Shown one piece after another: positions 1 through 64,000 of a DNA stretch of 64,000 nucleotides; position 1 is the first letter of the stretch; the number at the start of each line of letters is the position of its first letter. The notes beneath the pieces were generated by a model. The model had not been told where the DNA came from. It searched no databases and saw only the letters and a program-made list of their open reading frames with translations. Origin of the DNA: Proteiniborus sp. DW1 (lineage in GTDB: Bacteria; Bacillota; Clostridia; Tissierellales; Proteiniboraceae); the NCBI RefSeq assembly GCF_900095305.1, contig NZ_FMDO01000029.1:1-64000 (forward strand), written 5' to 3'. Made by a program: the position numbers and the translations under genes.

Positions 1-25
1 TAGAAAAAACAAAGGGGGTTATGTA

Positions 26-1843
26 TTGAGTAAAGAGTTAAAAGCAAGAAAGGATGTTGATCAATTACTGACATGGGACTTAACAGCAATATTTAAAACC
101 GAAGAAGAGTTTAGTTCTGCTGTAAAGGAAGCACAAAGACTTACTGAAGAAGTTGAAAAAGAGTATAAGGGTAAATTAAATTCTGCTAAAGTAATAAACG
201 AATGTCTAGATAAGATGAAGAGTTTAATGCAAATAATTAACCTAGCTGGTACATATGCACATCTAGCAGTAGCAGTTGATCAAACTAATAGTGAGAATCA
301 AGAAAGACAGATGAAGTTCTCAAATATAATGTCTAATTTAAATAGCAGATTAAGCTTTGTAAAAAGCGAGATTATGGAAGCTAGGGAAGAAATCATTAAT
401 GAAGCTATAGAACAGTCTAAAGAGAATAGTGGTTATTTAAAAGATATTATAGAAGCTAAAAAACATACACTTCATCCTGAGGCTGAAAGAGTATTATCTG
501 CTTTATCTAGTACATTAAATTCTCCATATAGTATATACAACAGAGCTAAGCTTGCAGATATGGACTTTGGAACATTTACTGTAGATGGAAAGGAATACCC
601 TCTAAGCTTTGTACTATTTGAAAATGAATGGGAATATGAAAATAACCATGAAATAAGAAGAGCAGCTTTTAAAGCCTTCTCTAATAAATTAAAAGAGTAT
701 CAACATACTATAGCAGCAGCTTATCAAGTTCAAGTTCAAAAGGAAAAGACTTTAGCAAATCTCAGAGGTTTTGATTCAGTAATAGACAGTTTACTATTCC
801 ACCAGAAGGTAGACAGAGAACTGTATAATAGACAAATAGACATCATTATGGAGAAACTTGCCCCTCATATGAGAAAATACGCAAAGCTTCTTCAAAAAAT
901 TCATAATATTGATGAAATGACTTTCGCTGACTTAAAGTTAGTAGTGGATCCAGATTTTGAACCGGCAATAACAGTTGAAGGATCTAAGAAATATGTAGAA
1001 GAAGCTCTATCTGTACTTGGGGAAGACTATTTAAATATGGTTAAAAGAGCTTATAGTGAAAGATGGATTGACTTTGTTCAGAACAGAGGAAAATCAACAG
1101 GTGCTTTTTGCTCTAGTCCTTATGGTAGCCATCCGTTTATATTGATATCATGGACTGAAAGAATGAGAGAAGTGTTTGTACTTGCCCACGAGCTTGGTCA
1201 TGCAGGACATTTTTATTTAGCTCATCAAAATCAAAATATATTTGATACAAGACCATCTCAATATTTTATAGAAGCACCATCTACTATGAATGAGATGCTT
1301 ATGGCAAATTATTTAATGAAAAATAGTGATGATCCAAGGTTTAAGCGATGGGTATTATCTTCTATGATTAGCCGTACCTATTACCATAACTTTGTAACTC
1401 ATTTATTAGAAGCAGCTTATCAAAGGGAGGTATATAGAATAATAGATGAAGGTGGAAGCGTTCAGGCTCCTAAACTTAATGCGCTGAAGAAAGGTGTATT
1501 AGAAAAGTTCTGGGGAGATACTGTGAAAATAATTGATGGAGCAGAGCTAACTTGGATGAGACAGCCACATTATTATATGGGACTATACCCATATACATAT
1601 AGTGCAGGATTAACTATAGCTACAGAAGTTAGCAAAAGAATCCTAACAGAAGGACAGGCTGCATTAGATGATTGGAAGGAAGTCCTAAAAGCAGGTGGAA
1701 CTAAGACACCAGTAGAGCTTGCGAAAATGGCAGGTGTAGACATAACAACAGAGAGACCATTATTAAATACTATAGAGCATATTGGAAATATAATAGATGA
1801 AATTATAAAACTAACTGAAGAGATAGATGGTATAAGTCTATAA
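26..1843 (+). CDS. pepF: Oligoendopeptidase F (M3 family metallopeptidase)
   Basis: Cytosolic zinc endopeptidase that cuts short oligopeptides, probably those brought in by peptide transporters. At 605 residues it has the usual PepF length. The zinc motif HELGH lies at residues 388-392, and the third ligand Glu416 sits in a following EAPST segment, as expected for the M3B subfamily. The start is TTG at 26: an AGGGGG ribosome binding site lies just upstream, and the ATG at 21 runs straight into a stop. The gene is the first in the window, so its upstream partner is unknown. A long hairpin with a T-run follows it. A second, more distant M3 peptidase lies at 15628. Family assignment is secure. 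Confidence 0.95.
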   Translation: MSKELKARKDVDQLLTWDLTAIFKTEEEFSSAVKEAQRLTEEVEKEYKGKLNSAKVINECLDKMKSLMQIINLAGTYAHLAVAVDQTNSENQERQMKFSNIMSNLNSRLSFVKSEIMEAREEIINEAIEQSKENSGYLKDIIEAKKHTLHPEAERVLSALSSTLNSPYSIYNRAKLADMDFGTFTVDGKEYPLSFVLFENEWEYENNHEIRRAAFKAFSNKLKEYQHTIAAAYQVQVQKEKTLANLRGFDSVIDSLLFHQKVDRELYNRQIDIIMEKLAPHMRKYAKLLQKIHNIDEMTFADLKLVVDPDFEPAITVEGSKKYVEEALSVLGEDYLNMVKRAYSERWIDFVQNRGKSTGAFCSSPYGSHPFILISWTERMREVFVLAHELGHAGHFYLAHQNQNIFDTRPSQYFIEAPSTMNEMLMANYLMKNSDDPRFKRWVLSSMISRTYYHNFVTHLLEAAYQREVYRIIDEGGSVQAPKLNALKKGVLEKFWGDTVKIIDGAELTWMRQPHYYMGLYPYTYSAGLTIATEVSKRILTEGQAALDDWKEVLKAGGTKTPVELAKMAGVDITTERPLLNTIEHIGNIIDEIIKLTEEIDGISL

Positions 1844-1900
1844 TCAAAAATGGGTTATTGTATTATATAATATATAAAGTTTAATATAAGCAATTAGTGA

Positions 1901-1979
1901 AGAGATTCTTCGGACTTGCGTACTTAGAGTGACATGCTTTCAAGATATCATTCTAAACGTAAGTGAGGGATCTCTTTTT
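1901..1979 (+). terminator. Long imperfect hairpin terminator after pepF
   Basis: Three paired blocks, AGAGAT/ATCTCT, ACTTGCGT/ACGTAAGT and TAGAGTGA/TCATTCTA (with mismatches), form one long stem followed by TTTTT. The left arm contains the phrase AGATTCTTCG...AGAGTGACAT, which resembles a degenerate short repeat seen again at 7176, 35431 and 45067. It may be a repeat copy recruited as a terminator. Confidence 0.6.
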
Positions 1980-2057
1980 AATTCAGTTAAACAGTAGCTT
2001 CTTTTTGTCTGAATATTTTTTTCCTTATTGTAAATTATATATACAGGAGGTGTTTAA

Positions 2058-2546
2058 ATGTTACAATTAACTCAAAAAGAAAGATATTTATTAGAGGACC
2101 AAAAAAGTCAGGAAGAATTATGTATCAAAAAGTATAACAATTATGCAGAGCAAGCTCAGTGTCCACAGCTAAAGCAATTGTGTAAACAACTTGCTCAACA
2201 AGAACAACAACATCTAAATACTATTAATCAAATACTTAATGGTCAAACTCCAAATACGAGCCAGCAGGGAGGACAGCAAGGTCAACAACAAAGTCAGCAC
2301 CAAGGCAGTCAAAGCACAAGTATGCAGAATATGACAACAGGAATGGTAAATCAGCAGGATGCAGATTTATGTACAGATCTTCTATCTACAGAAAAGTATG
2401 TTTCTGGAGCATATGACACAGCAATTTTTGAGTTCAGAGATGCAAATATTCGTCAGGCTCTAAATCATATTCAAAAAGAAGAACAGCAGCATGGTGAGCA
2501 AATATTCAATTATATGCAAAGCAAAGGTATGTATAATCCTAAATAG
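2058..2546 (+). CDS. CotF-like spore coat protein
   Basis: Predicted spore coat component of the CotF/COG5577 type (162 residues). Two ferritin-like helical halves (about residues 5-60 and 100-160) carry repeated patterns such as QQEQQHLNTI and KEEQQHGEQI. They flank a Gln/Ser-rich linker at about residues 65-95. It is soluble, with no signal peptide, as expected for a coat protein made in the mother cell. The ATG has an AGGAGGTG site 5 nt upstream. It stands alone between two terminators. I could not identify a convincing sporulation sigma promoter. Family level is well supported; its place in the coat is unknown. Confidence 0.8.
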   Translation: MLQLTQKERYLLEDQKSQEELCIKKYNNYAEQAQCPQLKQLCKQLAQQEQQHLNTINQILNGQTPNTSQQGGQQGQQQSQHQGSQSTSMQNMTTGMVNQQDADLCTDLLSTEKYVSGAYDTAIFEFRDANIRQALNHIQKEEQQHGEQIFNYMQSKGMYNPK

Positions 2547-2569
2547 TGAATAGGAGTAAAGAAAAAAAC

Positions 2570-2612
2570 AACGGCTAGTTTATCAAGTCTTGATAAACTA
2601 GCCGTTATTTTT
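2570..2612 (+). terminator. Rho-independent terminator after the coat gene
   Basis: Perfect 18-bp stem (2570-2587 pairs with 2589-2606, formally a one-base loop, so the apex will open) followed by ATTTTT. Confidence 0.92.
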
Positions 2613-2800
2613 AGTTACTATAAAAAATTGTAGTCTCGTAACAGAAGGTTATCTGTTTCTTACTATATGGGTTATTAAAGGCATTCAGAAAATCAAATTA
2701 GGCAATAAAAAGAAGGGGAAGCTACTCAATCATTAAAGGGAAAAGAAGCATAATGTAGAATATAATATTATAAATTCTATTACTGCGTGGGGGATTGAGT

Positions 2801-3937
2801 ATGAATAGAAAGCTATGCCTATTATATTCGTTTATAGGGTTGATTTTAATATCCATAATAATACCTTGTTTTTCAAATATTGGAATAGCAACTCCAAACA
2901 TAACTGAAGAGGATAATTATTTGTCAGAAGTTCAAGAAAGTCTGGCTGACATATCAGCAGAAGAAAAGGGAGTACTTGAAAAACTCTTTACTTTGTCCCA
3001 AGATATTGAAGAAATGGAAAGGCAAAGAGTAGAATCAATTAAGGAAATAGAAAGTCTCAATGAAGAGATATTGAAAATCGAGGAACTAATAGCGGCAGAG
3101 ACACTTAGTTTTGATCAAAACCTTAGAATAATGGAAGATATCCTTAAGACATATCAAAAAAGTGGACCAGGTTCTTTCATTGAGCTTATACTTAGTTCAG
3201 ATAATCTTAAGGAACTATTGCAAAGGCTCAATCTCTTGGGAGATATAACTAGAAATACTAATGAGCTATTAGAATCCTTACAAGAAAGCAAGCTTAAGCT
3301 AGAATTTGAAAAAGAGAGAGTAACTGAAAAGTTAAATCTTTTGGAAGAACAACAAGAAAAGCTGGAAGAGACTCTTGATAAAAATATTGCTCTCAAGGAA
3401 GAACTTGAAATCTACTTAGCTTCTTTAGAAGGGGAGAGAACTAAATACGAGGACTATTTGACAAAGGTGGAGCTTTATTGGTCAGAGTTGAAACCGCTAT
3501 TCTCTGAAACTACTAAAATATTTTCAAGAATGCTTTATGATACTACTCTTCCACCAGATGTGATAAAAATTGAGTTTTCTTTTTTAAATGTTAAAGGCAT
3601 AATTGAAGAGAAGGTATTTAAGGAGATAATCGCAAGTCGGTCTTTTCCAATGGAGTTAGAGTTTGAGTTTTCTGATGACAAGTTGGAGATTAATATACCA
3701 GATAAACATCTGTATCTTGCTGGAAACTTTGAAATTGTAGAGAGTAAAAAACTCGTTTTTATAGTAGAAGAAGGCAGTTTTTTCGGAATGCCTCTTGAAA
3801 AGGCTACTATAGAAGATTTATTTAGTGAGGGCTATATGGAGCTTGATCTAAGTAACATTCTTGGCAAAAATAAACTAAAATCTATTAAGATTAATGATGA
3901 TAGCATAGAACTGCAAATTACTCCAGTTTTATTTTAA
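2801..3937 (+). CDS. PcsB/EnvC-like coiled-coil protein, likely FtsEX partner, no hydrolase domain
   Basis: Extracytoplasmic protein of about 378 residues with an N-terminal hydrophobic signal/anchor (about residues 7-25). A long coiled coil follows (about 35-225), containing the segment SFIELILSSDNLKELLQRL, which matches the hinge of the PcsB/RipC/EnvC coiled-coil family. In those proteins this region docks on FtsX, and the C-terminus is a CHAP, NlpC/P60 or LytM peptidase. Here the last ~150 residues are beta-rich with no Cys-His or zinc-ligand catalytic pattern. Only 21 nt separate it from ftsE, so it is almost certainly in the same operon. I prefer ATG at 2801, six nt after a GGGGGA site; a TTG at 2795 abuts that site. 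Partner role is inferred from fold and context. Confidence 0.7.
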   Translation: MNRKLCLLYSFIGLILISIIIPCFSNIGIATPNITEEDNYLSEVQESLADISAEEKGVLEKLFTLSQDIEEMERQRVESIKEIESLNEEILKIEELIAAETLSFDQNLRIMEDILKTYQKSGPGSFIELILSSDNLKELLQRLNLLGDITRNTNELLESLQESKLKLEFEKERVTEKLNLLEEQQEKLEETLDKNIALKEELEIYLASLEGERTKYEDYLTKVELYWSELKPLFSETTKIFSRMLYDTTLPPDVIKIEFSFLNVKGIIEEKVFKEIIASRSFPMELEFEFSDDKLEINIPDKHLYLAGNFEIVESKKLVFIVEEGSFFGMPLEKATIEDLFSEGYMELDLSNILGKNKLKSIKINDDSIELQITPVLF

Positions 3938-3958
3938 TTATTTTTAGGGGGTACATAT

Positions 3959-4642
3959 ATGATTGAGGCAAAAGATTTGTGCTTGAGATATGCTGATGGT
4001 ACATTAGCATTGAAAGATATTAACATAAATATTGGAACTGGTGAGGTAGTATTTGTTATTGGTCCCAGTGGATCAGGTAAAACAAGTTTTTTAAAGCTCT
4101 TGCTAGGTATGGAGCATCCAACCTCTGGGTATTTAAGTGTTTTAGGACACTCAATAACTAAAGATAAAAGTTCTCAAATTAGAAAAATGAGAATGGCTAT
4201 GGGCCCTATTTTCCAAGACTTCAGACTACTCCAAGGTAGAACAGTTATGGAAAATGTACTTTTAGGTATGAGGTTTTTAGATTTTAATAAGCAGCAAATG
4301 CTACAAGATGCTAGGGAGACTATCCAAAGAGTAGGACTTAATCATAAAATAAATTCATCTGTAGATAATCTGTCTTGGGGAGAACGTCAAAGAGTAGCCA
4401 TAGCAAGGGCTGTAGCTAGAAAGCCTAAATTGATTATTGCAGATGAGCCTACTGGTAATCTTGATAAGGATAATGCAATAAATATATTAGAGCTTTTAAC
4501 ATCATTTAAGGACAATGATACTACAGTAATAATAACTACACATGCTACTCACTTAATTGAGAATATAGAGGGAGATATGTTGATACAAATTGATAAAGGA
4601 AATATTCAATGGGGAAGGTTGAGTCATGAAGAACATTTTTAA
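3959..4642 (+). CDS. ftsE: Cell division ATP-binding protein FtsE
   Basis: Cytoplasmic ATPase of the FtsEX complex, which drives or gates a cell-wall hydrolase outside the membrane during division or sporulation. At 227 residues it is typical. Walker A GPSGSGKT is at 35-42, the ABC signature is LSWGE at 138-142 (W in place of the usual G), Walker B LIIADE is at 158-163, and the switch His is near 195. A strong AGGGGG site precedes the ATG. The last 17 nt overlap the start of ftsX, implying translational coupling. Upstream is the coiled-coil protein proposed to be the regulated partner. Confidence 0.95.
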   Translation: MIEAKDLCLRYADGTLALKDININIGTGEVVFVIGPSGSGKTSFLKLLLGMEHPTSGYLSVLGHSITKDKSSQIRKMRMAMGPIFQDFRLLQGRTVMENVLLGMRFLDFNKQQMLQDARETIQRVGLNHKINSSVDNLSWGERQRVAIARAVARKPKLIIADEPTGNLDKDNAINILELLTSFKDNDTTVIITTHATHLIENIEGDMLIQIDKGNIQWGRLSHEEHF

Positions 4643-5513
4643 AAACTTTAGTTATTTTTTAAAGGAAACAAAAACTATTTTAAAATTAAATTTTCTTTCA
4701 AACATATTTTCTATTCTAAGCATGGGATTTATATTTTTAATGCTTTCAATGGTGATTTCAGGAGTATGGATCAGTAGTCAAATGATTGAATTAATGGAAG
4801 AAGAGGCAGAGATTAGTGTTTATTTTGATGAAAGTTTTGGTGATGCAAAGATTAACAGTATTTTAAGTGAAATTGAAGCCATAAGTGGTGTTAAAGAAGC
4901 AGCAATTATAGATAAGGAAAAGGCTTATAGTAGAATGGTAAAAATCATGGGAAAGGATGCAGATATTTTAAACTTTTTTAGTCATAACCCATTTAGTGCT
5001 TTTATAGAAGTAAAAATAGACTTGGAGAAGATAGACTTAATAGTTGACCAAATAGAAAAGATAAATGATATAGAGCATATTAGAGATAATCAAAGTGTCT
5101 TAAATAGACTTAGGAGTATTTCAAGTATTATAAGAGTTTTAGGACTTTTAATAATATCAGCTGTAGGTGTATCTACCTTAGTTATAACTTCACATATTAT
5201 TAGACAAGGTATATATAACAATAAAGAACAGATAAATACTCTAAAGCTTTTAGGTGCTCCAGAATCATTTATAGTATTACCTTTCTTTATAGAAGGACTG
5301 ATTTTGGCATTGGTAGCAGGCATATTTGCAGTAACAATTGGAATTTTAAGCCTCAAATATGTTTATGTTCAAACTACAGGACCATTGCCTTTTATTCCGC
5401 TTCCACCTTTAGATAGTTTAATTAAAGGAAACATAATAATGACCTTATCCATAAGCATTATTCTAGGGATTATAGGTAGTGCCTTTGGCCTTGCATCGGC
5501 AAATAAAAGTTGA
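4626..5513 (+). CDS. ftsX: Cell division permease-like protein FtsX
   Basis: Membrane subunit of FtsEX, 295 residues. The first transmembrane helix is at about 25-50. It is followed by an extracellular domain of about 110 residues (the partner-docking loop), then three C-terminal helices around residues 170-195, 215-245 and 265-290. The FtsX motif appears as NTLKLLGAPESFIVLPFFIEG. The start overlaps ftsE by 17 nt and the ATG sits in a GGTTGAGTC context inside ftsE, so expression probably depends on coupling. A terminator follows directly. FtsEX moves no substrate; it transmits ATP hydrolysis to an extracellular partner. Confidence 0.94.
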   Translation: MKNIFKNFSYFLKETKTILKLNFLSNIFSILSMGFIFLMLSMVISGVWISSQMIELMEEEAEISVYFDESFGDAKINSILSEIEAISGVKEAAIIDKEKAYSRMVKIMGKDADILNFFSHNPFSAFIEVKIDLEKIDLIVDQIEKINDIEHIRDNQSVLNRLRSISSIIRVLGLLIISAVGVSTLVITSHIIRQGIYNNKEQINTLKLLGAPESFIVLPFFIEGLILALVAGIFAVTIGILSLKYVYVQTTGPLPFIPLPPLDSLIKGNIIMTLSISIILGIIGSAFGLASANKS

Positions 5514-5528
5514 TAATTAGAAAAGTCA

Positions 5529-5551
5529 AAAAGGAGCAAAGGCTCCTTTTC
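5529..5551 (+). terminator. Terminator after ftsX
   Basis: Nine-base-pair stem AAAAGGAGC/GCTCCTTTT with a four-base loop. The T-run is part of the descending arm. It may serve both strands between converging ftsX and the DUF1450 gene. Confidence 0.8.
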
Positions 5552-5600
5552 TCATGACATTGAGTGGTATGAAGCTTTAAAGTAGTACTAAGCATGAAAG

Positions 5601-5816
5601 CTACTCTAAGATTTCTTTTATCTTATTGTACAATTCTTCAGGATTATCAGCTTCGATGTATTCATCATCAACTAAAGCAAAAGGTTGCATTGCACATTCA
5701 CCGCAATATCCTAGACAAGACTCTACTTCGTATTCTATTTCATCATTTTCTAGCATTTCAATAACTTCTTCTGCTCCTTGTTCATAATTATTCTCACAAA
5801 ATTGTATTCTGGCCAT
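5601..5816 (-). CDS. DUF1450 (YuzB-like) small Cys-rich protein
   Basis: Protein of 71 residues matching the DUF1450/YuzB family. Four cysteines (7, 34, 38, 41) sit in CEN and CLGYCGEC motifs, followed by the family phrase PFALVDDEYIEADNPEEL. The arrangement resembles the thioredoxin-like [2Fe-2S] ferredoxin fold, so iron-sulfur binding is likely but unproven. The ATG at 5816 is chosen because it gives the conserved MARIxFCENN start. An AAGGAG site lies about 10 nt upstream; an in-frame GTG at 5825 lies only one base from that site. It is transcribed towards ftsX. Function is unknown. Confidence 0.8.
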   Translation of the reverse strand: MARIQFCENNYEQGAEEVIEMLENDEIEYEVESCLGYCGECAMQPFALVDDEYIEADNPEELYNKIKEILE

Positions 5817-6014
5817 TAAAAACACACTCCTTAGTAATAATCTATTCCTGTATATTATTTCAAAAAATTCATAAAGAATTCATAATGTTAGCAAAAAATG
5901 AATCGTTGATAGTATTTTAGGTTTAGCATAAAATATAACTATATATTTAGAGTATTTAATATATAGTGTTAAGATATGATGATAATAAACGAGATTTGAA
6001 AAGGGGTGCTTTAG

Positions 6015-7109
6015 TTGAATGTAAAACGGAAGTTTAATAGCATATGGTTATTGACTTTGATTCCTCTTACTTTTGGTGTAGTTTATGCGTCACAAAAAAA
6101 CCCTGATATAGTTGAAAAAGTATACTCGAGCAGGCTTTATACATATATAGGAAGTGCCCTTAGTATGATTACGGGTATTTTCCCTTTTTCATTGGGTGAG
6201 ACAATAGTTATATTCGGAGTGTTGCTTATAATTGCAGGAATATTGTGGCTTGTCTATAATACTATAACTAGAAAGGTTGGTTACAAAGTAATACTTAGAT
6301 ATACAAAGAATATGCTTATTGCCTTTAGCATTATATACTTTCTATTCAATATTTTATGGGGCTTAAATTATTATAGATTATCTTTTGCACAGATAGCAAA
6401 TATTGATGTAAGACCAGCTACAGTGCAGGAGTTAGTAGAATTATGTGATGATTTGATTGAAAGGACTAATGAGCTTAGAAGAAAAATTCAGCAAAGTGAA
6501 GATGATGTGTTTTATGGAAAAGACTATAAATACATACTGAGAAATGCTTACAAAGGCTATGAAGTAGCTAAGAATATTTATCCAGAGCTAGATGGTAGTT
6601 ATGGTAGACCCAAAGGTGTTATATTCTCTAAGGCTATGTCTTACATGGGAATAACAGGGGTATATTTTCCCTTTACGGGAGAAGCAAACGTGAATATGGA
6701 TACGCCTTTTATATCGCTACCATCAACAGTTACCCATGAAATGGCACATCAGAGAGGATTCGCACGTGAGGATGAAGCAAATTATATTGCATATCTGACA
6801 TGTAAACTCCATCCTGAATTAAGCTTTCAATATTCTGGATATATATTAGCTTTGACTCATTCAATGAATACTCTTTATACCAATAACAGAGAAAAGTTCA
6901 TAGAGCTAAGCCAAAAATATAGTGATGAAGTGAAAAGGGACTTAAGTGAGATAAATGGACACTGGGCCAAATATGAGGGACCTATAGAAAAGGTTTCTAA
7001 TAAAATGAATAACGCTTATTTAAAATCCAATAATCAAAAAGATGGCGTGAAAAGCTATGGAAGAATGGTGGATCTTTTAATAGCTGAGTATAGAATGATG
7101 AATAAGTAA
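6015..7109 (+). CDS. DUF3810 membrane protein with HExxH metalloprotease-like motif
   Basis: Protein of 364 residues. N-terminal transmembrane segments lie at about 8-26, 45-80 and 95-120. A large domain follows whose centre holds THEMAHQRGFAREDEANYIA. HEMAH is at residues 241-245 and a Glu/Asp-rich EDEAN follows about ten residues later, which fits a gluzincin-like zinc site. This pattern is the hallmark of the DUF3810 family, annotated as putative membrane metallopeptidases; no substrate is known. TTG at 6015 is the start, with an AAGGGGTG site six nt upstream. It appears monocistronic. Confidence 0.82.
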   Translation: MNVKRKFNSIWLLTLIPLTFGVVYASQKNPDIVEKVYSSRLYTYIGSALSMITGIFPFSLGETIVIFGVLLIIAGILWLVYNTITRKVGYKVILRYTKNMLIAFSIIYFLFNILWGLNYYRLSFAQIANIDVRPATVQELVELCDDLIERTNELRRKIQQSEDDVFYGKDYKYILRNAYKGYEVAKNIYPELDGSYGRPKGVIFSKAMSYMGITGVYFPFTGEANVNMDTPFISLPSTVTHEMAHQRGFAREDEANYIAYLTCKLHPELSFQYSGYILALTHSMNTLYTNNREKFIELSQKYSDEVKRDLSEINGHWAKYEGPIEKVSNKMNNAYLKSNNQKDGVKSYGRMVDLLIAEYRMMNK

Positions 7110-7175
7110 GAATTAGAAGTTGGAAATTAACAATTAGCCTAGGTAATGTGCGAAGCGACTGACAAAATCTATTTC

Positions 7176-7249
7176 TGTCATCTGAATCTTAGTGAAGAAT
7201 CTCTATTATATTCAAACAGGAGATTCTTCAATTTCGTTTTAGAATGACA
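7176..7249. repeat. Inverted pair of short interspersed repeat
   Basis: Left arm 7176-7203 reads TGTCATCTGAATCTTAGTGA onward to AAGAATCTC. Right arm 7220-7249 is its near reverse complement, GAGATTCTTC...AGAATGACA. The arms resemble the short clostridial intergenic motif with core GTCATTCTGA-n-GAAGAATCTC. This and the next entry occupy the first half of the 510-nt gap 7110-7619; 7110-7175 shows nothing recognisable. Confidence 0.6.
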
Positions 7250-7257
7250 TGAAAAAA

Positions 7258-7320
7258 TAGGTTCTATAATAAATGTTGGATTGCATAAATCATGCACCCC
7301 AACATTTATTATAGAACCTA
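7258..7320. repeat. 63-nt palindrome with perfect 22-bp arms (MITE-like or terminator)
   Basis: Arms 7258-7279 and 7299-7320 are perfectly complementary and start TAGGTTCTATAAT. The 19-nt loop contains a further TGCAT/ATGCA pairing. No T-run follows directly, so a small inverted-repeat mobile element or IS end pair is as plausible as a terminator. A second small hairpin, TACTTGC/GCAAGTA, lies at 7328-7351. 7352-7528 shows nothing recognisable. Confidence 0.6.
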
Positions 7321-7528
7321 AATTATGTACTTGCTTTTTATTTTGCAAGTAATGTTTTATAAAGTTGCATAAATTGAAATGTATTAAATTATCATTTTAA
7401 AATCCTATTCGAGGAAAACCTTTACCCAACTAACCATATCACAAATTAACAAATGAGAACATTTCTAAAATCTATGCTAATTATGAAAAAAGGAAAACGA
7501 TAACATGCAAAATTCAGAAAATTCCTTA

Positions 7529-7557
7529 TTGACAGTCAAATATTCAGTATATATAAT
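7529..7557 (+). promoter_or_regulatory. Consensus sigma-A promoter of the opp operon
   Basis: TTGACA (7529-7534), a 17-nt spacer, then TATAAT (7552-7557): an exact match to the housekeeping consensus. It lies about 60 nt upstream of the peptide-binding protein gene, giving a short leader. High basal expression is expected. Confidence 0.9.
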
Positions 7558-7619
7558 AGCTATTAAATAAAAAACTCTAGAGGAAATTTTTAATAAACAA
7601 AAGGAGGGTCTATATTAAA

Positions 7620-9257
7620 ATGAGAAGATCTAAGAAATTATTAACTGTTTTATTAGCTTTAGTACTAATATCATCTTTAATTCTAGCAGGATGTGGACAG
7701 GATGCCACTTCTGAAAATGGTAAAAAATACTTGAGACTTGCAAAAGATGTTGAATTAGCATCTATGGATCAACATATAGCAACAGATGAGCTATCTTTTG
7801 AAACAATAGCTGCAACAATTGAAGGTTTATATTCTCTAGATAAAGATGGAAATATTATTCCTGCTATAGCTCTTTCAGATGAGGTAAGTGAAGATGGATT
7901 AACTTATACATTTAAGTTAAGAGAAGATGCTAAATGGTCAAATGGGGAGCCTGTAACTGCTAATGACTTTGTGTTTAGCTGGAGAAGAATAGTAGACCCT
8001 GAGACTGCAAGTGAATACAACTTCATAATGGATGTAGCTGGTGTGAAAAATGCATCCAAAATTACAACAGGAGAGCTTCCAAAGGAAGAGTTAGGGGTAG
8101 AAGCTGTTGACGATTACACTTTAAAGGTTACTTTAGAAAGACCAACACCATACTTTAGATCTCTAACTACTTTTGCATCATTCTACCCATTGAATGAAAA
8201 GTTTGTAACAGAAAAAGGAGATAAATTCGCTCTTGACCCTGAAAACTTACTTGCTAATGGACCTTTTAAAATGGTTGAATGGAACAAAGGATACGGGTTT
8301 AAACTTGATAAGAACCCAGATTATTATGATGCTGATAGTGTAAAAATTGATGGATTAGAGTTTCGTATTATAAAAGAAAATCAAACAGCAGCACTTAAAT
8401 TCGAATCTAACGAACTAGATGTAGTTAAACTTTCTTCAGAATTAGTTGATAAATACAAATCACAACCAAGCTTTAATCAAGTAGATTCAGGATTTTTATG
8501 GTATATGTCTTTTAACCACGAGACAGAGCTTTTTAGCAACTTAAATGCTCGTAAAGCATTTAGCTATGCAATTGATAAGGAACATATTGCTAATAAAATT
8601 CTTAATGACGGTTCTGTAGCAGCAGATTTCATAATTCCAAGAGGATTAGCAACTGGACCTGATGGAAAAGACTTTAGAGAAACTGCAGGAACCTATGCTA
8701 AATTAGACAAAGAATTAGCATTAGAATATTGGAATAAAGCTAAAGAAGAATTAGGAAAAGATAGCTTTGAAGTTGAAATACTATTTGATGATGCAGAAAC
8801 AATAAAGAAAATGTCTGAGTTTATACAAGCAGAACTTGAAACTAATTTACCAGGCCTAACAGTTAAATTAAAAGCTCAACCAAAGAAAAATCGTCTAGAA
8901 TTAATGCGTGAAGGAAGCTTTGAAGCAGGAATTACTCGTTGGGGACCTGACTATGCTGACCCATTAACATATCTAGAATTATTTATAACAGATGGAGCTT
9001 CAAATTCTCCTAATTATTCAAGTGCAGAATATGATCAACTTGTTTTTGATGCAAGTCGTGGAAGCTTAGCTAGTGACCCAGAAGGACGTTGGGAAGCTAT
9101 GAAACAAGCAGAAAAAGTATTGTTAGAAAAAGATGCTGCAGTATCACCACTATACCAAAGTGGATATGCATTCTTGATTAATCCTAAAGTAAAAGGAATT
9201 GAAAGTCACACAGTAGGAACACCATATATTTATAAGAATGTAGAAATAGGAGAATAA
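7620..9257 (+). CDS. oppA: Oligopeptide ABC transporter substrate-binding lipoprotein
   Basis: Extracellular peptide-binding component anchored by lipid. The 545-residue protein begins with a positively charged lipoprotein signal peptide and lipobox LAGC, giving mature Cys25. The rest is an SBP_bac_5 (OppA/DppA) fold, with family phrases such as YTFKLREDAKWSNGEPVTA and NLNARKAFSYAIDKE. AAGGAGGG lies 11 nt before the ATG. It is first in an operon with two permeases and two ATPases. A hairpin after the gene may give extra binding-protein transcript. Whether di- or oligopeptides are preferred cannot be told; the opp symbol is used for the family. Confidence 0.93.
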   Translation: MRRSKKLLTVLLALVLISSLILAGCGQDATSENGKKYLRLAKDVELASMDQHIATDELSFETIAATIEGLYSLDKDGNIIPAIALSDEVSEDGLTYTFKLREDAKWSNGEPVTANDFVFSWRRIVDPETASEYNFIMDVAGVKNASKITTGELPKEELGVEAVDDYTLKVTLERPTPYFRSLTTFASFYPLNEKFVTEKGDKFALDPENLLANGPFKMVEWNKGYGFKLDKNPDYYDADSVKIDGLEFRIIKENQTAALKFESNELDVVKLSSELVDKYKSQPSFNQVDSGFLWYMSFNHETELFSNLNARKAFSYAIDKEHIANKILNDGSVAADFIIPRGLATGPDGKDFRETAGTYAKLDKELALEYWNKAKEELGKDSFEVEILFDDAETIKKMSEFIQAELETNLPGLTVKLKAQPKKNRLELMREGSFEAGITRWGPDYADPLTYLELFITDGASNSPNYSSAEYDQLVFDASRGSLASDPEGRWEAMKQAEKVLLEKDAAVSPLYQSGYAFLINPKVKGIESHTVGTPYIYKNVEIGE

Positions 9258-9268
9258 TTTTAAGTAAA

Positions 9269-9309
9269 GACCTGCTGTTTAGGGGATATTCTCCTCTAAA
9301 TAGCAGGTC
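9269..9309 (+). promoter_or_regulatory. Intercistronic hairpin between oppA and oppB
   Basis: GACCTGCT...AGCAGGTC arms with inner pairing TTTAG/CTAAA form a strong stem without a T-run. In transporter operons such stems usually protect the 3' end of the binding-protein mRNA or cause partial termination. That role is inferred here. Confidence 0.6.
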
Positions 9310-9410
9310 ATAATAAATAAGTTTACTAAAAACTATATTCTTTTGTTTAAGATTTTGAGATTTAGTTGAAGAATCTCATGTAAACTAAGCAGAGAAAGGA
9401 GCTGATTTAT

Positions 9411-10349
9411 TTGCTTAAGTATATTCAGAAAAGACTAATTATTTCGGCAATTACATTATTAGTAATCCTAACAGTTTTGTTTTTATTATTAGAATTGATG
9501 CCAGGTTCACCATTTAATGATGAAAAGTTGACCCCAGACCAAAGGGTTCTATTATATAAAAAATATAATTTGGACAAGCCGTTGCATATTAGATATGTGG
9601 CGTATTTAAAAAATGTAATATTAAAAGGCGATTTTGGAAACTCCTACGCTATACAAAAAGATGCTCCTGTATCTGATATGTTAAAAAGCAGATTGGCTGT
9701 ATCTATTAGATTAGGTATACAGTCTCTTATATTAGGTTCAGTAATAGGATTACTATTTGGAATAGTGGCCGCAGTTAAGAAAAATTCCAAGCTTGATACT
9801 CTAACTACGGTATTTGCGGTAATTGGAATTTCAGTGCCATCCTATGTATTTGCATTAGGATTAAGTTATTTTTTAGGTTACAAGTTTAAATTATTCCCTT
9901 TTACTTATGATATTTATAGAACTTTTGAATCAAGTATTCTTCCTACCATTGCACTGTCAATGTTTGTCATAGCTACAGTTGCTAGATTTATGAGAACAGA
10001 GCTTGTAGAGGTTTTAGGCACAGAATATATTTTATTGGCAGAGGCTAAAGGGCTAAAATCTAAAAAAGTAATTATAAAGCATTCCATAAGAAATGCTCTT
10101 ATCCCAGTAGTGACAGTTTTAGGACCTATAACAGTAAGCTTGATGACTGGTTCTCTGGTTACTGAAAGAATCTTTGGTATACCTGGAATCGGAGACTTAC
10201 TGGTTACTGCGATCACTGTAAATGACTTTAATGTAGTTATATCAATAGCATTTTTCTATAGTGCATTTTATATTCTAATGATGTTATTAATCGATATACT
10301 ATATGGAATAATTGACCCTAGAATTCGTGTAGCAAAGGAGGCAAATTAA
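9411..10349 (+). CDS. oppB: Oligopeptide ABC transporter permease OppB-type
   Basis: Inner-membrane permease of 312 residues with six transmembrane segments. It has the DppB/OppB N-terminal phrase PGSPFNDEKLTPDQ and the cytoplasmic EAA loop (EYILLAEAKGLKSKKVIIKHSIRNALIPV) that contacts the ATPases. TTG at 9411 is the start, with AAAGGAG ten nt upstream. The stop overlaps the next ATG by one base (TAATG), so translation of the two permeases is coupled. Confidence 0.94.
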   Translation: MLKYIQKRLIISAITLLVILTVLFLLLELMPGSPFNDEKLTPDQRVLLYKKYNLDKPLHIRYVAYLKNVILKGDFGNSYAIQKDAPVSDMLKSRLAVSIRLGIQSLILGSVIGLLFGIVAAVKKNSKLDTLTTVFAVIGISVPSYVFALGLSYFLGYKFKLFPFTYDIYRTFESSILPTIALSMFVIATVARFMRTELVEVLGTEYILLAEAKGLKSKKVIIKHSIRNALIPVVTVLGPITVSLMTGSLVTERIFGIPGIGDLLVTAITVNDFNVVISIAFFYSAFYILMMLLIDILYGIIDPRIRVAKEAN

Positions 10350-11362
10350 TGGAAAACATAAGAACATATTTTAATAGTGGCTCCTTTGAGAGAGTATTTA
10401 AGGACGAAAGAGTTCAAACTGATGTGGTATATGAAGGCGTAAGCTTTTGGAAGGATGTGGCTTTGAGGTTTAGCCAAAACAAAGGGGCATTGATAGGACT
10501 TATTTTGATATCAATAATAACTATAATGGCTTTTGTAGGACCTCATATAAATCCTCATACTTATAAAAGCATTAAGACAGAACATATGAATCTTCCACCT
10601 AGAATTCCTATTATAGAAAAATTAGGTATACTTGATGGGGAGGTTAATGGAGTAAATGTCTATAAAGAAAATGGGTTTGACGATGTATATTATTGGTTTG
10701 GAACTGATAACTTAGGTAGAGATATTTGGACAAGGGTATGGGTTGGTACCCAAGTATCCTTATATATTGCCTTTCTTGCACTTATAATAGATATGGCTAT
10801 AGGTATGGGATATGGACTTATATCAGGATATATAGGTGGACGTGTAGATATAATCATGCAGAGAGCTATTGAAATACTAAGTGGGATTCCCAATCTTGTA
10901 GTAGTTACACTGTTTGTTATGGTTTTAAATCCTGGAATACTATCAATATCTTTGGCATTAGTTATTACAGGCTGGATAGGTATGAGCAGGGTTGTACGTT
11001 CACAAGTATTGAAGCTAAAAGAATTAGACTTTATACTAGCTTCAAGAACATTGGGTTCAAGTCCGCTAGATATAATCAGAAAGGACTTATTCCCAAATAT
11101 TTTCGGACAAGTTATTGTTATGAGTATGTTTTCAATACCTAGCTCAATTTTTTATGAATCATTTTTAGCTTTTATTGGGCTAGGTTTGCAGCCACCAATG
11201 GCTTCACTGGGAGTATTAATCAGTGACGGTTATAAATCTATATTAGTGTATCCACATATTATAGTAGCTCCAGTTATTGTTTTAGCAGTTCTTATGCTAA
11301 GTTTTAATCTATTAGCAGATGGAGTAAGAGACGCATTAGATCCAAAGATGAAGGTAAATTAA
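10349..11362 (+). CDS. oppC: Oligopeptide ABC transporter permease OppC-type
   Basis: Second permease, 337 residues. It has an OppC_N region (about 25-75), a periplasm-facing segment with YYWFGTDNLGRDIWTRVWVG typical of DppC/OppC, then five transmembrane helices and an EAA loop (DFILASRTLGSSPLDIIRKDLFPN). It starts inside the stop codon of oppB, and oppD follows after 17 nt with its own AAGGTG site. It forms the transmembrane channel with OppB. Confidence 0.94.
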   Translation: MENIRTYFNSGSFERVFKDERVQTDVVYEGVSFWKDVALRFSQNKGALIGLILISIITIMAFVGPHINPHTYKSIKTEHMNLPPRIPIIEKLGILDGEVNGVNVYKENGFDDVYYWFGTDNLGRDIWTRVWVGTQVSLYIAFLALIIDMAIGMGYGLISGYIGGRVDIIMQRAIEILSGIPNLVVVTLFVMVLNPGILSISLALVITGWIGMSRVVRSQVLKLKELDFILASRTLGSSPLDIIRKDLFPNIFGQVIVMSMFSIPSSIFYESFLAFIGLGLQPPMASLGVLISDGYKSILVYPHIIVAPVIVLAVLMLSFNLLADGVRDALDPKMKVN

Positions 11363-11379
11363 AGAAAGAAGGTGAAAGG

Positions 11380-12429
11380 ATGAAAGAAAAAATATTAGAA
11401 GTTAAAGATTTACATGTATCTTTTAAGACACATAGTGGTGATATTAAGGCTATTCGGGGAGTTAGCTTTGATTTATATAAAGGGGAGACATTAGCAATTG
11501 TAGGAGAGAGTGGTTCAGGAAAATCAGTAACTACTAAGGTCCTAATGGGTATACTTGCAAAAAATGGTATCATTGAAAGTGGGGAAGTATTATATAAAGA
11601 TAAAGACTTAACTAAGCTTACAAAAAATGAAATGACATCTATTAGGGGAAAAGAAATAGCTATGATATTTCAGGACCCTATGACATCATTAAATCCAACA
11701 ATGACTGTAGGTTATCAGATTGCTGAAAGTATAATAGAGCATCAGAAGCTGACTAAATCTGAAGCTAAGAAAAAAGCAATAGAGTTAATTAAACTAGTTG
11801 GTATAACAGAACCTGAAAAGAGATATAAACAATATCCGCATCAATTAAGTGGAGGTATGAGGCAAAGAATTGTAATAGCTATTGCCCTTGCATGTAATCC
11901 AAAAATTCTTATAGCAGATGAACCTACTACAGCACTTGATGTTACTATACAGGCACAAATACTAGATTTAATTAAGGAATTACAAGAAAAAATCGGCTTG
12001 TCTATTATATTTATCACCCATGACTTAGGTGTAGTTGCAAATATAGCTGACAGAGTAGCTATAATGTATGCTGGAAAGATTGTTGAATATGGGACCTCAG
12101 AAGAGATATTTTTTGATCCACGCCATCCATATACATGGGGATTATTAGCATCAGTTCCCGATATGGAAAATCAACAAAATGAATTATATGCCATTCCAGG
12201 TGCACCACCAAATATGCTTTATCCACCTAAGGGAGATGCATTTGCACTTAGAAGTGATTTTGCACTTAAAATTGATTTTGAAAAAGAACCTCCTTTCTTT
12301 AAGGTATCAGATACTCATTATGCTGCCACATGGCTACTTCATGAAAAGGCGCCTAAAATTCATATGCCTAGCATATTAAAAGATAGGATTGAAAATATGA
12401 AAAGGGAGGCTGCTTTATATGTTGGCTGA
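11380..12429 (+). CDS. oppD: Oligopeptide ABC transporter ATP-binding protein OppD-type
   Basis: Cytoplasmic ATPase, 349 residues: Walker A GESGSGKS at 42-49, signature LSGGMRQR, Walker B ILIADEPTTALD, then the C-terminal oligopeptide-transporter extension beginning HPYTWGLLASVPDM. The extension departs slightly from the usual CxxRCxxA iron-sulfur-type motif, reading GDAFALRSDFALKIDF, with no cysteines. This suggests the [4Fe-4S] site reported for some OppD/DppD proteins is absent here. It overlaps oppF by 11 nt. Confidence 0.94.
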   Translation: MKEKILEVKDLHVSFKTHSGDIKAIRGVSFDLYKGETLAIVGESGSGKSVTTKVLMGILAKNGIIESGEVLYKDKDLTKLTKNEMTSIRGKEIAMIFQDPMTSLNPTMTVGYQIAESIIEHQKLTKSEAKKKAIELIKLVGITEPEKRYKQYPHQLSGGMRQRIVIAIALACNPKILIADEPTTALDVTIQAQILDLIKELQEKIGLSIIFITHDLGVVANIADRVAIMYAGKIVEYGTSEEIFFDPRHPYTWGLLASVPDMENQQNELYAIPGAPPNMLYPPKGDAFALRSDFALKIDFEKEPPFFKVSDTHYAATWLLHEKAPKIHMPSILKDRIENMKREAALYVG

Positions 12430-13342
12430 TAAAGAAGCTATTCTAGAAGTAAAAAATTTAAAACAACATTTTAGACTTGGTAGAAAAAGTGTACTAAAGG
12501 CAGTAGATGATATATCTTTTACTGTATATAGGGGAGAAACCTTTGGGCTTGTAGGAGAAAGTGGTTCAGGTAAATCTACAACAGGTAGAAGCATAATCAG
12601 ACTCTATGATCCTACTGCTGGTGAAGTGACTTTCTGTGGAAAGAAAATATCAGGTAAAATCGATAAAGCCACTGAAAAAATCCTTAGGACAAAGATGCAA
12701 ATGATATTCCAAGACCCAATGGCCTCTCTTAATCCAAGAAAAACTGTGTTAGATATTATAGCTCAGGGATTAGATATTCACGGGCTATATAGAACAAAGG
12801 AAGAAAGAAGAGAAAAGGTCTATGAGATTCTTGAAACAGTTGGATTGTCTAAAGAGCATGCACATAGATATCCTCATGAATTTAGTGGTGGACAAAGACA
12901 GAGAATAGGCATAGCTAGAGCCTTAGTTGTTAATCCAGACTTTGTCATAGCAGATGAAGCAATAAGTGCCTTAGACGTTTCAATTCAGGCTCAAGTTGTA
13001 AACTTACTAAAAAAGCTACAAGAAGAGAGAAACCTAACATATATTTTTATAGCTCATGACCTTTCAATGGTAAAATATATTAGCGATAAGATTGGAGTTA
13101 TGCATCTGGGTAAAATGGTTGAGTTAGGAACTGCAGATGCTATTTATAACAATGCAGTTCATCCATATACAAAATCACTTTTATCAGCCATACCTCACCC
13201 AAACCCTATTTTAGAAAAAGCTAGAAAGAGAGTTCGCTATGACAAATCAAAAGTTGACTATGATAAAGGTGAATTCATAGAAATAGAAAAAGGACACTTT
13301 GTTTTAGGTACTAAGGAAGAAATAAAACAATGGACTGCATAG
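12419..13342 (+). CDS. oppF: Oligopeptide ABC transporter ATP-binding protein OppF-type
   Basis: Second ATPase of the peptide importer, 307 residues: Walker A GESGSGKS at 46-53, signature FSGGQRQR, Walker B FVIADEAISALD, and the C-terminal HPYTKSLLSAIPHP typical of OppF/DppF. Walker B ends in ISALD, which is normal for this subunit. The ATG lies inside oppD behind GGGAGG. A strong symmetric terminator closes the operon two bases later. Confidence 0.94.
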   Translation: MLADKEAILEVKNLKQHFRLGRKSVLKAVDDISFTVYRGETFGLVGESGSGKSTTGRSIIRLYDPTAGEVTFCGKKISGKIDKATEKILRTKMQMIFQDPMASLNPRKTVLDIIAQGLDIHGLYRTKEERREKVYEILETVGLSKEHAHRYPHEFSGGQRQRIGIARALVVNPDFVIADEAISALDVSIQAQVVNLLKKLQEERNLTYIFIAHDLSMVKYISDKIGVMHLGKMVELGTADAIYNNAVHPYTKSLLSAIPHPNPILEKARKRVRYDKSKVDYDKGEFIEIEKGHFVLGTKEEIKQWTA

Positions 13343-13343
13343 C

Positions 13344-13409
13344 AAAAATCACAGGGACAGGTCCCATGATTTATAACAATAAATCATAGGACCTGTCCTC
13401 ATGATTTTT
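13344..13409 (+). terminator. Terminator closing the opp operon
   Basis: Long stem made of AAATCA/TGATTT, GGACAGGTCC/GGACCTGTCC and ATGATTTAT/ATAAATCAT blocks around a four-base AACA loop, followed by TTTTT. The near-perfect symmetry means it could work on both strands. Confidence 0.88.
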
Positions 13410-13530
13410 ATTGGAATTGAATAAGTATAATTAAGTACAACTATGTTAAATTTTATAAATACTTTTTCTAATCTTCCAAAAATCATATATAATATATTTA
13501 GAGTCTCAAAATAATTTAGGGGGTGTTTTT

Positions 13531-15528
13531 ATGGAAAATTTAAGACTCGATGATTTTACTAAGTATAAATTTTTATCTGGGATTAAAGCTTCACCTAATG
13601 GACAAAATATTGGATTTGTCCTTCATCAAATGGATGTAGATGAAAACAAGTACCTTTCCAATATCTATATTCATGATCTAAAAGAAGAAAAAACCTTTAA
13701 GCTAACTTCTTTAGATGAAGAGAGAGCTTTTGCATGGAAGGATGACAGTACCCTCCTATTTCCTGCAATACGTAATAAAAAGGACAAAGCTAGAAAAGAA
13801 AAAGGAGAGCAATTAACTTCATATTATGAAATTAGCCTTAAGGGTGGAGAAGCAAATAAGGCTTTTGAAATTCCTCTTAATGTTACAAGCTTAGAAATAT
13901 TAGACGAGGACAAATTATTGCTTACAGCTGTATATGATCATAACTATCCTAAGCTAGACGGTTTGACTAGTGAAGAAAGAGAAGATGAATTGAAGAAAAT
14001 AAAGGAGAACGAGGATTATGAAGTACTAGATGAGATTCCTTTTTGGTTAAATGGACAAGGCTTTATAAATAAGAAAAGAAATAGGCTGTATATCTATAAT
14101 ATAAAAGAAAATAAAGCTACCGCTATAACTGATGAATACACAGATGTAAACAGCTATAAGCTAAACAAAGAAAAAACTAAGGTCATTGTAATTGGAACTA
14201 CATATGCAGATAAAATGGAATTAGAATCAGATATTTATATTTATAATATAGCTGAAAACAATTTAAAAAATATTTCTATGGAAAAGCCATTTAGATATTC
14301 GTATGGAAATTTTTTAGAGGATAAAATAGTATTTACAGGACATGCTGGGGAACACTATGGTGTCAATGAAAATCCACACTTTTATAAAATGGACTTAGAT
14401 GGCTCAAATGTTGAAAGAATTTCTAAAGACTTTGATTATAGCATTCGAAATTCAGTGGGGTCTGACTGTAGATATGGTAGCAGTCAATCTATGAAGGTAG
14501 ATGGTGAGCATTTATACTTTGTAACGACTGAATGGGATAGTTCATTTATAAATAGAATAGATTTAAATGGAAATATAGAGAAATTATCTGCTGAAAAAGG
14601 TTCGATTGATGGCTTTGATGTATTAGATGGTAAAATACATTTTATAGGCTTAAGAGGTCTTAAATTACAAGAATTATATTGCTTAGATGGAAAACAAGAG
14701 ACACAGCTAACCCATTTTAATGCTTGGGTATTGGAAGAAAGAAAAGTATCAAAGCCTGAAAGGTTGACATTTACAGTTGGTGATAACATAACTATTGAAG
14801 GATGGGTTCTAAAACCTGTAGATTATAGGGAAGAGGAAAAATATCCTGCTATATTAGATATTCATGGTGGACCGAAAACTGCTTATGGTGAAGTTTTTTA
14901 TCATGAAATGCAGTATTGGGCTAATGAGGGATATGTAGTATTTTTCTGTAATCCAAGAGGTAGTGATGGTAGGGGCAATGAATTTGCAGATATTCGTGGA
15001 AAATATGGCACTATAGACTATGACGATATAATGAAGTTTACTGATCTGGTATTAGAGAAATATCCTTGTATAGATGAAAAGAGAATAGGGGTAACTGGTG
15101 GCTCCTATGGGGGCTTTATGACAAACTGGATAATAGGTCATACAAATAGATTTAAGGCAGCAGCATCTCAAAGAAGTATATCCAACTGGATTTCGAAGTT
15201 TGCTACAACTGATATAGGATATTATTTTGTAGAAGACCAAAATGCAGCTACTCCTTGGTCTGATTATGAAAAATTATGGTTTCATTCTCCAATGAAGTAT
15301 GCAGGTAGGGTTACTACACCAACATTATTTATACATTCTGAAGAGGACTATCGTTGTTGGCTAACAGAAGGTATTCAAATGTTTACAGCACTGAAATATC
15401 ATGGAGTTGAATCTAGACTTTGTATGTTTAGAGGGGAAAATCATGAGTTAAGTAGATCAGGTAAGCCAAAGCATAGAATTAGGAGATTAGAGGAAATTAC
15501 AAATTGGTTTAACAAATATTTAAAATGA
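13531..15528 (+). CDS. S9 family serine peptidase (prolyl oligopeptidase / acylaminoacyl-peptidase type)
   Basis: Cytosolic serine peptidase of 665 residues. A beta-propeller of about 400 residues, which limits access to short peptides, precedes an alpha/beta hydrolase domain. The catalytic triad is visible: Ser525 in GGSYGG, Asp606 in SEEDYRCW and His638 in GENHELSR. This is the S9C-like form. The GGGGGTG site is close to the ATG. It sits between the peptide importer and an M3 peptidase, so it probably degrades imported peptides. Exact specificity cannot be read from sequence. Confidence 0.92.
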   Translation: MENLRLDDFTKYKFLSGIKASPNGQNIGFVLHQMDVDENKYLSNIYIHDLKEEKTFKLTSLDEERAFAWKDDSTLLFPAIRNKKDKARKEKGEQLTSYYEISLKGGEANKAFEIPLNVTSLEILDEDKLLLTAVYDHNYPKLDGLTSEEREDELKKIKENEDYEVLDEIPFWLNGQGFINKKRNRLYIYNIKENKATAITDEYTDVNSYKLNKEKTKVIVIGTTYADKMELESDIYIYNIAENNLKNISMEKPFRYSYGNFLEDKIVFTGHAGEHYGVNENPHFYKMDLDGSNVERISKDFDYSIRNSVGSDCRYGSSQSMKVDGEHLYFVTTEWDSSFINRIDLNGNIEKLSAEKGSIDGFDVLDGKIHFIGLRGLKLQELYCLDGKQETQLTHFNAWVLEERKVSKPERLTFTVGDNITIEGWVLKPVDYREEEKYPAILDIHGGPKTAYGEVFYHEMQYWANEGYVVFFCNPRGSDGRGNEFADIRGKYGTIDYDDIMKFTDLVLEKYPCIDEKRIGVTGGSYGGFMTNWIIGHTNRFKAAASQRSISNWISKFATTDIGYYFVEDQNAATPWSDYEKLWFHSPMKYAGRVTTPTLFIHSEEDYRCWLTEGIQMFTALKYHGVESRLCMFRGENHELSRSGKPKHRIRRLEEITNWFNKYLK

Positions 15529-15627
15529 TAGTCATAGGATAGTTTTTTTCTCCATATTGTGGTAGTGTTATATTAGGTTACTGTATATATAACTAATTAG
15601 ATTAATTATTTTTGGGGGAGGTACTTT

Positions 15628-17325
15628 ATGATTAAATTCAAGGATTATGAATACGTTAGACCTGATCTGGACAAAATTGCAGAGCAATTTGAAGGTCTAT
15701 TGTCAAGGTTTGAAAATGCAGAAACATTTGATGAGCAAAATCAAATAATGACAGAGATTAATAAGATTCGTTCTAATGTTGATACTATGGGAAATCTAGT
15801 TTACATTAGACATTCTATTAACACTGAGGATGAGTTTTATGCCAAGGAACAGGATTTTTTAGATGAAAATATGCCAAAGTATCAAAATATAATATCCAAA
15901 TATTATAAGGCATTAGTTAAGTCAAAGTTTAGAGAAGACCTAGAAAGAGTTTGGGGTAAGCAATTATTTACATTGGCAGAGTTGCAACTAAAAACATTCT
16001 CAGAGGAAATTATGGAGGATTTAGTTAAAGAAAACAAGTTAGTTACTGAATATGACAAGCTCATAGCTTCAGCGAAAATAGATTTTGAAGGTGAAGAAAG
16101 AAATCTTAGTCAAATGGCTCCATTCATCCAATCAAAAGATAGAGTTATGAGAAAAAGAGCTTATGAAGCTTATACTAATTTCTTTAAAGAAAATGAATCA
16201 AAATTTGATGAGATTTATGATAATTTAGTTAAAGTAAGAACTGCCATGGCAAGAAAACTAGGTTTTGAAAATTATGTAGCTATGGGATATGCTCGTATGT
16301 CTAGATCAGATTATGATGCTAGTATGGTAGCCAACTATAGAAAGCAGGTTTATGAAGATTTAGTACCAGTAGTAGTAGAATTAAAGGATAGACAAAGAAA
16401 AAGACTTGGACTTAACGAGCTTAAATACTATGATGAATCATTAGAATACACTACTGGTAATGCTACACCTAAGGGAGAACCTGAGTGGATATTAGAAAAT
16501 GGTAAGAAAATGTACAAAGAATTGTCAAAGGAAACAGATGAGTTCTTTACATTTATGGTAGAGAGAGAATTATTGGACTTAGTGAGCAAAAAAGGAAAAA
16601 TGAGTGGGGGATATTGTACATATATTTCTGATTACAAATCACCATTTATATTTTCTAATTTTAATGGAACCAGTGGAGATGTGGATGTACTTACCCATGA
16701 AGCAGGTCACGCATTTCAAGTATATTTGAGTAGAGATTATGAGGTTCCTGAATACGGGTTCCCAACATATGAAGCGTGTGAAATTCATTCTATGAGTATG
16801 GAATTTATCACATGGCCATGGATGGAACTATTCTTTAAAGAAGAAGTTGATAAATATAAATTTAGCCATTTAAGTGGAGCAGTTAACTTTATACCTTATG
16901 GAGTTACTGTAGATGAGTTCCAACATTTTGTTTATGAGAATCCAGAAGCAACACCAGAGGAGAGAAAGGCTAAATGGAGAGAAATAGAGAAGAAGTATCT
17001 ACCATTTAGAGACTATGAGGATAATGATTTCTTCAATAGAGGTGGTTATTGGTTTAGACAAGGTCACATATTTGCATCTCCATTCTATTATATTGACTAT
17101 ACATTGGCTCAAGTTTGTGCATTCCAGTTCTGGATTAAAATAAATCTAGACAGAGATAAAGCTTGGGAAGACTATATCAGACTATGTAAAGCAGGAGGAA
17201 GTAAGTCATTCCTAGAATTAGTAGAGCTAGCAAACCTAGAAAATCCATTTGTAGATGGTACAATCAAGAAGGTAGTTGGACCTATAAAAGAATGGCTAGA
17301 TAATATAGACGATAGTAATTTCTAA
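15628..17325 (+). CDS. M3 family oligoendopeptidase
   Basis: Zinc metallopeptidase of 565 residues with HEAGH at residues 357-361 and the third ligand Glu385 in EACEIHSMSMEF. This is the shorter M3 subfamily often annotated as M3 family oligoendopeptidase, distinct from the PepF at the start of the window. A GGGGGAGG site precedes the ATG. It is followed by a clear terminator and preceded by about 100 nt after the S9 peptidase gene. Its likely job is intracellular cleavage of short peptides. Confidence 0.92.
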   Translation: MIKFKDYEYVRPDLDKIAEQFEGLLSRFENAETFDEQNQIMTEINKIRSNVDTMGNLVYIRHSINTEDEFYAKEQDFLDENMPKYQNIISKYYKALVKSKFREDLERVWGKQLFTLAELQLKTFSEEIMEDLVKENKLVTEYDKLIASAKIDFEGEERNLSQMAPFIQSKDRVMRKRAYEAYTNFFKENESKFDEIYDNLVKVRTAMARKLGFENYVAMGYARMSRSDYDASMVANYRKQVYEDLVPVVVELKDRQRKRLGLNELKYYDESLEYTTGNATPKGEPEWILENGKKMYKELSKETDEFFTFMVERELLDLVSKKGKMSGGYCTYISDYKSPFIFSNFNGTSGDVDVLTHEAGHAFQVYLSRDYEVPEYGFPTYEACEIHSMSMEFITWPWMELFFKEEVDKYKFSHLSGAVNFIPYGVTVDEFQHFVYENPEATPEERKAKWREIEKKYLPFRDYEDNDFFNRGGYWFRQGHIFASPFYYIDYTLAQVCAFQFWIKINLDRDKAWEDYIRLCKAGGSKSFLELVELANLENPFVDGTIKKVVGPIKEWLDNIDDSNF

Positions 17326-17329
17326 TTAA

Positions 17330-17366
17330 AATTGACTGCAATGTGTGTTGCAGTCAATTTTTTTTC
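17330..17366 (+). terminator. Terminator after the M3 peptidase
   Basis: Twelve-base-pair stem AATTGACTGCAA/TTGCAGTCAATT, six-base loop, and a T-run of about eight. Confidence 0.93.
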
Positions 17367-17385
17367 GTTTTTTTGAATTTAAAAG

Positions 17386-17412
17386 TGAACAAAACAAAAA
17401 CTTAATGCGTAT
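17386..17412 (+). promoter_or_regulatory. Candidate ECF-type promoter, possibly autoregulated
   Basis: TGAAC (17386-17390), 17 nt, then CGTAT (17408-17412), about 35 nt before the ECF sigma start. ECF promoters typically have an AAC-containing -35 and a CGT-type -10 at this spacing, and ECF genes usually read their own promoter. No good sigma-A promoter is visible here. Confidence 0.55.
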
Positions 17413-17446
17413 AACATATGAAGATAAAATTTAAGGAGGGATACAG

Positions 17447-17986
17447 TTGGATGAAAGGACAATTGAATTAGTAAAAGCAGCTCAGGAAGGCAATAGATAT
17501 GAACTAGCACAGCTACTGCATGAAAGCTATACAACTGTATATAAGTACCTGCTTAAATTAACGCTAAACGAACATGAGGCACAGGATATTACTCAAGATG
17601 CTATGGTGAAAGCTATTGAAAAAATTAATTCCTATAACTACGAGCAATCTTCATTTTCTACATGGTTGATTACAATAGCAAGAAATACTTTCATCGATAG
17701 CACTAGAAAGAGGAAGCGCTTTGAGAAATATAAGGCTGAAAGTAAGATAGAAAGCCATTATAAAGCACAACTTTTATCCTTAGACGATTATTTGCAAAAT
17801 GATGAATTAATATCATATATAAGAAGACTTTCTCCTAAGCTGAAGGCTCCCATAATTTTAAAATATGGATATGATTTTTCCTATAAGGAAATTGCAAGGT
17901 ATTTAAGGATACCTATAGGAACAGTAAAGTCAAGGATTTCTAACGGAATAAAAGCTATGAGAAAGGAGTTGAAATCTTATGAATAA
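17447..17986 (+). CDS. ECF RNA polymerase sigma factor, SigY-like
   Basis: Sigma-70 family factor of 179 residues. Region 2 (about 20-90) has EAQDITQDAMVKAIEKINSY and FSTWLITIARNTFIDSTRK; region 4 (about 120-175) has YKEIARYLRIPIGTVKSRISNGIKAMRKEL. Length and neighbours match Bacillus subtilis SigY (about 178 residues), whose operon also continues with two small membrane regulators and an ABC exporter. TTG at 17447 is the start, seven nt after TAAGGAGGG. It overlaps the next gene by 8 nt. The activating signal is unknown. Confidence 0.85.
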   Translation: MDERTIELVKAAQEGNRYELAQLLHESYTTVYKYLLKLTLNEHEAQDITQDAMVKAIEKINSYNYEQSSFSTWLITIARNTFIDSTRKRKRFEKYKAESKIESHYKAQLLSLDDYLQNDELISYIRRLSPKLKAPIILKYGYDFSYKEIARYLRIPIGTVKSRISNGIKAMRKELKSYE

Positions 17987-18287
17987 CACTTCCATAGAAA
18001 ATCAAATAAAGAAAGCAATTGAAAACATTGATTCTACGCATATAAAAGAACCCGAACTAATGTATTTTGTTAATTTAGTTTCAGATGAACAACTGAAAAT
18101 TGAAAAGAAACAAAATAAGCAATTATCAATTTTTGGTGCACTAGGAGTAGGTATCATTACACTATTATTTTGCTTATACAATTTTTTCTTTTCAGCTTTT
18201 ATCGTAATGCAGGTCCTATCAATAATAGCTCCTATAATAATATTTATTATAATGAAGCTATTAGCAAGGGAGGCTAAGCTACAATGA
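17979..18287 (+). CDS. YxlC-like small membrane protein, putative anti-sigma regulator
   Basis: Protein of 102 residues: a soluble N-terminus of about 45 residues, then two predicted transmembrane helices (about 48-70 and 75-95). Size, topology and position directly after the sigma gene, with an 8-nt overlap, match YxlC, which represses SigY activity in Bacillus subtilis. Sequence similarity cannot be measured here, so the assignment rests on context and topology. The cytoplasmic N-terminus would be the sigma-binding part. Confidence 0.6.
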   Translation: MNNTSIENQIKKAIENIDSTHIKEPELMYFVNLVSDEQLKIEKKQNKQLSIFGALGVGIITLLFCLYNFFFSAFIVMQVLSIIAPIIIFIIMKLLAREAKLQ

Positions 18288-18523
18288 TAAAACCTGATTT
18301 TCCAAACAATTTACCTACTTGGCTATTGGTTATCATTATATGTTTAATAGCTGTGTTATTATTTACACAGGCCTTATGGCTTTTCAGAAGTGCTCAAAAA
18401 CGTGGTATTTTCCCTTGGCTTTGGGGGCTTTGGGGATTAATTCATTTTCCTATGCCACTAGTTTTCTTTTACTTTTTGGTAATTAGAAAGGACAAATTAA
18501 GAAATAAAGAAAGGAAGATGTAA
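18284..18523 (+). CDS. YxlD/YxlE-like small membrane protein
   Basis: Protein of 79 residues with two hydrophobic helices (about 12-36 and 45-70). The motif RSAQKRGIFPWLWGLWGLIHFPMP resembles the PLDc_N-type membrane hairpin found in YxlD and YxlE, the small proteins that keep Bacillus SigY in check. The start overlaps the previous stop (ATGA), so the operon is tightly coupled. One copy is present here where Bacillus has two. Confidence 0.6.
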   Translation: MIKPDFPNNLPTWLLVIIICLIAVLLFTQALWLFRSAQKRGIFPWLWGLWGLIHFPMPLVFFYFLVIRKDKLRNKERKM

Positions 18524-18524
18524 G

Positions 18525-19238
18525 ATGCTAAGAATAGAAAGCCTCTCGAAAACCTATAAAGGTGGAAAGAAAGCAGTAGATAAACTTAGTTTGAGAATTC
18601 ATAAAGGTGATATTTATGGATTTATAGGTCATAATGGTGCTGGAAAGACTACTACAATTAAATGTATTACTGGAATACTGGACTTTGATGAAGGTGAAAT
18701 ATTCATTGATGGAAAATCTATAAAAGACGATCCAATAGGCTGTAAAAGGCTTATAGCATATATTCCAGATAATCCTGACCTATACGATAACATGACGGGA
18801 ATACAATATTTAAATTTTATATCAGATATATTTGGCATTTCTAAAGAATCTAGAGAAAGAAATATAGAAAAGTTTTCAGATGCTTTTGAGCTTACAAAAA
18901 ACCTTGGTGATTTGATATCATCATATTCACATGGAATGAAGCAAAAGCTTGCAGTTATTTCTGCTTTAATACATGAGCCAAAGCTACTTATTTTAGATGA
19001 GCCTTTTGTAGGATTAGATCCGAAAGCCTCTCATACCTTAAAGGAATTCATGAAGGAAATGTGCCAAAGAGGGAGTGCTATATTCTTTTCTACTCATGTG
19101 TTAGAAGTAGCTGAAAAGCTTTGTAATAAAATTGCTATTATTAAAGCTGGAAAGATTATTGCTAGTGGAGAGACAGAAAAAGTTAAGGGTGATAGTTCTC
19201 TTGAACAATTGTTCTTAGAGGTGACTGATAATGAATAA
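18525..19238 (+). CDS. ABC exporter ATP-binding protein (YxlF-like)
   Basis: ATPase of 237 residues: Walker A GHNGAGKT, signature YSHGMKQK, Walker B LLILDEPFVGLD, and a switch His in STHVLEVAEKL. This is the CcmA-like drug/antibiotic exporter subclass. It starts one base after the previous stop, and its own end overlaps the permease gene by 8 nt. In the Bacillus SigY operon YxlF occupies the same place. Substrate unknown; export of a toxic or envelope-active compound is the usual guess. Confidence 0.88.
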   Translation: MLRIESLSKTYKGGKKAVDKLSLRIHKGDIYGFIGHNGAGKTTTIKCITGILDFDEGEIFIDGKSIKDDPIGCKRLIAYIPDNPDLYDNMTGIQYLNFISDIFGISKESRERNIEKFSDAFELTKNLGDLISSYSHGMKQKLAVISALIHEPKLLILDEPFVGLDPKASHTLKEFMKEMCQRGSAIFFSTHVLEVAEKLCNKIAIIKAGKIIASGETEKVKGDSSLEQLFLEVTDNE

Positions 19239-20829
19239 TGTTAAGCTGCTTCTTAAAGCAAACATCATTAATTCTTTTGGGGCAAATAAGTTCCTGAAGG
19301 AATCTTCAAAATCTGAAAAAATGAAAATGATATTATTGGCAGTAGTGATCTTGTGGGCAATTATAGCAGTTTTTGGTTCAGCTTTTGCTTACTTCAATAT
19401 GATTTCAGATGTTCTAGTACAGTTTAATGCTCTATCTATGCTTTTAGTTATTTCATTTATTAATATAAGTGTAGTATCCTTGTTCATGAGCATTTATAAA
19501 GCATCAGGATATTTATTTTCATTTAAGGATTTTGATTTGCTGATGTCCTTACCGGTAAAAACATCTGAGGTACTTATATGCAAGTTACTTTTACTATATA
19601 TTGCAAACTTTATGATAACTATTGTTATGGGACTGCCTTCACTAATAGTGTATGGTATTAGATCTTCAAGCGGAGTGACATACTATATATTTGCAATAAT
19701 CGCAATGTTTTTTATTTCTCTTTTTCCCATGATTATTGGAGCAGTATTTTCGTTTATAGTAGGTAAAATTTCCTCACGATTTAAGTCAACAAATTTAGCA
19801 ATGATAATAGGCTCATTTGCTTTAATACTTTTGATAATGATAGGCTCTAATTTTATAGGAAATGTAACTCCAGAATTTATTCAGGATATTACCGGTTTGA
19901 TGGATATAATATCAAATGCATATTTTCCTATTAAGCTTTATGTAAATGCATTAGTAAGTATAGATATTGTATCCTTAACAGGATTTATATTAACTGCAAT
20001 AGTACCTTTTTTAGCACTAGTTTATATATTTTCTAAGAGTTTTAAATCTATTAATTCAAAAATGAATGAAAGCTTTAAAGCATCTAATTATAAAATGGAA
20101 TCATTAAGAGTATCATCGCCCTTAAAATCATTATTTAAAAAAGAACTTAGTTTCTATTTTTCTTCTCATGTGTATGTTTTAAATACTGCAATGGGTATGG
20201 TAATGATGACTATATTAACTATAGGAATAGCCATATTTGGAGGAGATAAAGTAGCTCAGTTTTTAGAGTTGCCTATGATGGGAGAATTTATAGTTCCTGT
20301 AATTATGGCAATTGTATCTATGTGTGTTTGTTTAAATTGTACAACTTCTTCATCTATATCACTTGAAGGTAGGAACTTTTGGATAGTGAAGTCTTTGCCA
20401 ATTGACCCTATTGAAATTATAAAAAGCAAAATATTAGTTAATCTGACTATAATTATTCCAATTTTAATAATCAATACTTTAATTTTAGCTGTCTCACTAA
20501 GGATAATATTGATACAATACTTGTTATTTTTGGCTATCACAGTTTTATACGCTTTTTTAATTTCAATGATAGGTATAATAGTAAACTTACACTTGCCAAA
20601 GCTTGAATGGAAATCTCATGTAGAGATTGTAAAGCAAAGTGCTAGTTCAATGATTTCTATGCTGGCAGGGGCTATCTCTGTAGTTATCCCAATATTCCTA
20701 TATATTAGTCTTAAGCCTGAAAACTTCAATGTTTTCTCTGTATTAGTAGTTCTAGGATTACTGATTACAAATATAATTTTATGGATAATTATAAAAACTA
20801 AAGGTGTAAAAATATTGAACCTACTCTAA
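19231..20829 (+). CDS. Large ABC exporter permease
   Basis: Membrane protein of 532 residues with about 12 hydrophobic helices. It is far larger than Bacillus YxlG (about 260 residues), which occupies the matching position. It looks like an internally repeated ABC-2-like permease: both halves contain a cytoplasmic stretch followed by clusters of four to six helices, and FSFKDFDLLMSLPVK in the first half resembles EGRNFWIVKSLPID in the second. That would let one polypeptide form the whole channel over an ATPase dimer. The start overlaps the ATPase gene by 8 nt and its stop lies in the loop of a terminator. Confidence 0.8.
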   Translation: MNNVKLLLKANIINSFGANKFLKESSKSEKMKMILLAVVILWAIIAVFGSAFAYFNMISDVLVQFNALSMLLVISFINISVVSLFMSIYKASGYLFSFKDFDLLMSLPVKTSEVLICKLLLLYIANFMITIVMGLPSLIVYGIRSSSGVTYYIFAIIAMFFISLFPMIIGAVFSFIVGKISSRFKSTNLAMIIGSFALILLIMIGSNFIGNVTPEFIQDITGLMDIISNAYFPIKLYVNALVSIDIVSLTGFILTAIVPFLALVYIFSKSFKSINSKMNESFKASNYKMESLRVSSPLKSLFKKELSFYFSSHVYVLNTAMGMVMMTILTIGIAIFGGDKVAQFLELPMMGEFIVPVIMAIVSMCVCLNCTTSSSISLEGRNFWIVKSLPIDPIEIIKSKILVNLTIIIPILIINTLILAVSLRIILIQYLLFLAITVLYAFLISMIGIIVNLHLPKLEWKSHVEIVKQSASSMISMLAGAISVVIPIFLYISLKPENFNVFSVLVVLGLLITNIILWIIIKTKGVKILNLL

Positions 20830-20847
20830 TCTGAGTAGGTCTTAATT
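20819..20847 (+). terminator. Terminator of the sigma/exporter operon
   Basis: Stem ACCTACTC/GAGTAGGT with a six-base loop that includes the permease stop codon. The T-rich tail (CTTAATTTT) is weak. Confidence 0.65.
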
Positions 20848-20915
20848 TTATTGATTTTATTAATTTAATTTTATATAATAGGACGGTGATAGATGTAACA
20901 AAAGGAGAGATTTGA

Positions 20916-21833
20916 TTGAGAGAAAAGAAAGAAGCATTTTTTACAAGGACTTATATAGTAACGATATTAGGACTATTTAGCTGTTTTTTATGGGGAAGTG
21001 CCTTTCCTTCTGTAAAAATAGGATATGAGCTTTTTTCTGTTGATGCTTCTAATAGCTATGAAAAAATAGTCTTTGCAGGGTTTAGGTTTTTTATATCTTC
21101 AATGATGATATTCATATTCTGTTTAGTAACGAAACGACCTTTAAGAATCAACAAAGAAGATATTCCCAAAGTTGGTTTTTTAGGCATTATGCAAACTACA
21201 ATACAGTATATATTTTTCTATATTGGACTTTCCAACACTAGTGGAACAAAAGGCTCTATTCTTTCTGCAACTACTACATTTTTTAGTGTGCTATTAGCTC
21301 ATTTTTTCTATAAGGAAGATAAACTGAGCGTCAAAAGGATTAGTGGAGTCATATTAGGATTTTTAGGAGTCACGATTGTTAACTTAGGTGGTAGTGGATT
21401 TCAGGGTGGTTTTAATCTTACAGGAGATGGATTTATTATAATCTCTAGTTTAGTAGGTGCTTTAGCAGGTATATATACTAAAAAAGTGGCAAAGAACATA
21501 TCTCCCTTTGCAGTATCAGGATATCAATTGTTTATAGGATCTATATTTTTAATAATTGTAGGCATTCTTGGTGGTGGAGAAAATATAGATTTTACATTAA
21601 AAGGTATGATGCTACTTCTATATCTTGGTTTTATATCAGCGGCAGCATTTTCACTATGGACTATTCTGCTAAAGTACAATAGTGTAGGAAGAATTTCAAT
21701 CTATAAGTTTTCTGTGCCGTTATTTGGTGTATTACTTTCATATATTTTCTTAGGAGAAAGACTACTAGGGATTAATATAGTATTAGGAATTGTGCTTGTC
21801 TCATCAGGAATAATAATGATAAACAAAGAATAA
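20916..21833 (+). CDS. EamA/DMT family transporter
   Basis: Membrane transporter of 305 residues with ten predicted helices in two EamA repeats (about 15-150 and 170-300). The first repeat begins CFLWGSAFPSVKIGYELF, a typical EamA opening. Such proteins export or import amino acids, sugars or other metabolites; the substrate is not predictable. TTG at 20916 is chosen, seven nt after AAAGGAGAG. It stands alone between two terminators. Confidence 0.88.
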   Translation: MREKKEAFFTRTYIVTILGLFSCFLWGSAFPSVKIGYELFSVDASNSYEKIVFAGFRFFISSMMIFIFCLVTKRPLRINKEDIPKVGFLGIMQTTIQYIFFYIGLSNTSGTKGSILSATTTFFSVLLAHFFYKEDKLSVKRISGVILGFLGVTIVNLGGSGFQGGFNLTGDGFIIISSLVGALAGIYTKKVAKNISPFAVSGYQLFIGSIFLIIVGILGGGENIDFTLKGMMLLLYLGFISAAAFSLWTILLKYNSVGRISIYKFSVPLFGVLLSYIFLGERLLGINIVLGIVLVSSGIIMINKE

Positions 21834-21851
21834 TAAGTTGTTTTATATAAG

Positions 21852-21894
21852 AAGGGAATAAATTTTACGAAAAATAAAACTTATTCCCTTTTTT
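21852..21894 (+). terminator. Terminator after the DMT gene
   Basis: Ten-base-pair AAGGGAATAA/TTATTCCCTT stem with further inner pairing (TTTTA/TAAAA) and a six-T tail. Confidence 0.9.
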
Positions 21895-21980
21895 ACATTT
21901 TCTAGTCAATTATGTAGAAAGCAAATAAGGATTGACTAATGGAATAGGGGTTAATATAATACCCATACTAGTTGGTTTTG

Positions 21981-22592
21981 TTAAGGCTTACTAACAAACT
22001 TATTATCTTTAATATAGAACCTCCAAGGAAAATCCTTTGCTTCCTCAGCATAATCTATTCCTATCCTTGTAGTTTCTACTATATGAAACTTTTCCTCTAC
22101 TCCAGTACATATATATAGTCGGTCTTTAGTCAAATCTTCACCATTCATTTCCCTTGTAATTCCAAAGGCATTACAGAGCTTTCCAGGACCATTTGTAAGA
22201 CCTATTATCTGTGTCTTTTTTAACTGGTCAAGAGGCTTCTTAAATCTATTTAATGACATTACTTCTAAACCTTTAACAGGTTCCAATGCTCTTATAAGAA
22301 CTGCTTGGGCTATATCCTTTTCTGCTGCTACTACATTAAAGCAGTTGTACATTCCGTATATCATATATACATACGCATGCCCTTCTTCTCCATACATGGT
22401 TTCTACTCTGGGAGTTCTTTTTCCATTATAGGTATGGGATCCCTTATCATTAAATCCCATATATGCTTCAGTCTCAACTATTTTTCCTACTAATTGTTCC
22501 TTATAATTGTGAAATACTAGGTATTTACCTAATAGATCTTTTGCAAGAACTAAAGCAGTTTTTCTATAAAAGCTTCTTTCTAGTTTTTCCAT
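21981..22592 (-). CDS. DNA-3-methyladenine glycosylase (MPG/AAG family)
   Basis: Base-excision repair enzyme that removes alkylated purines, 203 residues. Family phrases are clear: LLGKYLVF, the catalytic-Glu segment KIVETEAYMGFNDKGSHTYNGKRTPR, GHAYVYMIYGMYNCFNVV and GPGKLCNAFGI. It is the single-domain, eukaryote-type AAG fold found in many Firmicutes. A GAAAGGAATG site precedes the ATG. No repair genes are directly next to it, although endonuclease IV, which would act after it, is encoded at 61850. The 219 nt to the next gene contain that gene's promoter. Confidence 0.93.
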   Translation of the reverse strand: MEKLERSFYRKTALVLAKDLLGKYLVFHNYKEQLVGKIVETEAYMGFNDKGSHTYNGKRTPRVETMYGEEGHAYVYMIYGMYNCFNVVAAEKDIAQAVLIRALEPVKGLEVMSLNRFKKPLDQLKKTQIIGLTNGPGKLCNAFGITREMNGEDLTKDRLYICTGVEEKFHIVETTRIGIDYAEEAKDFPWRFYIKDNKFVSKP

Positions 22593-22752
22593 AGATTCAT
22601 TCCTTTCTAGACTATTTTAGTATGTATTAGGTTGCTTATAAAGCTATTATTTGTGGTTTCATATACAAAATATTAGTCAATATTATGTACTTAGTGATAT
22701 AATTGAAATCAGTAGCTATTTAATACATTAAGATATTTAGTTTTATTATAGT

Positions 22753-22782
22753 TTGACTTAGTTTTTATAATAGTATTATAAT
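22753..22782 (+). promoter_or_regulatory. Sigma-A-like promoter of the fRMsr gene
   Basis: TTGACT (22753-22758), 18-nt spacer, TATAAT (22777-22782), about 30 nt before the start codon. Confidence 0.75.
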
Positions 22783-22811
22783 ACATAAATCGAATAAATG
22801 GGGAGAGTTTT

Positions 22812-23309
22812 ATGATTAAACTAGAGGGAATTGAAAAAATGAACGACAAACAAAAACTGGAATATTTACTTTTATGTTTAGAAGGACAGTTAAGTTCTGA
22901 AAGTGATCCTTTGGCAAATGTTTCTAATGCCTCAGCATTGATATATGCAATTATAGATAGACTTAACTGGGCTGGTTTCTACTTCATGAGAGGAGAAGAA
23001 CTAGTTTTGGGACCTTTCCAAGGGCTACCAGCTTGTAACAGAATAAAGCTAAATACAGGAGTGTGTGGTGCAGCAGCAACCACTAGGAAAATTCAGCTAG
23101 TACCTAATGTACATGATTTCCCGGGACATATAGCATGTGATTCTGCATCCAATTCAGAGCTTGTAGTACCAATTATAAAAAATAACAAAGTATATGGTGT
23201 ACTTGACTTAGATAGCCCAGAGTTTGAAAGGTTTACAGAGCTTGAAGTAAAATATTTTGAGAGATTTGTTGAAAAATTAAATCAATATATTGATTGGGAT
23301 AGGATATAA
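22812..23309 (+). CDS. GAF-domain free methionine-(R)-sulfoxide reductase
   Basis: Single GAF domain of 165 residues that reduces free methionine-R-sulfoxide, an oxidative repair function. The three cysteines needed by this family are present: Cys in LPACNR, Cys in TGVCGAA and Cys in HIACDS. The surrounding phrases WAGFYF, LVLGPFQG and VYGVLDLDSP also match the fRMsr (YtsP/MsrC) type. GGGAGAG lies just before the ATG; an internal ATG at 22839 is less likely. It converges on the helicase gene with a shared terminator between them. Confidence 0.9.
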   Translation: MIKLEGIEKMNDKQKLEYLLLCLEGQLSSESDPLANVSNASALIYAIIDRLNWAGFYFMRGEELVLGPFQGLPACNRIKLNTGVCGAAATTRKIQLVPNVHDFPGHIACDSASNSELVVPIIKNNKVYGVLDLDSPEFERFTELEVKYFERFVEKLNQYIDWDRI

Positions 23310-23395
23310 AATATCTGTTGTTTTAAAGGAAAAGAAGAATATTTTTGAGACACTTTAATTCCTTTCATGAAAGTTTCTGTACAGTTTTGTATAGT

Positions 23396-23436
23396 CGAAA
23401 AACCCAATGTTGTAAACAACAACATTGGGTTTTTCG
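23396..23436. terminator. Bidirectional terminator between fRMsr and helicase genes
   Basis: Perfect 18-bp stem CGAAAAACCCAATGTTGT and its complement around a five-base loop. A-run and T-run lie inside the arms, so it can serve both converging genes. Confidence 0.92.
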
Positions 23437-23494
23437 CTAAGGCTTAAGATGATGGCTAAAAAGCCCTTTTCTGTAAGCCCATATTTTAAACCAT

Positions 23495-25105
23495 TTACTT
23501 TCTATTGGCCTTCTCTATACTAATTTTCTTACCTTTTATTCTAAATCCTTTTGTTGACAACACTTCTTTGACATATTCTAAAGGTATATCCACAAAAGAA
23601 AACTTATCAAATATATCTATGGCACCAATTTTCTTTCCTGGCAGGCTAGTCTTTGAAGCAATGGCTTCTACAATATGTCTAGGTTGAATTCTATCTCTAC
23701 TTCCCATATTGATAAATAGCCTTGCCATACCTTTTTCGGCACCAGTTTCTTTAAAATCCAGTTCATCAATATCAGAAAACTCGCTCTTGCCATTGTCAGT
23801 TATTATTGATTTCAATAATGCTGCTGCTACATCTATTGTTGTTACATAATTCTCCTGAATACCTACGTGTAGCTCCTCAAGTATTTTTTCAACATAGATT
23901 ACATATTTGGAAAGATTATTTTTTTCTAAGCTAGTTTTAATGTCTTTTATTACATTATTAACCTTACTTTCCTCTATATCAGATAGAGAGGGAGGACTCA
24001 TAAGTGTAATTTTAGATTTTGTGTATCTTTGAATGTCCTTAAGCCTATAAAATTCTCTACCCGATACAAATGTAAAGGCTCTTCCTGTTCTTCCCGCTCT
24101 ACCAGTTCTACCTATTCTATGAACATAATATTCTTCATCATTTGGAATGTCGTAATTGAAAACAGCTTCAACATCATCTACATCAATTCCACGTGCAGCC
24201 ACATCAGTAGCTACTAATATTTCAATTGCTCCATTCCTAAATCTAGACATTACCCTATCACGTTGTGACTGCTTCATATCTCCATGGAGAGCCTCTGCCA
24301 TATAGCCACTTGATTGAAGCCCAGAGGTGAGTTCATCGACACGCTTTTTAGTATTACAGAACACAAGTGCTAACTTGATTCCTTCTTTGTCAATAATTCT
24401 TGAAAGAACTTCTAATTTTGCTGACTCTCTAACTTCTAGATAATATTGTTCAATTCTAGGGACCGTAAGCTCCTTATGAATTGCTTTGACTAGAACAGCA
24501 TTCCTTAGATACTTAGAAGTCAAGTCCATAATTTCCTTAGACATAGTAGCAGAAAATAGAACTGTTTGTCTATTGGTGGGTACTTTTTCTAAGATCTCAT
24601 CTATGTCTTCCCTAAAGCCCATATTTAGCATTTCATCTGCTTCATCTAATACCACCAGTTTTAGCTCAGATAATTTAATAGTCCTTCTTCTCATATGGTC
24701 CATCAATCTTCCAGGAGTTCCTATAATTATCTGAGGTCGTTTTTTAAGTGCAGCGATCTGACGCTCAATTGGCTGACCACCGTATACAGGAAGAATTCTA
24801 ATTCCTTTTTTGTATTTAGATACATTTTTTAGTTCCTCTGAAATTTGTATAGCAAGCTCTCTTGTCGGAGACAAGATTAGAGCCTGTATACTTTCATTTC
24901 TAGGGTCCACCATTTCTATTGCCGGTATACCAAAAGCACATGTTTTTCCAGTACCAGTTTGTGCCTGTCCTATTATATCCTTTCCATCCATTATATAAGG
25001 TATGGATTGAGATTGGATTGGAGTTGCTTCCTCAAAGCCCATTTCAGCAACTGCTTTTTCTATCTCCAAAGATAGATTTAATTCATTAAATGTTAAATTT
25101 TTCAT
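23495..25105 (-). CDS. DEAD-box ATP-dependent RNA helicase with DbpA-type RNA-binding domain
   Basis: RNA helicase of 536 residues. Motif I AQTGTGKT is at 48-55, then PTRELA, GTPGRL, DEAD, SAT, and HRIGRTGRAG in the second RecA domain. The C-terminus (about 455-530) matches the DbpA RNA-binding domain (ARLFINMGSRD through GKKISIEK), which in DbpA-like proteins targets ribosomal RNA during 50S assembly. Between the cores and that domain lies a helical segment as in CsdA/CshA proteins. It is expressed alone from the minus strand. The likely role is ribosome biogenesis or cold adaptation; the exact orthologue is uncertain, so no symbol is given. Confidence 0.92.
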   Translation of the reverse strand: MKNLTFNELNLSLEIEKAVAEMGFEEATPIQSQSIPYIMDGKDIIGQAQTGTGKTCAFGIPAIEMVDPRNESIQALILSPTRELAIQISEELKNVSKYKKGIRILPVYGGQPIERQIAALKKRPQIIIGTPGRLMDHMRRRTIKLSELKLVVLDEADEMLNMGFREDIDEILEKVPTNRQTVLFSATMSKEIMDLTSKYLRNAVLVKAIHKELTVPRIEQYYLEVRESAKLEVLSRIIDKEGIKLALVFCNTKKRVDELTSGLQSSGYMAEALHGDMKQSQRDRVMSRFRNGAIEILVATDVAARGIDVDDVEAVFNYDIPNDEEYYVHRIGRTGRAGRTGRAFTFVSGREFYRLKDIQRYTKSKITLMSPPSLSDIEESKVNNVIKDIKTSLEKNNLSKYVIYVEKILEELHVGIQENYVTTIDVAAALLKSIITDNGKSEFSDIDELDFKETGAEKGMARLFINMGSRDRIQPRHIVEAIASKTSLPGKKIGAIDIFDKFSFVDIPLEYVKEVLSTKGFRIKGKKISIEKANRK

Positions 25106-25316
25106 AATACCTTTTCCTTCTCTATATATTTTTTATAGTAGTATAAACAAAAATTATATTAAATTATGTAAGTATTCATTATTTTATCAAATTTCCTGTT
25201 TAAACCATTCTAATTATAAGGGATTTTATATGTAATAGCAACTAAAATTATTAGATTTAGAATTATTACATTTATATTTTTACCCATAAAGATTTCATAT
25301 ATGCAGAATATATGTA

Positions 25317-25325
25317 TGATATAAT
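25317..25325 (+). promoter_or_regulatory. Extended -10 promoter upstream of first mnmA
   Basis: TGATATAAT, an extended -10 element with an exact TATAAT, lies about 50 nt before the gene; no good -35 is visible. The remaining 25106-25316 interval is AT-rich and holds nothing else I recognise. Confidence 0.55.
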
Positions 25326-25378
25326 ATAGTTAGTTAAATTAGAATATTTTGATCTTATAAATATTGAAAGGTGGTCCA

Positions 25379-26467
25379 ATGGAGATAAGTAAGCAAAAAG
25401 TAGCAGTAGGCTTAAGTGGTGGAGTAGACAGTACAGTAGCAGCCTATTTGCTAAAAAAACAAGGATATGAAGTTATTGGAACAACTATGCTTCTTTTTGA
25501 TGCTTATGATGAGGAAGGGAGAGCTATAGAACCACAATTTATTAAAGATGCTAGAGCCATAGCTAAGGTTCTAGATATTCCTCATTATATAATTGATTTA
25601 AGACAAGAATTTGATACTATGGTAAAGAAGGAATTTATTAATGAATATATTGCTGGAAAAACTCCTAATCCTTGTGTTACCTGTAATAAAAGGATTAAGT
25701 ATGGGAAATTTATCGAAGCAGCTAATGAACTAGGGGCTTACTATATAGCAACAGGTCATTATGCAAATATAGTATATGATGAAGTCTTGAAAAGGTATCG
25801 CATATATTCTGGTCAAGCGGGAAGAAAAGACCAAGCATACGTACTTCATTCACTTACTCAGGAACAGCTAAAGCACGTAATATTACCCATCGGTGTATTT
25901 AAGTCAAAGAGTGAAGTAAGGAAGCTAGCAAATAGTATAGATGCAAATATTGCCAAGAAATCGGACAGCATGGGAGTATGCTTTATACCAGATGGTGATT
26001 ATGGAAAACATATAAAAAATGAAAGACCTGAGATGGTAAAGAAGGGATACTTTGTAGATAAACATGGGAATATTATAGGTGAGCATAAAGGAATAGTCCA
26101 CTATACAATAGGACAAAGAAGAGGTTTAGGTCAGTATTTTAATAAGCCAATGTTTGTAGTAGATATAGATCCAGAGAATAATGCAGTTGTTCTCGGAGAT
26201 GATGAAGATACTTATTCTAAAGGGTTAGTTGGGAAGGATGCAAATTTTACTCTATTCGATGAATTAGAAGGAACCATAGAAGCTGAGGCAAAGGTCTGCC
26301 AATGGGGTTGGCTTTTACCAGCTACTATTACAGGTTTAGGAAATGGTAGAATAAATGTGACTTTTCATAAGAAAGAAAGAGCAATTGCTCCAGGTCAATC
26401 TGTAGTATTTTACAAGGGAAATGAAATCATTGGTGGAGCTAGGATAGAGTCGGTAATAAGAGACTAA
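25379..26467 (+). CDS. mnmA: tRNA 2-thiouridine synthase MnmA, CxxC form (paralogue 1)
   Basis: ATP-PPi-loop thiolase that installs s2U at position 34 of Glu, Gln and Lys tRNAs; 362 residues. The PP-loop SGGVDS is at 13-18. Catalytic-region cysteines are C99 and C102 (PNPCVTCNKR) and C201 (DSMGVCF). The first motif is CxxC, not the DxxC of the second MnmA at 30538. Three cysteines in these places fit the [4Fe-4S]-type site proposed for some MnmA proteins; this is inference. I place the start at ATG 25379, five nt after AAAGGTGG; an in-frame TTG at 25364 precedes that site. Confidence 0.88.
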   Translation: MEISKQKVAVGLSGGVDSTVAAYLLKKQGYEVIGTTMLLFDAYDEEGRAIEPQFIKDARAIAKVLDIPHYIIDLRQEFDTMVKKEFINEYIAGKTPNPCVTCNKRIKYGKFIEAANELGAYYIATGHYANIVYDEVLKRYRIYSGQAGRKDQAYVLHSLTQEQLKHVILPIGVFKSKSEVRKLANSIDANIAKKSDSMGVCFIPDGDYGKHIKNERPEMVKKGYFVDKHGNIIGEHKGIVHYTIGQRRGLGQYFNKPMFVVDIDPENNAVVLGDDEDTYSKGLVGKDANFTLFDELEGTIEAEAKVCQWGWLLPATITGLGNGRINVTFHKKERAIAPGQSVVFYKGNEIIGGARIESVIRD

Positions 26468-26556
26468 TGAATTGTTAGTTAACTTATTCAAATGAGGGTA
26501 TAAAGTGTGATATACTAAAAATGTTGTATTTTCTTATAAAGATAGAGGTGGTTGTG

Positions 26557-28818
26557 ATGAAGTTATGTTCTATTTGCAAGAAAAATATTGCTGTAATGCT
26601 AACTACAAAAATAGAAAATGGGAAAACTGAAATTACAGGAGTTTGTATGGAATGTGCCAAGAAAATGGGCTTACCTGTAATAGACCAACTTATGCAGCAA
26701 ATGAATATGAAGCCTGAAGAACTTGAAAATATAACTAATCAGATGAATAATGTTTTTCAGGATGCAGATATAGAAAAATTGGATTCAGAGAACCCAATTA
26801 TGAGTCTTTTTAGCAATATGTCAAATAAAGAGGACAACTCAGAGACTAAGGGTATAGATTCAGATTTAAAAGAAAAGGAATCTAATGTAAAGGATGAAAA
26901 AAAATCTCGTAGAAAGAAAAAGAAATATTTAGATACCTATGGAACGAATCTTACAAATAAGGCAATAGACAAACAAGTAGATAGAATTATTGGACGAAAT
27001 CGAGAAATTGATAGGGTAATTCAAATATTAAATAGAAGAACAAAAAACAATCCTGTACTTATTGGTGAACCAGGAGTGGGAAAAACTGCAATAGCTGAAG
27101 GATTAGCTGTTAGAATAGCTGAAAGACAAGTTCCTTCAAAGCTTTATGATGCGGAGGTGTATTTATTAGACTTAACTGCAATTGTAGCAGGTACCCAGTT
27201 TAGAGGACAGTTTGAAGGACGTATGAAAGCTATTATAGATGAAGCAAAAGAGCTAGGAAACATAATCTTAGTTATAGATGAAGTTCATAATATAATGGGT
27301 GCAGGAGAAGTTCATGGTGGAGTGATGAATGCTGCAAACATCCTAAAGCCATCTCTAGCTAAGGGAGAAATTCAGGTTATAGGCACTACGACCCTAGAGG
27401 AATATAGAAAGCATATTGAAAAGGACTCAGCATTAGAAAGAAGATTTCAGCCAGTATTAGTTGATGAGCCAACTGTGGAAGAGACTATTGAGATCTTAAA
27501 GGGAATAAAAGGCTATTACGAAGACTACCATAAGGTTCAGATAGCAGATGAAGTAATAGAATCTGCTGCAAGACTCTCTGAAAGATACATTACTGATAGA
27601 TTTCTGCCTGATAAGGCTATTGATGTAATTGATGAAGCTGGATCAAGAGTAAACTTGAAAAATAAAGGGTTTGTTGAGCTAGAGGCTTTGAGAGAAGAAT
27701 TAAAAAGAGTACAGGAATTAAAAGAGACTGCTGCATTTTCTGACGACTATGAAAAGGCTGCAGAATATAAGATGAGAGAATATGAGCTAGAAGATAAAAT
27801 TAGAGAAATTGAAAAGGAATGTTCAGAAATACATGTGACTGTTGATGATGTAGCCTATGTAATAGAATCTTGGACTAAGATCCCTGTTCAAAGAATCACA
27901 AAAGAAGAAGCTACTAAACTCTTAAACTTAGAGGCAATTTTGCACAAAAGAGTTATAGGCCAACATGAAGCAATAGTAAGCTTATCTAAAGCCATTAGAA
28001 GAAACCGTTCTGGATTTAGGAGAAAGAAAAAACCAGCATCCTTCATTTTTGTAGGACCTACTGGCGTAGGAAAGACTGAGTTAGCAAAGGCCCTTGCCAG
28101 TGAGCTGTTTGGAAGTGAAGAAGCTATGATACGTGTAGACATGTCTGAATTTATGGAAAAGCATACTGTATCTAAGCTTATAGGAGCTCCTCCGGGATAT
28201 GTAGGTTATGATGAAGGCGGACAATTAACAGAAAAGGTTAGAAGACGACCATATTCGGTTATATTACTAGATGAAATAGAAAAAGCACATCCAGATGTGT
28301 TTAATATGCTTCTTCAAATACTAGAAGATGGCAGACTTACTGATAACCAAGGTAGGACTGTTTTCTTTGAAAACACTATTATTATAATGACTTCTAATGC
28401 TGGAACTAGCTTTAACACAAGCACATTTGGTTTTGCAAGAGAAAACTATATAGCATTGGAGACTAGAGCAAAGGATGCACTAAGGCAAACATTTAGACCA
28501 GAATTTCTTAATAGAGTAGATGAGACCATAGTATTTACTCATTTATCTGCGGAAGAGTTACGCAAGATTGTTGATTTAATGCTTGAGGAAGTTGAAGAAG
28601 ATGTAAAAGCAAAGGACATGAATATTCATGTATCAGACAGAGCAAAGGACTTTTTAGTAGAAAAGGGATATGACCAAAAATATGGTGCTAGACCGTTAAG
28701 AAGAGCTATACAAAAATATATAGAAGATGAAATAGCAGAGCTGTATTTAAGAGATGAATTTACAAAGGGACATACCATAAATGTAGATGTGGAAGACGGA
28801 AATCTAGTTATTAAATAG
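26557..28818 (+). CDS. ClpE-like AAA+ ATPase (Clp protease ATP-binding subunit)
   Basis: HSP100 unfoldase of about 753 residues. The N-terminal zinc finger has Cys 4, 7, 30 and 33 (CSIC...CMEC), the mark of ClpE and of McsA-type adaptors. A charged linker follows, then AAA domain 1 (GEPGVGKT), a short UVR-like middle domain ([21 protein letters not shown]) and AAA domain 2 (GPTGVGKT). FGF in the second domain lies where the ClpP-docking loop is expected. ATG 26557 follows GAGGTGG; an earlier in-frame ATG at 26521 lies before that site. In Bacillus clpE is repressed by CtsR, but I see no CtsR operator here. It would unfold damaged proteins for ClpP. Confidence 0.88.
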
Positions 28819-28847
28819 GCTGCTGAAAAGTTCAGCAGCTTACTTTT
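28819..28847 (+). terminator. Terminator after the clpE-like gene
   Basis: Nine-base-pair GCTGCTGAA/TTCAGCAGC stem with a three-base loop, beginning right after the stop codon. The tail TTACTTTT is only moderately T-rich. Confidence 0.75.
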
Positions 28848-28865
28848 GGAACATAGATAATATAA

Positions 28866-28894
28866 TTGAAATGGTAAATATTTTATGGTAGAAT
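28866..28894 (+). promoter_or_regulatory. Sigma-A promoter of sdaAB
   Basis: TTGAAA (28866-28871), 17-nt spacer, TAGAAT (28889-28894) with an extended TG one base upstream. It lies about 45 nt before the start codon. Confidence 0.75.
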
Positions 28895-28938
28895 TCGAGA
28901 AAATAAAACAAAAAAATATTAAGGAGAGGTGATTATCC

Positions 28939-29616
28939 ATGAGGGAATATAGTGTATTTGATATACTAGGACCTATTATGATTGGCCCTTCTAGCTCCCA
29001 TACAGCAGGTGCCGCTAGAATTGGTAAAGTTACTAGATATATTGCAGGAAGCAATTTTAATTCAGTTACATTTTATCTTCATGGTTCTTTTGCTAAAACC
29101 TACAAGGGACATGGTACAGACAGGGCTTTAGTTGCAGGAATTCTAGGGATGGAGCCTTATGATGAGAATTTGAAGAATTCATTAGAAATAGCTAATGAAA
29201 AAGGTGTTAAAATCAAGTTTATAGAAGCTGACTTAGGTATACAGCATGAGAATACAGTAAAGATTGTTGTTGATAAAAATGATGGAAGCAAAACGGAGGT
29301 AACTGGTTCATCTATTGGCGGGGGAAATATATTAATTACAAATGTAGACGGATTTAATGTTAAGATGACAGGAGATCACCCAACCTTAATCGTAGTACAA
29401 AATGATAAGAAAGGAATTATTAGTGAAGTCACTAGAGTACTTTCACAAAATGGTATAAATATTGGAATTATGAAGGTTAGAAGAAAGAAAAAGGGCGTAG
29501 AAGCTTACATGATTATAGAGACAGATGATGAGATCACCGAGGATGTAGTTAATCAGCTAAAAAATACAGAAAATGTTTTGGGAGTAAAAGTAATTAATCC
29601 AGTAAAGGTGAGGTGA
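28939..29616 (+). CDS. sdaAB: L-serine dehydratase, iron-sulfur-dependent, beta subunit
   Basis: Subunit of the anaerobic [4Fe-4S] serine dehydratase, which converts L-serine to pyruvate and ammonia. The 225-residue protein opens with DILGPIMIGPSSSHTAGAARIG, diagnostic for SdaAB. A C-terminal ACT domain (about 148-220) begins PTLIVVQNDKKGIISEVTRVL and may sense amino acids. It is followed after four nt by the alpha subunit. AAGGAGAGG precedes the ATG. It fits amino acid fermentation together with the peptide importer and peptidases. Confidence 0.95.
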   Translation: MREYSVFDILGPIMIGPSSSHTAGAARIGKVTRYIAGSNFNSVTFYLHGSFAKTYKGHGTDRALVAGILGMEPYDENLKNSLEIANEKGVKIKFIEADLGIQHENTVKIVVDKNDGSKTEVTGSSIGGGNILITNVDGFNVKMTGDHPTLIVVQNDKKGIISEVTRVLSQNGINIGIMKVRRKKKGVEAYMIIETDDEITEDVVNQLKNTENVLGVKVINPVKVR

Positions 29617-29620
29617 TAAA

Positions 29621-30493
29621 ATGTTTAACCATGGTTATGAATTATTAAAATTAACAGAAGAGTTTAATGTTAAGATATCTCAAATAGTAATAAAAAGAGA
29701 AAGTGAACTTTTGGAAATAACAGAATCAGAGCTAAGAGAAAGAATGAAGAGTGTCTTAAAAGTTATGAAAAGTTCTGCCCAAAAGAGCATTGATGAGGAA
29801 GTTAAATCAGTTGGTGGAATTATCGGTGGAGATGCTAAAAGAATTGAGACATATAGAAAGAAAGGAAAAACAATTTGTGGAGACATAGTAAATAAGGCTA
29901 TGGCTAGAGCATTTTCTACATCTGAAGTAAATGCAGCTATGGGAAGAATATGTGCGTCACCTACTGCTGGTTCTTCTGGAATCATTCCTGCAGCAATAAT
30001 AACAGTTGCAGAAGAGCTTGGTTTAGGAGAAGAAGAGATGATAGATGCAATGTTTACATCAGCAGGAATTGGAACTATAATAGCCTCAAATGCTACTGTA
30101 GCAGGAGCAGAAGGAGGGTGTCAGGCAGAGTGTGGTTCTGCTGCTGCAATGGCTGCAGCTGCCATAGTAGAAATGGCAGGAGGAACACCAGAAATGTCTC
30201 TTCATGCTGCTGCAACTGCCATAAAAAATGTATTAGGCTTAGTATGTGACCCTATAGCAGGACTTGTAGAAGCTCCTTGTGCTAAAAGAAATGCATCTGG
30301 TGTAGCAAATGCTATGATATCAGCTGACTTGGCTTTAGCCGGAGTTAAAAGTATAGTTCCATTTGATGAAGTTGTAGATGCAATGTATAGAGTTGGAAAA
30401 TCTCTTCCTATGGAATTAAGAGAAACAGCTTTAGGAGGATTAGCAACTACTGAAACAGGAAAGGCTATAAATAAAAGGATTTTTGGAGAGTAA
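29621..30493 (+). CDS. sdaAA: L-serine dehydratase, iron-sulfur-dependent, alpha subunit
   Basis: Catalytic subunit of the same enzyme, 290 residues. Cluster-region cysteines appear in GRICASPTAGSSGI, GGCQAECGSA, CDPIAGLVEAPC and nearby, matching the SdaAA pattern of cysteines around an oxygen-labile [4Fe-4S] cluster. An AAGGTGAGG site overlaps the end of sdaAB, so translation is coupled. mnmA paralogue 2 follows 44 nt downstream with no terminator, so it may be read from the same transcript. Confidence 0.95.
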   Translation: MFNHGYELLKLTEEFNVKISQIVIKRESELLEITESELRERMKSVLKVMKSSAQKSIDEEVKSVGGIIGGDAKRIETYRKKGKTICGDIVNKAMARAFSTSEVNAAMGRICASPTAGSSGIIPAAIITVAEELGLGEEEMIDAMFTSAGIGTIIASNATVAGAEGGCQAECGSAAAMAAAAIVEMAGGTPEMSLHAAATAIKNVLGLVCDPIAGLVEAPCAKRNASGVANAMISADLALAGVKSIVPFDEVVDAMYRVGKSLPMELRETALGGLATTETGKAINKRIFGE

Positions 30494-30537
30494 AGAGGAA
30501 ACAATAGAAATTGAATAAACGGTAAGGAATGATATGA

Positions 30538-31635
<1,098 letters not shown>

Positions 31636-31824
31636 AGTTTAAAAGTGATAATCATGTAAGGACTGCTATTAAGAACTAGATGATTTATGGAAAGTTTAGC
31701 AATAGTATAACGGTAGTTGAACGATAACCAACAGTGGTTGAATAGTTTGACTACTGTTCTACTATGTTAATCATGAATAAATTCCAAAAAATTATTTTTA
31801 ATTACATAATAAGGGGTGTATAAG

Positions 31825-33282
31825 ATGAGTAGAGTGTTAGAAAATCTTGAACCAAAAGCTGTTTTTAGTTTCTTTGAGGACATGACTCAAATTCCGAGGT
31901 GTTCAGGTAATGAGAAGGCTATAAGTGACTATCTAGTAGAATTTGCAAAGAAAAGAAGCCTAGAAGTAATTCAAGATGAGGCATTAAATGTCATAATAAA
32001 AAAGCCTGGTACTAAAGGATATGAAAATGCACCAACAGTAATTTTGCAGGGTCACATGGATATGGTTTGCGAAAAAAATAAAGATACAGATCATGATTTC
32101 TCTACTGATCCATTAAAACTAAGGGTAGTAGATGATATGTTAATGGCAACAGGAACTACATTAGGAGCAGACAATGGTATAGCTGTAGCATACGCATTGG
32201 CTATATTAGATTCTAACGAAATTTCACATCCGCCACTAGAAGTACTTATAACTACTGAAGAAGAAACTGGAATGGGTGGAGCAAATAGCCTTGATCCTAG
32301 TAATTTAAAGGGGAAAATATTAATAAATATAGATTCTGAAGAAGAGGGTACACTTTTAGTAAGCTGTGCAGGAGGCATTAGAAATATTATTAGTATACCT
32401 ATTGAATGGAATGATTCACCAAAGGACTACCTGGTATATGACTTAAGGGTAAGAGGATTAAAGGGTGGACATTCTGGAATGGAAATCAATAAAGAAAGAG
32501 GAAACTCCAATATTATATTAGGAAGAGTCCTTAAAGAAATATCGACTAATAATGATATTTATCTAGCAGCAATTAGCGGTGGAGCTAAGATGAATGCCAT
32601 ACCTAGGGAAAGCGATGCTGTCTTATTAGTAAATAGTAATGGTAGAGCTAAGGTTGAAGAAGAAATAGCAGAATGGAATAAGATTATAGGGAATGAACTA
32701 AAAACAGCTGATCCAGATCTAAGAATAGAATTAGAACTATCAAATTCTACATATGAAAAAGTATTTTCTAAAGAAACAATGAAAAAAGTATTGACTGCAT
32801 TAGTTTTAATCCCAAATGGCGTACAGACCATGAGTATGGAAATTGAAGGATTAGTTCAAAGTTCAACGAATCTAGGAGTTTTAACTACTACTGAAAAAGA
32901 AGTTTCATTAGAATGTGCTATAAGAAGCTCTGTTAGAACTCTAAAACTGGACATTGTAAGGAAAATGGAAGCATTAGCGGATTTAATTGGTGCCAGAACA
33001 TCAAGCGAGGGAGATTACCCTGCTTGGGAGTATAGAAAAGATTCATATATAAGAGAAGTATTTGTTGATACATACAAGAGAATGTACGGTAAGGAGCCAA
33101 TAATAACAGCTATACATGCAGGTCTTGAATGCGGTCTTTTTGATGAAAAGCTTGATAATGTAGACATGATTTCACTTGGACCAAATATGTATGATGTACA
33201 TACACCAAACGAGCATGTCAGCATATCATCTACAAAGAGAGTTTGGGAGTATTTGCTAGAAGTTCTTAAGTCAATCAAATAA
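31825..33282 (+). CDS. pepD: Aminoacyl-histidine dipeptidase (PepD, M20C)
   Basis: Zinc dipeptidase that cleaves Xaa-His and other dipeptides in the cytosol, 485 residues. Metal-site segments are GHMDMV (His77, Asp79), LGADNGIA and TEEETGMGGA, followed by the lid domain and a late ligand region THAGLECG-like (IHAGLECGLF). ATG 31825 is chosen: AAGGGG lies eight nt upstream, and an in-frame GTG at 31816 sits on that site. It has its own transcription unit after a 189-nt gap containing only a weak hairpin. It completes breakdown of imported peptides. Confidence 0.93.
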   Translation: MSRVLENLEPKAVFSFFEDMTQIPRCSGNEKAISDYLVEFAKKRSLEVIQDEALNVIIKKPGTKGYENAPTVILQGHMDMVCEKNKDTDHDFSTDPLKLRVVDDMLMATGTTLGADNGIAVAYALAILDSNEISHPPLEVLITTEEETGMGGANSLDPSNLKGKILINIDSEEEGTLLVSCAGGIRNIISIPIEWNDSPKDYLVYDLRVRGLKGGHSGMEINKERGNSNIILGRVLKEISTNNDIYLAAISGGAKMNAIPRESDAVLLVNSNGRAKVEEEIAEWNKIIGNELKTADPDLRIELELSNSTYEKVFSKETMKKVLTALVLIPNGVQTMSMEIEGLVQSSTNLGVLTTTEKEVSLECAIRSSVRTLKLDIVRKMEALADLIGARTSSEGDYPAWEYRKDSYIREVFVDTYKRMYGKEPIITAIHAGLECGLFDEKLDNVDMISLGPNMYDVHTPNEHVSISSTKRVWEYLLEVLKSIK

Positions 33283-33353
33283 TTTATAAGAAAATTTTAC
33301 ATTTTACTATATACTAATTCTAGGGAATGATATATCATATAAAATATACATAC

Positions 33354-33513
33354 TTTTATGACCTAACCCGATTGTTTCGGATGCTTTTCTGAAAGAATCG
33401 TAGGTAGGTCAAACGCACCGAGCACCAACCCTATTGTAGGTTTATGATAGGAGTGTCCGCTAGGACCAAATTTATGGAGGATAGTCGAGCAAATAAATTT
33501 GTGTTGCAAGACT
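33354..33513 (+). repeat. Structured repeat element, copy A (with 41-nt insertion)
   Basis: About 160 nt sharing its frame with copy B at 33969. TGACCTAACC pairs with GGTAGGTCA around an inner CGATT...AATCG hairpin. An invariant stretch, GTAGGTCAAACGCACCGAGC, continues to ACCAA. A second arm, CAAATTTAT/ATAAATTTG, is closed by GCAC...GTGTTGC. Relative to copy B it carries an extra 41 nt (33429-33469) that themselves form CCTAT/ATAGG and GTCC/GGAC hairpins. It ends 41 nt before the DUF1292 start. It may be a cis-regulatory leader or a small palindromic mobile element. Confidence 0.75.
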
Positions 33514-33554
33514 GTGGGAAAAGTATGAAATAAATAATAAAGGAGAATGAAAAT

Positions 33555-33920
33555 ATGACAGACAATAAACATAAAGATGGTTGCTGCTGTGGACACGACC
33601 ACGAGCATGAACATGATGGATGCGGCTGTGGTCATGACCATGAAGAAATGGAAATAATGACATTGACTTTAGATGATGGTACTGATATGGAATGTCAGGT
33701 TTTAGGAGTATTCGGAGTAGAAGACAAAGAGTATATAGCTCTACTTCCTTTAGAAGAGGAGAATGTCTTACTATACAAATATAGTGAAACTGAAGAGAGT
33801 ATAGAACTAGAAACTATTGAAGATGACAGCGAGTACGACCTTGTTGTAGAAGCCTTCTATGAATTATTCAGCGACGATGAAGATTATGAAGATTATGACG
33901 AAGAGGAAGACGAAGAATAA
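33555..33920 (+). CDS. DUF1292 protein with His/Cys-rich metal-binding N-terminus
   Basis: Protein of 121 residues. The first 32 residues are packed with CCCGHDHEHEHDGCGCGHDH, a probable transition-metal-binding tail. Residues 35-95 match the DUF1292/UPF0473 fold (LTLDDGTDMECQVLGVF...YIALLPLEEENVLLYKY), and the last 25 residues are strongly acidic. Ordinary DUF1292 proteins lack the His/Cys tail in most Firmicutes. AAGGAG lies nine nt before the ATG. The gene lies between two copies of the structured repeat and ends in a terminator. Function is unknown; metal storage or delivery is a guess from composition. Confidence 0.8.
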   Translation: MTDNKHKDGCCCGHDHEHEHDGCGCGHDHEEMEIMTLTLDDGTDMECQVLGVFGVEDKEYIALLPLEEENVLLYKYSETEESIELETIEDDSEYDLVVEAFYELFSDDEDYEDYDEEEDEE

Positions 33921-33935
33921 ACTAGGCTAAAATAT

Positions 33936-33972
33936 AAGTACTTCGGGGTAGTAACCGAGGTACTTGTTTTTT
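33936..33972 (+). terminator. Terminator after the DUF1292 gene
   Basis: Eleven-base-pair AAGTACTTCGG/CCGAGGTACTT stem with one wobble pair, eight-base loop, then GTTTTTT. Its T-run abuts copy B of the structured repeat. Confidence 0.9.
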
Positions 33973-34087
33973 ATGACCTAACCCGATTTTCTGAATGCTT
34001 TTTTCAGAAAATCGATGGTAGGTCAAACGCACCGAGCACCAAATTCATGTGAGCGATAGCGAGCAAATGAATTTGTGTTGCGAGACT
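33969..34087 (+). repeat. Structured repeat element, copy B (short form)
   Basis: About 119 nt. The same P1 (TGACCTA/TAGGTCA) is present, with a fully paired inner hairpin CGATTTTCTGA/TCAGAAAATCG and the same invariant core through GCACCGAGCACCAA. The terminal arm is CAAATTCAT/ATGAATTTG, where one pair is C-G instead of the T-A of copy A. It ends 24 nt before the M18 aminopeptidase start. Confidence 0.75.
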
Positions 34088-34111
34088 TCAATTAGTATAG
34101 GAGGGGAAAAC

Positions 34112-35413
34112 ATGACTAAAGAGTTAGATTTTGCACAGAAGCTTATTGATTTCATATATGAAAGCCCAAGTAACTTTCATGTAGTGAAAAATATTGGGAC
34201 CATGCTAGATAAGAAAGGCTTTAAGAAGTTAGATATTAGAGAAAGATGGAATATCGAAAAGGGTGGCAAATATTATATTGAAAAGAATGGAACTGCATTA
34301 ATAGGTTTTGTAGTAGGAAACGGAGAGCTTGAAGAAGAAGGATTTAGAATCATAGGTGCTCATACAGATGCTCCAACTTTTAGAATTAAGCCAAATCCAG
34401 AAATAGTTGTGGAAAATAATTATCTAAAGCTCAATGTAGAAACCTATGGTGGTCCCATATTATCTACTTGGCTAGACAGACCACTTGGAATAGCAGGAAG
34501 GGTTAGCTTAAAATCTGAAAACCCATTATATCCAAATAATAAATTGATAAATATAAATAGACCGGTACTTATAATACCAAATCTAGCTATACATATGAAT
34601 AGAAATGTAAACGAGGGAGTAGAGCTTAACAAGCAAAAAGATATGCTACCTTTACTTTCTCTAATTGACAAGGAATTTAACAAGGATAATTATTTATTAA
34701 AGCTAGTAGCTCAAGAATTAAATGTAGAACCTAGTGAAATAATAGACTTTGATTTATTCTTATATGAATTTGAAAAGGGAAGGATTATAGGCTTAAATAA
34801 TGAGTTTATTTCATGTGGTAGACTTGATGATTTGGCTATGGTACATGCTGGAATAGAAGCACTAATTGAATCCACTGACTCTAATGCTACTAAAGTTATG
34901 GTATGTTTTGATAATGAAGAAATTGGAAGTAGTACTAAGCAGGGTGCTGATTCACCAATGCTTAAAACTGTATTAGAAAGAATAGTATATGGGCTTGGAA
35001 AAGACAAAGAAGATTTTTTCAGAGCTTTGTATAGTTCATTTATTATTTCCTCGGATATGGCCCATGCACTACATCCAAACCATACTGATAAGCATGACCC
35101 TACAAATAGACCTATAATAAATAAGGGACCAGTAATAAAGATAAATGCAAATCAGTCATATACAACTGATAGTGACTCAAGTGCTGTATATGAAAAACTA
35201 TGCGAAAGAGCTGGAGTACCAGTTCAAAAATTTGTAAATAGATCTGACCTAAGAGGAGGGTCTACTATTGGTCCAATATCCTCTACACATCTAGATATCC
35301 GTTCAATAGATATAGGAAATCCAATGCTTTCTATGCATTCTATTAGGGAGCTAGGAGGAGTATTAGATCACTATTATATTAAGAAATCCTTTGATGAGTT
35401 TTATAAATTATAA
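34112..35413 (+). CDS. M18 family aminopeptidase
   Basis: Cytosolic dodecameric-type metal aminopeptidase that removes N-terminal, often acidic, residues from peptides; 433 residues. Metal-site motifs: GAHTDAP (His84, Asp86), GRLDDLAM, DNEEIGSST and SSDMAHALHPN, with DLRGGSTIGPI near the end. ATG at 34112 follows GGAGGGG by five nt; the upstream in-frame sequence back to 34049 lies inside the structured repeat and is not plausibly coding. It is one of five peptidases in this window. Confidence 0.93.
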   Translation: MTKELDFAQKLIDFIYESPSNFHVVKNIGTMLDKKGFKKLDIRERWNIEKGGKYYIEKNGTALIGFVVGNGELEEEGFRIIGAHTDAPTFRIKPNPEIVVENNYLKLNVETYGGPILSTWLDRPLGIAGRVSLKSENPLYPNNKLININRPVLIIPNLAIHMNRNVNEGVELNKQKDMLPLLSLIDKEFNKDNYLLKLVAQELNVEPSEIIDFDLFLYEFEKGRIIGLNNEFISCGRLDDLAMVHAGIEALIESTDSNATKVMVCFDNEEIGSSTKQGADSPMLKTVLERIVYGLGKDKEDFFRALYSSFIISSDMAHALHPNHTDKHDPTNRPIINKGPVIKINANQSYTTDSDSSAVYEKLCERAGVPVQKFVNRSDLRGGSTIGPISSTHLDIRSIDIGNPMLSMHSIRELGGVLDHYYIKKSFDEFYKL

Positions 35414-35430
35414 AGCTTGATAGATTATAT

Positions 35431-35456
35431 TAGATCCTTCGCTACATCCAAGATGA
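35431..35456. repeat. Degenerate short interspersed repeat
   Basis: TAGATCCTTCGCTACATCCA followed by AGATGA resembles the GATTCTTCGCT...CAGAATGACA motif found in other intergenic gaps here. Single, degenerate copy. Confidence 0.4.
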
Positions 35457-35527
35457 CTATAGAATGTTAAGTTGGGTGATGGGAAGGGTCTATTATTATC
35501 ATTCCTATACATAGGAAGGTGAAACCA

Positions 35528-36160
35528 TTGAGTATAATTACAAAAATAGAGCAGCAAAAAAAGAATATCCATAGATATTCTATATTTTTAGATGAAGAAT
35601 ATTCTTTTTCAGTTAGCGAGGACACACTTGTAAAGCTAAGACTAAGAAAGGGAATGGAAGTTGATAAAGAACAATTAGACTATATTTTAGAACAAGAGGA
35701 GATAAACTCATGTAAAGCCTTTGGATTGAAGCTACTAAGCCATAAGGCGAGAAATGAGTATGAAATTAAGGACAAGATGACTAAGAAAGGCTTCAATGAA
35801 GAAGCTATAAGAAAAGCAATGAAATATTTAAAAGAACAAAAATATATTAATGATGAAGAATATGCAAGGAGCTATGTAAAGGATAAAGTAAATATAAAAA
35901 AGCTAGGATATGTTCGAATTAAGAACGAGCTTTTCCAAAAGCGTATTGATAGTGAAATTATTGAAGGTACATTAAGTGAACTCATTGATATGGATGCTGA
36001 GTATAAAAGAGCCTTAGAATTAGCAGAGAAGAAAATGAGTACTACCTACAAGAATGATGATACTCAAGCTGCATATCGAAAGTTAGGTGGATTTTTGCAG
36101 AGAAGAGGGTATTCTATGGATACTATTATAAAAGTACTCAACGAAATCTTCAAAACATGA
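35528..36160 (+). CDS. recX: RecX family regulatory protein
   Basis: RecA modulator of about 210 residues built of three-helix repeats. Typical phrases are ALKLLSHKARNEYEIKDKM-like (GLKLLSHKARNEYEIKDKM), KYLKEQKYINDEEYARSYV and KLGGFLQRRGYSMDTIIKVL. It keeps RecA filaments in check during recombination and repair. TTG 35528 gives good spacing from AGGAAGGTG; a GTG at 35519 overlaps that site. recA itself is not in the window. Its stop is close to the phosphatase gene, so the two may be co-transcribed. Confidence 0.88.
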   Translation: MSIITKIEQQKKNIHRYSIFLDEEYSFSVSEDTLVKLRLRKGMEVDKEQLDYILEQEEINSCKAFGLKLLSHKARNEYEIKDKMTKKGFNEEAIRKAMKYLKEQKYINDEEYARSYVKDKVNIKKLGYVRIKNELFQKRIDSEIIEGTLSELIDMDAEYKRALELAEKKMSTTYKNDDTQAAYRKLGGFLQRRGYSMDTIIKVLNEIFKT

Positions 36161-36186
36161 TTAAACATATATTAAGGGGTGCGACT

Positions 36187-37023
36187 ATGAATTATAAGCT
36201 TGTTGCTATTGACTTAGACGGTACCTTGCTTACAGAGGAAAAAAGAATCCCTTCAAAAAATGCAGATGTCTTAAGGAAGCTATCAGATAAAGGGATTGAA
36301 ATAATTATTGCAACTGGAAGAAGGTATTGGTCTGCTAGAAAGTTCATGAGAGAAATTAATATGAATCTAACTGTTGTAGCAAACAATGGAACAATAATAA
36401 GAAGTATGAATGATGATAAAGCAATACTAAATAAGTATTTAAATAAAGAAGACTTTTATGAATTGGTAAGGGAAGGAAGAAAAAGGGGCTTATACCCAAT
36501 TATCCACGTTGATCATTTTGAAGAGGGCTATGATATAATGATTGAATTAGACAAGGAACACGAAAAGTACTCATCCTATCTATATGATATACCTGATAGA
36601 TATAAGCAAATAGAGGATTTACTTTTATATGAGAATCCTAGGGTATTGTCAGTAGTGTTCCCTGGAGATATTAAATTACTTAAGGATTTTCATGGGCTGC
36701 TTAATAATACCCATAAAGATAAATATTGTTCTCATGTATTGACTAGTTTAAGCAAAGTTGGCCCAATATTAGAGGTTATGGGTCCTTTAGGGTCAAAATG
36801 GAAGACATTATTAGACTATACTAGACAAAAGGGAATAAATGAAAAAGAAATAGTAGCCATTGGTGATGATGATAATGACATAGAAATGATTCAAAATGCA
36901 GGTATAGGAATAGGTATGAAAAATGCTTCTCCAGGAGTAAAGAAAGTCGCCGATATGATTACAGAAAAGACAAATGATGAGTGTGGAGTGGCTGAAGTTT
37001 TAACTAAGGTTTTTGGACTATAA
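36187..37023 (+). CDS. Cof-type HAD-superfamily phosphatase
   Basis: Soluble HAD hydrolase of 278 residues with motif I DLDGTLL (nucleophile Asp9 and acid Asp11), motif II in IIATGRRYWSAR, and motif IV GDDDNDIEMI. The C2B cap typical of Cof/YidA sugar-phosphate phosphatases lies between about residues 85 and 195. ATG 36187 follows AGGGGTG; an earlier ATG at 36157 overlaps the recX stop but lacks its own site. The substrate is unknown, probably a phosphorylated sugar or cofactor. Confidence 0.9.
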   Translation: MNYKLVAIDLDGTLLTEEKRIPSKNADVLRKLSDKGIEIIIATGRRYWSARKFMREINMNLTVVANNGTIIRSMNDDKAILNKYLNKEDFYELVREGRKRGLYPIIHVDHFEEGYDIMIELDKEHEKYSSYLYDIPDRYKQIEDLLLYENPRVLSVVFPGDIKLLKDFHGLLNNTHKDKYCSHVLTSLSKVGPILEVMGPLGSKWKTLLDYTRQKGINEKEIVAIGDDDNDIEMIQNAGIGIGMKNASPGVKKVADMITEKTNDECGVAEVLTKVFGL

Positions 37024-37107
37024 CCAAATAATATATAAGAATATTTGAATAAATATGTGAATAAGCTAATATATTTTACTAAAGCTAAAAATTGGGGGGA
37101 AGGTTCG

Positions 37108-37296
37108 ATGAAGATTCTAACAGGGATTGCATCATTACTCATTGTATTAGGGGCAATAAATTGGGGACTTGTTGGCTTATTTAACTTTGACATTGTAGAG
37201 GTTTTATTTGGTGGAAGAGATAAAACTATATCTAGAATAATATACTTAATTATAGGATTGGCAGGAATATATACAGTTTTATATTTACTTTTATAA
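37108..37296 (+). CDS. DUF378 small membrane protein
   Basis: Protein of 62 residues with two transmembrane helices (about 5-27 and 40-60). The signature GAINWGLVGLFNFDIVE is diagnostic for DUF378. ATG 37108 lies after GGGGGGAAGG. Function unknown. The terminator right after it is the left copy of the direct repeat that bounds the downstream island. Confidence 0.85.
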   Translation: MKILTGIASLLIVLGAINWGLVGLFNFDIVEVLFGGRDKTISRIIYLIIGLAGIYTVLYLLL

Positions 37297-37371
37297 CCCA
37301 AGCCAAGCTTGGGTTTAATTTATCCTTTATTTCTAGTAGTATTAGATTGTTTCAATTAAGTCTACTCTAAA
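37294..37371. repeat. Left direct repeat bounding the accessory island
   Basis: About 78 bp: terminator AACCCAAGC/GCTTGGGTT, then TTATCCTTTATTTCTAGTAG and on to TACTCTAAA. It is matched in the same orientation at 43110-43190 with about four of five bases equal by eye. The first ~50 bases are better conserved than the rest. Confidence 0.75.
37295..37320 (+). terminator. Terminator after the DUF378 gene
   Basis: Nine-base-pair AACCCAAGC/GCTTGGGTT stem with a three-base loop, then TTAATTT. Confidence 0.8.
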
Positions 37372-37629
37372 AAATTAGCATGTTTATAGTTAACTATTGG
37401 TGTAGCTGTAAAAACACGCAGATTTTATATAATTATGTCAAATATGCAAGAATTATGGAAAATATTATAAGTATGTGCTAAAATTAAATAGAAGCTTAAT
37501 CTTCTGGAATGAAAAAAACAGATTAGACTACTTATTTATAAGTCATAGAATTTTGGCATACTTGTATATATACATACTGCAATTACAATAACTTATTCAC
37601 ATAATATACCTGTTTTTTCATAAAGGACA

Positions 37630-37718
37630 AGCTTTCAGAAATTCTATTAAAGTAAAGGAGGTCATCTGTGAAAACATATAAGATATACTTAAAAGTTAAC
37701 AATGTAATGTCAATATAA
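37630..37718 (+). pseudogene. Degenerate duplicate of the start of an ABC half-exporter gene
   Basis: AGTAAAGGAGGTCATCTGTG and the following KTYKIYLKVNN reading match the upstream region and N-terminus of the gene at 39382 (TAAAGGAGGTCGTCTATG, then QTFKIYLKANR). The frame stops after 16 codons. It shows that the exporter locus was duplicated and one copy lost. Confidence 0.7.
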
Positions 37719-37849
37719 AAAAGGTTATTCCTAATAATCGGTTAAGTTGGTCAAAAAAGTAAGGATTGATCTTAATAGTTTATAGCTTTTTGCTCGGCTA
37801 TATATCCCTTTTGCTTTGCATTATTTTGTTTATATTTTCTTTTTATAAG

Positions 37850-38146
37850 GGTCAAGATAACAAAGCTCCTATTACTAGTATTATAAACACTAACTTGTTC
37901 TATATCTGTAACACTAACATACTTTGCAACTGTTCTTCTATTTATGCCATATTTTCTTGCTATGCTTATATTTGACTTTTCTTTTGCTGATTCTTCTTTT
38001 ATTTCTAGTGTTAACTTTATAATCTATTAATCTATTTGCTTTTTGTTCCTTCGTACCAGCTAAATCATCTATCTTTCCGCTAAATACTTTTGTGTTACAA
38101 TCAAGATTTTCACATCTGCATTTAACAAATTTAATTGTTAAAATCA
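37850..38146 (-). pseudogene. Transposase remnant, ISL3-like
   Basis: Minus-strand pieces in two frames read KFVKCRCENLDCNTKVFSGK, with a zinc-finger-like spacing, followed after a frameshift by SIARKYGINRRTVAKYVSVT, a helix-turn-helix. This order (zinc finger, then HTH) fits the N-terminal part of ISL3-type transposases. There is no DDE domain and no clear inverted repeat. Family assignment is tentative. Confidence 0.45.
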
Positions 38147-38446
38147 GATTTTATATTGCTATCTACATTTTTTTGCAGTCTGCTGTCTCCATGCTTACTG
38201 TACTGTATAGTCACTTATATAACCATATGGAAAGCTTGATAATACAAAATATTGTCGAAAAATATCAATTGAAAATCAAGTTTAAACAATATATACTTAA
38301 GGTAAATATACTAACACATAAATATATTTACATGTTAATATGTTTAGTAAGATAATGAAGTGTTTAGTTAAAAGTACATTAACATTAGTGAAAGAATCAT
38401 TATTAATAAATGAACTTTGAAAACTGAACATCAAATATAAGTACTA

Positions 38447-39012
38447 TTAAGCTACAGAGCACTTTGCTGTAAGCATCTTAACATGTTCTTCTGGTGAACG
38501 AAGCTCAAATGGTTTTCTGTCTCTAAGTACAGCAAAGATGATAAAAATAAGCTTATGCATAACAGCTCCTAAGGCTACCTTTTTAGGCTTGTTTTGTGAT
38601 TTCTTTTTATAATATTCCATCAATACAGGGTTACAAGCCTCATTATTTCGCTTAGTACGGATATTAGCAAGTGCTATAGTAAAAAGTACTCTCCTAAGTA
38701 ATATAGAGCCTCTCTTAGACATTTTATTCTTAGTACCAGTAAATTCACCAGATTGTTTAACAGAAGATCAACCCCAAAGAATGCTACCAATTTATTAGGC
38801 TTAGAGAATGCGGAGAAGTCACCAATTTCAGCAATAATTGTAGCAGCTGTAAGGAGACCGACACCAGGGATACTCTGAAGAAGTTTAAGAGTTAAGGATA
38901 GCATAGGAATGTCCTTGGATAAGTCATCAGTAATCAACTGATGAATAGCCTTTAGAATCCTTTTAAGATTATCCTGTAGATTCTTAACCATTGAAACATA
39001 TATGACTAACAT
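38447..39012 (-). pseudogene. IS110-family transposase remnant (Transposase_20), frameshifted
   Basis: Minus-strand coding in two frames. The upstream piece carries LLQSIPGVGLLTAATIIAEI then GDFSAFSKPNKLVAFFGVD, the classic helix-hairpin-helix/Transposase_20 core. After a frameshift near 38765 the downstream piece continues SKRGSILLRRVLFTIALANI to the C-terminus. The N-terminal DEDD domain is missing. IS110 elements lack long inverted repeats, so the ends cannot be set. Confidence 0.8.
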
Positions 39013-39101
39013 TGCAATATTTTCAGAACTGCTAAGGCTAAAAGGTTTAAATTCCCTAGTCTTAAGGACTAATAGTTTATACTTTGCAGTTGCTCATTTA
39101 A

Positions 39102-39395
39102 GGCTTTTGCGAGAATTATGCAAAATTAAAGAAATTAGGCTATCATTTATTTAGATATAGTTTGGGGCCTAATAGAAACCTTGATGAGATAAAGAATGTA
39201 AAAACTGAAATACTGAAGATAAAAAAATATTGTAATCGACAAGTAATCTTTCCAGAAGTACAGATTAAGTTTCAAGAATTACATTTGAGTCAATTCGAGG
39301 ACATTAATTCATTAGATAATGGGCTAGCTTATGAAGGCAGTAGCTTATTTACTCCATTTTACAAGGTAAAGGAGGTCGTCTATGCAAACATTTAA
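39102..39395 (+). pseudogene. 5'-truncated gene of unknown function upstream of the exporter
   Basis: An open frame with no good start encodes about 97 residues, from GFCENYAKLKKLGYHLFRYS to VVYANI. It overlaps the first ABC gene by 14 nt, so it was probably the preceding gene of the operon before the IS110 remnant replaced its 5' part. A TTG at 39162 could still start a 77-residue product but has no ribosome binding site. I do not recognise the family. It has few cysteines and no radical SAM motif. Confidence 0.5.
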
Positions 39396-40989
39396 AATAT
39401 ACTTAAAAGCTAACAGAGCAAAAGTGATTACTCTCTTGCTACTTACACTACTAATCAGTTACCTTAATTTTGTAATATACGATAAATTGGATTCATTCTT
39501 TAAGGAAATCACTGGTGGTACATTGAGCTTCGACTTTAGTATTGTTGCTATCTTAATATTCTTATACTTTCTATTGCTCGGCATTAATATTTTATCGAAT
39601 TTAATTGAAGTCAAATTACTTCGAAAGGGTGTCAATAATTTATTGATTTTCTTTATGAGAAAGGTGTTCTATAGTGAAGATGTATATATATTAAACCAAA
39701 ATTCAAATCTTCTTATAAGCAAGGCTACCATGAGCTGTAATTCAATTTCAAAGTACTACACTTCAGTAATTAAAATAATTACTTCAGTAATCATTCTGAT
39801 TGCATATGCAAGTATTATAATCCAGATAGATTCAACTGTATTGATCCTATGTATATTATTAACACCTTTGATTGTCCTATGTACTATAGGGATTAAGGAA
39901 AAGATCACACATTATCAGACAAGATTTTTTGACTACTCAAAAAATAGGACAAGTAGAGTTTTAGATGCTTTTGACAATATTAAAAACATCAAGGTAAAAA
40001 ATGAGTATGACTTGTTTAAGGGTAAAATTCTCAACGAGCAACTATTACTAAAAAAGAATACAACGATATATACACTTTTTTACTCCTATTTTGATAGCAT
40101 AGTTAATTTCATAATAAGTTTAGCACCAGTACTAGTCATATATACATATATAGTTTTCATTAAAAGCAATGCTTTAAGTAGTGCTGAAATTATAATGCTA
40201 TTTACCTTTATACCTATGTTCTTGTATAGTTTTTCTAATCTATATAATATTTTTAGGGATTATTTTGAATGCAAACCATATCTACTTACTTATAAGGAAA
40301 TATGTGATTTAAATACTGAGTTGACAGGTAATCGAATAATTGAAAAATTTGAACTTTTACAGACAAAAAATTTGACCGTTCAACTTGATAATATGAGGGA
40401 GCTAAAAATACCTGATATGATAGTGGAAAAAGGGGAAAAAGTTCTGATAATAGGAAGAAGCGGAATAGGTAAATCTTCATTTTTTAATATCCTATTGGGT
40501 TTCACAAAAAACTACAAAGGAACTATTTCTGTAAATGACGTTGATTTGAAAGAATATGATATCAAGTCAATAAGAAATGTGTTCGGAATATCATTTCAAA
40601 ACAATGACTTATTTTCACTTAGTCTAGAAGATAATATTACCTTGGGTGGCAAAGTAGAATTTGAAAGTTTTGAAAGTATTCTAGATTTATGCCAATTAGA
40701 CAAGCTGAAAAATAACTCTAATTCTGTTATCAACAAGAACGAGCTATCAGGTGGTGAGAAATCAAGAATAAGTTTGGCGCAAAACCTCATAAGAAATCCT
40801 GATGTTATCCTTATTGATGAGTCTTTTTCCAGTTTAGATGAGTACAATGTAGATTTGATTATGCAGGGAATTTTAAAAAAATATAAGGAGTCTACTATTA
40901 TTTGCATAAGTCATAATTTATCCTTAGAAAAATACTTCGATAGAACTATAAATTTTGAAGAAGGGGGTGTATCTGTTGAAAAATGCTAG
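39382..40989 (+). CDS. ABC half-exporter (fused permease/ATPase), first subunit
   Basis: Membrane ABC protein of 535 residues. The N-terminal exporter domain has about six helices (residues 12-300). The ATPase domain follows, with Walker A GRSGIGKS at 358-365, signature LSGGEKSR at 455-462 and Walker B VILIDE at 475-480. It resembles the second subunit in length and layout, and the two likely form a heterodimer. A strong AAAGGAGG site precedes the ATG. It overlaps the truncated gene before it and the second subunit after it, each by 14 nt. The substrate is unknown; peptide or lipid export is the usual role for this architecture. Confidence 0.85.
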   Translation: MQTFKIYLKANRAKVITLLLLTLLISYLNFVIYDKLDSFFKEITGGTLSFDFSIVAILIFLYFLLLGINILSNLIEVKLLRKGVNNLLIFFMRKVFYSEDVYILNQNSNLLISKATMSCNSISKYYTSVIKIITSVIILIAYASIIIQIDSTVLILCILLTPLIVLCTIGIKEKITHYQTRFFDYSKNRTSRVLDAFDNIKNIKVKNEYDLFKGKILNEQLLLKKNTTIYTLFYSYFDSIVNFIISLAPVLVIYTYIVFIKSNALSSAEIIMLFTFIPMFLYSFSNLYNIFRDYFECKPYLLTYKEICDLNTELTGNRIIEKFELLQTKNLTVQLDNMRELKIPDMIVEKGEKVLIIGRSGIGKSSFFNILLGFTKNYKGTISVNDVDLKEYDIKSIRNVFGISFQNNDLFSLSLEDNITLGGKVEFESFESILDLCQLDKLKNNSNSVINKNELSGGEKSRISLAQNLIRNPDVILIDESFSSLDEYNVDLIMQGILKKYKESTIICISHNLSLEKYFDRTINFEEGGVSVEKC

Positions 40990-42562
40990 AATTTATCTTA
41001 AAAACAATATCATAAACAATATACTCTTATTTTTAGTAACTGTTTCTGTAGGGGTACTTTCAGTAAAAAACATTTCATTAATAGAAAACATCTTAGACAA
41101 AGGTATATTAGCAGCAAATAGTTCAGAATTGAATAGGGATATGATTTTATTTCTAATAGCATCAATATCATTAATCCTATTAAATATTGCATTGCCAGTA
41201 CTAAAAACCGCTACTTACTGGAAAGGGTGTACCAATTTCATTGATGAAACAATATCGAAGGTGTTTTCAGCAGATTATGTCCAAATGTTCCTTAAAAAAG
41301 ATTCAAGCAAATTGTGGACAGATATTAATCTTAGTACCTCATATATATGTATGTATTATGATGCTTTCATTAATATTATATATCGTGTAATAAAAATATT
41401 AATTTATTTTACAGTCTTAATCTCTATAGATTTATACGCAAGCCTCATAATACTGATTGTTTTCATTATAAACATATTTATAATAAACAAAATAAAGAAA
41501 AAGGTCCAATACTATCAGCAACAATTTTTACTTGCTTCTCAAAATTTAAGTTCTTCAATTGTTGAGTATATAAAACTGATTAGAAATATAAAGGCAAAAA
41601 ATAAAGAAGAGTACTTCATTGCAAAGATTGAAGAAAATCAAAATAGGCTTAATGATAACATAATAAAAGATAGTTTAATAAAGAACATATCTAGTAATTT
41701 GGTTAACTTCATTTCTAACATTACTCCAATTATTGCTGTTACTGTGATAATCAGTATCTCAGGACATAGCTTTACTTCAGTGGGGAATATTGTATCAGTG
41801 TATTTATACATTCCTATAATTTTAGGGACATTGCAGGATATTCATTCTCTGATACTCCAAATGATGTCCTCAAAGCCTTATATGGAAAGTTTAAGTGATT
41901 TGTATGAAATTGAATCTGAAGAGTTAGGTTCTGTTCCGATAACAGATTTTCAAAAACTTAAAATCAAAGATCTGATTGTAACTCTTGATGGCAATACTAC
42001 AATAAAATTTGAAGATATGATTGTCAATAAAGGAGATAAGATATTAATAAGTGGAGCTAGTGGTTGTGGCAAATCTACATTCTTCAATATACTTTGTGGA
42101 CTCATTAAGAACTATGAAGGAACTATCGAAATAAACGATATTGATTTTAAGATGCTAAATTTAACAGATTTGAGAAAAGTCATTGGGATTACATTTCAAG
42201 ATAATCGAGTTTTCAATCTATCTTTCGAAGAAGCTATTAAGTTAAGTACTGATAGTCCCATTGATGATGTTGTGAAGATATGTGAAATTCAAGATATATA
42301 TGAGCACAATAAGACAGGTTGTGTTAGCAATGACAAACTCTCTGGTGGAGAAAAGTCAAGAATAAATCTAGCTCAAAGTTTGATTAGAGAACCAAAAGTA
42401 TTACTTATTGATGAATCCCTCTCAGCCTTGGATGAAGAAATGGAAATAAGAATCTTGAATAATATAGTTAACAGATTTAAAGATATTACAATTATTCTTA
42501 TCAGTCATAGAAAGACATCAAAAGGTTTTTTTGACAAAAAGATTTCATTTACTATTCAGTGA
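40976..42562 (+). CDS. ABC half-exporter (fused permease/ATPase), second subunit
   Basis: Protein of about 528 residues paralogous to its upstream neighbour: six-helix exporter domain, Walker A GASGCGKS at 360-367, signature LSGGEKSR, Walker B VLLIDESLSALD, and a switch His in LISHRK. TTG at 40976 is chosen because it follows AAGGGGGTG with normal spacing and aligns its N-terminus (KNARIYLKNN) with QTFKIYLKAN of the first subunit. Further TTG/GTG codons upstream lie on or before that site. Both Walker motifs look intact in both subunits, so both ATP sites may be active. Confidence 0.85.
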   Translation: MKNARIYLKNNIINNILLFLVTVSVGVLSVKNISLIENILDKGILAANSSELNRDMILFLIASISLILLNIALPVLKTATYWKGCTNFIDETISKVFSADYVQMFLKKDSSKLWTDINLSTSYICMYYDAFINIIYRVIKILIYFTVLISIDLYASLIILIVFIINIFIINKIKKKVQYYQQQFLLASQNLSSSIVEYIKLIRNIKAKNKEEYFIAKIEENQNRLNDNIIKDSLIKNISSNLVNFISNITPIIAVTVIISISGHSFTSVGNIVSVYLYIPIILGTLQDIHSLILQMMSSKPYMESLSDLYEIESEELGSVPITDFQKLKIKDLIVTLDGNTTIKFEDMIVNKGDKILISGASGCGKSTFFNILCGLIKNYEGTIEINDIDFKMLNLTDLRKVIGITFQDNRVFNLSFEEAIKLSTDSPIDDVVKICEIQDIYEHNKTGCVSNDKLSGGEKSRINLAQSLIREPKVLLIDESLSALDEEMEIRILNNIVNRFKDITIILISHRKTSKGFFDKKISFTIQ

Positions 42563-42571
42563 CTTAGCTAG

Positions 42572-42600
42572 TTGCAAAAGATGTTACATATTAGTATAAT
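42572..42600 (+). promoter_or_regulatory. Sigma-A-like promoter before the HTH gene
   Basis: TTGCAA (42572-42577), 17-nt spacer, TATAAT (42595-42600), about 95 nt before the HTH start. Confidence 0.6.
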
Positions 42601-42697
42601 AACTTCCTGTGCTTCATATAAGGAACCAAAAAAATATTCGATTTTGTCATAAATGATTTTGATTTAGGTTAATTCTATTATGAAAAAGGTGGTAAAT

Positions 42698-43018
42698 ATG
42701 TTAACGCTTAAAGAAGTGTCTAAAATTCTTGGAGTAGGTACAAAAACAGTGACTGAGTGGGCTGACAAAGGAAGAATTGAGTTCATATCTGTTAATGGTG
42801 AATATTACTTCACGAGAGATTCTATAGATTCCTTTATTTCAGAGACAGGTATTCAACTAATTAAGCCTATGGGTACCGATTTGGAATCCCTAAATGCCAT
42901 AATGAAACATCTTGAGAATGAAGGTGTTGAAGAAATAATGAATACGTATTATGAAGAAAAGAATGTCCTAACTCCTGAAGAGATAGAAAATATAGTAAAA
43001 GAAGAACAGAAAAAATAG
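42698..43018 (+). CDS. Excisionase/MerR-type helix-turn-helix protein
   Basis: Protein of 106 residues. The N-terminal HTH_17 domain (about 1-50) reads LTLKEVSKILGVGTKTVTEWADKGRIEF, as in phage excisionases and small MerR-like regulators. The rest is acidic and helical, with no known domain. ATG 42698 is favoured by AAGGTGG six nt upstream; an ATG at 42680 precedes that site. After its TAG the same frame stays open for 16 more codons (FDESVRIQIGTVKAID), hinting that an original longer protein was cut by a stop. It may regulate the exporter or be a relic of mobility. Confidence 0.7.
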   Translation: MLTLKEVSKILGVGTKTVTEWADKGRIEFISVNGEYYFTRDSIDSFISETGIQLIKPMGTDLESLNAIMKHLENEGVEEIMNTYYEEKNVLTPEEIENIVKEEQKK

Positions 43019-43109
43019 GATTTGATGAAAGTGTTAGAATACAAATTGGGACAGTTAAAGCTATTGACTAAGTAAGAATTAAATAATTTTAATAAAAACC
43101 TATCTTTTT

Positions 43110-43190
43110 TAACCCAAGTTAAGCTTGGGTTTTACTTTATCCTTTATTTCTGGTAGTATTAGAGTGTACTTAAATTGGGTATACTCTAAA
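43110..43190. repeat. Right direct repeat bounding the accessory island
   Basis: Counterpart of 37294-37371: AACCCAAG-TT-AAGCTTGGGTT hairpin, TTATCCTTTATTTCTGGTAG, then TACTCTAAA. This copy sits directly before the parvulin gene, and its TATACT (43180-43185) could serve as that gene's -10. Confidence 0.75.
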
Positions 43191-43212
43191 CTAAAATAAA
43201 GGAGAGTTATTA

Positions 43213-43959
43213 ATGGAAGAAAATAAAGTATTAGCAATAGTCAATGGTAAGGAAATTACAGAAAATGATGTAGAAGCATTTATTCAGAGTCTTCAACCTC
43301 AAGTAGCAGCACAGTTTGGTGGTGAAGAAGGTAAGAAAAAGCTTTTGCAGGAGCTTGTGAATCAAGAATTATTCTATCTTGATGCTATTGATAATAATCT
43401 TGATAAAGAAGAAGCCTTTATTACTGAACTTGAACGTATAAAGGTAAATTTACTTAAACAGTATTCGGTAGCTAAAATATTAAACAGTGTAACTGCTACT
43501 GAGGATGAAATAAAAGATTATTACGAAAAATTCAAAGATACATTTAAGAAGCCTGAAAGTGTAAAGGCTAGCCATATATTAGTTGATGATGAGGATACAG
43601 CTTTGAACATAATAAAAGAAATAAAAGAAGGATTATCCTTTGCAGAGGCTGCAAAAGAATATTCTAAATGTCCTTCAAGCACTAATGGTGGAGATCTAGG
43701 ATATTTTACTAGAGGAAAAATGGTTCCTGAGTTCGAGAAGTCAGCATTTGAATTGAGTAAAGATGAAATTAGCAATCCTGTTAAAACTCAATTTGGATAT
43801 CATATTATTCATGTAACTGACAAAAAAGAAGAATCTGAAAGTACAATAGATGAAGTAAGAGATGAACTTGAAAGGCAAATTATCATTGTAAAGCAAAACG
43901 CTGCTTATACCAATAAAGCTACAGAACTATTGAATAAATATGAAGTAAAAATGCAATAG
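43213..43959 (+). CDS. Parvulin-type peptidyl-prolyl isomerase, cytosolic PrsA-like
   Basis: Protein of 248 residues: a SurA/PrsA-like N-terminal helical domain beginning VLAIVNGKEITENDVEAFI, then a parvulin domain at about 110-210 (VKASHILVDDEDTA, GDLGYFTRGKMVPEFEKSAF, TQFGYHIIHV). Unlike PrsA it has no signal peptide or lipobox, so it should work in the cytosol as a chaperone/isomerase. AAAGGAGAG precedes the ATG. Its presumed promoter lies in the right direct repeat of the island. Confidence 0.88.
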   Translation: MEENKVLAIVNGKEITENDVEAFIQSLQPQVAAQFGGEEGKKKLLQELVNQELFYLDAIDNNLDKEEAFITELERIKVNLLKQYSVAKILNSVTATEDEIKDYYEKFKDTFKKPESVKASHILVDDEDTALNIIKEIKEGLSFAEAAKEYSKCPSSTNGGDLGYFTRGKMVPEFEKSAFELSKDEISNPVKTQFGYHIIHVTDKKEESESTIDEVRDELERQIIIVKQNAAYTNKATELLNKYEVKMQ

Positions 43960-44033
43960 TAAGTGAATAATGGGGAGTTCCAAGGCCATTAAAAAGCTAT
44001 TATTGACACAAGTAATTTTTTAGTGGCTAGGAG

Positions 44034-44058
44034 TTCCTCCTAATTATTATAGGAGGAA
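44034..44058 (+). promoter_or_regulatory. Hairpin sequestering the Shine-Dalgarno of the radical SAM gene
   Basis: TTCCTCCTA (44034-44042) is perfectly complementary to TAGGAGGAA (44050-44058) across a 7-nt loop. The right arm is the ribosome binding site of the ATG at 44064. TTTTT follows directly, so the same stem could also act as a terminator-like structure. A second stem, GCCATTAAAAA/TTTTTAGTGGC, lies just upstream (43985-44027). Confidence 0.75.
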
Positions 44059-44063
44059 TTTTT

Positions 44064-45020
44064 ATGGAAGAGAGAAACTATTATAGAGTATATTCTGACT
44101 ATCTAAAAAACAAATATGGAACAAAAGTTTATAAATTACCTATAAATCTACCTCTTACATGCCCAAATAGGGACGGTTGTGTTGGATATGGAGGATGCAT
44201 TTTCTGTGGAGAAGAAGGTGCAGGTTATGAAAATCTTTCTAATACCATATCAGTTAGAGATCAACTTTTAGAAAATAAAGAATATATAAGAAAAAAATAT
44301 AAAGCTGAGAAGTTTATAGCTTACTTTCAAAATTTTTCAAATACATATATGGGATTAGAGACTTTTAAAAAATATATCAAAGATGCAATTATGGAAGATA
44401 TAGTTGAGATAAGTATTTCTACTAGACCAGACTGTATATCAGATTCGTATCTAGAGTTTCTTTCTCATATTAAAGAAGAATATGAAATTAATATTAGCTT
44501 TGAGCTAGGATTACAAACAGTAAATTATCATACATTAAAGAAAATAAATAGGGGACATTCCCTTGCAGAATTTATAGATAGTATGATAAGAATAAAACCT
44601 CATAGTTTTGACGTATGTGCCCATGTTATATTAGACTTGCCTTGGGATAATATTGAGGATGCTATTGAATGTGCCAAAATATTATCTGCATTATCAGTGG
44701 AGCAGGTAAAGCTACATTCTCTATATATAGTTGAAAATACATTGCTTGAAAGAATGTATAAAAACAGTGAAATTACTATGCTATCAAAGGAAGAGTATAT
44801 AAATAGAGTAGTTGCTTTTCTTGAATATCTTCACCCTGATACTATAATACAAAGAGTTATTGGAAGAGCACCAGAAGAGAACACTCTTTTTGTTAATTGG
44901 AATACAAGTTGGTGGAAAATAAGAGATGAAATACTGGAAAAAATGGAAGAGATGAAAACATATCAAGGGAAAAAATGTGACTATCTCAATGGAAAGGCTC
45001 TAAAGAAATTTAATAAGTAG
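44064..45020 (+). CDS. TIGR01212-family radical SAM protein (YtqA-like)
   Basis: Radical SAM protein of 318 residues. The cluster cysteines lie in LTCPNRDGCVGYGGCIFCGEE, the TIGR01212 signature, followed by NTYMGLETFKKY, SISTRPDCISD and ELGLQTVNYHTLKKINRGH. It is related to the Elp3-like radical SAM group; its substrate is not established. Its ribosome binding site is fully paired in a predicted hairpin, which implies conditional translation. A short degenerate repeat separates it from trmB. Confidence 0.9.
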   Translation: MEERNYYRVYSDYLKNKYGTKVYKLPINLPLTCPNRDGCVGYGGCIFCGEEGAGYENLSNTISVRDQLLENKEYIRKKYKAEKFIAYFQNFSNTYMGLETFKKYIKDAIMEDIVEISISTRPDCISDSYLEFLSHIKEEYEINISFELGLQTVNYHTLKKINRGHSLAEFIDSMIRIKPHSFDVCAHVILDLPWDNIEDAIECAKILSALSVEQVKLHSLYIVENTLLERMYKNSEITMLSKEEYINRVVAFLEYLHPDTIIQRVIGRAPEENTLFVNWNTSWWKIRDEILEKMEEMKTYQGKKCDYLNGKALKKFNK

Positions 45021-45066
45021 CAAAGCTTAATATTCTAACGAAGCAAGAAAGAGGATTACACATTAG

Positions 45067-45092
45067 GTCATTCTGAAGCGAAGCTGAAGAAT
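45067..45092. repeat. Degenerate short interspersed repeat
   Basis: GTCATTCTGAAGCGAAGCTG followed by AAGAAT, the clearest single copy of the intergenic motif also seen near 1901, 7176 and 35431. Confidence 0.5.
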
Positions 45093-45132
45093 TTTCATAT
45101 TTATATACAAAGTTGTGGAGGAATAGCAATCT

Positions 45133-45771
45133 ATGAGAAGAAGAAAAAAACCAGGAGCCAAAGATGAACTGCTAAAATTTGAGAACTTGCTAATATTAAG
45201 TCCAGAGGAGAACAAAGGAAAGTGGAAGGATATTTCCAATAATAAGAAAATTCATGTTGAGCTTGGAACTGGTAGAGGGCAATTTATAAACACTCTTGCA
45301 GAGATGCATAGAGATATATTTTTTATAGGGATAGAAATTAAAGAAGAAATTCTTTTGGATGCAGTTAAAAAATCATTAGATAATGGACTAAATAATATAA
45401 AATATTTATGGCATGATATTAATAATATAGATACTATTTTTGACGAAGATGAAGTAGAACGTATCTATATTAACTTTTGCGACCCTTGGCCAAAGAAGAG
45501 ACATAGTAAAAGAAGGCTGACACATAGAGAATTTCTAGATAAGTATAGAAAAATTTTAAGCCAGAATGGTGAGATACATTTTAAAACTGATGGAGAGGAG
45601 CTATTTGAATTTTCTCTAAATGAAATGTTAGATACAGAATATATAGTGAGAGATGTATCCTTAAACCTTTATAGAGATGAAAGTATTGACACAATAAAAA
45701 CTGAATATGAAGAAAAATTCATTAGTCAAGGAAAAAGCATATATAGGTTAGTTGCAAAAAATAATAAATAG
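45133..45771 (+). CDS. trmB: tRNA (guanine-N7-)-methyltransferase TrmB
   Basis: SAM-dependent enzyme that forms m7G46 in tRNA, 212 residues. Motif I is HVELGTGRGQF, then FIGIEIKEEI. The TrmB signature INFCDPWPKKRHSKRRLTHREFL carries the catalytic Asp, and TEYEEKFISQGKSIYRL closes the fold. GTGGAGGAA lies upstream of the ATG. The stop codon overlaps a short stem, and a tRNA gene follows 0.3 kb downstream. Confidence 0.95.
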   Translation: MRRRKKPGAKDELLKFENLLILSPEENKGKWKDISNNKKIHVELGTGRGQFINTLAEMHRDIFFIGIEIKEEILLDAVKKSLDNGLNNIKYLWHDINNIDTIFDEDEVERIYINFCDPWPKKRHSKRRLTHREFLDKYRKILSQNGEIHFKTDGEELFEFSLNEMLDTEYIVRDVSLNLYRDESIDTIKTEYEEKFISQGKSIYRLVAKNNK

Positions 45772-45788
45772 GCAGAAAAATTTCTGCC
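45771..45788. terminator. Weak hairpin between trmB and the DUF1540 gene
   Basis: GGCAGAAA/TTTCTGCC stem with a two-base nominal loop, between converging genes. There is no proper T-run on the plus strand. Confidence 0.4.
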
Positions 45789-45799
45789 CATTAATATTA

Positions 45800-45973
45800 T
45801 TATTTTAATGCAGGAGTAAAGGTAGCGCAATCTGTTTCATCAGTTGAGGTTGCATTTCTTGGTTGTATTTCTATACTTGCAGCTGTGCAATTGTCACCTT
45901 CTGCATGGTAATAGCAAGTATTGACTACACATTTAACTCCACTTAGATTTCTATCTGTTTTTTCGATACGCAT
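45800..45973 (-). CDS. DUF1540 small Cys-rich protein
   Basis: A 57-residue protein beginning MRIEKTDRNLSGVKCVVNTC. The cysteines at 15, 20, 29 and 49 and the phrases CTAASIEI and TDETDCATFTP match the DUF1540 domain, a short putative metal-binding module common in spore-forming Clostridia. AAGGAGG lies six nt before the ATG. It faces trmB and is divergent from the tRNA gene. Function unknown. Confidence 0.8.
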   Translation of the reverse strand: MRIEKTDRNLSGVKCVVNTCYYHAEGDNCTAASIEIQPRNATSTDETDCATFTPALK

Positions 45974-46064
45974 TATATACCTCCTTAAATTAGTATTACC
46001 TCAATCATTATTTTGTGAAAATACAATGGAAATATTCATATATTGAATATTTTAAACAAAATAG

Positions 46065-46093
46065 TTGAAAAATAAATAAAAAAACTGTATTAT
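46065..46093 (+). promoter_or_regulatory. Promoter of tRNA-Val
   Basis: TTGAAA (46065-46070), 17-nt spacer, TATTAT (46088-46093), ten nt before the mature tRNA. Confidence 0.7.
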
Positions 46094-46102
46094 ATCTATT
46101 AT

Positions 46103-46178
46103 GGGGAGTTAACTCAGCTGGTAGAGTATCACCTTGACATGGTGGAAGTCGTAGGTTCGAGTCCTATACTCCCCACCA
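46103..46178 (+). tRNA. tRNA-Val (anticodon GAC)
   Basis: A 76-nt cloverleaf with encoded CCA: acceptor GGGGAGT/ACTCCCC, D stem ACTC/GAGT, anticodon arm TCACC-TTGACAT-GGTGG (anticodon GAC, reading GUC and GUU), variable AAGTC and T arm GTAGG-TTCGAGT-CCTAT. It is a single gene with its own promoter and terminator. Confidence 0.95.
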
Positions 46179-46205
46179 AATAAACAAACTGTAGACGGAT
46201 ATGTG

Positions 46206-46231
46206 GCACTCCTGAGTAGAGTGCTTTTTTC
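46206..46231 (+). terminator. Terminator of the tRNA gene
   Basis: GCACTC/GAGTGC stem with a seven-base loop and a six-T tail, 28 nt after the tRNA. Confidence 0.85.
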
Positions 46232-46262
46232 GTATTTAAATATAAATATTGGGGTGAAAATA

Positions 46263-47624
46263 ATGAAGCTACCTTTGGCTTTTACAGAAAGAATGGAGAA
46301 GCTTTTAGATGACGAATATGGTGAATTCGTATCTACCTATGACTATGAGCATTATAAAGGCATTAGGATAAACACTTTAAAAATACCAGTAGATGAATAT
46401 TTGAAAATTACGCCCTTCAAGCTTAAGCCTATACCTTGGGTTAAAGAAGGCTTTTACTATATGGATGACGAACAAGATAGACCTGGTAAGCACCCACATT
46501 ATCATTGTGGCCTATATTATATACAAGAGCCAAGTGCCATGATACCAGTAGAAGTATTAGCTCCTGTGCCTGGAGATAAGGTACTGGATATAAGTGCAGC
46601 TCCAGGAGGAAAATCTACCCAAATCGGAGCTAAACTTCAAGGTGAAGGAGTTATAGTCGCAAACGATATTAGTCCTAAGCGTACAAAAGCATTAGTTAAA
46701 AATATTGAAATTTTTGGGATTAAAAACTTTATAGTAACTAATGAAGAGCCTAAAAAGCTAGCAACGAAGTTTGTAGAGTATTTTGATAAGATTTTAGTAG
46801 ATGCACCATGTTCAGGAGAAGGAATGTTTAGAAGAGATCCAAAGGCTACTAAAAGCTGGAATGAGTTCTCTGTCCATGAATGTTGCAATATGCAGAAAGA
46901 TATTTTACAGTGGATACCAAAACTGCTAAAGCCAGGCGGTAGACTTGTTTACTCTACTTGCACTTTTTCACCAGAGGAGAACGAAGGGACAATAGATTGG
47001 TTTTTAAAAGAGTTCCCTGAGTTTGAAATAGAAGCTATTGAAGGCATAGAAGGATTAGATAGAGGAAGACCAGAATGGATAGGAGCTAGTAGCCAATTAA
47101 CTAAGGCTGGAAGGGCATGGCCTCATAAAATCAATGGTGAAGGACATTTTGTTGCAAGTCTTAGAAAAAAAGACAACTCCATATTAAGTTCTTTTAAACC
47201 ATTTGTGCTAAATAATAAGGAGCTAGATGAATTCTATAAATTTACAGAAGAAAACTTAAAGATAGATTTTAAAGAGAGATTACACAGAGTTGGAAATAGA
47301 TTGTATGCTATTCCGCAGGATATACCTGAACTTAGAGGTATTAATGTTGTAAACACAGGCTTATACATAGGAGAGTTTTTAAAAAATAGGTTTGAGCCTA
47401 GTCAAGCTCTTGCAATGGCGTTGGAAAAGGAAGACGTGACTAATTATGTAGATATACCAAGTGAAAGTATTGATGCAATCAAATACCTAAAGGGAGAGAC
47501 TCTATTATTAGAAGGAGAAAAGGGCTGGAATCTAGTATGTATAGATGGATATCCAGTAGGTTGGGGCAAGCAAATCCAAGGTAGCCTTAAAAACTATTAT
47601 AGAAGTCAGTGGAGAATGTTATAG
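46263..47624 (+). CDS. RsmF/Nop2-Sun-type rRNA cytosine-C5 methyltransferase
   Basis: RNA m5C methyltransferase of about 453 residues. The SAM site is LDISAAPGGKSTQIGAKLQG. The two catalytic cysteines are in VDAPCSGEGMFRR and YSTCTFSPEENEG, and the C-terminal half (about 290-453) has the RsmF-type extension ending in a PUA-like segment (GYPVGWGKQIQGSLKNYYR). It likely modifies 16S rRNA. ATG 46263 follows GGGGTGA; an upstream in-frame ATG at 46203 lies inside the tRNA terminator. The rsuA-like gene follows after 22 nt, giving a two-gene rRNA modification unit. Confidence 0.9.
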   Translation: MKLPLAFTERMEKLLDDEYGEFVSTYDYEHYKGIRINTLKIPVDEYLKITPFKLKPIPWVKEGFYYMDDEQDRPGKHPHYHCGLYYIQEPSAMIPVEVLAPVPGDKVLDISAAPGGKSTQIGAKLQGEGVIVANDISPKRTKALVKNIEIFGIKNFIVTNEEPKKLATKFVEYFDKILVDAPCSGEGMFRRDPKATKSWNEFSVHECCNMQKDILQWIPKLLKPGGRLVYSTCTFSPEENEGTIDWFLKEFPEFEIEAIEGIEGLDRGRPEWIGASSQLTKAGRAWPHKINGEGHFVASLRKKDNSILSSFKPFVLNNKELDEFYKFTEENLKIDFKERLHRVGNRLYAIPQDIPELRGINVVNTGLYIGEFLKNRFEPSQALAMALEKEDVTNYVDIPSESIDAIKYLKGETLLLEGEKGWNLVCIDGYPVGWGKQIQGSLKNYYRSQWRML

Positions 47625-47646
47625 ACTTTATTTAAGGAGTGATCCT

Positions 47647-48381
47647 ATGCAAAAGAAAGAGAGATTAGATAAGATTCTTTCAAATTTAGGCTATGGAAGT
47701 CGAAAAGATGTCAAGGGCTTGGTTAAATCTGGTAGCATAGAAGTCGATGGAAAGATAGTTAAAGACGGCTCTCTTAAGATAGACCCATATAGTTCAGTGC
47801 TTAAGATAAAAGGTGAAGTAGTAGAGTATAGGGAATTTATATATTTAATGATGAATAAACCCCAAGGTGTGATTTCTTCTACAGATGATTTTAGAGATAA
47901 AACAATAATTGATTTGATTTCAGACCAGTATAAGGTGTTTAACCCCTTTCCTGTAGGTAGACTAGATAAGGACACTGAAGGACTTATGGTTCTGACAAAT
48001 GATGGACAGCTATCTCATCGTGTTTTATCTCCTAAAAAGCATGTTGAAAAGCTATATTACGCTGAGGTAGAAGGGGTAGTTACTGAGGAGGACAAAAAAT
48101 TATTTAGTGAAGGGGTTATTCTTGATGATGGATATAAGACTCTTCCAGCTAAACTTGAGATTATTGCTTCAGATAGTATTTCCAAGATATATTTAACTAT
48201 TAAAGAAGGGAAGTTTCATCAAGTAAAAAGAATGTTTTTATCAGTTGGTAAAAGAGTTATTTATTTAAAGAGAATGGCAATTGGCGGTTTAAGACTTGAT
48301 GAAAGCTTGGGGCTTGGAGAGTATAGAGAGTTGACAAATGAAGAAATATTGCTACTTGAAAAAAAGGGATTATCAAAGTAG
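47647..48381 (+). CDS. RsuA-family rRNA pseudouridine synthase
   Basis: Protein of 244 residues: an S4 RNA-binding domain (about 5-50), then the synthase domain with the catalytic Asp in PVGRLDKDTEGLMVLTNDG, and KEGKFHQVKRMF. This is the RsuA/RluB/RluE group; the best guess is 16S rRNA position 516. AAGGAGTG precedes the ATG, 22 nt after the rsmF-like gene, so both are probably on one transcript. Confidence 0.92.
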   Translation: MQKKERLDKILSNLGYGSRKDVKGLVKSGSIEVDGKIVKDGSLKIDPYSSVLKIKGEVVEYREFIYLMMNKPQGVISSTDDFRDKTIIDLISDQYKVFNPFPVGRLDKDTEGLMVLTNDGQLSHRVLSPKKHVEKLYYAEVEGVVTEEDKKLFSEGVILDDGYKTLPAKLEIIASDSISKIYLTIKEGKFHQVKRMFLSVGKRVIYLKRMAIGGLRLDESLGLGEYRELTNEEILLLEKKGLSK

Positions 48382-48413
48382 TTTCTTTTTGCCATGGAAG
48401 ATTTTAATATTTA

Positions 48414-48422
48414 TGGTATAAT
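48414..48422 (+). promoter_or_regulatory. Extended -10 promoter
   Basis: TGGTATAAT is an exact extended -10; no -35 at good spacing (a TTGCCA lies 22 nt upstream). Transcription would begin near 48429, which argues against the GTG at 48430 as a start codon for the next gene. Confidence 0.6.
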
Positions 48423-48459
48423 AGAATAAGTGAATACAAGATTAGATAGGGTGTTATTA

Positions 48460-49011
48460 TTGAAACATTTTAAAAGACAGAGTATTTTTGACAGATTTTT
48501 TGAACATAGAGACTCTTTGATAATTCAGTATAAAAACGGAGATATAACAAAAAGAGAATTTTTAGAAGGGAACTTTGATTTTGTTCAAAAGATTAAGCTT
48601 AAGCCCTTTTCTAAGGTTGACAGCTATGAAAAGGGAATATATAATTATCAATACTATAATGTACTAGCAAAATATTATAACATGCTTGCAGCAGATATTA
48701 AAGATGACATTAACTTTGCTAGGCAATATAAATCCTGTAGATATAAGGCAAACTATTATTATAATGAAAAAGATAAGGCTACACTGCAATTATTGAGGTT
48801 TTTAGAGTTCAAAAATATTGAGGCTTATTTTATTAAGGTAGAATCTGAATACTTAAAGGATAAGTTGTATGAAATTGTACTAAAGGATTATGAATTTGCA
48901 ATATTTCACTCTAAAAGCAATTGGCTACTGAGAATTTTGAGAGAAGAAGGGGTTTTTATCGAAAAGAAAAAGGTATCTCTTATAGATGGATATATTAATG
49001 AAAAATACTAG
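48460..49011 (+). CDS. Uncharacterised helical protein
   Basis: I do not recognise this family. The product of about 183 residues is soluble, basic, and rich in Tyr, Lys and Asn. It has an opening motif KRQSIFDRFFEHRDSLIIQY, a middle KGIYNYQYYNVLAKYYNM, and no transmembrane helix or catalytic signature. I choose TTG 48460 because the promoter -10 ends at 48422 and AGGGTG lies just upstream; the alternative GTG at 48430 would be almost leaderless. It has its own promoter and a strong terminator, just upstream of the germination operon. Confidence 0.7.
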   Translation: MKHFKRQSIFDRFFEHRDSLIIQYKNGDITKREFLEGNFDFVQKIKLKPFSKVDSYEKGIYNYQYYNVLAKYYNMLAADIKDDINFARQYKSCRYKANYYYNEKDKATLQLLRFLEFKNIEAYFIKVESEYLKDKLYEIVLKDYEFAIFHSKSNWLLRILREEGVFIEKKKVSLIDGYINEKY

Positions 49012-49037
49012 AATTTATAGTTATTCTTATAGTGAGA

Positions 49038-49078
49038 ATAGATAGGTTTGAGATAACATCAAACCTATCTATTTTTTT
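49038..49078 (+). terminator. Strong terminator before the ger operon
   Basis: Perfect 14-bp ATAGATAGGTTTGA stem with a seven-base loop and seven Ts. Confidence 0.94.
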
Positions 49079-49153
49079 GGGCTATAGTATATTTATAACT
49101 AGTGAGAAGAATTTTTTATTTAGAAATTGGGAACTATTTTTATAAGGCAGGTG

Positions 49154-50593
49154 ATGGTCTTGATTTCTAAAAAAGTACAGGAAAATAAAGAAAAAACAAC
49201 CATGCTATTTAACAATTCAAGTGATTTAGTATTATTTGAGTTTAGAACTTTGTCAGATATTAGGATATTAGTAGCTTATATAGATGGTCTCATAGATAAA
49301 AATAGCTTAAATGAATATATAATAAAGCCTTTAATACAAAACCTAACTCATCCTCAGGACATTAGGTCGACAGTTTTTATTTCTGAAGTCAAAGAAGTAT
49401 CTAACATAGAAGAATTAATCAGTCCTATGACCGAAGGGTATGTAGCAGTTTTCATAGGGGGATTAGAAGTATGCTTTTTATACAACACTAGTCATAGGGA
49501 TAGAAGAACAGTAGAACAGCCAGATTCAGAGCAGGTAGTAAAAGGTCCTAAAGAAGGATTCATTGAAGATATAAGTGTAAATAAAGCTCTTATTAGACGT
49601 AAAATAAAAAACAATAATTTGATTTTTGAAGACTATACCCTAGGGATTCAAACGAATACAAAAATTTCCTTAGTTTATATAAATGGCATAGTAAAACAAC
49701 CCATATTAGAAGAGGTAAGAAGAAGAATAAAGAAAATCCAAATTGATGGAGTACTAGATGTTGGGTACATAGAAGAGCATATAGAAGACTCACCAAAGTC
49801 TTTAATAAGTACTATTGGATATACTGAGAAGCCTGATGTGGCAGTTGCTAAAATACTAGAAGGTAGAATAGGGATTTTATGTGATGGAACACCAAATGTT
49901 TTGACTGTACCTAAACTGTTTATTGAAAACCTACAGACAGCAGAGGACTATTATGTAAAACCACAATATGCAACCTTCCTTAGGGTTATTAGGATTACTT
50001 CACTTTTCATATCAATATTTTTAATAGGGACTTTTATAGCTTTGCAAAGTTTTCACCAAGAAATGATACCTACAAAGCTCTTAGTATCTATGGCTGGGCA
50101 AAGAGAAGGAGTGCCATTTACCTCTTTTCTAGAGGCACTCTTAATGATTATATTTTTTGAATTAATTAAAGAATCAGGACTTAGATTGCCTAAAAATATA
50201 GGCTCAGCAGTCAGTGTAGTAAGTGCTTTAATTTTAGGGCAATCAGCTGTAGATGCTGGAATAGTAAGTCCAATTATGATAATTATAGTTGCTATTTCAG
50301 GGATATGTGAGTTTATAGTACCTTCACTAAGAGAGATAATATCTATATATAGACTTATATCACTTTTTCTAGGGACACTCTTTGGTTTATATGGAATAGC
50401 ATGTGGAATAACTATACTCGTAGTACACTTTGCTTCATTGAGATCCTTTGGCGTACCTTATCTCTATCCAATTGCACCCTATGACAAGAAAGGGATGAAG
50501 GATTTTATTATCAGATTTCCAATGGATAAACTTGACTTAAGACCAAGAAATATTTCATATAAGAAGGCTAGAAAAAGGAATGAGAGAGTATGA
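49154..50593 (+). CDS. Spore germination protein, GerA family
   Basis: A-subunit of a Ger germinant receptor in the spore inner membrane, about 479 residues. A large N-terminal soluble domain (about 1-275) carries phrases such as VEQPDSEQVVKGPKEGFIED and TLGIQTNTKISLVYINGIV, and is followed by five or so transmembrane helices and a basic tail. These are diagnostic for GerA. ATG 49154 and TTG 49160 are both possible after AAGGCAGGTG. It overlaps gerC by four nt. Gene order here is A-C-B. The germinant cannot be predicted. Confidence 0.9.
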   Translation: MVLISKKVQENKEKTTMLFNNSSDLVLFEFRTLSDIRILVAYIDGLIDKNSLNEYIIKPLIQNLTHPQDIRSTVFISEVKEVSNIEELISPMTEGYVAVFIGGLEVCFLYNTSHRDRRTVEQPDSEQVVKGPKEGFIEDISVNKALIRRKIKNNNLIFEDYTLGIQTNTKISLVYINGIVKQPILEEVRRRIKKIQIDGVLDVGYIEEHIEDSPKSLISTIGYTEKPDVAVAKILEGRIGILCDGTPNVLTVPKLFIENLQTAEDYYVKPQYATFLRVIRITSLFISIFLIGTFIALQSFHQEMIPTKLLVSMAGQREGVPFTSFLEALLMIIFFELIKESGLRLPKNIGSAVSVVSALILGQSAVDAGIVSPIMIIIVAISGICEFIVPSLREIISIYRLISLFLGTLFGLYGIACGITILVVHFASLRSFGVPYLYPIAPYDKKGMKDFIIRFPMDKLDLRPRNISYKKARKRNERV

Positions 50594-51837
50594 AAAAAAG
50601 GGTAGTTCTGTTAGTACTATGGATAATGATCATTATAACCGTAACATCATGTACAGAACGTCGAGAATTAGACGACTTAGGGATTGTTATATCTATGGGT
50701 CTAGATGTTGAAGATGAAAAAATAATTATGACGCTTGAAATAATCAACCCTACATCCTCTAAACTATCAGCTGGTATGCCTGCACAAAGGAGTTCTATTT
50801 TTATTCAAGGAATAGGCAATACAGTATTTGAGGCTGGGAGAAATGTGACATTGGAATTTGATAGAAGAGCATATTTATCACATAACAATGTAATAATTAT
50901 AGGTGAAGAGCTTGCAAGACGTGGAATTGGCGATATTATTGATTTTTTATCTAGAGACAATGAGCAGAGAGAAACAGCATATTTAGTTGTAGCCAAAGAT
51001 GCTAAAGCTTATGAGGTCATGGGAATTAATGCAGGGTTAAGTAATTCTTTTGGTGGTTATTTAACAAATATAATAGAGAACTATCAAAGAAATGAAAAAA
51101 CTAGAAGTCTGACAGTTTTTGAGTTTTTTAGATATTATTATGATCTAAGTACAGGACCTATACTAGGGGTAGTAGAAAAAAAGGAAAAAATTGAGATAAG
51201 TAAGGAAACAAATAAGGAAATTTTTCAAGAATCAAAAGATGAGAGCTTAGATAAATATATTCTTGATTTAACTGGTGGAGCAGCATTTGCAAGGGATAAA
51301 CTACTAGGATATTTTTCGGGAGATGAAATGATAGGGTTCAACTTTATTGTTGATGAATATGAAAAAGGGTTAGTAGTGCTTGAAACTCCTAAAGAACTAA
51401 GTGAGGATATTTCTAGCATAGGGAGAGCTAGCGAAAACTTAGTAGTAGAAGTTCTTAGGAGTAAGACAAAAAAAGAAATAGAAATTGTGGATGGGAAAAT
51501 ACATCTTTCTATCAAAGTGAATATCAGAGGATCATTGGGAGAAGCAACTGCAGGTGTTGATGTAGGTAATCCAGAGGTCATAGAGGTTATTGAAAATGCC
51601 TGTTCAGAAAGAGTAAAAGAGCTTATAGAAAACACTATGGAAAAAGCTCAGAAAGAATTTCAATACGATAATTTTAGTATTGGAGCATTAATGCATAGAA
51701 AGCACCCAGTTGAATGGAGAAAAGTATCTGATGACTGGCATAATGTTTTCACTAAAATTAGTTATACTGTAGATGTTAAAACAGAAATACTAAGGACTGG
51801 GCTAATAGATACTCCCGGAAACATAAGAAAAAGGTGA
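50590..51837 (+). CDS. Spore germination lipoprotein, Ger(x)C family
   Basis: C-subunit of the receptor, 415 residues. A signal peptide ends in the lipobox VTSC (Cys21), which is the lipid attachment site. GerC phrases follow: CTERRELDDLGIVISMGLDVE, SRDNEQRETAYLVVAKD and the C-terminal NAMEKAQKEF-like NTMEKAQKEFQYDNFSIG. The start overlaps the A-gene stop (ATGA), and the B-subunit begins four nt downstream. The protein lies on the outer face of the spore inner membrane. Confidence 0.92.
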   Translation: MKKRVVLLVLWIMIIITVTSCTERRELDDLGIVISMGLDVEDEKIIMTLEIINPTSSKLSAGMPAQRSSIFIQGIGNTVFEAGRNVTLEFDRRAYLSHNNVIIIGEELARRGIGDIIDFLSRDNEQRETAYLVVAKDAKAYEVMGINAGLSNSFGGYLTNIIENYQRNEKTRSLTVFEFFRYYYDLSTGPILGVVEKKEKIEISKETNKEIFQESKDESLDKYILDLTGGAAFARDKLLGYFSGDEMIGFNFIVDEYEKGLVVLETPKELSEDISSIGRASENLVVEVLRSKTKKEIEIVDGKIHLSIKVNIRGSLGEATAGVDVGNPEVIEVIENACSERVKELIENTMEKAQKEFQYDNFSIGALMHRKHPVEWRKVSDDWHNVFTKISYTVDVKTEILRTGLIDTPGNIRKR

Positions 51838-51841
51838 AATT

Positions 51842-52963
51842 ATGAGAATAGAAAAGGTATCATCAAGACAAGTCATATTTTTTATTATTATTAGTAGGGT
51901 AACTACTGTTATATCCTTTATGCCAACAATAAACATGCCACCAGCCAATCAAGATATTTGGCTTATGGTAATCATATCCATTTTCTATAGTATAATTTTG
52001 CTATCACCAATTGTGTTTCTAACTAATAGGTTTTGTAAATTTAGTATTATTGAATATATGGGAATAATTTTTGGAAAGGGATTAGGTAAAATTTTAGGAT
52101 TATCATATGGATTATATTTTTTGTATGAAACAGTTTATATGGTAAATGTTCAGGTTCAGGTAATAACTACTACTCTCTTAACAGAGGCATCTAACTTTAT
52201 TATTACTTCTATAATAATTGTTGTATGTGTTTATATTGCTTCTAAAGGGCTAGAGGTTTACGGAAGAACTTCAGAGCTACTTGGTCCTATTATTATATTT
52301 GTTATTTTTATTGTATTAATTTCAGGCTATAGAAACGTTGAGTTAGCTTTATTGTTACCCATATATAAAGACTCTACTTTATTAGAATTAAGTCAAGGGG
52401 CTATAGAAATGACTCTTTTATTTAGAGAAGTAGTTGTATTGACTATGATTTGCCCCAATCTTGAAGATAGCACTAAGCTAAATTCTATTTTTTTAAAATC
52501 AGTTTTTTTCTCTACAATAATTATAATATTTCCCATAGTTTTTAGTCAGGGGGCATTAGGAGTGGAGCAGGCTAAACATGCTAACTTTCCTTTTTTAACC
52601 TATACCAGACTAATAACTGCTCATGGAGTTGCAGAGAGAATAGAGTCTTTTTATGTTGCCGTTTGGATATTTGCAAAGTTCATTAAAGTCACAGGATTTT
52701 TATATATTTCAAGTAGATCATTAAGAGAGATATTTGGTAGGGGTGAGGAAAAAACTCTTGTAATTATTACTGGTATTGCAATAGGGATAATAGCATTATA
52801 TGTAAGCTTGAAAAGCCCTATTTTAGGTTTAGGAAGTTTTTTAGGGGACTTGTCGACTACTCTATCTGCGATTTTTTTAGTCATATTACCTTTGGTAACG
52901 CTAATAGTATATTTTTTTAGAAGAAAAACTATAGAAAAAGAAGAAAAACTACAATCGTGGTAG
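51842..52963 (+). CDS. Spore germination permease, GerB family
   Basis: B-subunit of the receptor, 373 residues with ten predicted helices of the amino acid permease (APC) fold. It opens KVSSRQVIFFIIISRVTTVISFMP and contains SKGLEVYGRTSELLGPI, both typical of GerAB. In characterised receptors this subunit binds the germinant. AAAGGTG lies before the ATG. It ends the operon at a terminator shared with the converging MltG-like gene. Confidence 0.93.
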   Translation: MRIEKVSSRQVIFFIIISRVTTVISFMPTINMPPANQDIWLMVIISIFYSIILLSPIVFLTNRFCKFSIIEYMGIIFGKGLGKILGLSYGLYFLYETVYMVNVQVQVITTTLLTEASNFIITSIIIVVCVYIASKGLEVYGRTSELLGPIIIFVIFIVLISGYRNVELALLLPIYKDSTLLELSQGAIEMTLLFREVVVLTMICPNLEDSTKLNSIFLKSVFFSTIIIIFPIVFSQGALGVEQAKHANFPFLTYTRLITAHGVAERIESFYVAVWIFAKFIKVTGFLYISSRSLREIFGRGEEKTLVIITGIAIGIIALYVSLKSPILGLGSFLGDLSTTLSAIFLVILPLVTLIVYFFRRKTIEKEEKLQSW

Positions 52964-52992
52964 AGAATTTTAGTCTCTACGATTGTAGTTTT
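52945..52992. terminator. Bidirectional terminator after the ger operon
   Basis: AAAACTACAATCG...TAGAGA pairs with TCTCTA...CGATTGTAGTTTT, with a three-base bulge. A- and T-runs flank the stem, so it can serve both converging genes. Confidence 0.85.
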
Positions 52993-53007
52993 CATATTAT
53001 CTCTATC

Positions 53008-53583
53008 TTATTTTGCCAATATTTTTATTAACTCCTCTAAGTCAGTACCTTTCTTAATCTTAAATTCACCAGACTTAAGCTTTGTATCTAGTTTAAGCTC
53101 CTGTGATTTTATTAAAAAGTCCATTTTATTATCTATTAGCCCCTTCTCTAACAATATATTCGCAATAGCAGGAGGGAACGAACCACTTGGGATTTTAAAG
53201 ATAACTATTTCATCTGTATCAGGTTTTGAATCTATATCTTCATCATTATTATCTGTATTTTGGTCATTTTCATTGTCAGTATTGTCTCTAGTTTCATCTT
53301 GGTTAATGTTATCTTCTTTATCATTGCTGTCCATATTATCGTTGTTATCTGTAATATCATTGTCTTTTTTATCTGAATCTGTATCATTATCTTTTTTATC
53401 TGATGTTACATTAACTATAGGAGGTTTGTCATGAGCCTCATCAGTCTTGTCCATATCTTTAGCAAATAATATATCAAGTCTCCATCCTATAACAGCTACA
53501 ACGCCAACTATTATAACTAATATTAACAGGTAATCTGTGGCATCATATAAAAAGTCTTTTATCTTTTCTACAAAGTTTTTCAT
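53008..53583 (-). CDS. Membrane-anchored MltG/YceG LysM-like domain protein without catalytic domain
   Basis: Protein of 191 residues. A single transmembrane helix (about 18-38) is followed by a linker of about 75 residues made almost only of Asp, Asn, Lys, Thr and Ser. The C-terminal ~60 residues read FKIPSGSFPPAIANILLEKG and later LKSGEFKIKKGTDLEELIKIL, matching the LysM-like subdomain at the N-terminus of MltG endolytic transglycosylases. The MltG catalytic domain is absent. ATG 53583 follows GGAGGT. It could bind peptidoglycan or glycan strands at the cell surface; the function is inferred from the fold only. Confidence 0.75.
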   Translation of the reverse strand: MKNFVEKIKDFLYDATDYLLILVIIVGVVAVIGWRLDILFAKDMDKTDEAHDKPPIVNVTSDKKDNDTDSDKKDNDITDNNDNMDSNDKEDNINQDETRDNTDNENDQNTDNNDEDIDSKPDTDEIVIFKIPSGSFPPAIANILLEKGLIDNKMDFLIKSQELKLDTKLKSGEFKIKKGTDLEELIKILAK

Positions 53584-53796
53584 TATGTATACCTCCACTA
53601 TTTAGTACTATTTAAATAATATCACAGATAGTATATGATTTTCAACAATCTTAGATGGCAATATTTGAGAATCCATGCCTAAATATTATTAGTTAAAAAA
53701 ATTATTTATTTTTATATGTAGTTGGTTATAATGGAATTACCTAATATGTTTCCTACGTAGAGTTTATGACAAAATTGATAAAGGAGAGTTAGCTAA

Positions 53797-54771
53797 ATGA
53801 AGGAGATAATTATAGATAGAAATGAGCATGACCAAAGATTAGATAGATTTTTAAAGAAATATTTGCCTAATGCATCCTTAGGCTTCATATATAAGATGCT
53901 AAGAAAAAAGAATATTAAACTTAATGGAAGAAAAGCACAACCAGAGGATGTTATCAAGGAAGGAGATATAATACAGCTTTACTTATCTAATGATACAATT
54001 GAAAAGTTTGCATTAAAACCTAAGGAAATCAGCAAGGGAAAATCCCTAAATATTATCTATGAGGATAATAACATTGTGCTAATAAACAAACCAAAGGGTA
54101 TGTTGTCTCATGGAACGGGGAAAAACCATGAAAATAATGTAGTAGATAATTTAATCAGTTATCTCTATGAAAAGAAGGAATATGTACCTAGATTAGAAAA
54201 GACATTTACACCTTCAGTATGCAACAGATTAGATAGAAATACTAGTGGACTTATTATTGGAGCTAAAAATTTTACATCACTTAAAGCAATAAATGAAGCT
54301 ATTAGGAAAGGGCATATAAAAAAATATTATAAGGCTTTAGTAAGAGGAAAATTAGATAAGGAAATGAAGCTTAAAGGTTTTCTAGTAAAAGATGAAGAAG
54401 AAAACAAGGTATATATTACCAATAAAAATATGAATGGTTCTAAGGACATACATACAGTGGTAAAACCAATGTGTACTAATGGAAGATATAGCCTAATAGA
54501 GATAGATTTAATTACTGGCAGAACACACCAGATTAGAGCTCACCTAGCATCTATAGGTTATCCTATAGTAGGAGACTTAAAGTATGGAGATATGGAGACG
54601 AATAAGAAGTTTAAAAATGAATTTGATTTAACAAATCAATACCTGCATGCATATAAGATTGTTTTTAATGGATTAGACGATGAGTTAAACTATCTCAACA
54701 ATAAGGAGTTTATTGCAGAGCTTGATCATAAGCTTTCAAATATTGAAGAGAAATTGTTTAAAAATCTTTAA
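53797..54771 (+). CDS. RluA-family pseudouridine synthase
   Basis: Protein of 324 residues with an N-terminal S4 domain (about 10-65) and an RluA catalytic domain. The active Asp is in SVCNRLDRNTSGLIIGAKN, with GRTHQIRAHLASIGYPIVGDLKYG downstream. It targets rRNA or tRNA uridines; RluC/RluD-type 23S activity is likely, but the site cannot be assigned. AAAGGAGAG lies upstream of the ATG. An upstream TATAAT at 53727-53732 may be its -10. Confidence 0.92.
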   Translation: MKEIIIDRNEHDQRLDRFLKKYLPNASLGFIYKMLRKKNIKLNGRKAQPEDVIKEGDIIQLYLSNDTIEKFALKPKEISKGKSLNIIYEDNNIVLINKPKGMLSHGTGKNHENNVVDNLISYLYEKKEYVPRLEKTFTPSVCNRLDRNTSGLIIGAKNFTSLKAINEAIRKGHIKKYYKALVRGKLDKEMKLKGFLVKDEEENKVYITNKNMNGSKDIHTVVKPMCTNGRYSLIEIDLITGRTHQIRAHLASIGYPIVGDLKYGDMETNKKFKNEFDLTNQYLHAYKIVFNGLDDELNYLNNKEFIAELDHKLSNIEEKLFKNL

Positions 54772-54812
54772 AATTACATATCCTAATATAAGAATAATTA
54801 GGAGGGATGATT

Positions 54813-55241
54813 TTGAAGATTAAAGAAATAATGACTAAGAATGTGAAAACAATTAGTGAAGACTGTACTATACAAGAAGCAGCTGAACATATGAAAAGCT
54901 TAGATGTAGGTTCTATTCCAGTATGTAATCAATCTAACAAGTTAGTAGGTATGGTTACGGACAGAGACTTGGTTATTAGGGGATTAACCTCTGGTGTAGA
55001 TTCAAATACTCCTGTCAGTCAAGTGATGTCCACAAATCCAGTTTCAATAAGTCCTGATACTGGTGTTCACGAAGCAGCTAGAATTATGGCTAAAAATCAA
55101 ATTAGAAGACTTCCTGTAGTTGAAAACAATGAGGTTGTAGGTATAGTGTCTATAGGAGATCTTGCAGTAAGAGATATTTATATAAATGAAGCTGGTGATG
55201 CATTATCTAGTATTTCAGAACCTGCTAGTCCAATGATGTAG
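54813..55241 (+). CDS. Tandem CBS-domain protein
   Basis: Protein of about 142 residues consisting of two CBS domains and little else: IMTKNVKTISEDCTIQEAAEHM...GMVTDRDLVIRG and VMSTNPVSISPDTGVHEAARIM...GIVSIGDLAVRD. Such pairs bind adenine nucleotides and act as energy sensors; the partner is unknown. TTG 54813 is preferred since AGGAGGG lies six nt upstream; an ATG at 54807 abuts the site. A clear terminator follows. Confidence 0.88.
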   Translation: MKIKEIMTKNVKTISEDCTIQEAAEHMKSLDVGSIPVCNQSNKLVGMVTDRDLVIRGLTSGVDSNTPVSQVMSTNPVSISPDTGVHEAARIMAKNQIRRLPVVENNEVVGIVSIGDLAVRDIYINEAGDALSSISEPASPMM

Positions 55242-55242
55242 T

Positions 55243-55274
55243 ATAAGCTCCTGTTTGTCAGGAGCTTATTTTTT
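55243..55274 (+). terminator. Terminator after the CBS gene
   Basis: Eleven-base-pair ATAAGCTCCTG/CAGGAGCTTAT stem with a five-base loop and a six-T tail. Confidence 0.92.
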
Positions 55275-55353
55275 AGCAAACACTTGAAGATTAAGCAGCA
55301 GATAGTATACAATAGGATTAACTGAAGAAATAAACAATAGGGAGGGTCTTTTT

Positions 55354-57012
55354 TTGAGTGTTGAAAAGATTAGAGTAATGGTTGAAGGCTATGGGGATAT
55401 TGATGTAGATAAAAATATAAGTTTGTTAGACTTGTCAAAGAGAATTTTTGAAAATGATTATAAAAAATATCTAGGTGCAATTATCAATAACGAGGTTAGA
55501 CATTTGGGGTATAGAATTGAAGAAAGCTGTCGTATAACATTTATAGACTTAAATCACAAGGATGGACGCAGAATATATGCAAGAACACTTTCTTTTATTT
55601 ATGTTAAGGCCTGCAATGACATATTTAAAAATTGCGAAGTCACTATAGAACATTCTCTAAGTAAAGGTATATATTCAGAAATACATAAAGAATCTTTAAT
55701 TAGTAAAGATGACACCATAAAAATAATGCAAAGAATGAAGGAAATAATTGAGGAAGATTATGAAATAAGCAGAGAAGAAATAGATAAGGAAGAGGCAATT
55801 GAAATTTTCACAAGGCAAAATATGCAAGATAAAGTAAGGCTCTTAAATCATGTAGCAAAAACTAGAATTCATATATATAGAATAGGAGACCTATATGATA
55901 CATATTATGGTTATTTAGCCCCATCAACAGGCTATATTGACGAATTCAATTTAGTATATTATTGTCCTGGCATAGTGCTACAATATCCTATTAAAGAAAC
56001 TAATCTTCAAATTCCAGACTTTGAAGAGCATCCGAAGCTTTTTAAGATTTTTAGGGAATCAGAGAAGTGGGGAGACATACTTGATATAGGTTATGTAGGA
56101 GCACTTAATGATAAAATTAAGAATGAACAGATAAACGAGATAATTAGAATATCAGAAGCACTACATGAAAAAAAGATTGCCAATATAGCTGATAAAATAT
56201 GTGAAAATGATGCAATCAGAATAATTCTTATAGCAGGACCTTCATCATCTGGTAAAACCACCTTTGCTGAAAGACTAGGCATTCAGCTTAAGGTAAATGG
56301 TAAGAAACCCATATCTATTTCTGTAGATGATTATTTTGTAAATAGAGAGGACACTCCTCTTGATGAGCATGGGGAATATGACTTCGAGGCTATAGAAGCA
56401 GTAGATTTAGAGCTTTTCAATAGAGATTTATCAAAACTATTAGCAGGTGAGGAAGTTGAAGTTCCTACATTTAACTTTGTGTTAGGGAAAAGGGAGTATA
56501 ATGGAAAAAAAATCAAAATAGATGAAGAGCATCCGATTATAATTGAGGGAATACACTGTCTAAATAATAGACTTACTGAGTCTATTCCTCAAGAAAATAA
56601 ATATAAAATCTATATCAGTGCATTAACTCAACTAAATCTAGACTCTCATAATCGAATTCATACTACAGATACAAGACTAATAAGAAGGATGGTTAGAGAC
56701 TACAAATATAGAGGTTATAGTGCAGAAATGACCTTAGAGCGCTGGGATTCTGTAAGAAGAGGGGAAGAAAAGAATATCTTCCCATATCAGGAAGAGGCAG
56801 ATGCTATGTTCAATTCATCTCTAGTATATGATTTATCTGTATTAAAAAAGTATGCTGAGCCTTTATTGCGAGAGATTAGTAAAACTAGTTCATACTATAA
56901 GGAAAGTAAAAGGTTACTTAGATTTTTGAGCTATTTTATAGACATCAAAGATGAGCAAGCCATTCCTTGCACTTCGATAGTTAGGGAATTTATAGGAGGA
57001 AGCTGTTTTTAA
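55354..57012 (+). CDS. Nucleoside kinase with N-terminal TGS and ThrRS-like domains
   Basis: Protein of 552 residues. The N-terminal TGS-like domain (about 1-65) is followed by a region resembling the second additional domain of threonyl-tRNA synthetase (about 65-215), then a uridine kinase/phosphoribulokinase-type P-loop kinase with GPSSSGKT at 295-302, SVDDYF and EGIHCLN. This fusion is a known family in Clostridia and some thermophiles, usually called nucleoside (uridine) kinase; the role of the tRNA-synthetase-like part is unclear. TTG 55354 starts seven nt after GGAGGGT. glsA follows after 13 nt. Confidence 0.88.
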   Translation: MSVEKIRVMVEGYGDIDVDKNISLLDLSKRIFENDYKKYLGAIINNEVRHLGYRIEESCRITFIDLNHKDGRRIYARTLSFIYVKACNDIFKNCEVTIEHSLSKGIYSEIHKESLISKDDTIKIMQRMKEIIEEDYEISREEIDKEEAIEIFTRQNMQDKVRLLNHVAKTRIHIYRIGDLYDTYYGYLAPSTGYIDEFNLVYYCPGIVLQYPIKETNLQIPDFEEHPKLFKIFRESEKWGDILDIGYVGALNDKIKNEQINEIIRISEALHEKKIANIADKICENDAIRIILIAGPSSSGKTTFAERLGIQLKVNGKKPISISVDDYFVNREDTPLDEHGEYDFEAIEAVDLELFNRDLSKLLAGEEVEVPTFNFVLGKREYNGKKIKIDEEHPIIIEGIHCLNNRLTESIPQENKYKIYISALTQLNLDSHNRIHTTDTRLIRRMVRDYKYRGYSAEMTLERWDSVRRGEEKNIFPYQEEADAMFNSSLVYDLSVLKKYAEPLLREISKTSSYYKESKRLLRFLSYFIDIKDEQAIPCTSIVREFIGGSCF

Positions 57013-57025
57013 AGGGGGTATAAGT

Positions 57026-57943
57026 TTGAAAGATTTATTAGATGAAATTATTGAAAAAAATAGGTATTTAATAAACAAAGGAAAAGTAGCTAGCTATATA
57101 CCAGCATTAGGAAGGGCAAACCCTGACCAAATAGGAGTTTGCATAGCAGATATGGAGGGAAATATTTTTGCAGCAGGAGACTATAAGCAGAAATTTACAA
57201 TACAGAGCATATCGAAGACCATATCCTTAATGCTGGCTATTATGGATAATGGAGCAGAGGAAGTCTTTAGCAAGGTAGGTATGGAACCAACTGGTGATGC
57301 TTTTAACTCCATTATTAAACTAGAGACAATTTTACCTTCTAAGCCACTAAACCCTATGATTAATGCTGGAGCTATTGCAGTGGCTTCATTAATAAAGGGA
57401 GAAGACCCTGAATCAAAATTTGATAGACTATTAGCTCTTTTTAGGAAGATATGTCATAATGAAGATCTACAAGTTAATGAAGAGGTTTATTTATCAGAAA
57501 AGTCAACTGGCAATAGAAATAGAGCTTTAGCATACTTTATGAAGGATGTAGGAGTTATTCATGGGGAAGTAGAAGGTATATTAGATATTTATTTTAAGCA
57601 ATGCTCAATTGAAGTAGATTGTATAGACATAGCTAAAATAGGATTGTTCTTAGCAAATAATGGTGTAGTTCTAGAGACAGGAGAAAGGGTAGTAGAAGAA
57701 CAGGTAGCTAAAACTATCAAAACCTTTATGGTAACCTGTGGAATGTATAATGCTTCTGGAGAATTTGCAATAAATGTAGGAATACCTGCTAAGAGTGGAG
57801 TTGGTGGGGGGATAATGGCAGCAGTTCCACGTAGAATGGGAATAGGAGTTTTTAGTCCTGCACTTGATGAGAAGGGAAATTCCATAGCAGGTTATGGAGT
57901 ATTAAAAGATTTATCTAAGGAATTGGACTTGAGTTTCTTTTAG
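57026..57943 (+). CDS. glsA: Glutaminase A
   Basis: Serine-dependent glutaminase that converts glutamine to glutamate and ammonia, 305 residues. The catalytic SxxK motif is S61-I-S-K64 (FTIQSISKTISL), with further family phrases NPMINAGAIAV, EVYLSEKSTGNRNRALAYFM and IPAKSGVGGGIMAAVP. AAAGGGGGT precedes the TTG start. It is 13 nt after the nucleoside kinase gene, probably co-transcribed. It fits amino acid catabolism or acid tolerance. Confidence 0.94.
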   Translation: MKDLLDEIIEKNRYLINKGKVASYIPALGRANPDQIGVCIADMEGNIFAAGDYKQKFTIQSISKTISLMLAIMDNGAEEVFSKVGMEPTGDAFNSIIKLETILPSKPLNPMINAGAIAVASLIKGEDPESKFDRLLALFRKICHNEDLQVNEEVYLSEKSTGNRNRALAYFMKDVGVIHGEVEGILDIYFKQCSIEVDCIDIAKIGLFLANNGVVLETGERVVEEQVAKTIKTFMVTCGMYNASGEFAINVGIPAKSGVGGGIMAAVPRRMGIGVFSPALDEKGNSIAGYGVLKDLSKELDLSFF

Positions 57944-58010
57944 GGTAAGGTACCATTAATCTTAAATCACTCATAAGATATTATATAACAGTTTCTTAGT
58001 GGGTGATAAA

Positions 58011-58490
58011 ATGAGTGGAAATATAATGACTAATGACACTGATGAAGATGCTCTAATTTATTTTGAGAATGAGAATGTTTCAGAAGTTGAAGATTTAGAA
58101 GAAGGCAGTATTTTTATATTTTATAATTCTAACTTAGTTATGATATTTGATTCTAAAAGGAAGATATGGGTAATTCCATCAGGAAAAAAAGAAAAAAATG
58201 AAACTATGGTAGAATGCATAACTAGAGAAACTTTTGAAAGAACTGGTGCTATTTTAGAAATTGTTTTTTTAATAGGATCCTATACTGTCCTAGAAGGTAT
58301 TACACCCGTAAAGAAAGGTATTTATTTTGGTAAGGCTAGTAGATTTGAACCAAGACTAGAATGGTGTGAAGCAGATTTAGTAAAATTATTTGATGAGCTT
58401 CCTCAAGAGGTAGAAGATAAAAAGATGTATGAAATGGTTTTAGATTATATTAAATTAAAAAATTATCTTAATACTAAAAAAGATAATTAA
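58011..58490 (+). CDS. Nudix-like hydrolase with altered Nudix box
   Basis: Protein of about 159 residues with a Nudix-type fold: FIFYNSNLVMIFDSKRKIWVIPSGK, then the box GKKEKNETMVECITRETFERTG. Spacing of G, E and RE is exact, but the second Glu of the EE pair is Arg (ERTG instead of EExG), which removes a usual magnesium ligand. It may have weak or different activity. ATG 58011 follows GGGTGA; an in-frame GTG at 57999 is the alternative. A large symmetric terminator follows. Confidence 0.72.
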   Translation: MSGNIMTNDTDEDALIYFENENVSEVEDLEEGSIFIFYNSNLVMIFDSKRKIWVIPSGKKEKNETMVECITRETFERTGAILEIVFLIGSYTVLEGITPVKKGIYFGKASRFEPRLEWCEADLVKLFDELPQEVEDKKMYEMVLDYIKLKNYLNTKKDN

Positions 58491-58500
58491 GAGACAAATA

Positions 58501-58571
58501 AAAAAGCTAGAGCCTATATTGGTTGAGTAAGTTAAGTTGACCAAACTAAGTCTTAGGCTTTAGCTTTTTTT
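58501..58571. terminator. Large bidirectional terminator
   Basis: AAAAAGCTAGAGCCTA pairs with TAGGCTTTAGCTTTTTT (one wobble), with an inner TTGGT/ACCAA stem. It is shared by converging genes. Confidence 0.85.
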
Positions 58572-58584
58572 AGTAAGTTTTTGA

Positions 58585-58809
58585 CTAGTAGAATTCCTTG
58601 CTTATTTTTATGCTGACATCTTCATCATAAGTAGAGAAACCTAACAAGTAAAATAAAGGACTAAATCTTGTTATTCCTTCTGCTAGCATTATGGAGCCAG
58701 CTATTATCATAAGAGTTGATTTTTTTATTATACCTGTACCTAACAAGGTAAATCCGCCGCTTAATCTAAGGGTTGCATCAATATCACCTATATTCTTTTT
58801 ATCTTTCAA
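58585..58809 (-). CDS. DUF2892-like small membrane protein
   Basis: Protein of 74 residues with two short hydrophobic stretches and the phrases GDIDATLRLSGGFTLLGTGI and AEGITRFSPLFYLLGFST, matching DUF2892 inner-membrane hairpins. The usual Cys of the CPLY motif is Ser here (FSPLFYLLG). The start codon is TTG, after an AAGGTGGTG site. Function unknown. It is 87 nt downstream of rodA on the same strand. Confidence 0.75.
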   Translation of the reverse strand: MKDKKNIGDIDATLRLSGGFTLLGTGIIKKSTLMIIAGSIMLAEGITRFSPLFYLLGFSTYDEDVSIKISKEFY

Positions 58810-58896
58810 ATTAACACCACCTTAGTATTTTATACAAGTAGTTTTCCATAATATTATATTTTGTATTACAGTAAATAAAAATGAAGAGATGATTGA

Positions 58897-60009
58897 TTAA
58901 GCATCTCTTGAAAAACTTAGCCCTTCTCTTTTCATACCTACACTTAAAGCAAGGCCTATACAAATCATATTCGAAAGCATAAATGTACCACCGTAGCTTA
59001 TAAATGGTAGAGGTATACCAGTAACAGGCATTAATCGCATAGTCATACCAATATTTTCTAGTATATGGAACAACATCATGGCAGCAATACCTACAACCAT
59101 AACAGAACCACATATGTCCTTAGAGTTTCTAGCTATTTTAATTAATCTAAATAGCAAAAGAAAATATAAAACAATTAGCAATAATCCTCCTATTAACCCA
59201 AGCTCCTCGCCAATAACTGAAAAAATGAAATCAGTATGCTTTTCAGGCAAGAAACCAAATTGAGTATAGTTTCCATTATAGAGTCCCATTCCAAAGACTT
59301 TTCCAGAGCCTATGGCAATTTCAGACTGGATAACCTGATATCCTGACCCCATAGCATCACGAGTTGGGTCAAGAAAGTCGAAGATTCTATTTTTTTGATA
59401 AGGATCTAAGGAAAACCACAAAATAGGAAGACTTACAATGCCTGCTATTGTTGCATAAAGTATATATTTCCAATCTAGACCAGCTACAAACAACATAACG
59501 AAAATAAAGAAAACAAACACAATAGCTGTTCCAAAATCAGGCTGCATTAAGATCAATCCTACTGGTATAAAGGCAAATATAAGGATTTTAATAAGGGTAA
59601 AAAATTGATTCAATTTTTCATGATTTTTTTCAATAAATTTTGCTAACGAAATAATTATCCCTATCTTTACGAATTCAGAAGGTTGAAAGCGAACAGGGCC
59701 TAATATAAGCCAGCTTTGAGCACCTTTTGCTTTATCTCCCATAACCAGAACTGCTACAAGCAATATATTAGATATAACATAAATAGGCATATAGAACTTG
59801 CTAAATGTGTCATAATCTATAAAGATTATTATCATTATGGAAACTAGTCCTAGGATAAAGGCAATTCCTTGGGTTTTCAAATATCCCATACTACCTTCTC
59901 CTGCAGTTGCACTAGAAAGTACAACTAGACCATATATACACAATACTATTACAGTAAAAAAGAGTGTGAAGTCAAATCTTTTCCATAATCCTTTTCGTTT
60001 GTTCGACAT
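58897..60009 (-). CDS. rodA: Rod-shape peptidoglycan glycosyltransferase RodA (SEDS family)
   Basis: SEDS membrane glycosyltransferase that polymerises lipid II during elongation, 370 residues with about ten helices. RodA-type signatures are FIDYDTFSKF, GPVRFQPSEFVKIGIIISLAKF, MQPDFGTAIVFVF, GFLPEKHTDFIFSVIGEELG and MPVTGIPLPFISYGGTFML. It is separate from mre genes and a partner PBP2 is not seen nearby. The ATG follows AAAGGG. A class V aminotransferase gene lies upstream on the same strand. Confidence 0.92.
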   Translation of the reverse strand: MSNKRKGLWKRFDFTLFFTVIVLCIYGLVVLSSATAGEGSMGYLKTQGIAFILGLVSIMIIIFIDYDTFSKFYMPIYVISNILLVAVLVMGDKAKGAQSWLILGPVRFQPSEFVKIGIIISLAKFIEKNHEKLNQFFTLIKILIFAFIPVGLILMQPDFGTAIVFVFFIFVMLFVAGLDWKYILYATIAGIVSLPILWFSLDPYQKNRIFDFLDPTRDAMGSGYQVIQSEIAIGSGKVFGMGLYNGNYTQFGFLPEKHTDFIFSVIGEELGLIGGLLLIVLYFLLLFRLIKIARNSKDICGSVMVVGIAAMMLFHILENIGMTMRLMPVTGIPLPFISYGGTFMLSNMICIGLALSVGMKREGLSFSRDA

Positions 60010-60072
60010 GAAAAAATAACCCTTTCTTTTAATATAATGGACACTATGATTATATCATACCTCTAATATAAA

Positions 60073-61488
60073 TCACAACGTAAACTCGGAGTAAATGTTT
60101 TTAGGAAGACTCTTTGGTTCATATCTGCCTGTGGAACTAATATACTTATATTCATCACAAATACTTTTTTTATTTTCTATAATATAATTTAAAACGTTTA
60201 TAAATACATCAATTTCTTGAGTTGTATTATACATACCAAAGCTTACTCTCACTAGACCAGGAACATTCTTAAGTCTTCCAAATATCATATCTTGTTGTAT
60301 TTTACGAATCTCCGAAGGTGACAAATTTAGTAGTCTATGAATATAAGGGTGAGCACAAAAACAGCCATTTCTTACTCCTATACCGCCTTCATAAGCAAGT
60401 AAGCATGCTAGGAGTGAATGATGAAAATCTACTACATCAAAGGATATAACACTTGTCATATTGGGGATTAGGGATTCTTTAGTGTTTGAATAGATTTTAA
60501 CTTCTGGTATCTTAGTTAATTTTTCTAGAAAATACTTAGTAAGCTTTATTTCATGCTCTACAATTTTATCTATTCCTATTTCGTTTATAGCTTTAATAGC
60601 TTCAGCTAATGCAACTGCTCCCACTATATTAGGAGAGCCAGCCTCTTCTCTTTCAGGAGGACCAGCGTAATAAATATTGCTTTGAGAAACGCTTATTATG
60701 GTTCCTCCTCCTGTATATTCAGGCTCTCCACTTTGAAAAGTTGATTTGGGTCCTACTAGAACTCCAATTCCAAAAGGAGCATATATTTTATGGCCAGATA
60801 ATACAACAAAATCTAAATAATCATCAGAACTTTTACCACTCATATTTATACTACGATGTGGTGCAAGCTGAGCAGCATCTACCAGTATCTTTGCTCCATA
60901 TCTATGGCTTAAAGATGCAATATAATGTATGTCAGTTATATATCCGGTGACATTTGAACAGCCAGTAACAGCTACTAGCTTTACTTTCCCTTTATTGGAA
61001 GTTAATTTTTTTTCTAAGTCATCTAAATCTAAACTGCCATCTTCAAGTACATCTACAAATAAGGTTTTGCACTTATTTCTCCAAGGCAAGTCATTTGAAT
61101 GATGCTCCATAAGTGAACTAATAACTACGTCATTTTTGTTTAAGTGTAGCCTATAAGATAACTTATTTATAGCTTCAGTAGAGTTTTTTACATATATGAC
61201 TACATTTTTTTTAAAATCAGCGTTTAAAAAGTCTGCAACGATTTTTCTAGAATCATCATATGTACGTGTGGATATTACTGACTTGTACCCAGTTCCCCTA
61301 TGAATACTTGAGTACCATTCTAAAAACTCATTTACCTTCTCTAATACAGGTACTAAGGTTGGAGTACTAGCAGCATTGTCAAAGTAAATATAGTTTGTTT
61401 TTTTACCATTTCTAAGCATTACTTTTTTATCTATACCAACAATATTTTTTCTAATATTATCTATAGAAAGTCTATTTTTAAAGAGCAT
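60073..61488 (-). CDS. Class V aminotransferase / cysteine desulfurase-like protein
   Basis: PLP enzyme of 471 residues. The N-terminal half has the family phrases YIYFDNAASTPTLVPV, SSLMEHHSNDLPWR and ILVDAAQLAPHRSINM; the PLP-binding lysine lies in DFVVLSGHKIYAPFGIGVLVG. A cysteine in GVRNGCFCAHPYIH sits where SufS/CsdA desulfurases carry the persulfide Cys. It is about 60 residues longer than SufS and has no sufU, sufB or thi genes nearby, so the true substrate is open. AGGAGG precedes the ATG. It is upstream of rodA on the same strand. Confidence 0.8.
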   Translation of the reverse strand: MLFKNRLSIDNIRKNIVGIDKKVMLRNGKKTNYIYFDNAASTPTLVPVLEKVNEFLEWYSSIHRGTGYKSVISTRTYDDSRKIVADFLNADFKKNVVIYVKNSTEAINKLSYRLHLNKNDVVISSLMEHHSNDLPWRNKCKTLFVDVLEDGSLDLDDLEKKLTSNKGKVKLVAVTGCSNVTGYITDIHYIASLSHRYGAKILVDAAQLAPHRSINMSGKSSDDYLDFVVLSGHKIYAPFGIGVLVGPKSTFQSGEPEYTGGGTIISVSQSNIYYAGPPEREEAGSPNIVGAVALAEAIKAINEIGIDKIVEHEIKLTKYFLEKLTKIPEVKIYSNTKESLIPNMTSVISFDVVDFHHSLLACLLAYEGGIGVRNGCFCAHPYIHRLLNLSPSEIRKIQQDMIFGRLKNVPGLVRVSFGMYNTTQEIDVFINVLNYIIENKKSICDEYKYISSTGRYEPKSLPKNIYSEFTL

Positions 61489-61611
61489 AGCTGGTCCTCC
61501 TAAATATTTAATAGTGGTTACAATATTAAAATATGTTATTTATTATACTATTGACACTACTAAAATTAATGGAGGTGGTTGTTAGTGAGTAATGGAGGGT
61601 ATAATAGTCTT

Positions 61612-61815
61612 TAGTAGCGAACGAAACTTAAATAAAATACACACTCACGGTTTCGGACATGAAAAATTCTATAGCTCATTCCGATGAAAAATCCTACAAC
61701 TTGCAAACTCGCTACACTCAAACAGTGCAAGTTGCTTAACGGATTTTTCATCTACATTCGCTAAGAATTATAATCATGTCCTGCAAATGTTCGCTTAGTA
61801 TTTTATTTAAGTTTC
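61612..61815. repeat. Nested palindromic intergenic element of about 200 bp
   Basis: Occupies most of the 361-nt gap between divergent genes. Nested arms, outer to inner: 61623-61639 with 61799-61815 (17 bp, perfect), GGACATG/CATGTCC, GATGAAAAATCC/GGATTTTTCATC (61683-61694 with 61741-61752) and CAACTTGC/GCAAGTTG. The apex holds AAACTCGCTACACTCAAACA. It has no open frame. It is probably a mobile palindromic repeat or its remnant. 61489-61611 and 61816-61849 show only promoter/leader sequence. Confidence 0.7.
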
Positions 61816-61849
61816 TTAGTATCAGAGATGAAGATTAAGGAGTGATTAC

Positions 61850-62683
61850 ATGCACATAGGTTGTCATCTATCTATATCTCAAGGCTTCACAAAGGCTGGA
61901 GAAGTTGCTGTGAGTATAGGTGCTAATACATTTCAGTTTTTCACTAGAAATCCTAGAGGAGGAAATGCAAAAGCACTCGATACAGAAGATATAGAAGGGT
62001 TAAAAAGAATAATGGAAGATTATGATTTTGGACCGATTTTAGCTCATGCTCCTTATACACTAAATATGGCCTCCTATAAAGAGGATACATGGAATTTTGC
62101 AAAGATGGCATTCAAAGATGACTTACAAAGGCTGGAAACTATTCCTTGTTCATTATATAATTTTCACCCCGGAAGTCATACAGGGAAAGGGGTAGAATAT
62201 GGCATAGAGAGAATTGCAACTGTGTTAAATGGAATAATCACTGGTAATGAAAGTACAATAATCTTATTAGAAGGTATGTCAGGAAAGGGGACTGAAATAG
62301 GCAGTACCTTTGAAGAGTTAAGAGCTATTATAGATAGGGTAAAACATTCTGAATTGATGGGAGTGTGCTTAGATACTTGTCATTTGTACTCAGCTGGCTA
62401 TGATATTGTAAATGACTTAGATGGTGTTCTTGAAAGCTTTGATAAAATAATAGGTATAGATAAGCTAAAGGCAATACATTTAAATGATAGTATGACTGAG
62501 TTTGGGAGCAACAAAGACAGACATGCAGGAATAGGTGAAGGAACAATAGGACTAGAGGCTATAATAAACATTATAAAACATCCTCAACTTAAAGACTTGC
62601 CATTTTTCTTAGAGACTCCATATGAACCTGAGGGACATAAGAAAGAAATAGAAACTATAAAGGATGTACTGAAAAGCTGTTAG
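61850..62683 (+). CDS. nfo: Deoxyribonuclease IV (AP endonuclease)
   Basis: Zinc AP endonuclease of base-excision repair, 277 residues. Metal-ligand motifs: MHIGCHLSISQG, LAHAPYTLNMAS, NFHPGSHTGKG, LLEGMSGKGTEIG, GVCLDTCHLYSAGYDI, IHLNDSMTEFGSNKDRHAGIGEG and FFLETPYEPEG. It would process sites left by the alkylpurine glycosylase encoded at 21981. AAGGAGTG precedes the ATG. A hairpin terminator follows. Confidence 0.95.
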   Translation: MHIGCHLSISQGFTKAGEVAVSIGANTFQFFTRNPRGGNAKALDTEDIEGLKRIMEDYDFGPILAHAPYTLNMASYKEDTWNFAKMAFKDDLQRLETIPCSLYNFHPGSHTGKGVEYGIERIATVLNGIITGNESTIILLEGMSGKGTEIGSTFEELRAIIDRVKHSELMGVCLDTCHLYSAGYDIVNDLDGVLESFDKIIGIDKLKAIHLNDSMTEFGSNKDRHAGIGEGTIGLEAIINIIKHPQLKDLPFFLETPYEPEGHKKEIETIKDVLKSC

Positions 62684-62696
62684 AATAATGTTATGT

Positions 62697-62749
62697 AGAA
62701 GTACCGAGTATCATTAATATTAGAAAATGATGACTTGTACTTCTTTTTT
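62697..62749 (+). terminator. Terminator after nfo
   Basis: AGAAGTAC/GTACTTCT outer stem with inner ATCATT/AATGAT pairing, then TTTTT. 62750-62911 is AT-rich and holds nothing else I can call. Confidence 0.85.
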
Positions 62750-62911
62750 CTTTACATTTTAATTTTTAAGTATTATTTAACCTGTCTATGAATAATAATT
62801 TAAAAAGATTTCTGTATATATAACTGCAATGATATAAAAAAGCAAAAAATAGCAATAATACTAATTATACAGTATCTTTAGAAATTATTTGCATAGATAG
62901 GAAGTGTGAAA

Positions 62912-63475
62912 ATGAAAAAGAACTATTTTCATAGTATAATTAAAGTAAGCAGAGTATTGATAATATTATTTTCCTTGGCCATACTTATAGAAAACTATAT
63001 ATTGGGTATTACTATAGTGAGCGGGGAATCCATGATGAATACTATTGAAGATAATGATAGAATATTAGTAAATAAGATATCCTACTTTTTTGAAAAACCA
63101 TTGAGAGGTGATGTAGTTATATTTAATCCTCCAATAGAAGGCAGAGAGCATGAGCTTTTTATTAAGAGAGTTATTGCAGTAGCTGGAGATTATTTTGAAA
63201 TAAGTGACAGCACACTCTACATAAATGGTATAGCTGTTTATGAGGAATATATTAATAATAACAATTCTAGTAATAAGGAATTTAAGCTTTTAAAAGGAAG
63301 AGTTCCAGAAGGGCATGTTTTTCTATTAGGAGATAACAGAGATAATAGTAATGATAGTAGGGTATTCGGATTTGTACCAATTAAAAGTATTAAAGGTAAG
63401 GCAATAACAAAGCTCTGGCCCGTGGGCGGATTCAAGAGCCTAGCAGTAAGCTATGAAGACAAATTAAATAAGTGA
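62912..63475 (+). CDS. lepB: Signal peptidase I
   Basis: Membrane-bound type I signal peptidase of 187 residues that removes signal peptides from secreted proteins. An N-terminal transmembrane helix is at about 10-35. The catalytic Ser40 is in VSGESMMNTI and Lys85 in LFIKRVIAVAGD, the bacterial Ser-Lys dyad rather than the SipW Ser-His type. The GDNRDNSNDSRVFG box is present. ATG 62912 follows AGGAAG by seven nt; a GTG at 62906 is too close. queG begins 11 nt after the stop. Confidence 0.93.
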   Translation: MKKNYFHSIIKVSRVLIILFSLAILIENYILGITIVSGESMMNTIEDNDRILVNKISYFFEKPLRGDVVIFNPPIEGREHELFIKRVIAVAGDYFEISDSTLYINGIAVYEEYINNNNSSNKEFKLLKGRVPEGHVFLLGDNRDNSNDSRVFGFVPIKSIKGKAITKLWPVGGFKSLAVSYEDKLNK

Positions 63476-63486
63476 GGACGAATAGC

Positions 63487-64000
63487 ATGGATTTAAAAGA
63501 ATACATTATAAATAAGTCTAAGAAGTTAGGTATCGATATAATAGGATTTACAAAAACAGAAAAGTTAAATGATATGGCTAAATTCTTAAGAGATAGAGAA
63601 GAAAAAGGATATGATACAGAATTTGAAGAAAAAGATGTTGTTTTAAGAACTAATCCTTTAATTTTGATGCCTGACAGTAGGACAATCATAGCTATTGGTC
63701 TTTCATATAATGTTGAATATAAAATGATTTCCTCCAAAGACATAAAATGGCAGGGGGTACTATCTAAATCCTCATGGGGAGAAGATTACCATAAAGTCTT
63801 GAGAAGTAAAATGGAGATGTTGGTAAAGGAAATCAGTAAAGTAGTAGACTTCAAATATACTGTTTGTGTAGATACCTCTCCATTAATAGATAGACAAATT
63901 GCCATGAGAGCTGGAATTGGCTGGTATGGGAAAAATTGCTCAATAATAAATGATGATTTTGGTTCATTTATTTTTTTAGGATATATTTTAACAGATTTAG
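63487..64000 (+). CDS. queG: Epoxyqueuosine reductase QueG, 5' part (runs off the window)
   Basis: Open frame from ATG 63487 to the end of the window (171 codons seen). The visible part matches the N-terminal domain of QueG: DYHKVLRSKM, CVDTSPLIDRQIAMRAGIGWYGKN and GSFIFLGYILTDL. QueG reduces epoxyqueuosine to queuosine in tRNA using cobalamin and iron-sulfur clusters, whose ligands lie beyond the edge. It follows lepB by 11 nt, so it is probably in the same operon. The truncation is due to the window, not a mutation. Confidence 0.88.
   Translation, partial: MDLKEYIINKSKKLGIDIIGFTKTEKLNDMAKFLRDREEKGYDTEFEEKDVVLRTNPLILMPDSRTIIAIGLSYNVEYKMISSKDIKWQGVLSKSSWGEDYHKVLRSKMEMLVKEISKVVDFKYTVCVDTSPLIDRQIAMRAGIGWYGKNCSIINDDFGSFIFLGYILTDL

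Follow-up and report, generated by a model that had tools for sequence, protein, structure and literature searches.

The window analysed here, a 64,000-nt stretch of the Proteiniborus sp. DW1 genome, contains two copies of one folded element, hereafter copy A and copy B, each lying just upstream of a gene. Do such copies act as leader RNAs of the genes behind them, or do they mark a repeat that moves? A preliminary description of the window offered a leader RNA and a palindrome mobilised by a Y1-type transposase as equally good readings. In this study, the mobile element was favoured, and the leader RNA of certain genes was not. The explanation that we favour, and regard as probable, is a non-autonomous mobile DNA element aimed at the T-tracts of intrinsic terminators, whose folded strand would be recognised by a putative enzyme acting in trans.

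Two copies of one element in the window

Both claimed copies were found by a covariance model, R1, which also sets their bounds (Table 1). The 26-nt core that they were said to share, GGTAGGTCAAACGCACCGAGCACCAA, is exact in both and occurs exactly twice in the window; a 24-nt piece of it, searched with up to three mismatches, gave 2 matches in the window and 0 in each of 100 shuffles. Measured against 200 shuffles each, the fold has a z of -7.1 in copy B and of -3.6 in copy A. The compensatory change from T-A to C-G in the terminal arm is seen in the sequence, and the 41-nt insertion of copy A, likened earlier to an optional domain, recurs as domain D1 in other units (17 of the 143 aligned); a second such domain, D2, was found in 2 of the 143. 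The gene after copy A was named DUF1292 and that after copy B an M18 aminopeptidase in the preliminary description. Position just upstream of a gene is true of both window copies and fails as a rule: genus copies lie a median of 96 nt from the next sense ORF, with 16 of 67 within 50 nt, by rough ORF calls. The preliminary description had named a known Rfam family, a matching IS end or covariation limited to one pair as grounds against its reading. Neither copy is matched by an Rfam family at gathering score, and only implausible families appear up to E 10; the results on the other two points are given below.

Table 1. Location of the folded repeats and associated features in the window.
Feature	Position	Strand	Remarks
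Copy A of the folded element, with optional domain D1	33358..33516	+	Covariance model R1, 87.5 bits, E 5.7e-16
Copy B of the folded element, beginning directly after a T-run	33973..34090	+	Covariance model R1, 136 bits, E 8.1e-27
T-run immediately 5' of copy A	33354..33357	+	Empty site CATACTTTTTAGGGTATG here in sister species G002
Optional domain D1 (41 nt, hairpins) within copy A	33427..33467	+	
26-nt core, copy A	33403..33428	+	Common to both window copies
26-nt core, copy B	34017..34042	+	Common to both window copies
Terminator-like hairpin 3' of the upstream gene (DUF1292 in the preliminary description)	33936..33965	+	
T-run between the terminator-like hairpin and copy B	33967-33972	+	
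Family B copy (larger folded repeat)	61623..61815	-	

Architecture and covariation of the fold

The element is about 118-121 nt long and non-coding, and consists of a long 5' hairpin followed by a bulged 3' hairpin, P3. The 5' hairpin is formed by P1 (TGACCTA/TAGGTCA), whose pairing is confined to the 5' half of the element, with the variable stem P2 as its cap. P3 and the terminal hairpin are bordered by conserved tandem G-A motifs, two in all, whose four G-A/A-G pairs are each retained in 102-107 of 124 units; extra hairpins are optional. In three loci (L026, L029, L032), P3 is absent directly after AAAC, as though one hairpin had been cleanly deleted.

Two alignments were used to examine this fold. 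The first (A1), which is the basis of model R1, was aligned without a model and takes in 44 of the 49 distinct units that a script had detected; both partners vary in 23 of its 32 consensus pairs, and pairing is kept in 96.0% of its cells, versus 85.9% in shuffles. The second (A2), with 143 units (141 distinct) from 100 loci, was fitted to the model and therefore leans towards structure; here 25 of the 32 pairs change on both sides, with 476 such cells against 127 in shuffles, and 95.0% of cells are paired; shuffles reach 84.4%, and sliding the partner by 1-3 columns leaves no more than 42.0%. The fold of the element is real, and its covariation goes far past the single pair of the preliminary description. 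P2 (columns 13-42 of A1) varies between loci yet stays paired, and the rest is conserved. Copying from one P2 arm to the other, that is, quasipalindrome correction, could mimic selection for pairing; a covarying fold kept for long could also mean function.

Tandem G-A motifs are formed on one strand only, so the sense strand was taken as the folded strand, be it RNA or single-stranded DNA. Among the 141 distinct units, stem mismatches of the G-U (G-T) type outnumber those of the A-C type by 160 to 103, or by 103 to 69 (16 columns versus 11) once one doubtful column and the 17 rows exceeding 130 nt are omitted, an excess in the direction of an RNA form but too weak to prove one. Inspection of the two ends, 5' TTATGACCTAAC and 3' ...GAGACTGC(G), revealed no inverted match, that is, no terminal inverted repeat.

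Copy number and host range

Within the genus, all three genomes have R1 matches at E <= 0.01: G002 holds 72 of them, the own genome 51 and G001 27, counts that rest on the best 150 candidates per genome and include a few weak and antisense matches. A BLAST search of the own genome with copy B returned 58 matching pieces at E <= 10. Across the order, where filters were stricter and scoring stopped at the best 14 candidates of each genome, matches reaching E <= 1e-4 are present in 95 of 249 genomes, which belong to families f1, f4, f5, f7, f13 and f19. An even sample of the class (391 genomes) yielded 8 genomes matched at E <= 1e-6, of which 7 belong to the order and 1 lies outside it (G553). 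A pattern scan of genome contigs gave 51 stretches, under the names Tissierella, Sedimentibacter, [Clostridium] ultunense and Schnuerera, Tissierellia, Clostridiales or Firmicutes bacteria, and one MAG named Alkaliphilus. Viral contigs held zero exact matches to the pattern, and blastn of copy B against plasmids and phages gave zero matches. A search of open-licence papers showed no title on the folded element among the matches listed. The covariance-model search that had been proposed to separate a repeat from a leader RNA yields tens of copies with unrelated neighbours, which supports the repeat and speaks against the leader.

Eight contigs of G001 (C13, C17, C19, C28, C43, C48, C49 and C56) start or end about 500 nt or less from a copy. 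This points to short-read assemblies being broken by the element and to copies going undetected in this genome. In f4, a divergent copy (L304, 68.8 bits) lies between two similar genes, which on their sequence look like phage tail-type genes, and a near-equal E-value is found in many f4 genomes.

Copies are tied to intrinsic terminators

The 143 units form 113 arrays, and the upstream sequence was usable for 111 of them. A terminator-like hairpin, defined as one of -10 kcal/mol or better ending at most 11 nt before the element start, abuts the 5' end of 77 of the 111 arrays (59 of 78 in the genus, 18 of 33 in other genera), compared with 12 of 400 control T-runs from the same loci. The base 5' of the element is T in 103 of 111 arrays. 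Most copies have one orientation and a fixed 5' end, (T)TATGACC, placed in the T-run of an intrinsic terminator; others follow a tRNA gene or are set into a small hairpin's loop. For 34 of the 111 arrays the test distance contains no strong hairpin, among them copy A, which lies within a small inverted repeat and has no terminator in front. Several f19 copies have neither T-run nor hairpin.

Among 60 loci scanned with Rfam, 14 T-box leaders were found directly upstream of the element in 13 loci (L006, L008, L013, L077, L078, L081, L082, L083, L086, L130 with two, L146, L147 and L151), and other leaders in the same position were FMN (L020), cobalamin (L154), Moco (L021, L122) and PyrR (L134). 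In these 60 loci no family covers a copy, the PyrR match of L134 touching only the first 4 nt of the copy there. At T-box, FMN, cobalamin and PyrR leaders of several genera, the element was observed between the terminator and the gene. A tRNA gene stands immediately upstream in 7 loci (L087, L091, L092, L098, L120, L144, L145), and the G553 match from outside the order is also directly behind a tRNA gene. Copies in G008 and G037 lie just past what we take, from its sequence, to be the 23S end; the L123 copy lies behind a 5S gene in opposite orientation, and those of L128 and L143 are insertions within hairpin loops.

The next gene is in sense with the element in 67 of the 78 genus arrays having a called neighbour. 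Two gene neighbours are met repeatedly, the first in 5 genomes and the second in 3, with T-box leaders upstream; judging by sequence, these are presumably the prolyl- and isoleucyl-tRNA synthetase genes. In G002, copy orientation flips near 0.6 and 2.5 Mb, and within each half a single direction prevails, to which 45 of 50 clusters conform. This is the pattern that would be expected if copies were co-oriented with replication.

Empty sites, shared sites and the leader RNA reading

At the site of copy A, sister species G002 reads CATACTTTTTAGGGTATG, and the window reads CATACTTTT, the element and AAAAGTATG. The terminator of another copy of the own genome (L007) is also empty in G002. In addition, 20 G002 sites were sought in G000 and G001 by their downstream flank alone, so that orthology on the upstream side is presumptive. 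Fifteen could be read in G000, where 9 lack the element, 5 carry it (by BLAST) and 1 holds a remnant, three further site matches without a locus being outside these 15; in G001, 15 of the 15 sites read lack it. Clear empty terminators include those matching G002 sites 2431468, 1026869, 615989, 3341221 and 3362453, and at site 1022316 the G002 copy splits a terminator-hairpin loop that is whole in G000. Since the empty-site species are about 80% identical, these junctions are not base-exact. The copies were inserted, copy A included, as the empty sites of sister species show.

Insertion did not leave a general target duplication. A TTTAT duplication looked promising in L129, L131 and L147 and was dropped because it is not general: the 81 right flanks examined have no common copy of the left flank, 1 beginning with TTTAT and 2 with TTAT.

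A cis-regulatory, riboswitch-like leader RNA of the downstream genes has to be weighed against these data. It would agree with the conserved, covarying sense-strand fold and its tandem G-A motifs, with the prevailing sense orientation towards the next gene and with the place of copy A, which by eye has a promoter-like stretch before it and its gene's RBS behind it. However, tens of copies stand ahead of unrelated genes, some lie between tRNA genes, sister species have empty sites, and the neighbour that copies have in common is the upstream hairpin, not the downstream gene. The fixed association with a downstream gene expected of a riboswitch was not found, neighbours being largely unrelated. 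We consider this reading very improbable and reject it as the main explanation in view of the number of copies, the unrelated genes downstream and the empty sites. Altogether, copy number, empty sites, reuse of the same terminators and indifference to the gene favour a mobile element over a leader RNA.

Many sites are filled in two or three species, and the terminator occupied by copy B holds a unit of a different allele in G002. With the best-matching unit of the other site used in every comparison, the mean identity of shared-site units is 0.78 in 15 comparisons and 0.79 in a subset of 12 (the three values outside it being 0.76, 0.66 and 0.82), and random cross-species pairs have a mean of 0.78 (sd 0.08, n=2233). 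Because shared-site units are no more alike than random ones, either the same terminators were hit repeatedly or units were replaced by gene conversion, which could also explain shared sites with unlike alleles.

A related proposal is that a host function keeps the copies, for instance as insulators or as stabilisers of RNA 3' ends behind leaky terminators, and that spread is secondary. The occupation of the same terminators in several species, the two recurrent neighbours with their T-box leaders and the intact folds between diverging flanks are all in its favour. It is rather unlikely all the same, given that shared-site units are no closer than random ones, that so many G002 sites lack the element in G000 (9/15) and G001 (15/15), and that loss is seen as remnants.

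Tandem arrays and possible copying from RNA

Two units are present in 24 of the 113 arrays and three in 2 of them. A recognisable 3' end is missing from 18 of the 143 units, and among the 124 distinct units with a 3' end, 43 are directly followed by a whole or partial next unit, which most often starts after GGAAA (13 cases) or GGGAA (7). Arrays often end in a truncated unit. Mean identity is 0.86 between units within an array (23 pairs) and 0.78 between units from different loci of the same genome (1929 pairs).

These arrays bear on the possibility that insertion is mediated by RNA, with element RNA joined, copied or primed at the 3' ends of terminated mRNAs, tRNAs or rRNA and a reverse transcriptase fixing the product as DNA, much as group IIC introns make use of terminators. 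A 5' end located mostly at transcript 3' ends, the sense orientation, the 3' truncations and the arrays with a partial last unit, which resemble copying from a fixed start, all fit this scheme, and RVT_1 is present in 14 of the 17 genomes tested. Nevertheless, G241 has at least 14 element matches and no RVT_1, which led us to reject a linkage to reverse transcriptase; no group II family in Rfam matches up to E 10; the insertions within the hairpin loops of L128 and L143 are not at RNA ends; and plain deletion could give the truncations. We therefore rate the scheme as quite unlikely. A SINE-like bacterial element, inserted from the transcript 3' end or terminator hairpin by a trans enzyme that copies a circular or tandem template, would produce arrays whose 5' start is fixed and whose 3' end is cut off, and seems to us just as doubtful.

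The search for a mobilising enzyme

Inspection of 641 ORFs near elements revealed no mobile gene recognisable by eye in the 25 largest clusters. The mobiliser suggested in the preliminary description, a Y1 transposase (IS200/IS605-type, RAYT) that would move a REP-like element by single-strand transfer 3' of a short T-rich target, is one candidate. It would suit the lack of a consistent target duplication, the T-rich 5' target and the hairpins at both ends, and Y1_Tnp frames of about 250-335 aa are found in eight element-bearing genomes (G000, G002, G008, G200, G201, G220, G241 and G248). However, Y1_Tnp occurs in 15 of the 17 genomes tested, both with and without the element (46 matches), and no element was found at E <= 1 within about 2.5 kb in the 20 regions that hold 23 of these 46 matches, the 6 matches in the own genome all being among them. 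Moreover, G001 has 27 element matches and no Y1_Tnp match, and G016 and G031 show the reverse, Y1 genes with no element seen. The Y1/RAYT linkage was thus rejected for the regions examined, where the repeat does not flank Y1 genes, and a Y1 mobiliser, though conceivable, is on balance unlikely.

IS1272 encodes a transposase. An IS1182/IS1272-type DDE transposase moving the element in trans would account for the kind of target and the missing duplication, both reported for IS1272 in the accessible part of its description (PMC4923244), and the DDE_Tnp_1_6 search found two intact-looking 521-aa frames in G002. On the other hand, DDE_Tnp_1_6 has no match in G000 and G248, both of which bear the element, and the linkage to an IS1182-type transposase, not being consistent, was rejected. 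In BLAST searches, units matched the fetched Y1 and IS1182-type loci, 20 loci for the IS1182 reading, at chance level only, so that no matching IS end was seen at the loci examined. Published IS1272 insertions, as far as that description extends, delete part of the hairpin, and here the upstream hairpin is mostly whole. Such a transposase is therefore an improbable mover. Among the families tried, neither a mobilising enzyme nor an autonomous parent of the element came to light. The mover may have been lost, may come from a family outside those tried or may be a host protein.

We infer that the element is mobilised in trans through its folded single strand, recognised next to a DNA hairpin. 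In the mechanism that we propose, a trans-acting enzyme would recognise the folded single strand of the element and insert it 3' to a hairpin in the DNA, on a strand probably exposed during replication or transcription, and the 3' side would later be eroded by deletion. Effects on neighbouring genes would be by-products, a folded segment transcribed by read-through only having come to lie between the terminator and the next gene. An excised circle, if formed, would be expected to have the junction GACTGC-TTATGACC.

A second folded repeat

The window also carries a copy of a larger folded repeat, family B, of which the own genome yields 21 BLAST pieces. Loci of this family are L027, L033, L040, L170, L179, L262, L264, L265, L267, L268, L270 and L277-L281. 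In L027, L033, L170 and L179 the 121-nt element lies inside family B, between CCGA and AACCG or variants of them, and in the window copy, L262, L264 and L270 family B reads straight through without it. Most inspected copies have outer inverted arms of 12-20 nt that are locus-specific yet pair, some imperfectly. Since neither the window copy nor its arms are present at the corresponding place in G002, the arms probably arrived with the family B element. A possible pseudoknot was noted by eye at the 5' end. Rfam gave no convincing match for family B.

Comparison with known systems

The element shares some features of its behaviour with MITEs, others with BOX elements and yet others with group IIC introns. 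It is short, non-coding, multicopy, strongly folded and inserted, as is a MITE in the strict sense, and lacks the terminal inverted repeats and target site duplication of one; a parent IS with matching ends, looked for at the fetched Y1 and IS1182-type loci and by eye among the 25 largest neighbour clusters, gave chance-level matches and no recognisable mobile gene. The bcr set of Bacillus cereus is described, in the accessible portions of two reports, as MITE-like repeats of 100-400 bp, with tens of bcr1 copies per genome, often in UTRs and with a TTTAT motif at the site (PMC6542083, PMC3446304). Like the element, bcr1-bcr3 are non-coding and show a narrow host range, and bcr1 has tens of copies. 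However, TTTAT on both sides is exceptional here (1 of 81 right flanks), and terminator targeting is not mentioned in those portions of the bcr description, with which our comparison was made by description and not by sequence.

According to the part of the source available, BOX of Streptococcus pneumoniae is modular and folded, with optional inner modules, intergenic and cotranscribed in places (PMC3049150). The element resembles it in being modular, folded and intergenic with optional inner modules, again by description rather than sequence. The same partial source gives BOX IS-like terminal inverted repeats (PMC3049150), which the element does not have, and unlike BOX as described there, the element forms tandem arrays of whole units and uses the terminator T-tract as its site.

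Group IIC introns are reported to insert after intrinsic terminators in the accessible part of one paper (PMC4424553), a preference that recalls the hairpins abutting the arrays studied here (77/111 versus 12/400 controls). The element differs in its length of about 120 nt, in encoding no protein and in matching no group II family of Rfam to E 10. IS1272/TnSha1, of the IS1182 family, targets terminator hairpins, makes no target duplication and reuses the same hairpin in the portion of the report at hand (PMC4923244). All three traits are shared by the element; by that same account, IS1272 inserts in either orientation and deletes part of the hairpin, unlike the element. REPs are given, in the excerpt available, as palindromic, extragenic, possibly non-autonomous repeats, traits shared by the element, and as 20-40 bp long, compared with about 120 nt here; no Y1 gene was found near the element in the regions examined, and no Y1 gene flanked by the repeat, as REP/RAYT would have it, was seen (0 matches at E <= 1 in 20 regions). 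As the element failed tests of membership in strict-sense MITEs, REP/RAYT and group IIC introns, and was compared with BOX and bcr1 by description, we file it under none of these classes.

Implications

An element that is folded, modular and outside Rfam has been dispersed by insertion and shows a strong association with terminators and further kinds of transcript 3' end. Small mobile elements rarely have so well-defined a target, here the T-tract of an intrinsic terminator, and the two others that we met in papers, as far as the accessible parts describe them, are larger and of known kinds (group IIC introns, PMC4424553; IS1272, PMC4923244). A strongly folded, non-coding element of 120 nt that shares this preference, spread over one order and absent from Rfam, is a natural test of how terminator DNA hairpins are recognised. 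Because its strong covariation goes with dispersal and not with a particular regulated gene, it also sets a trap for the discovery of RNA motifs. For the hosts, attenuators are altered: T-box, FMN, cobalamin and PyrR leaders bear the element between the terminator and the gene.
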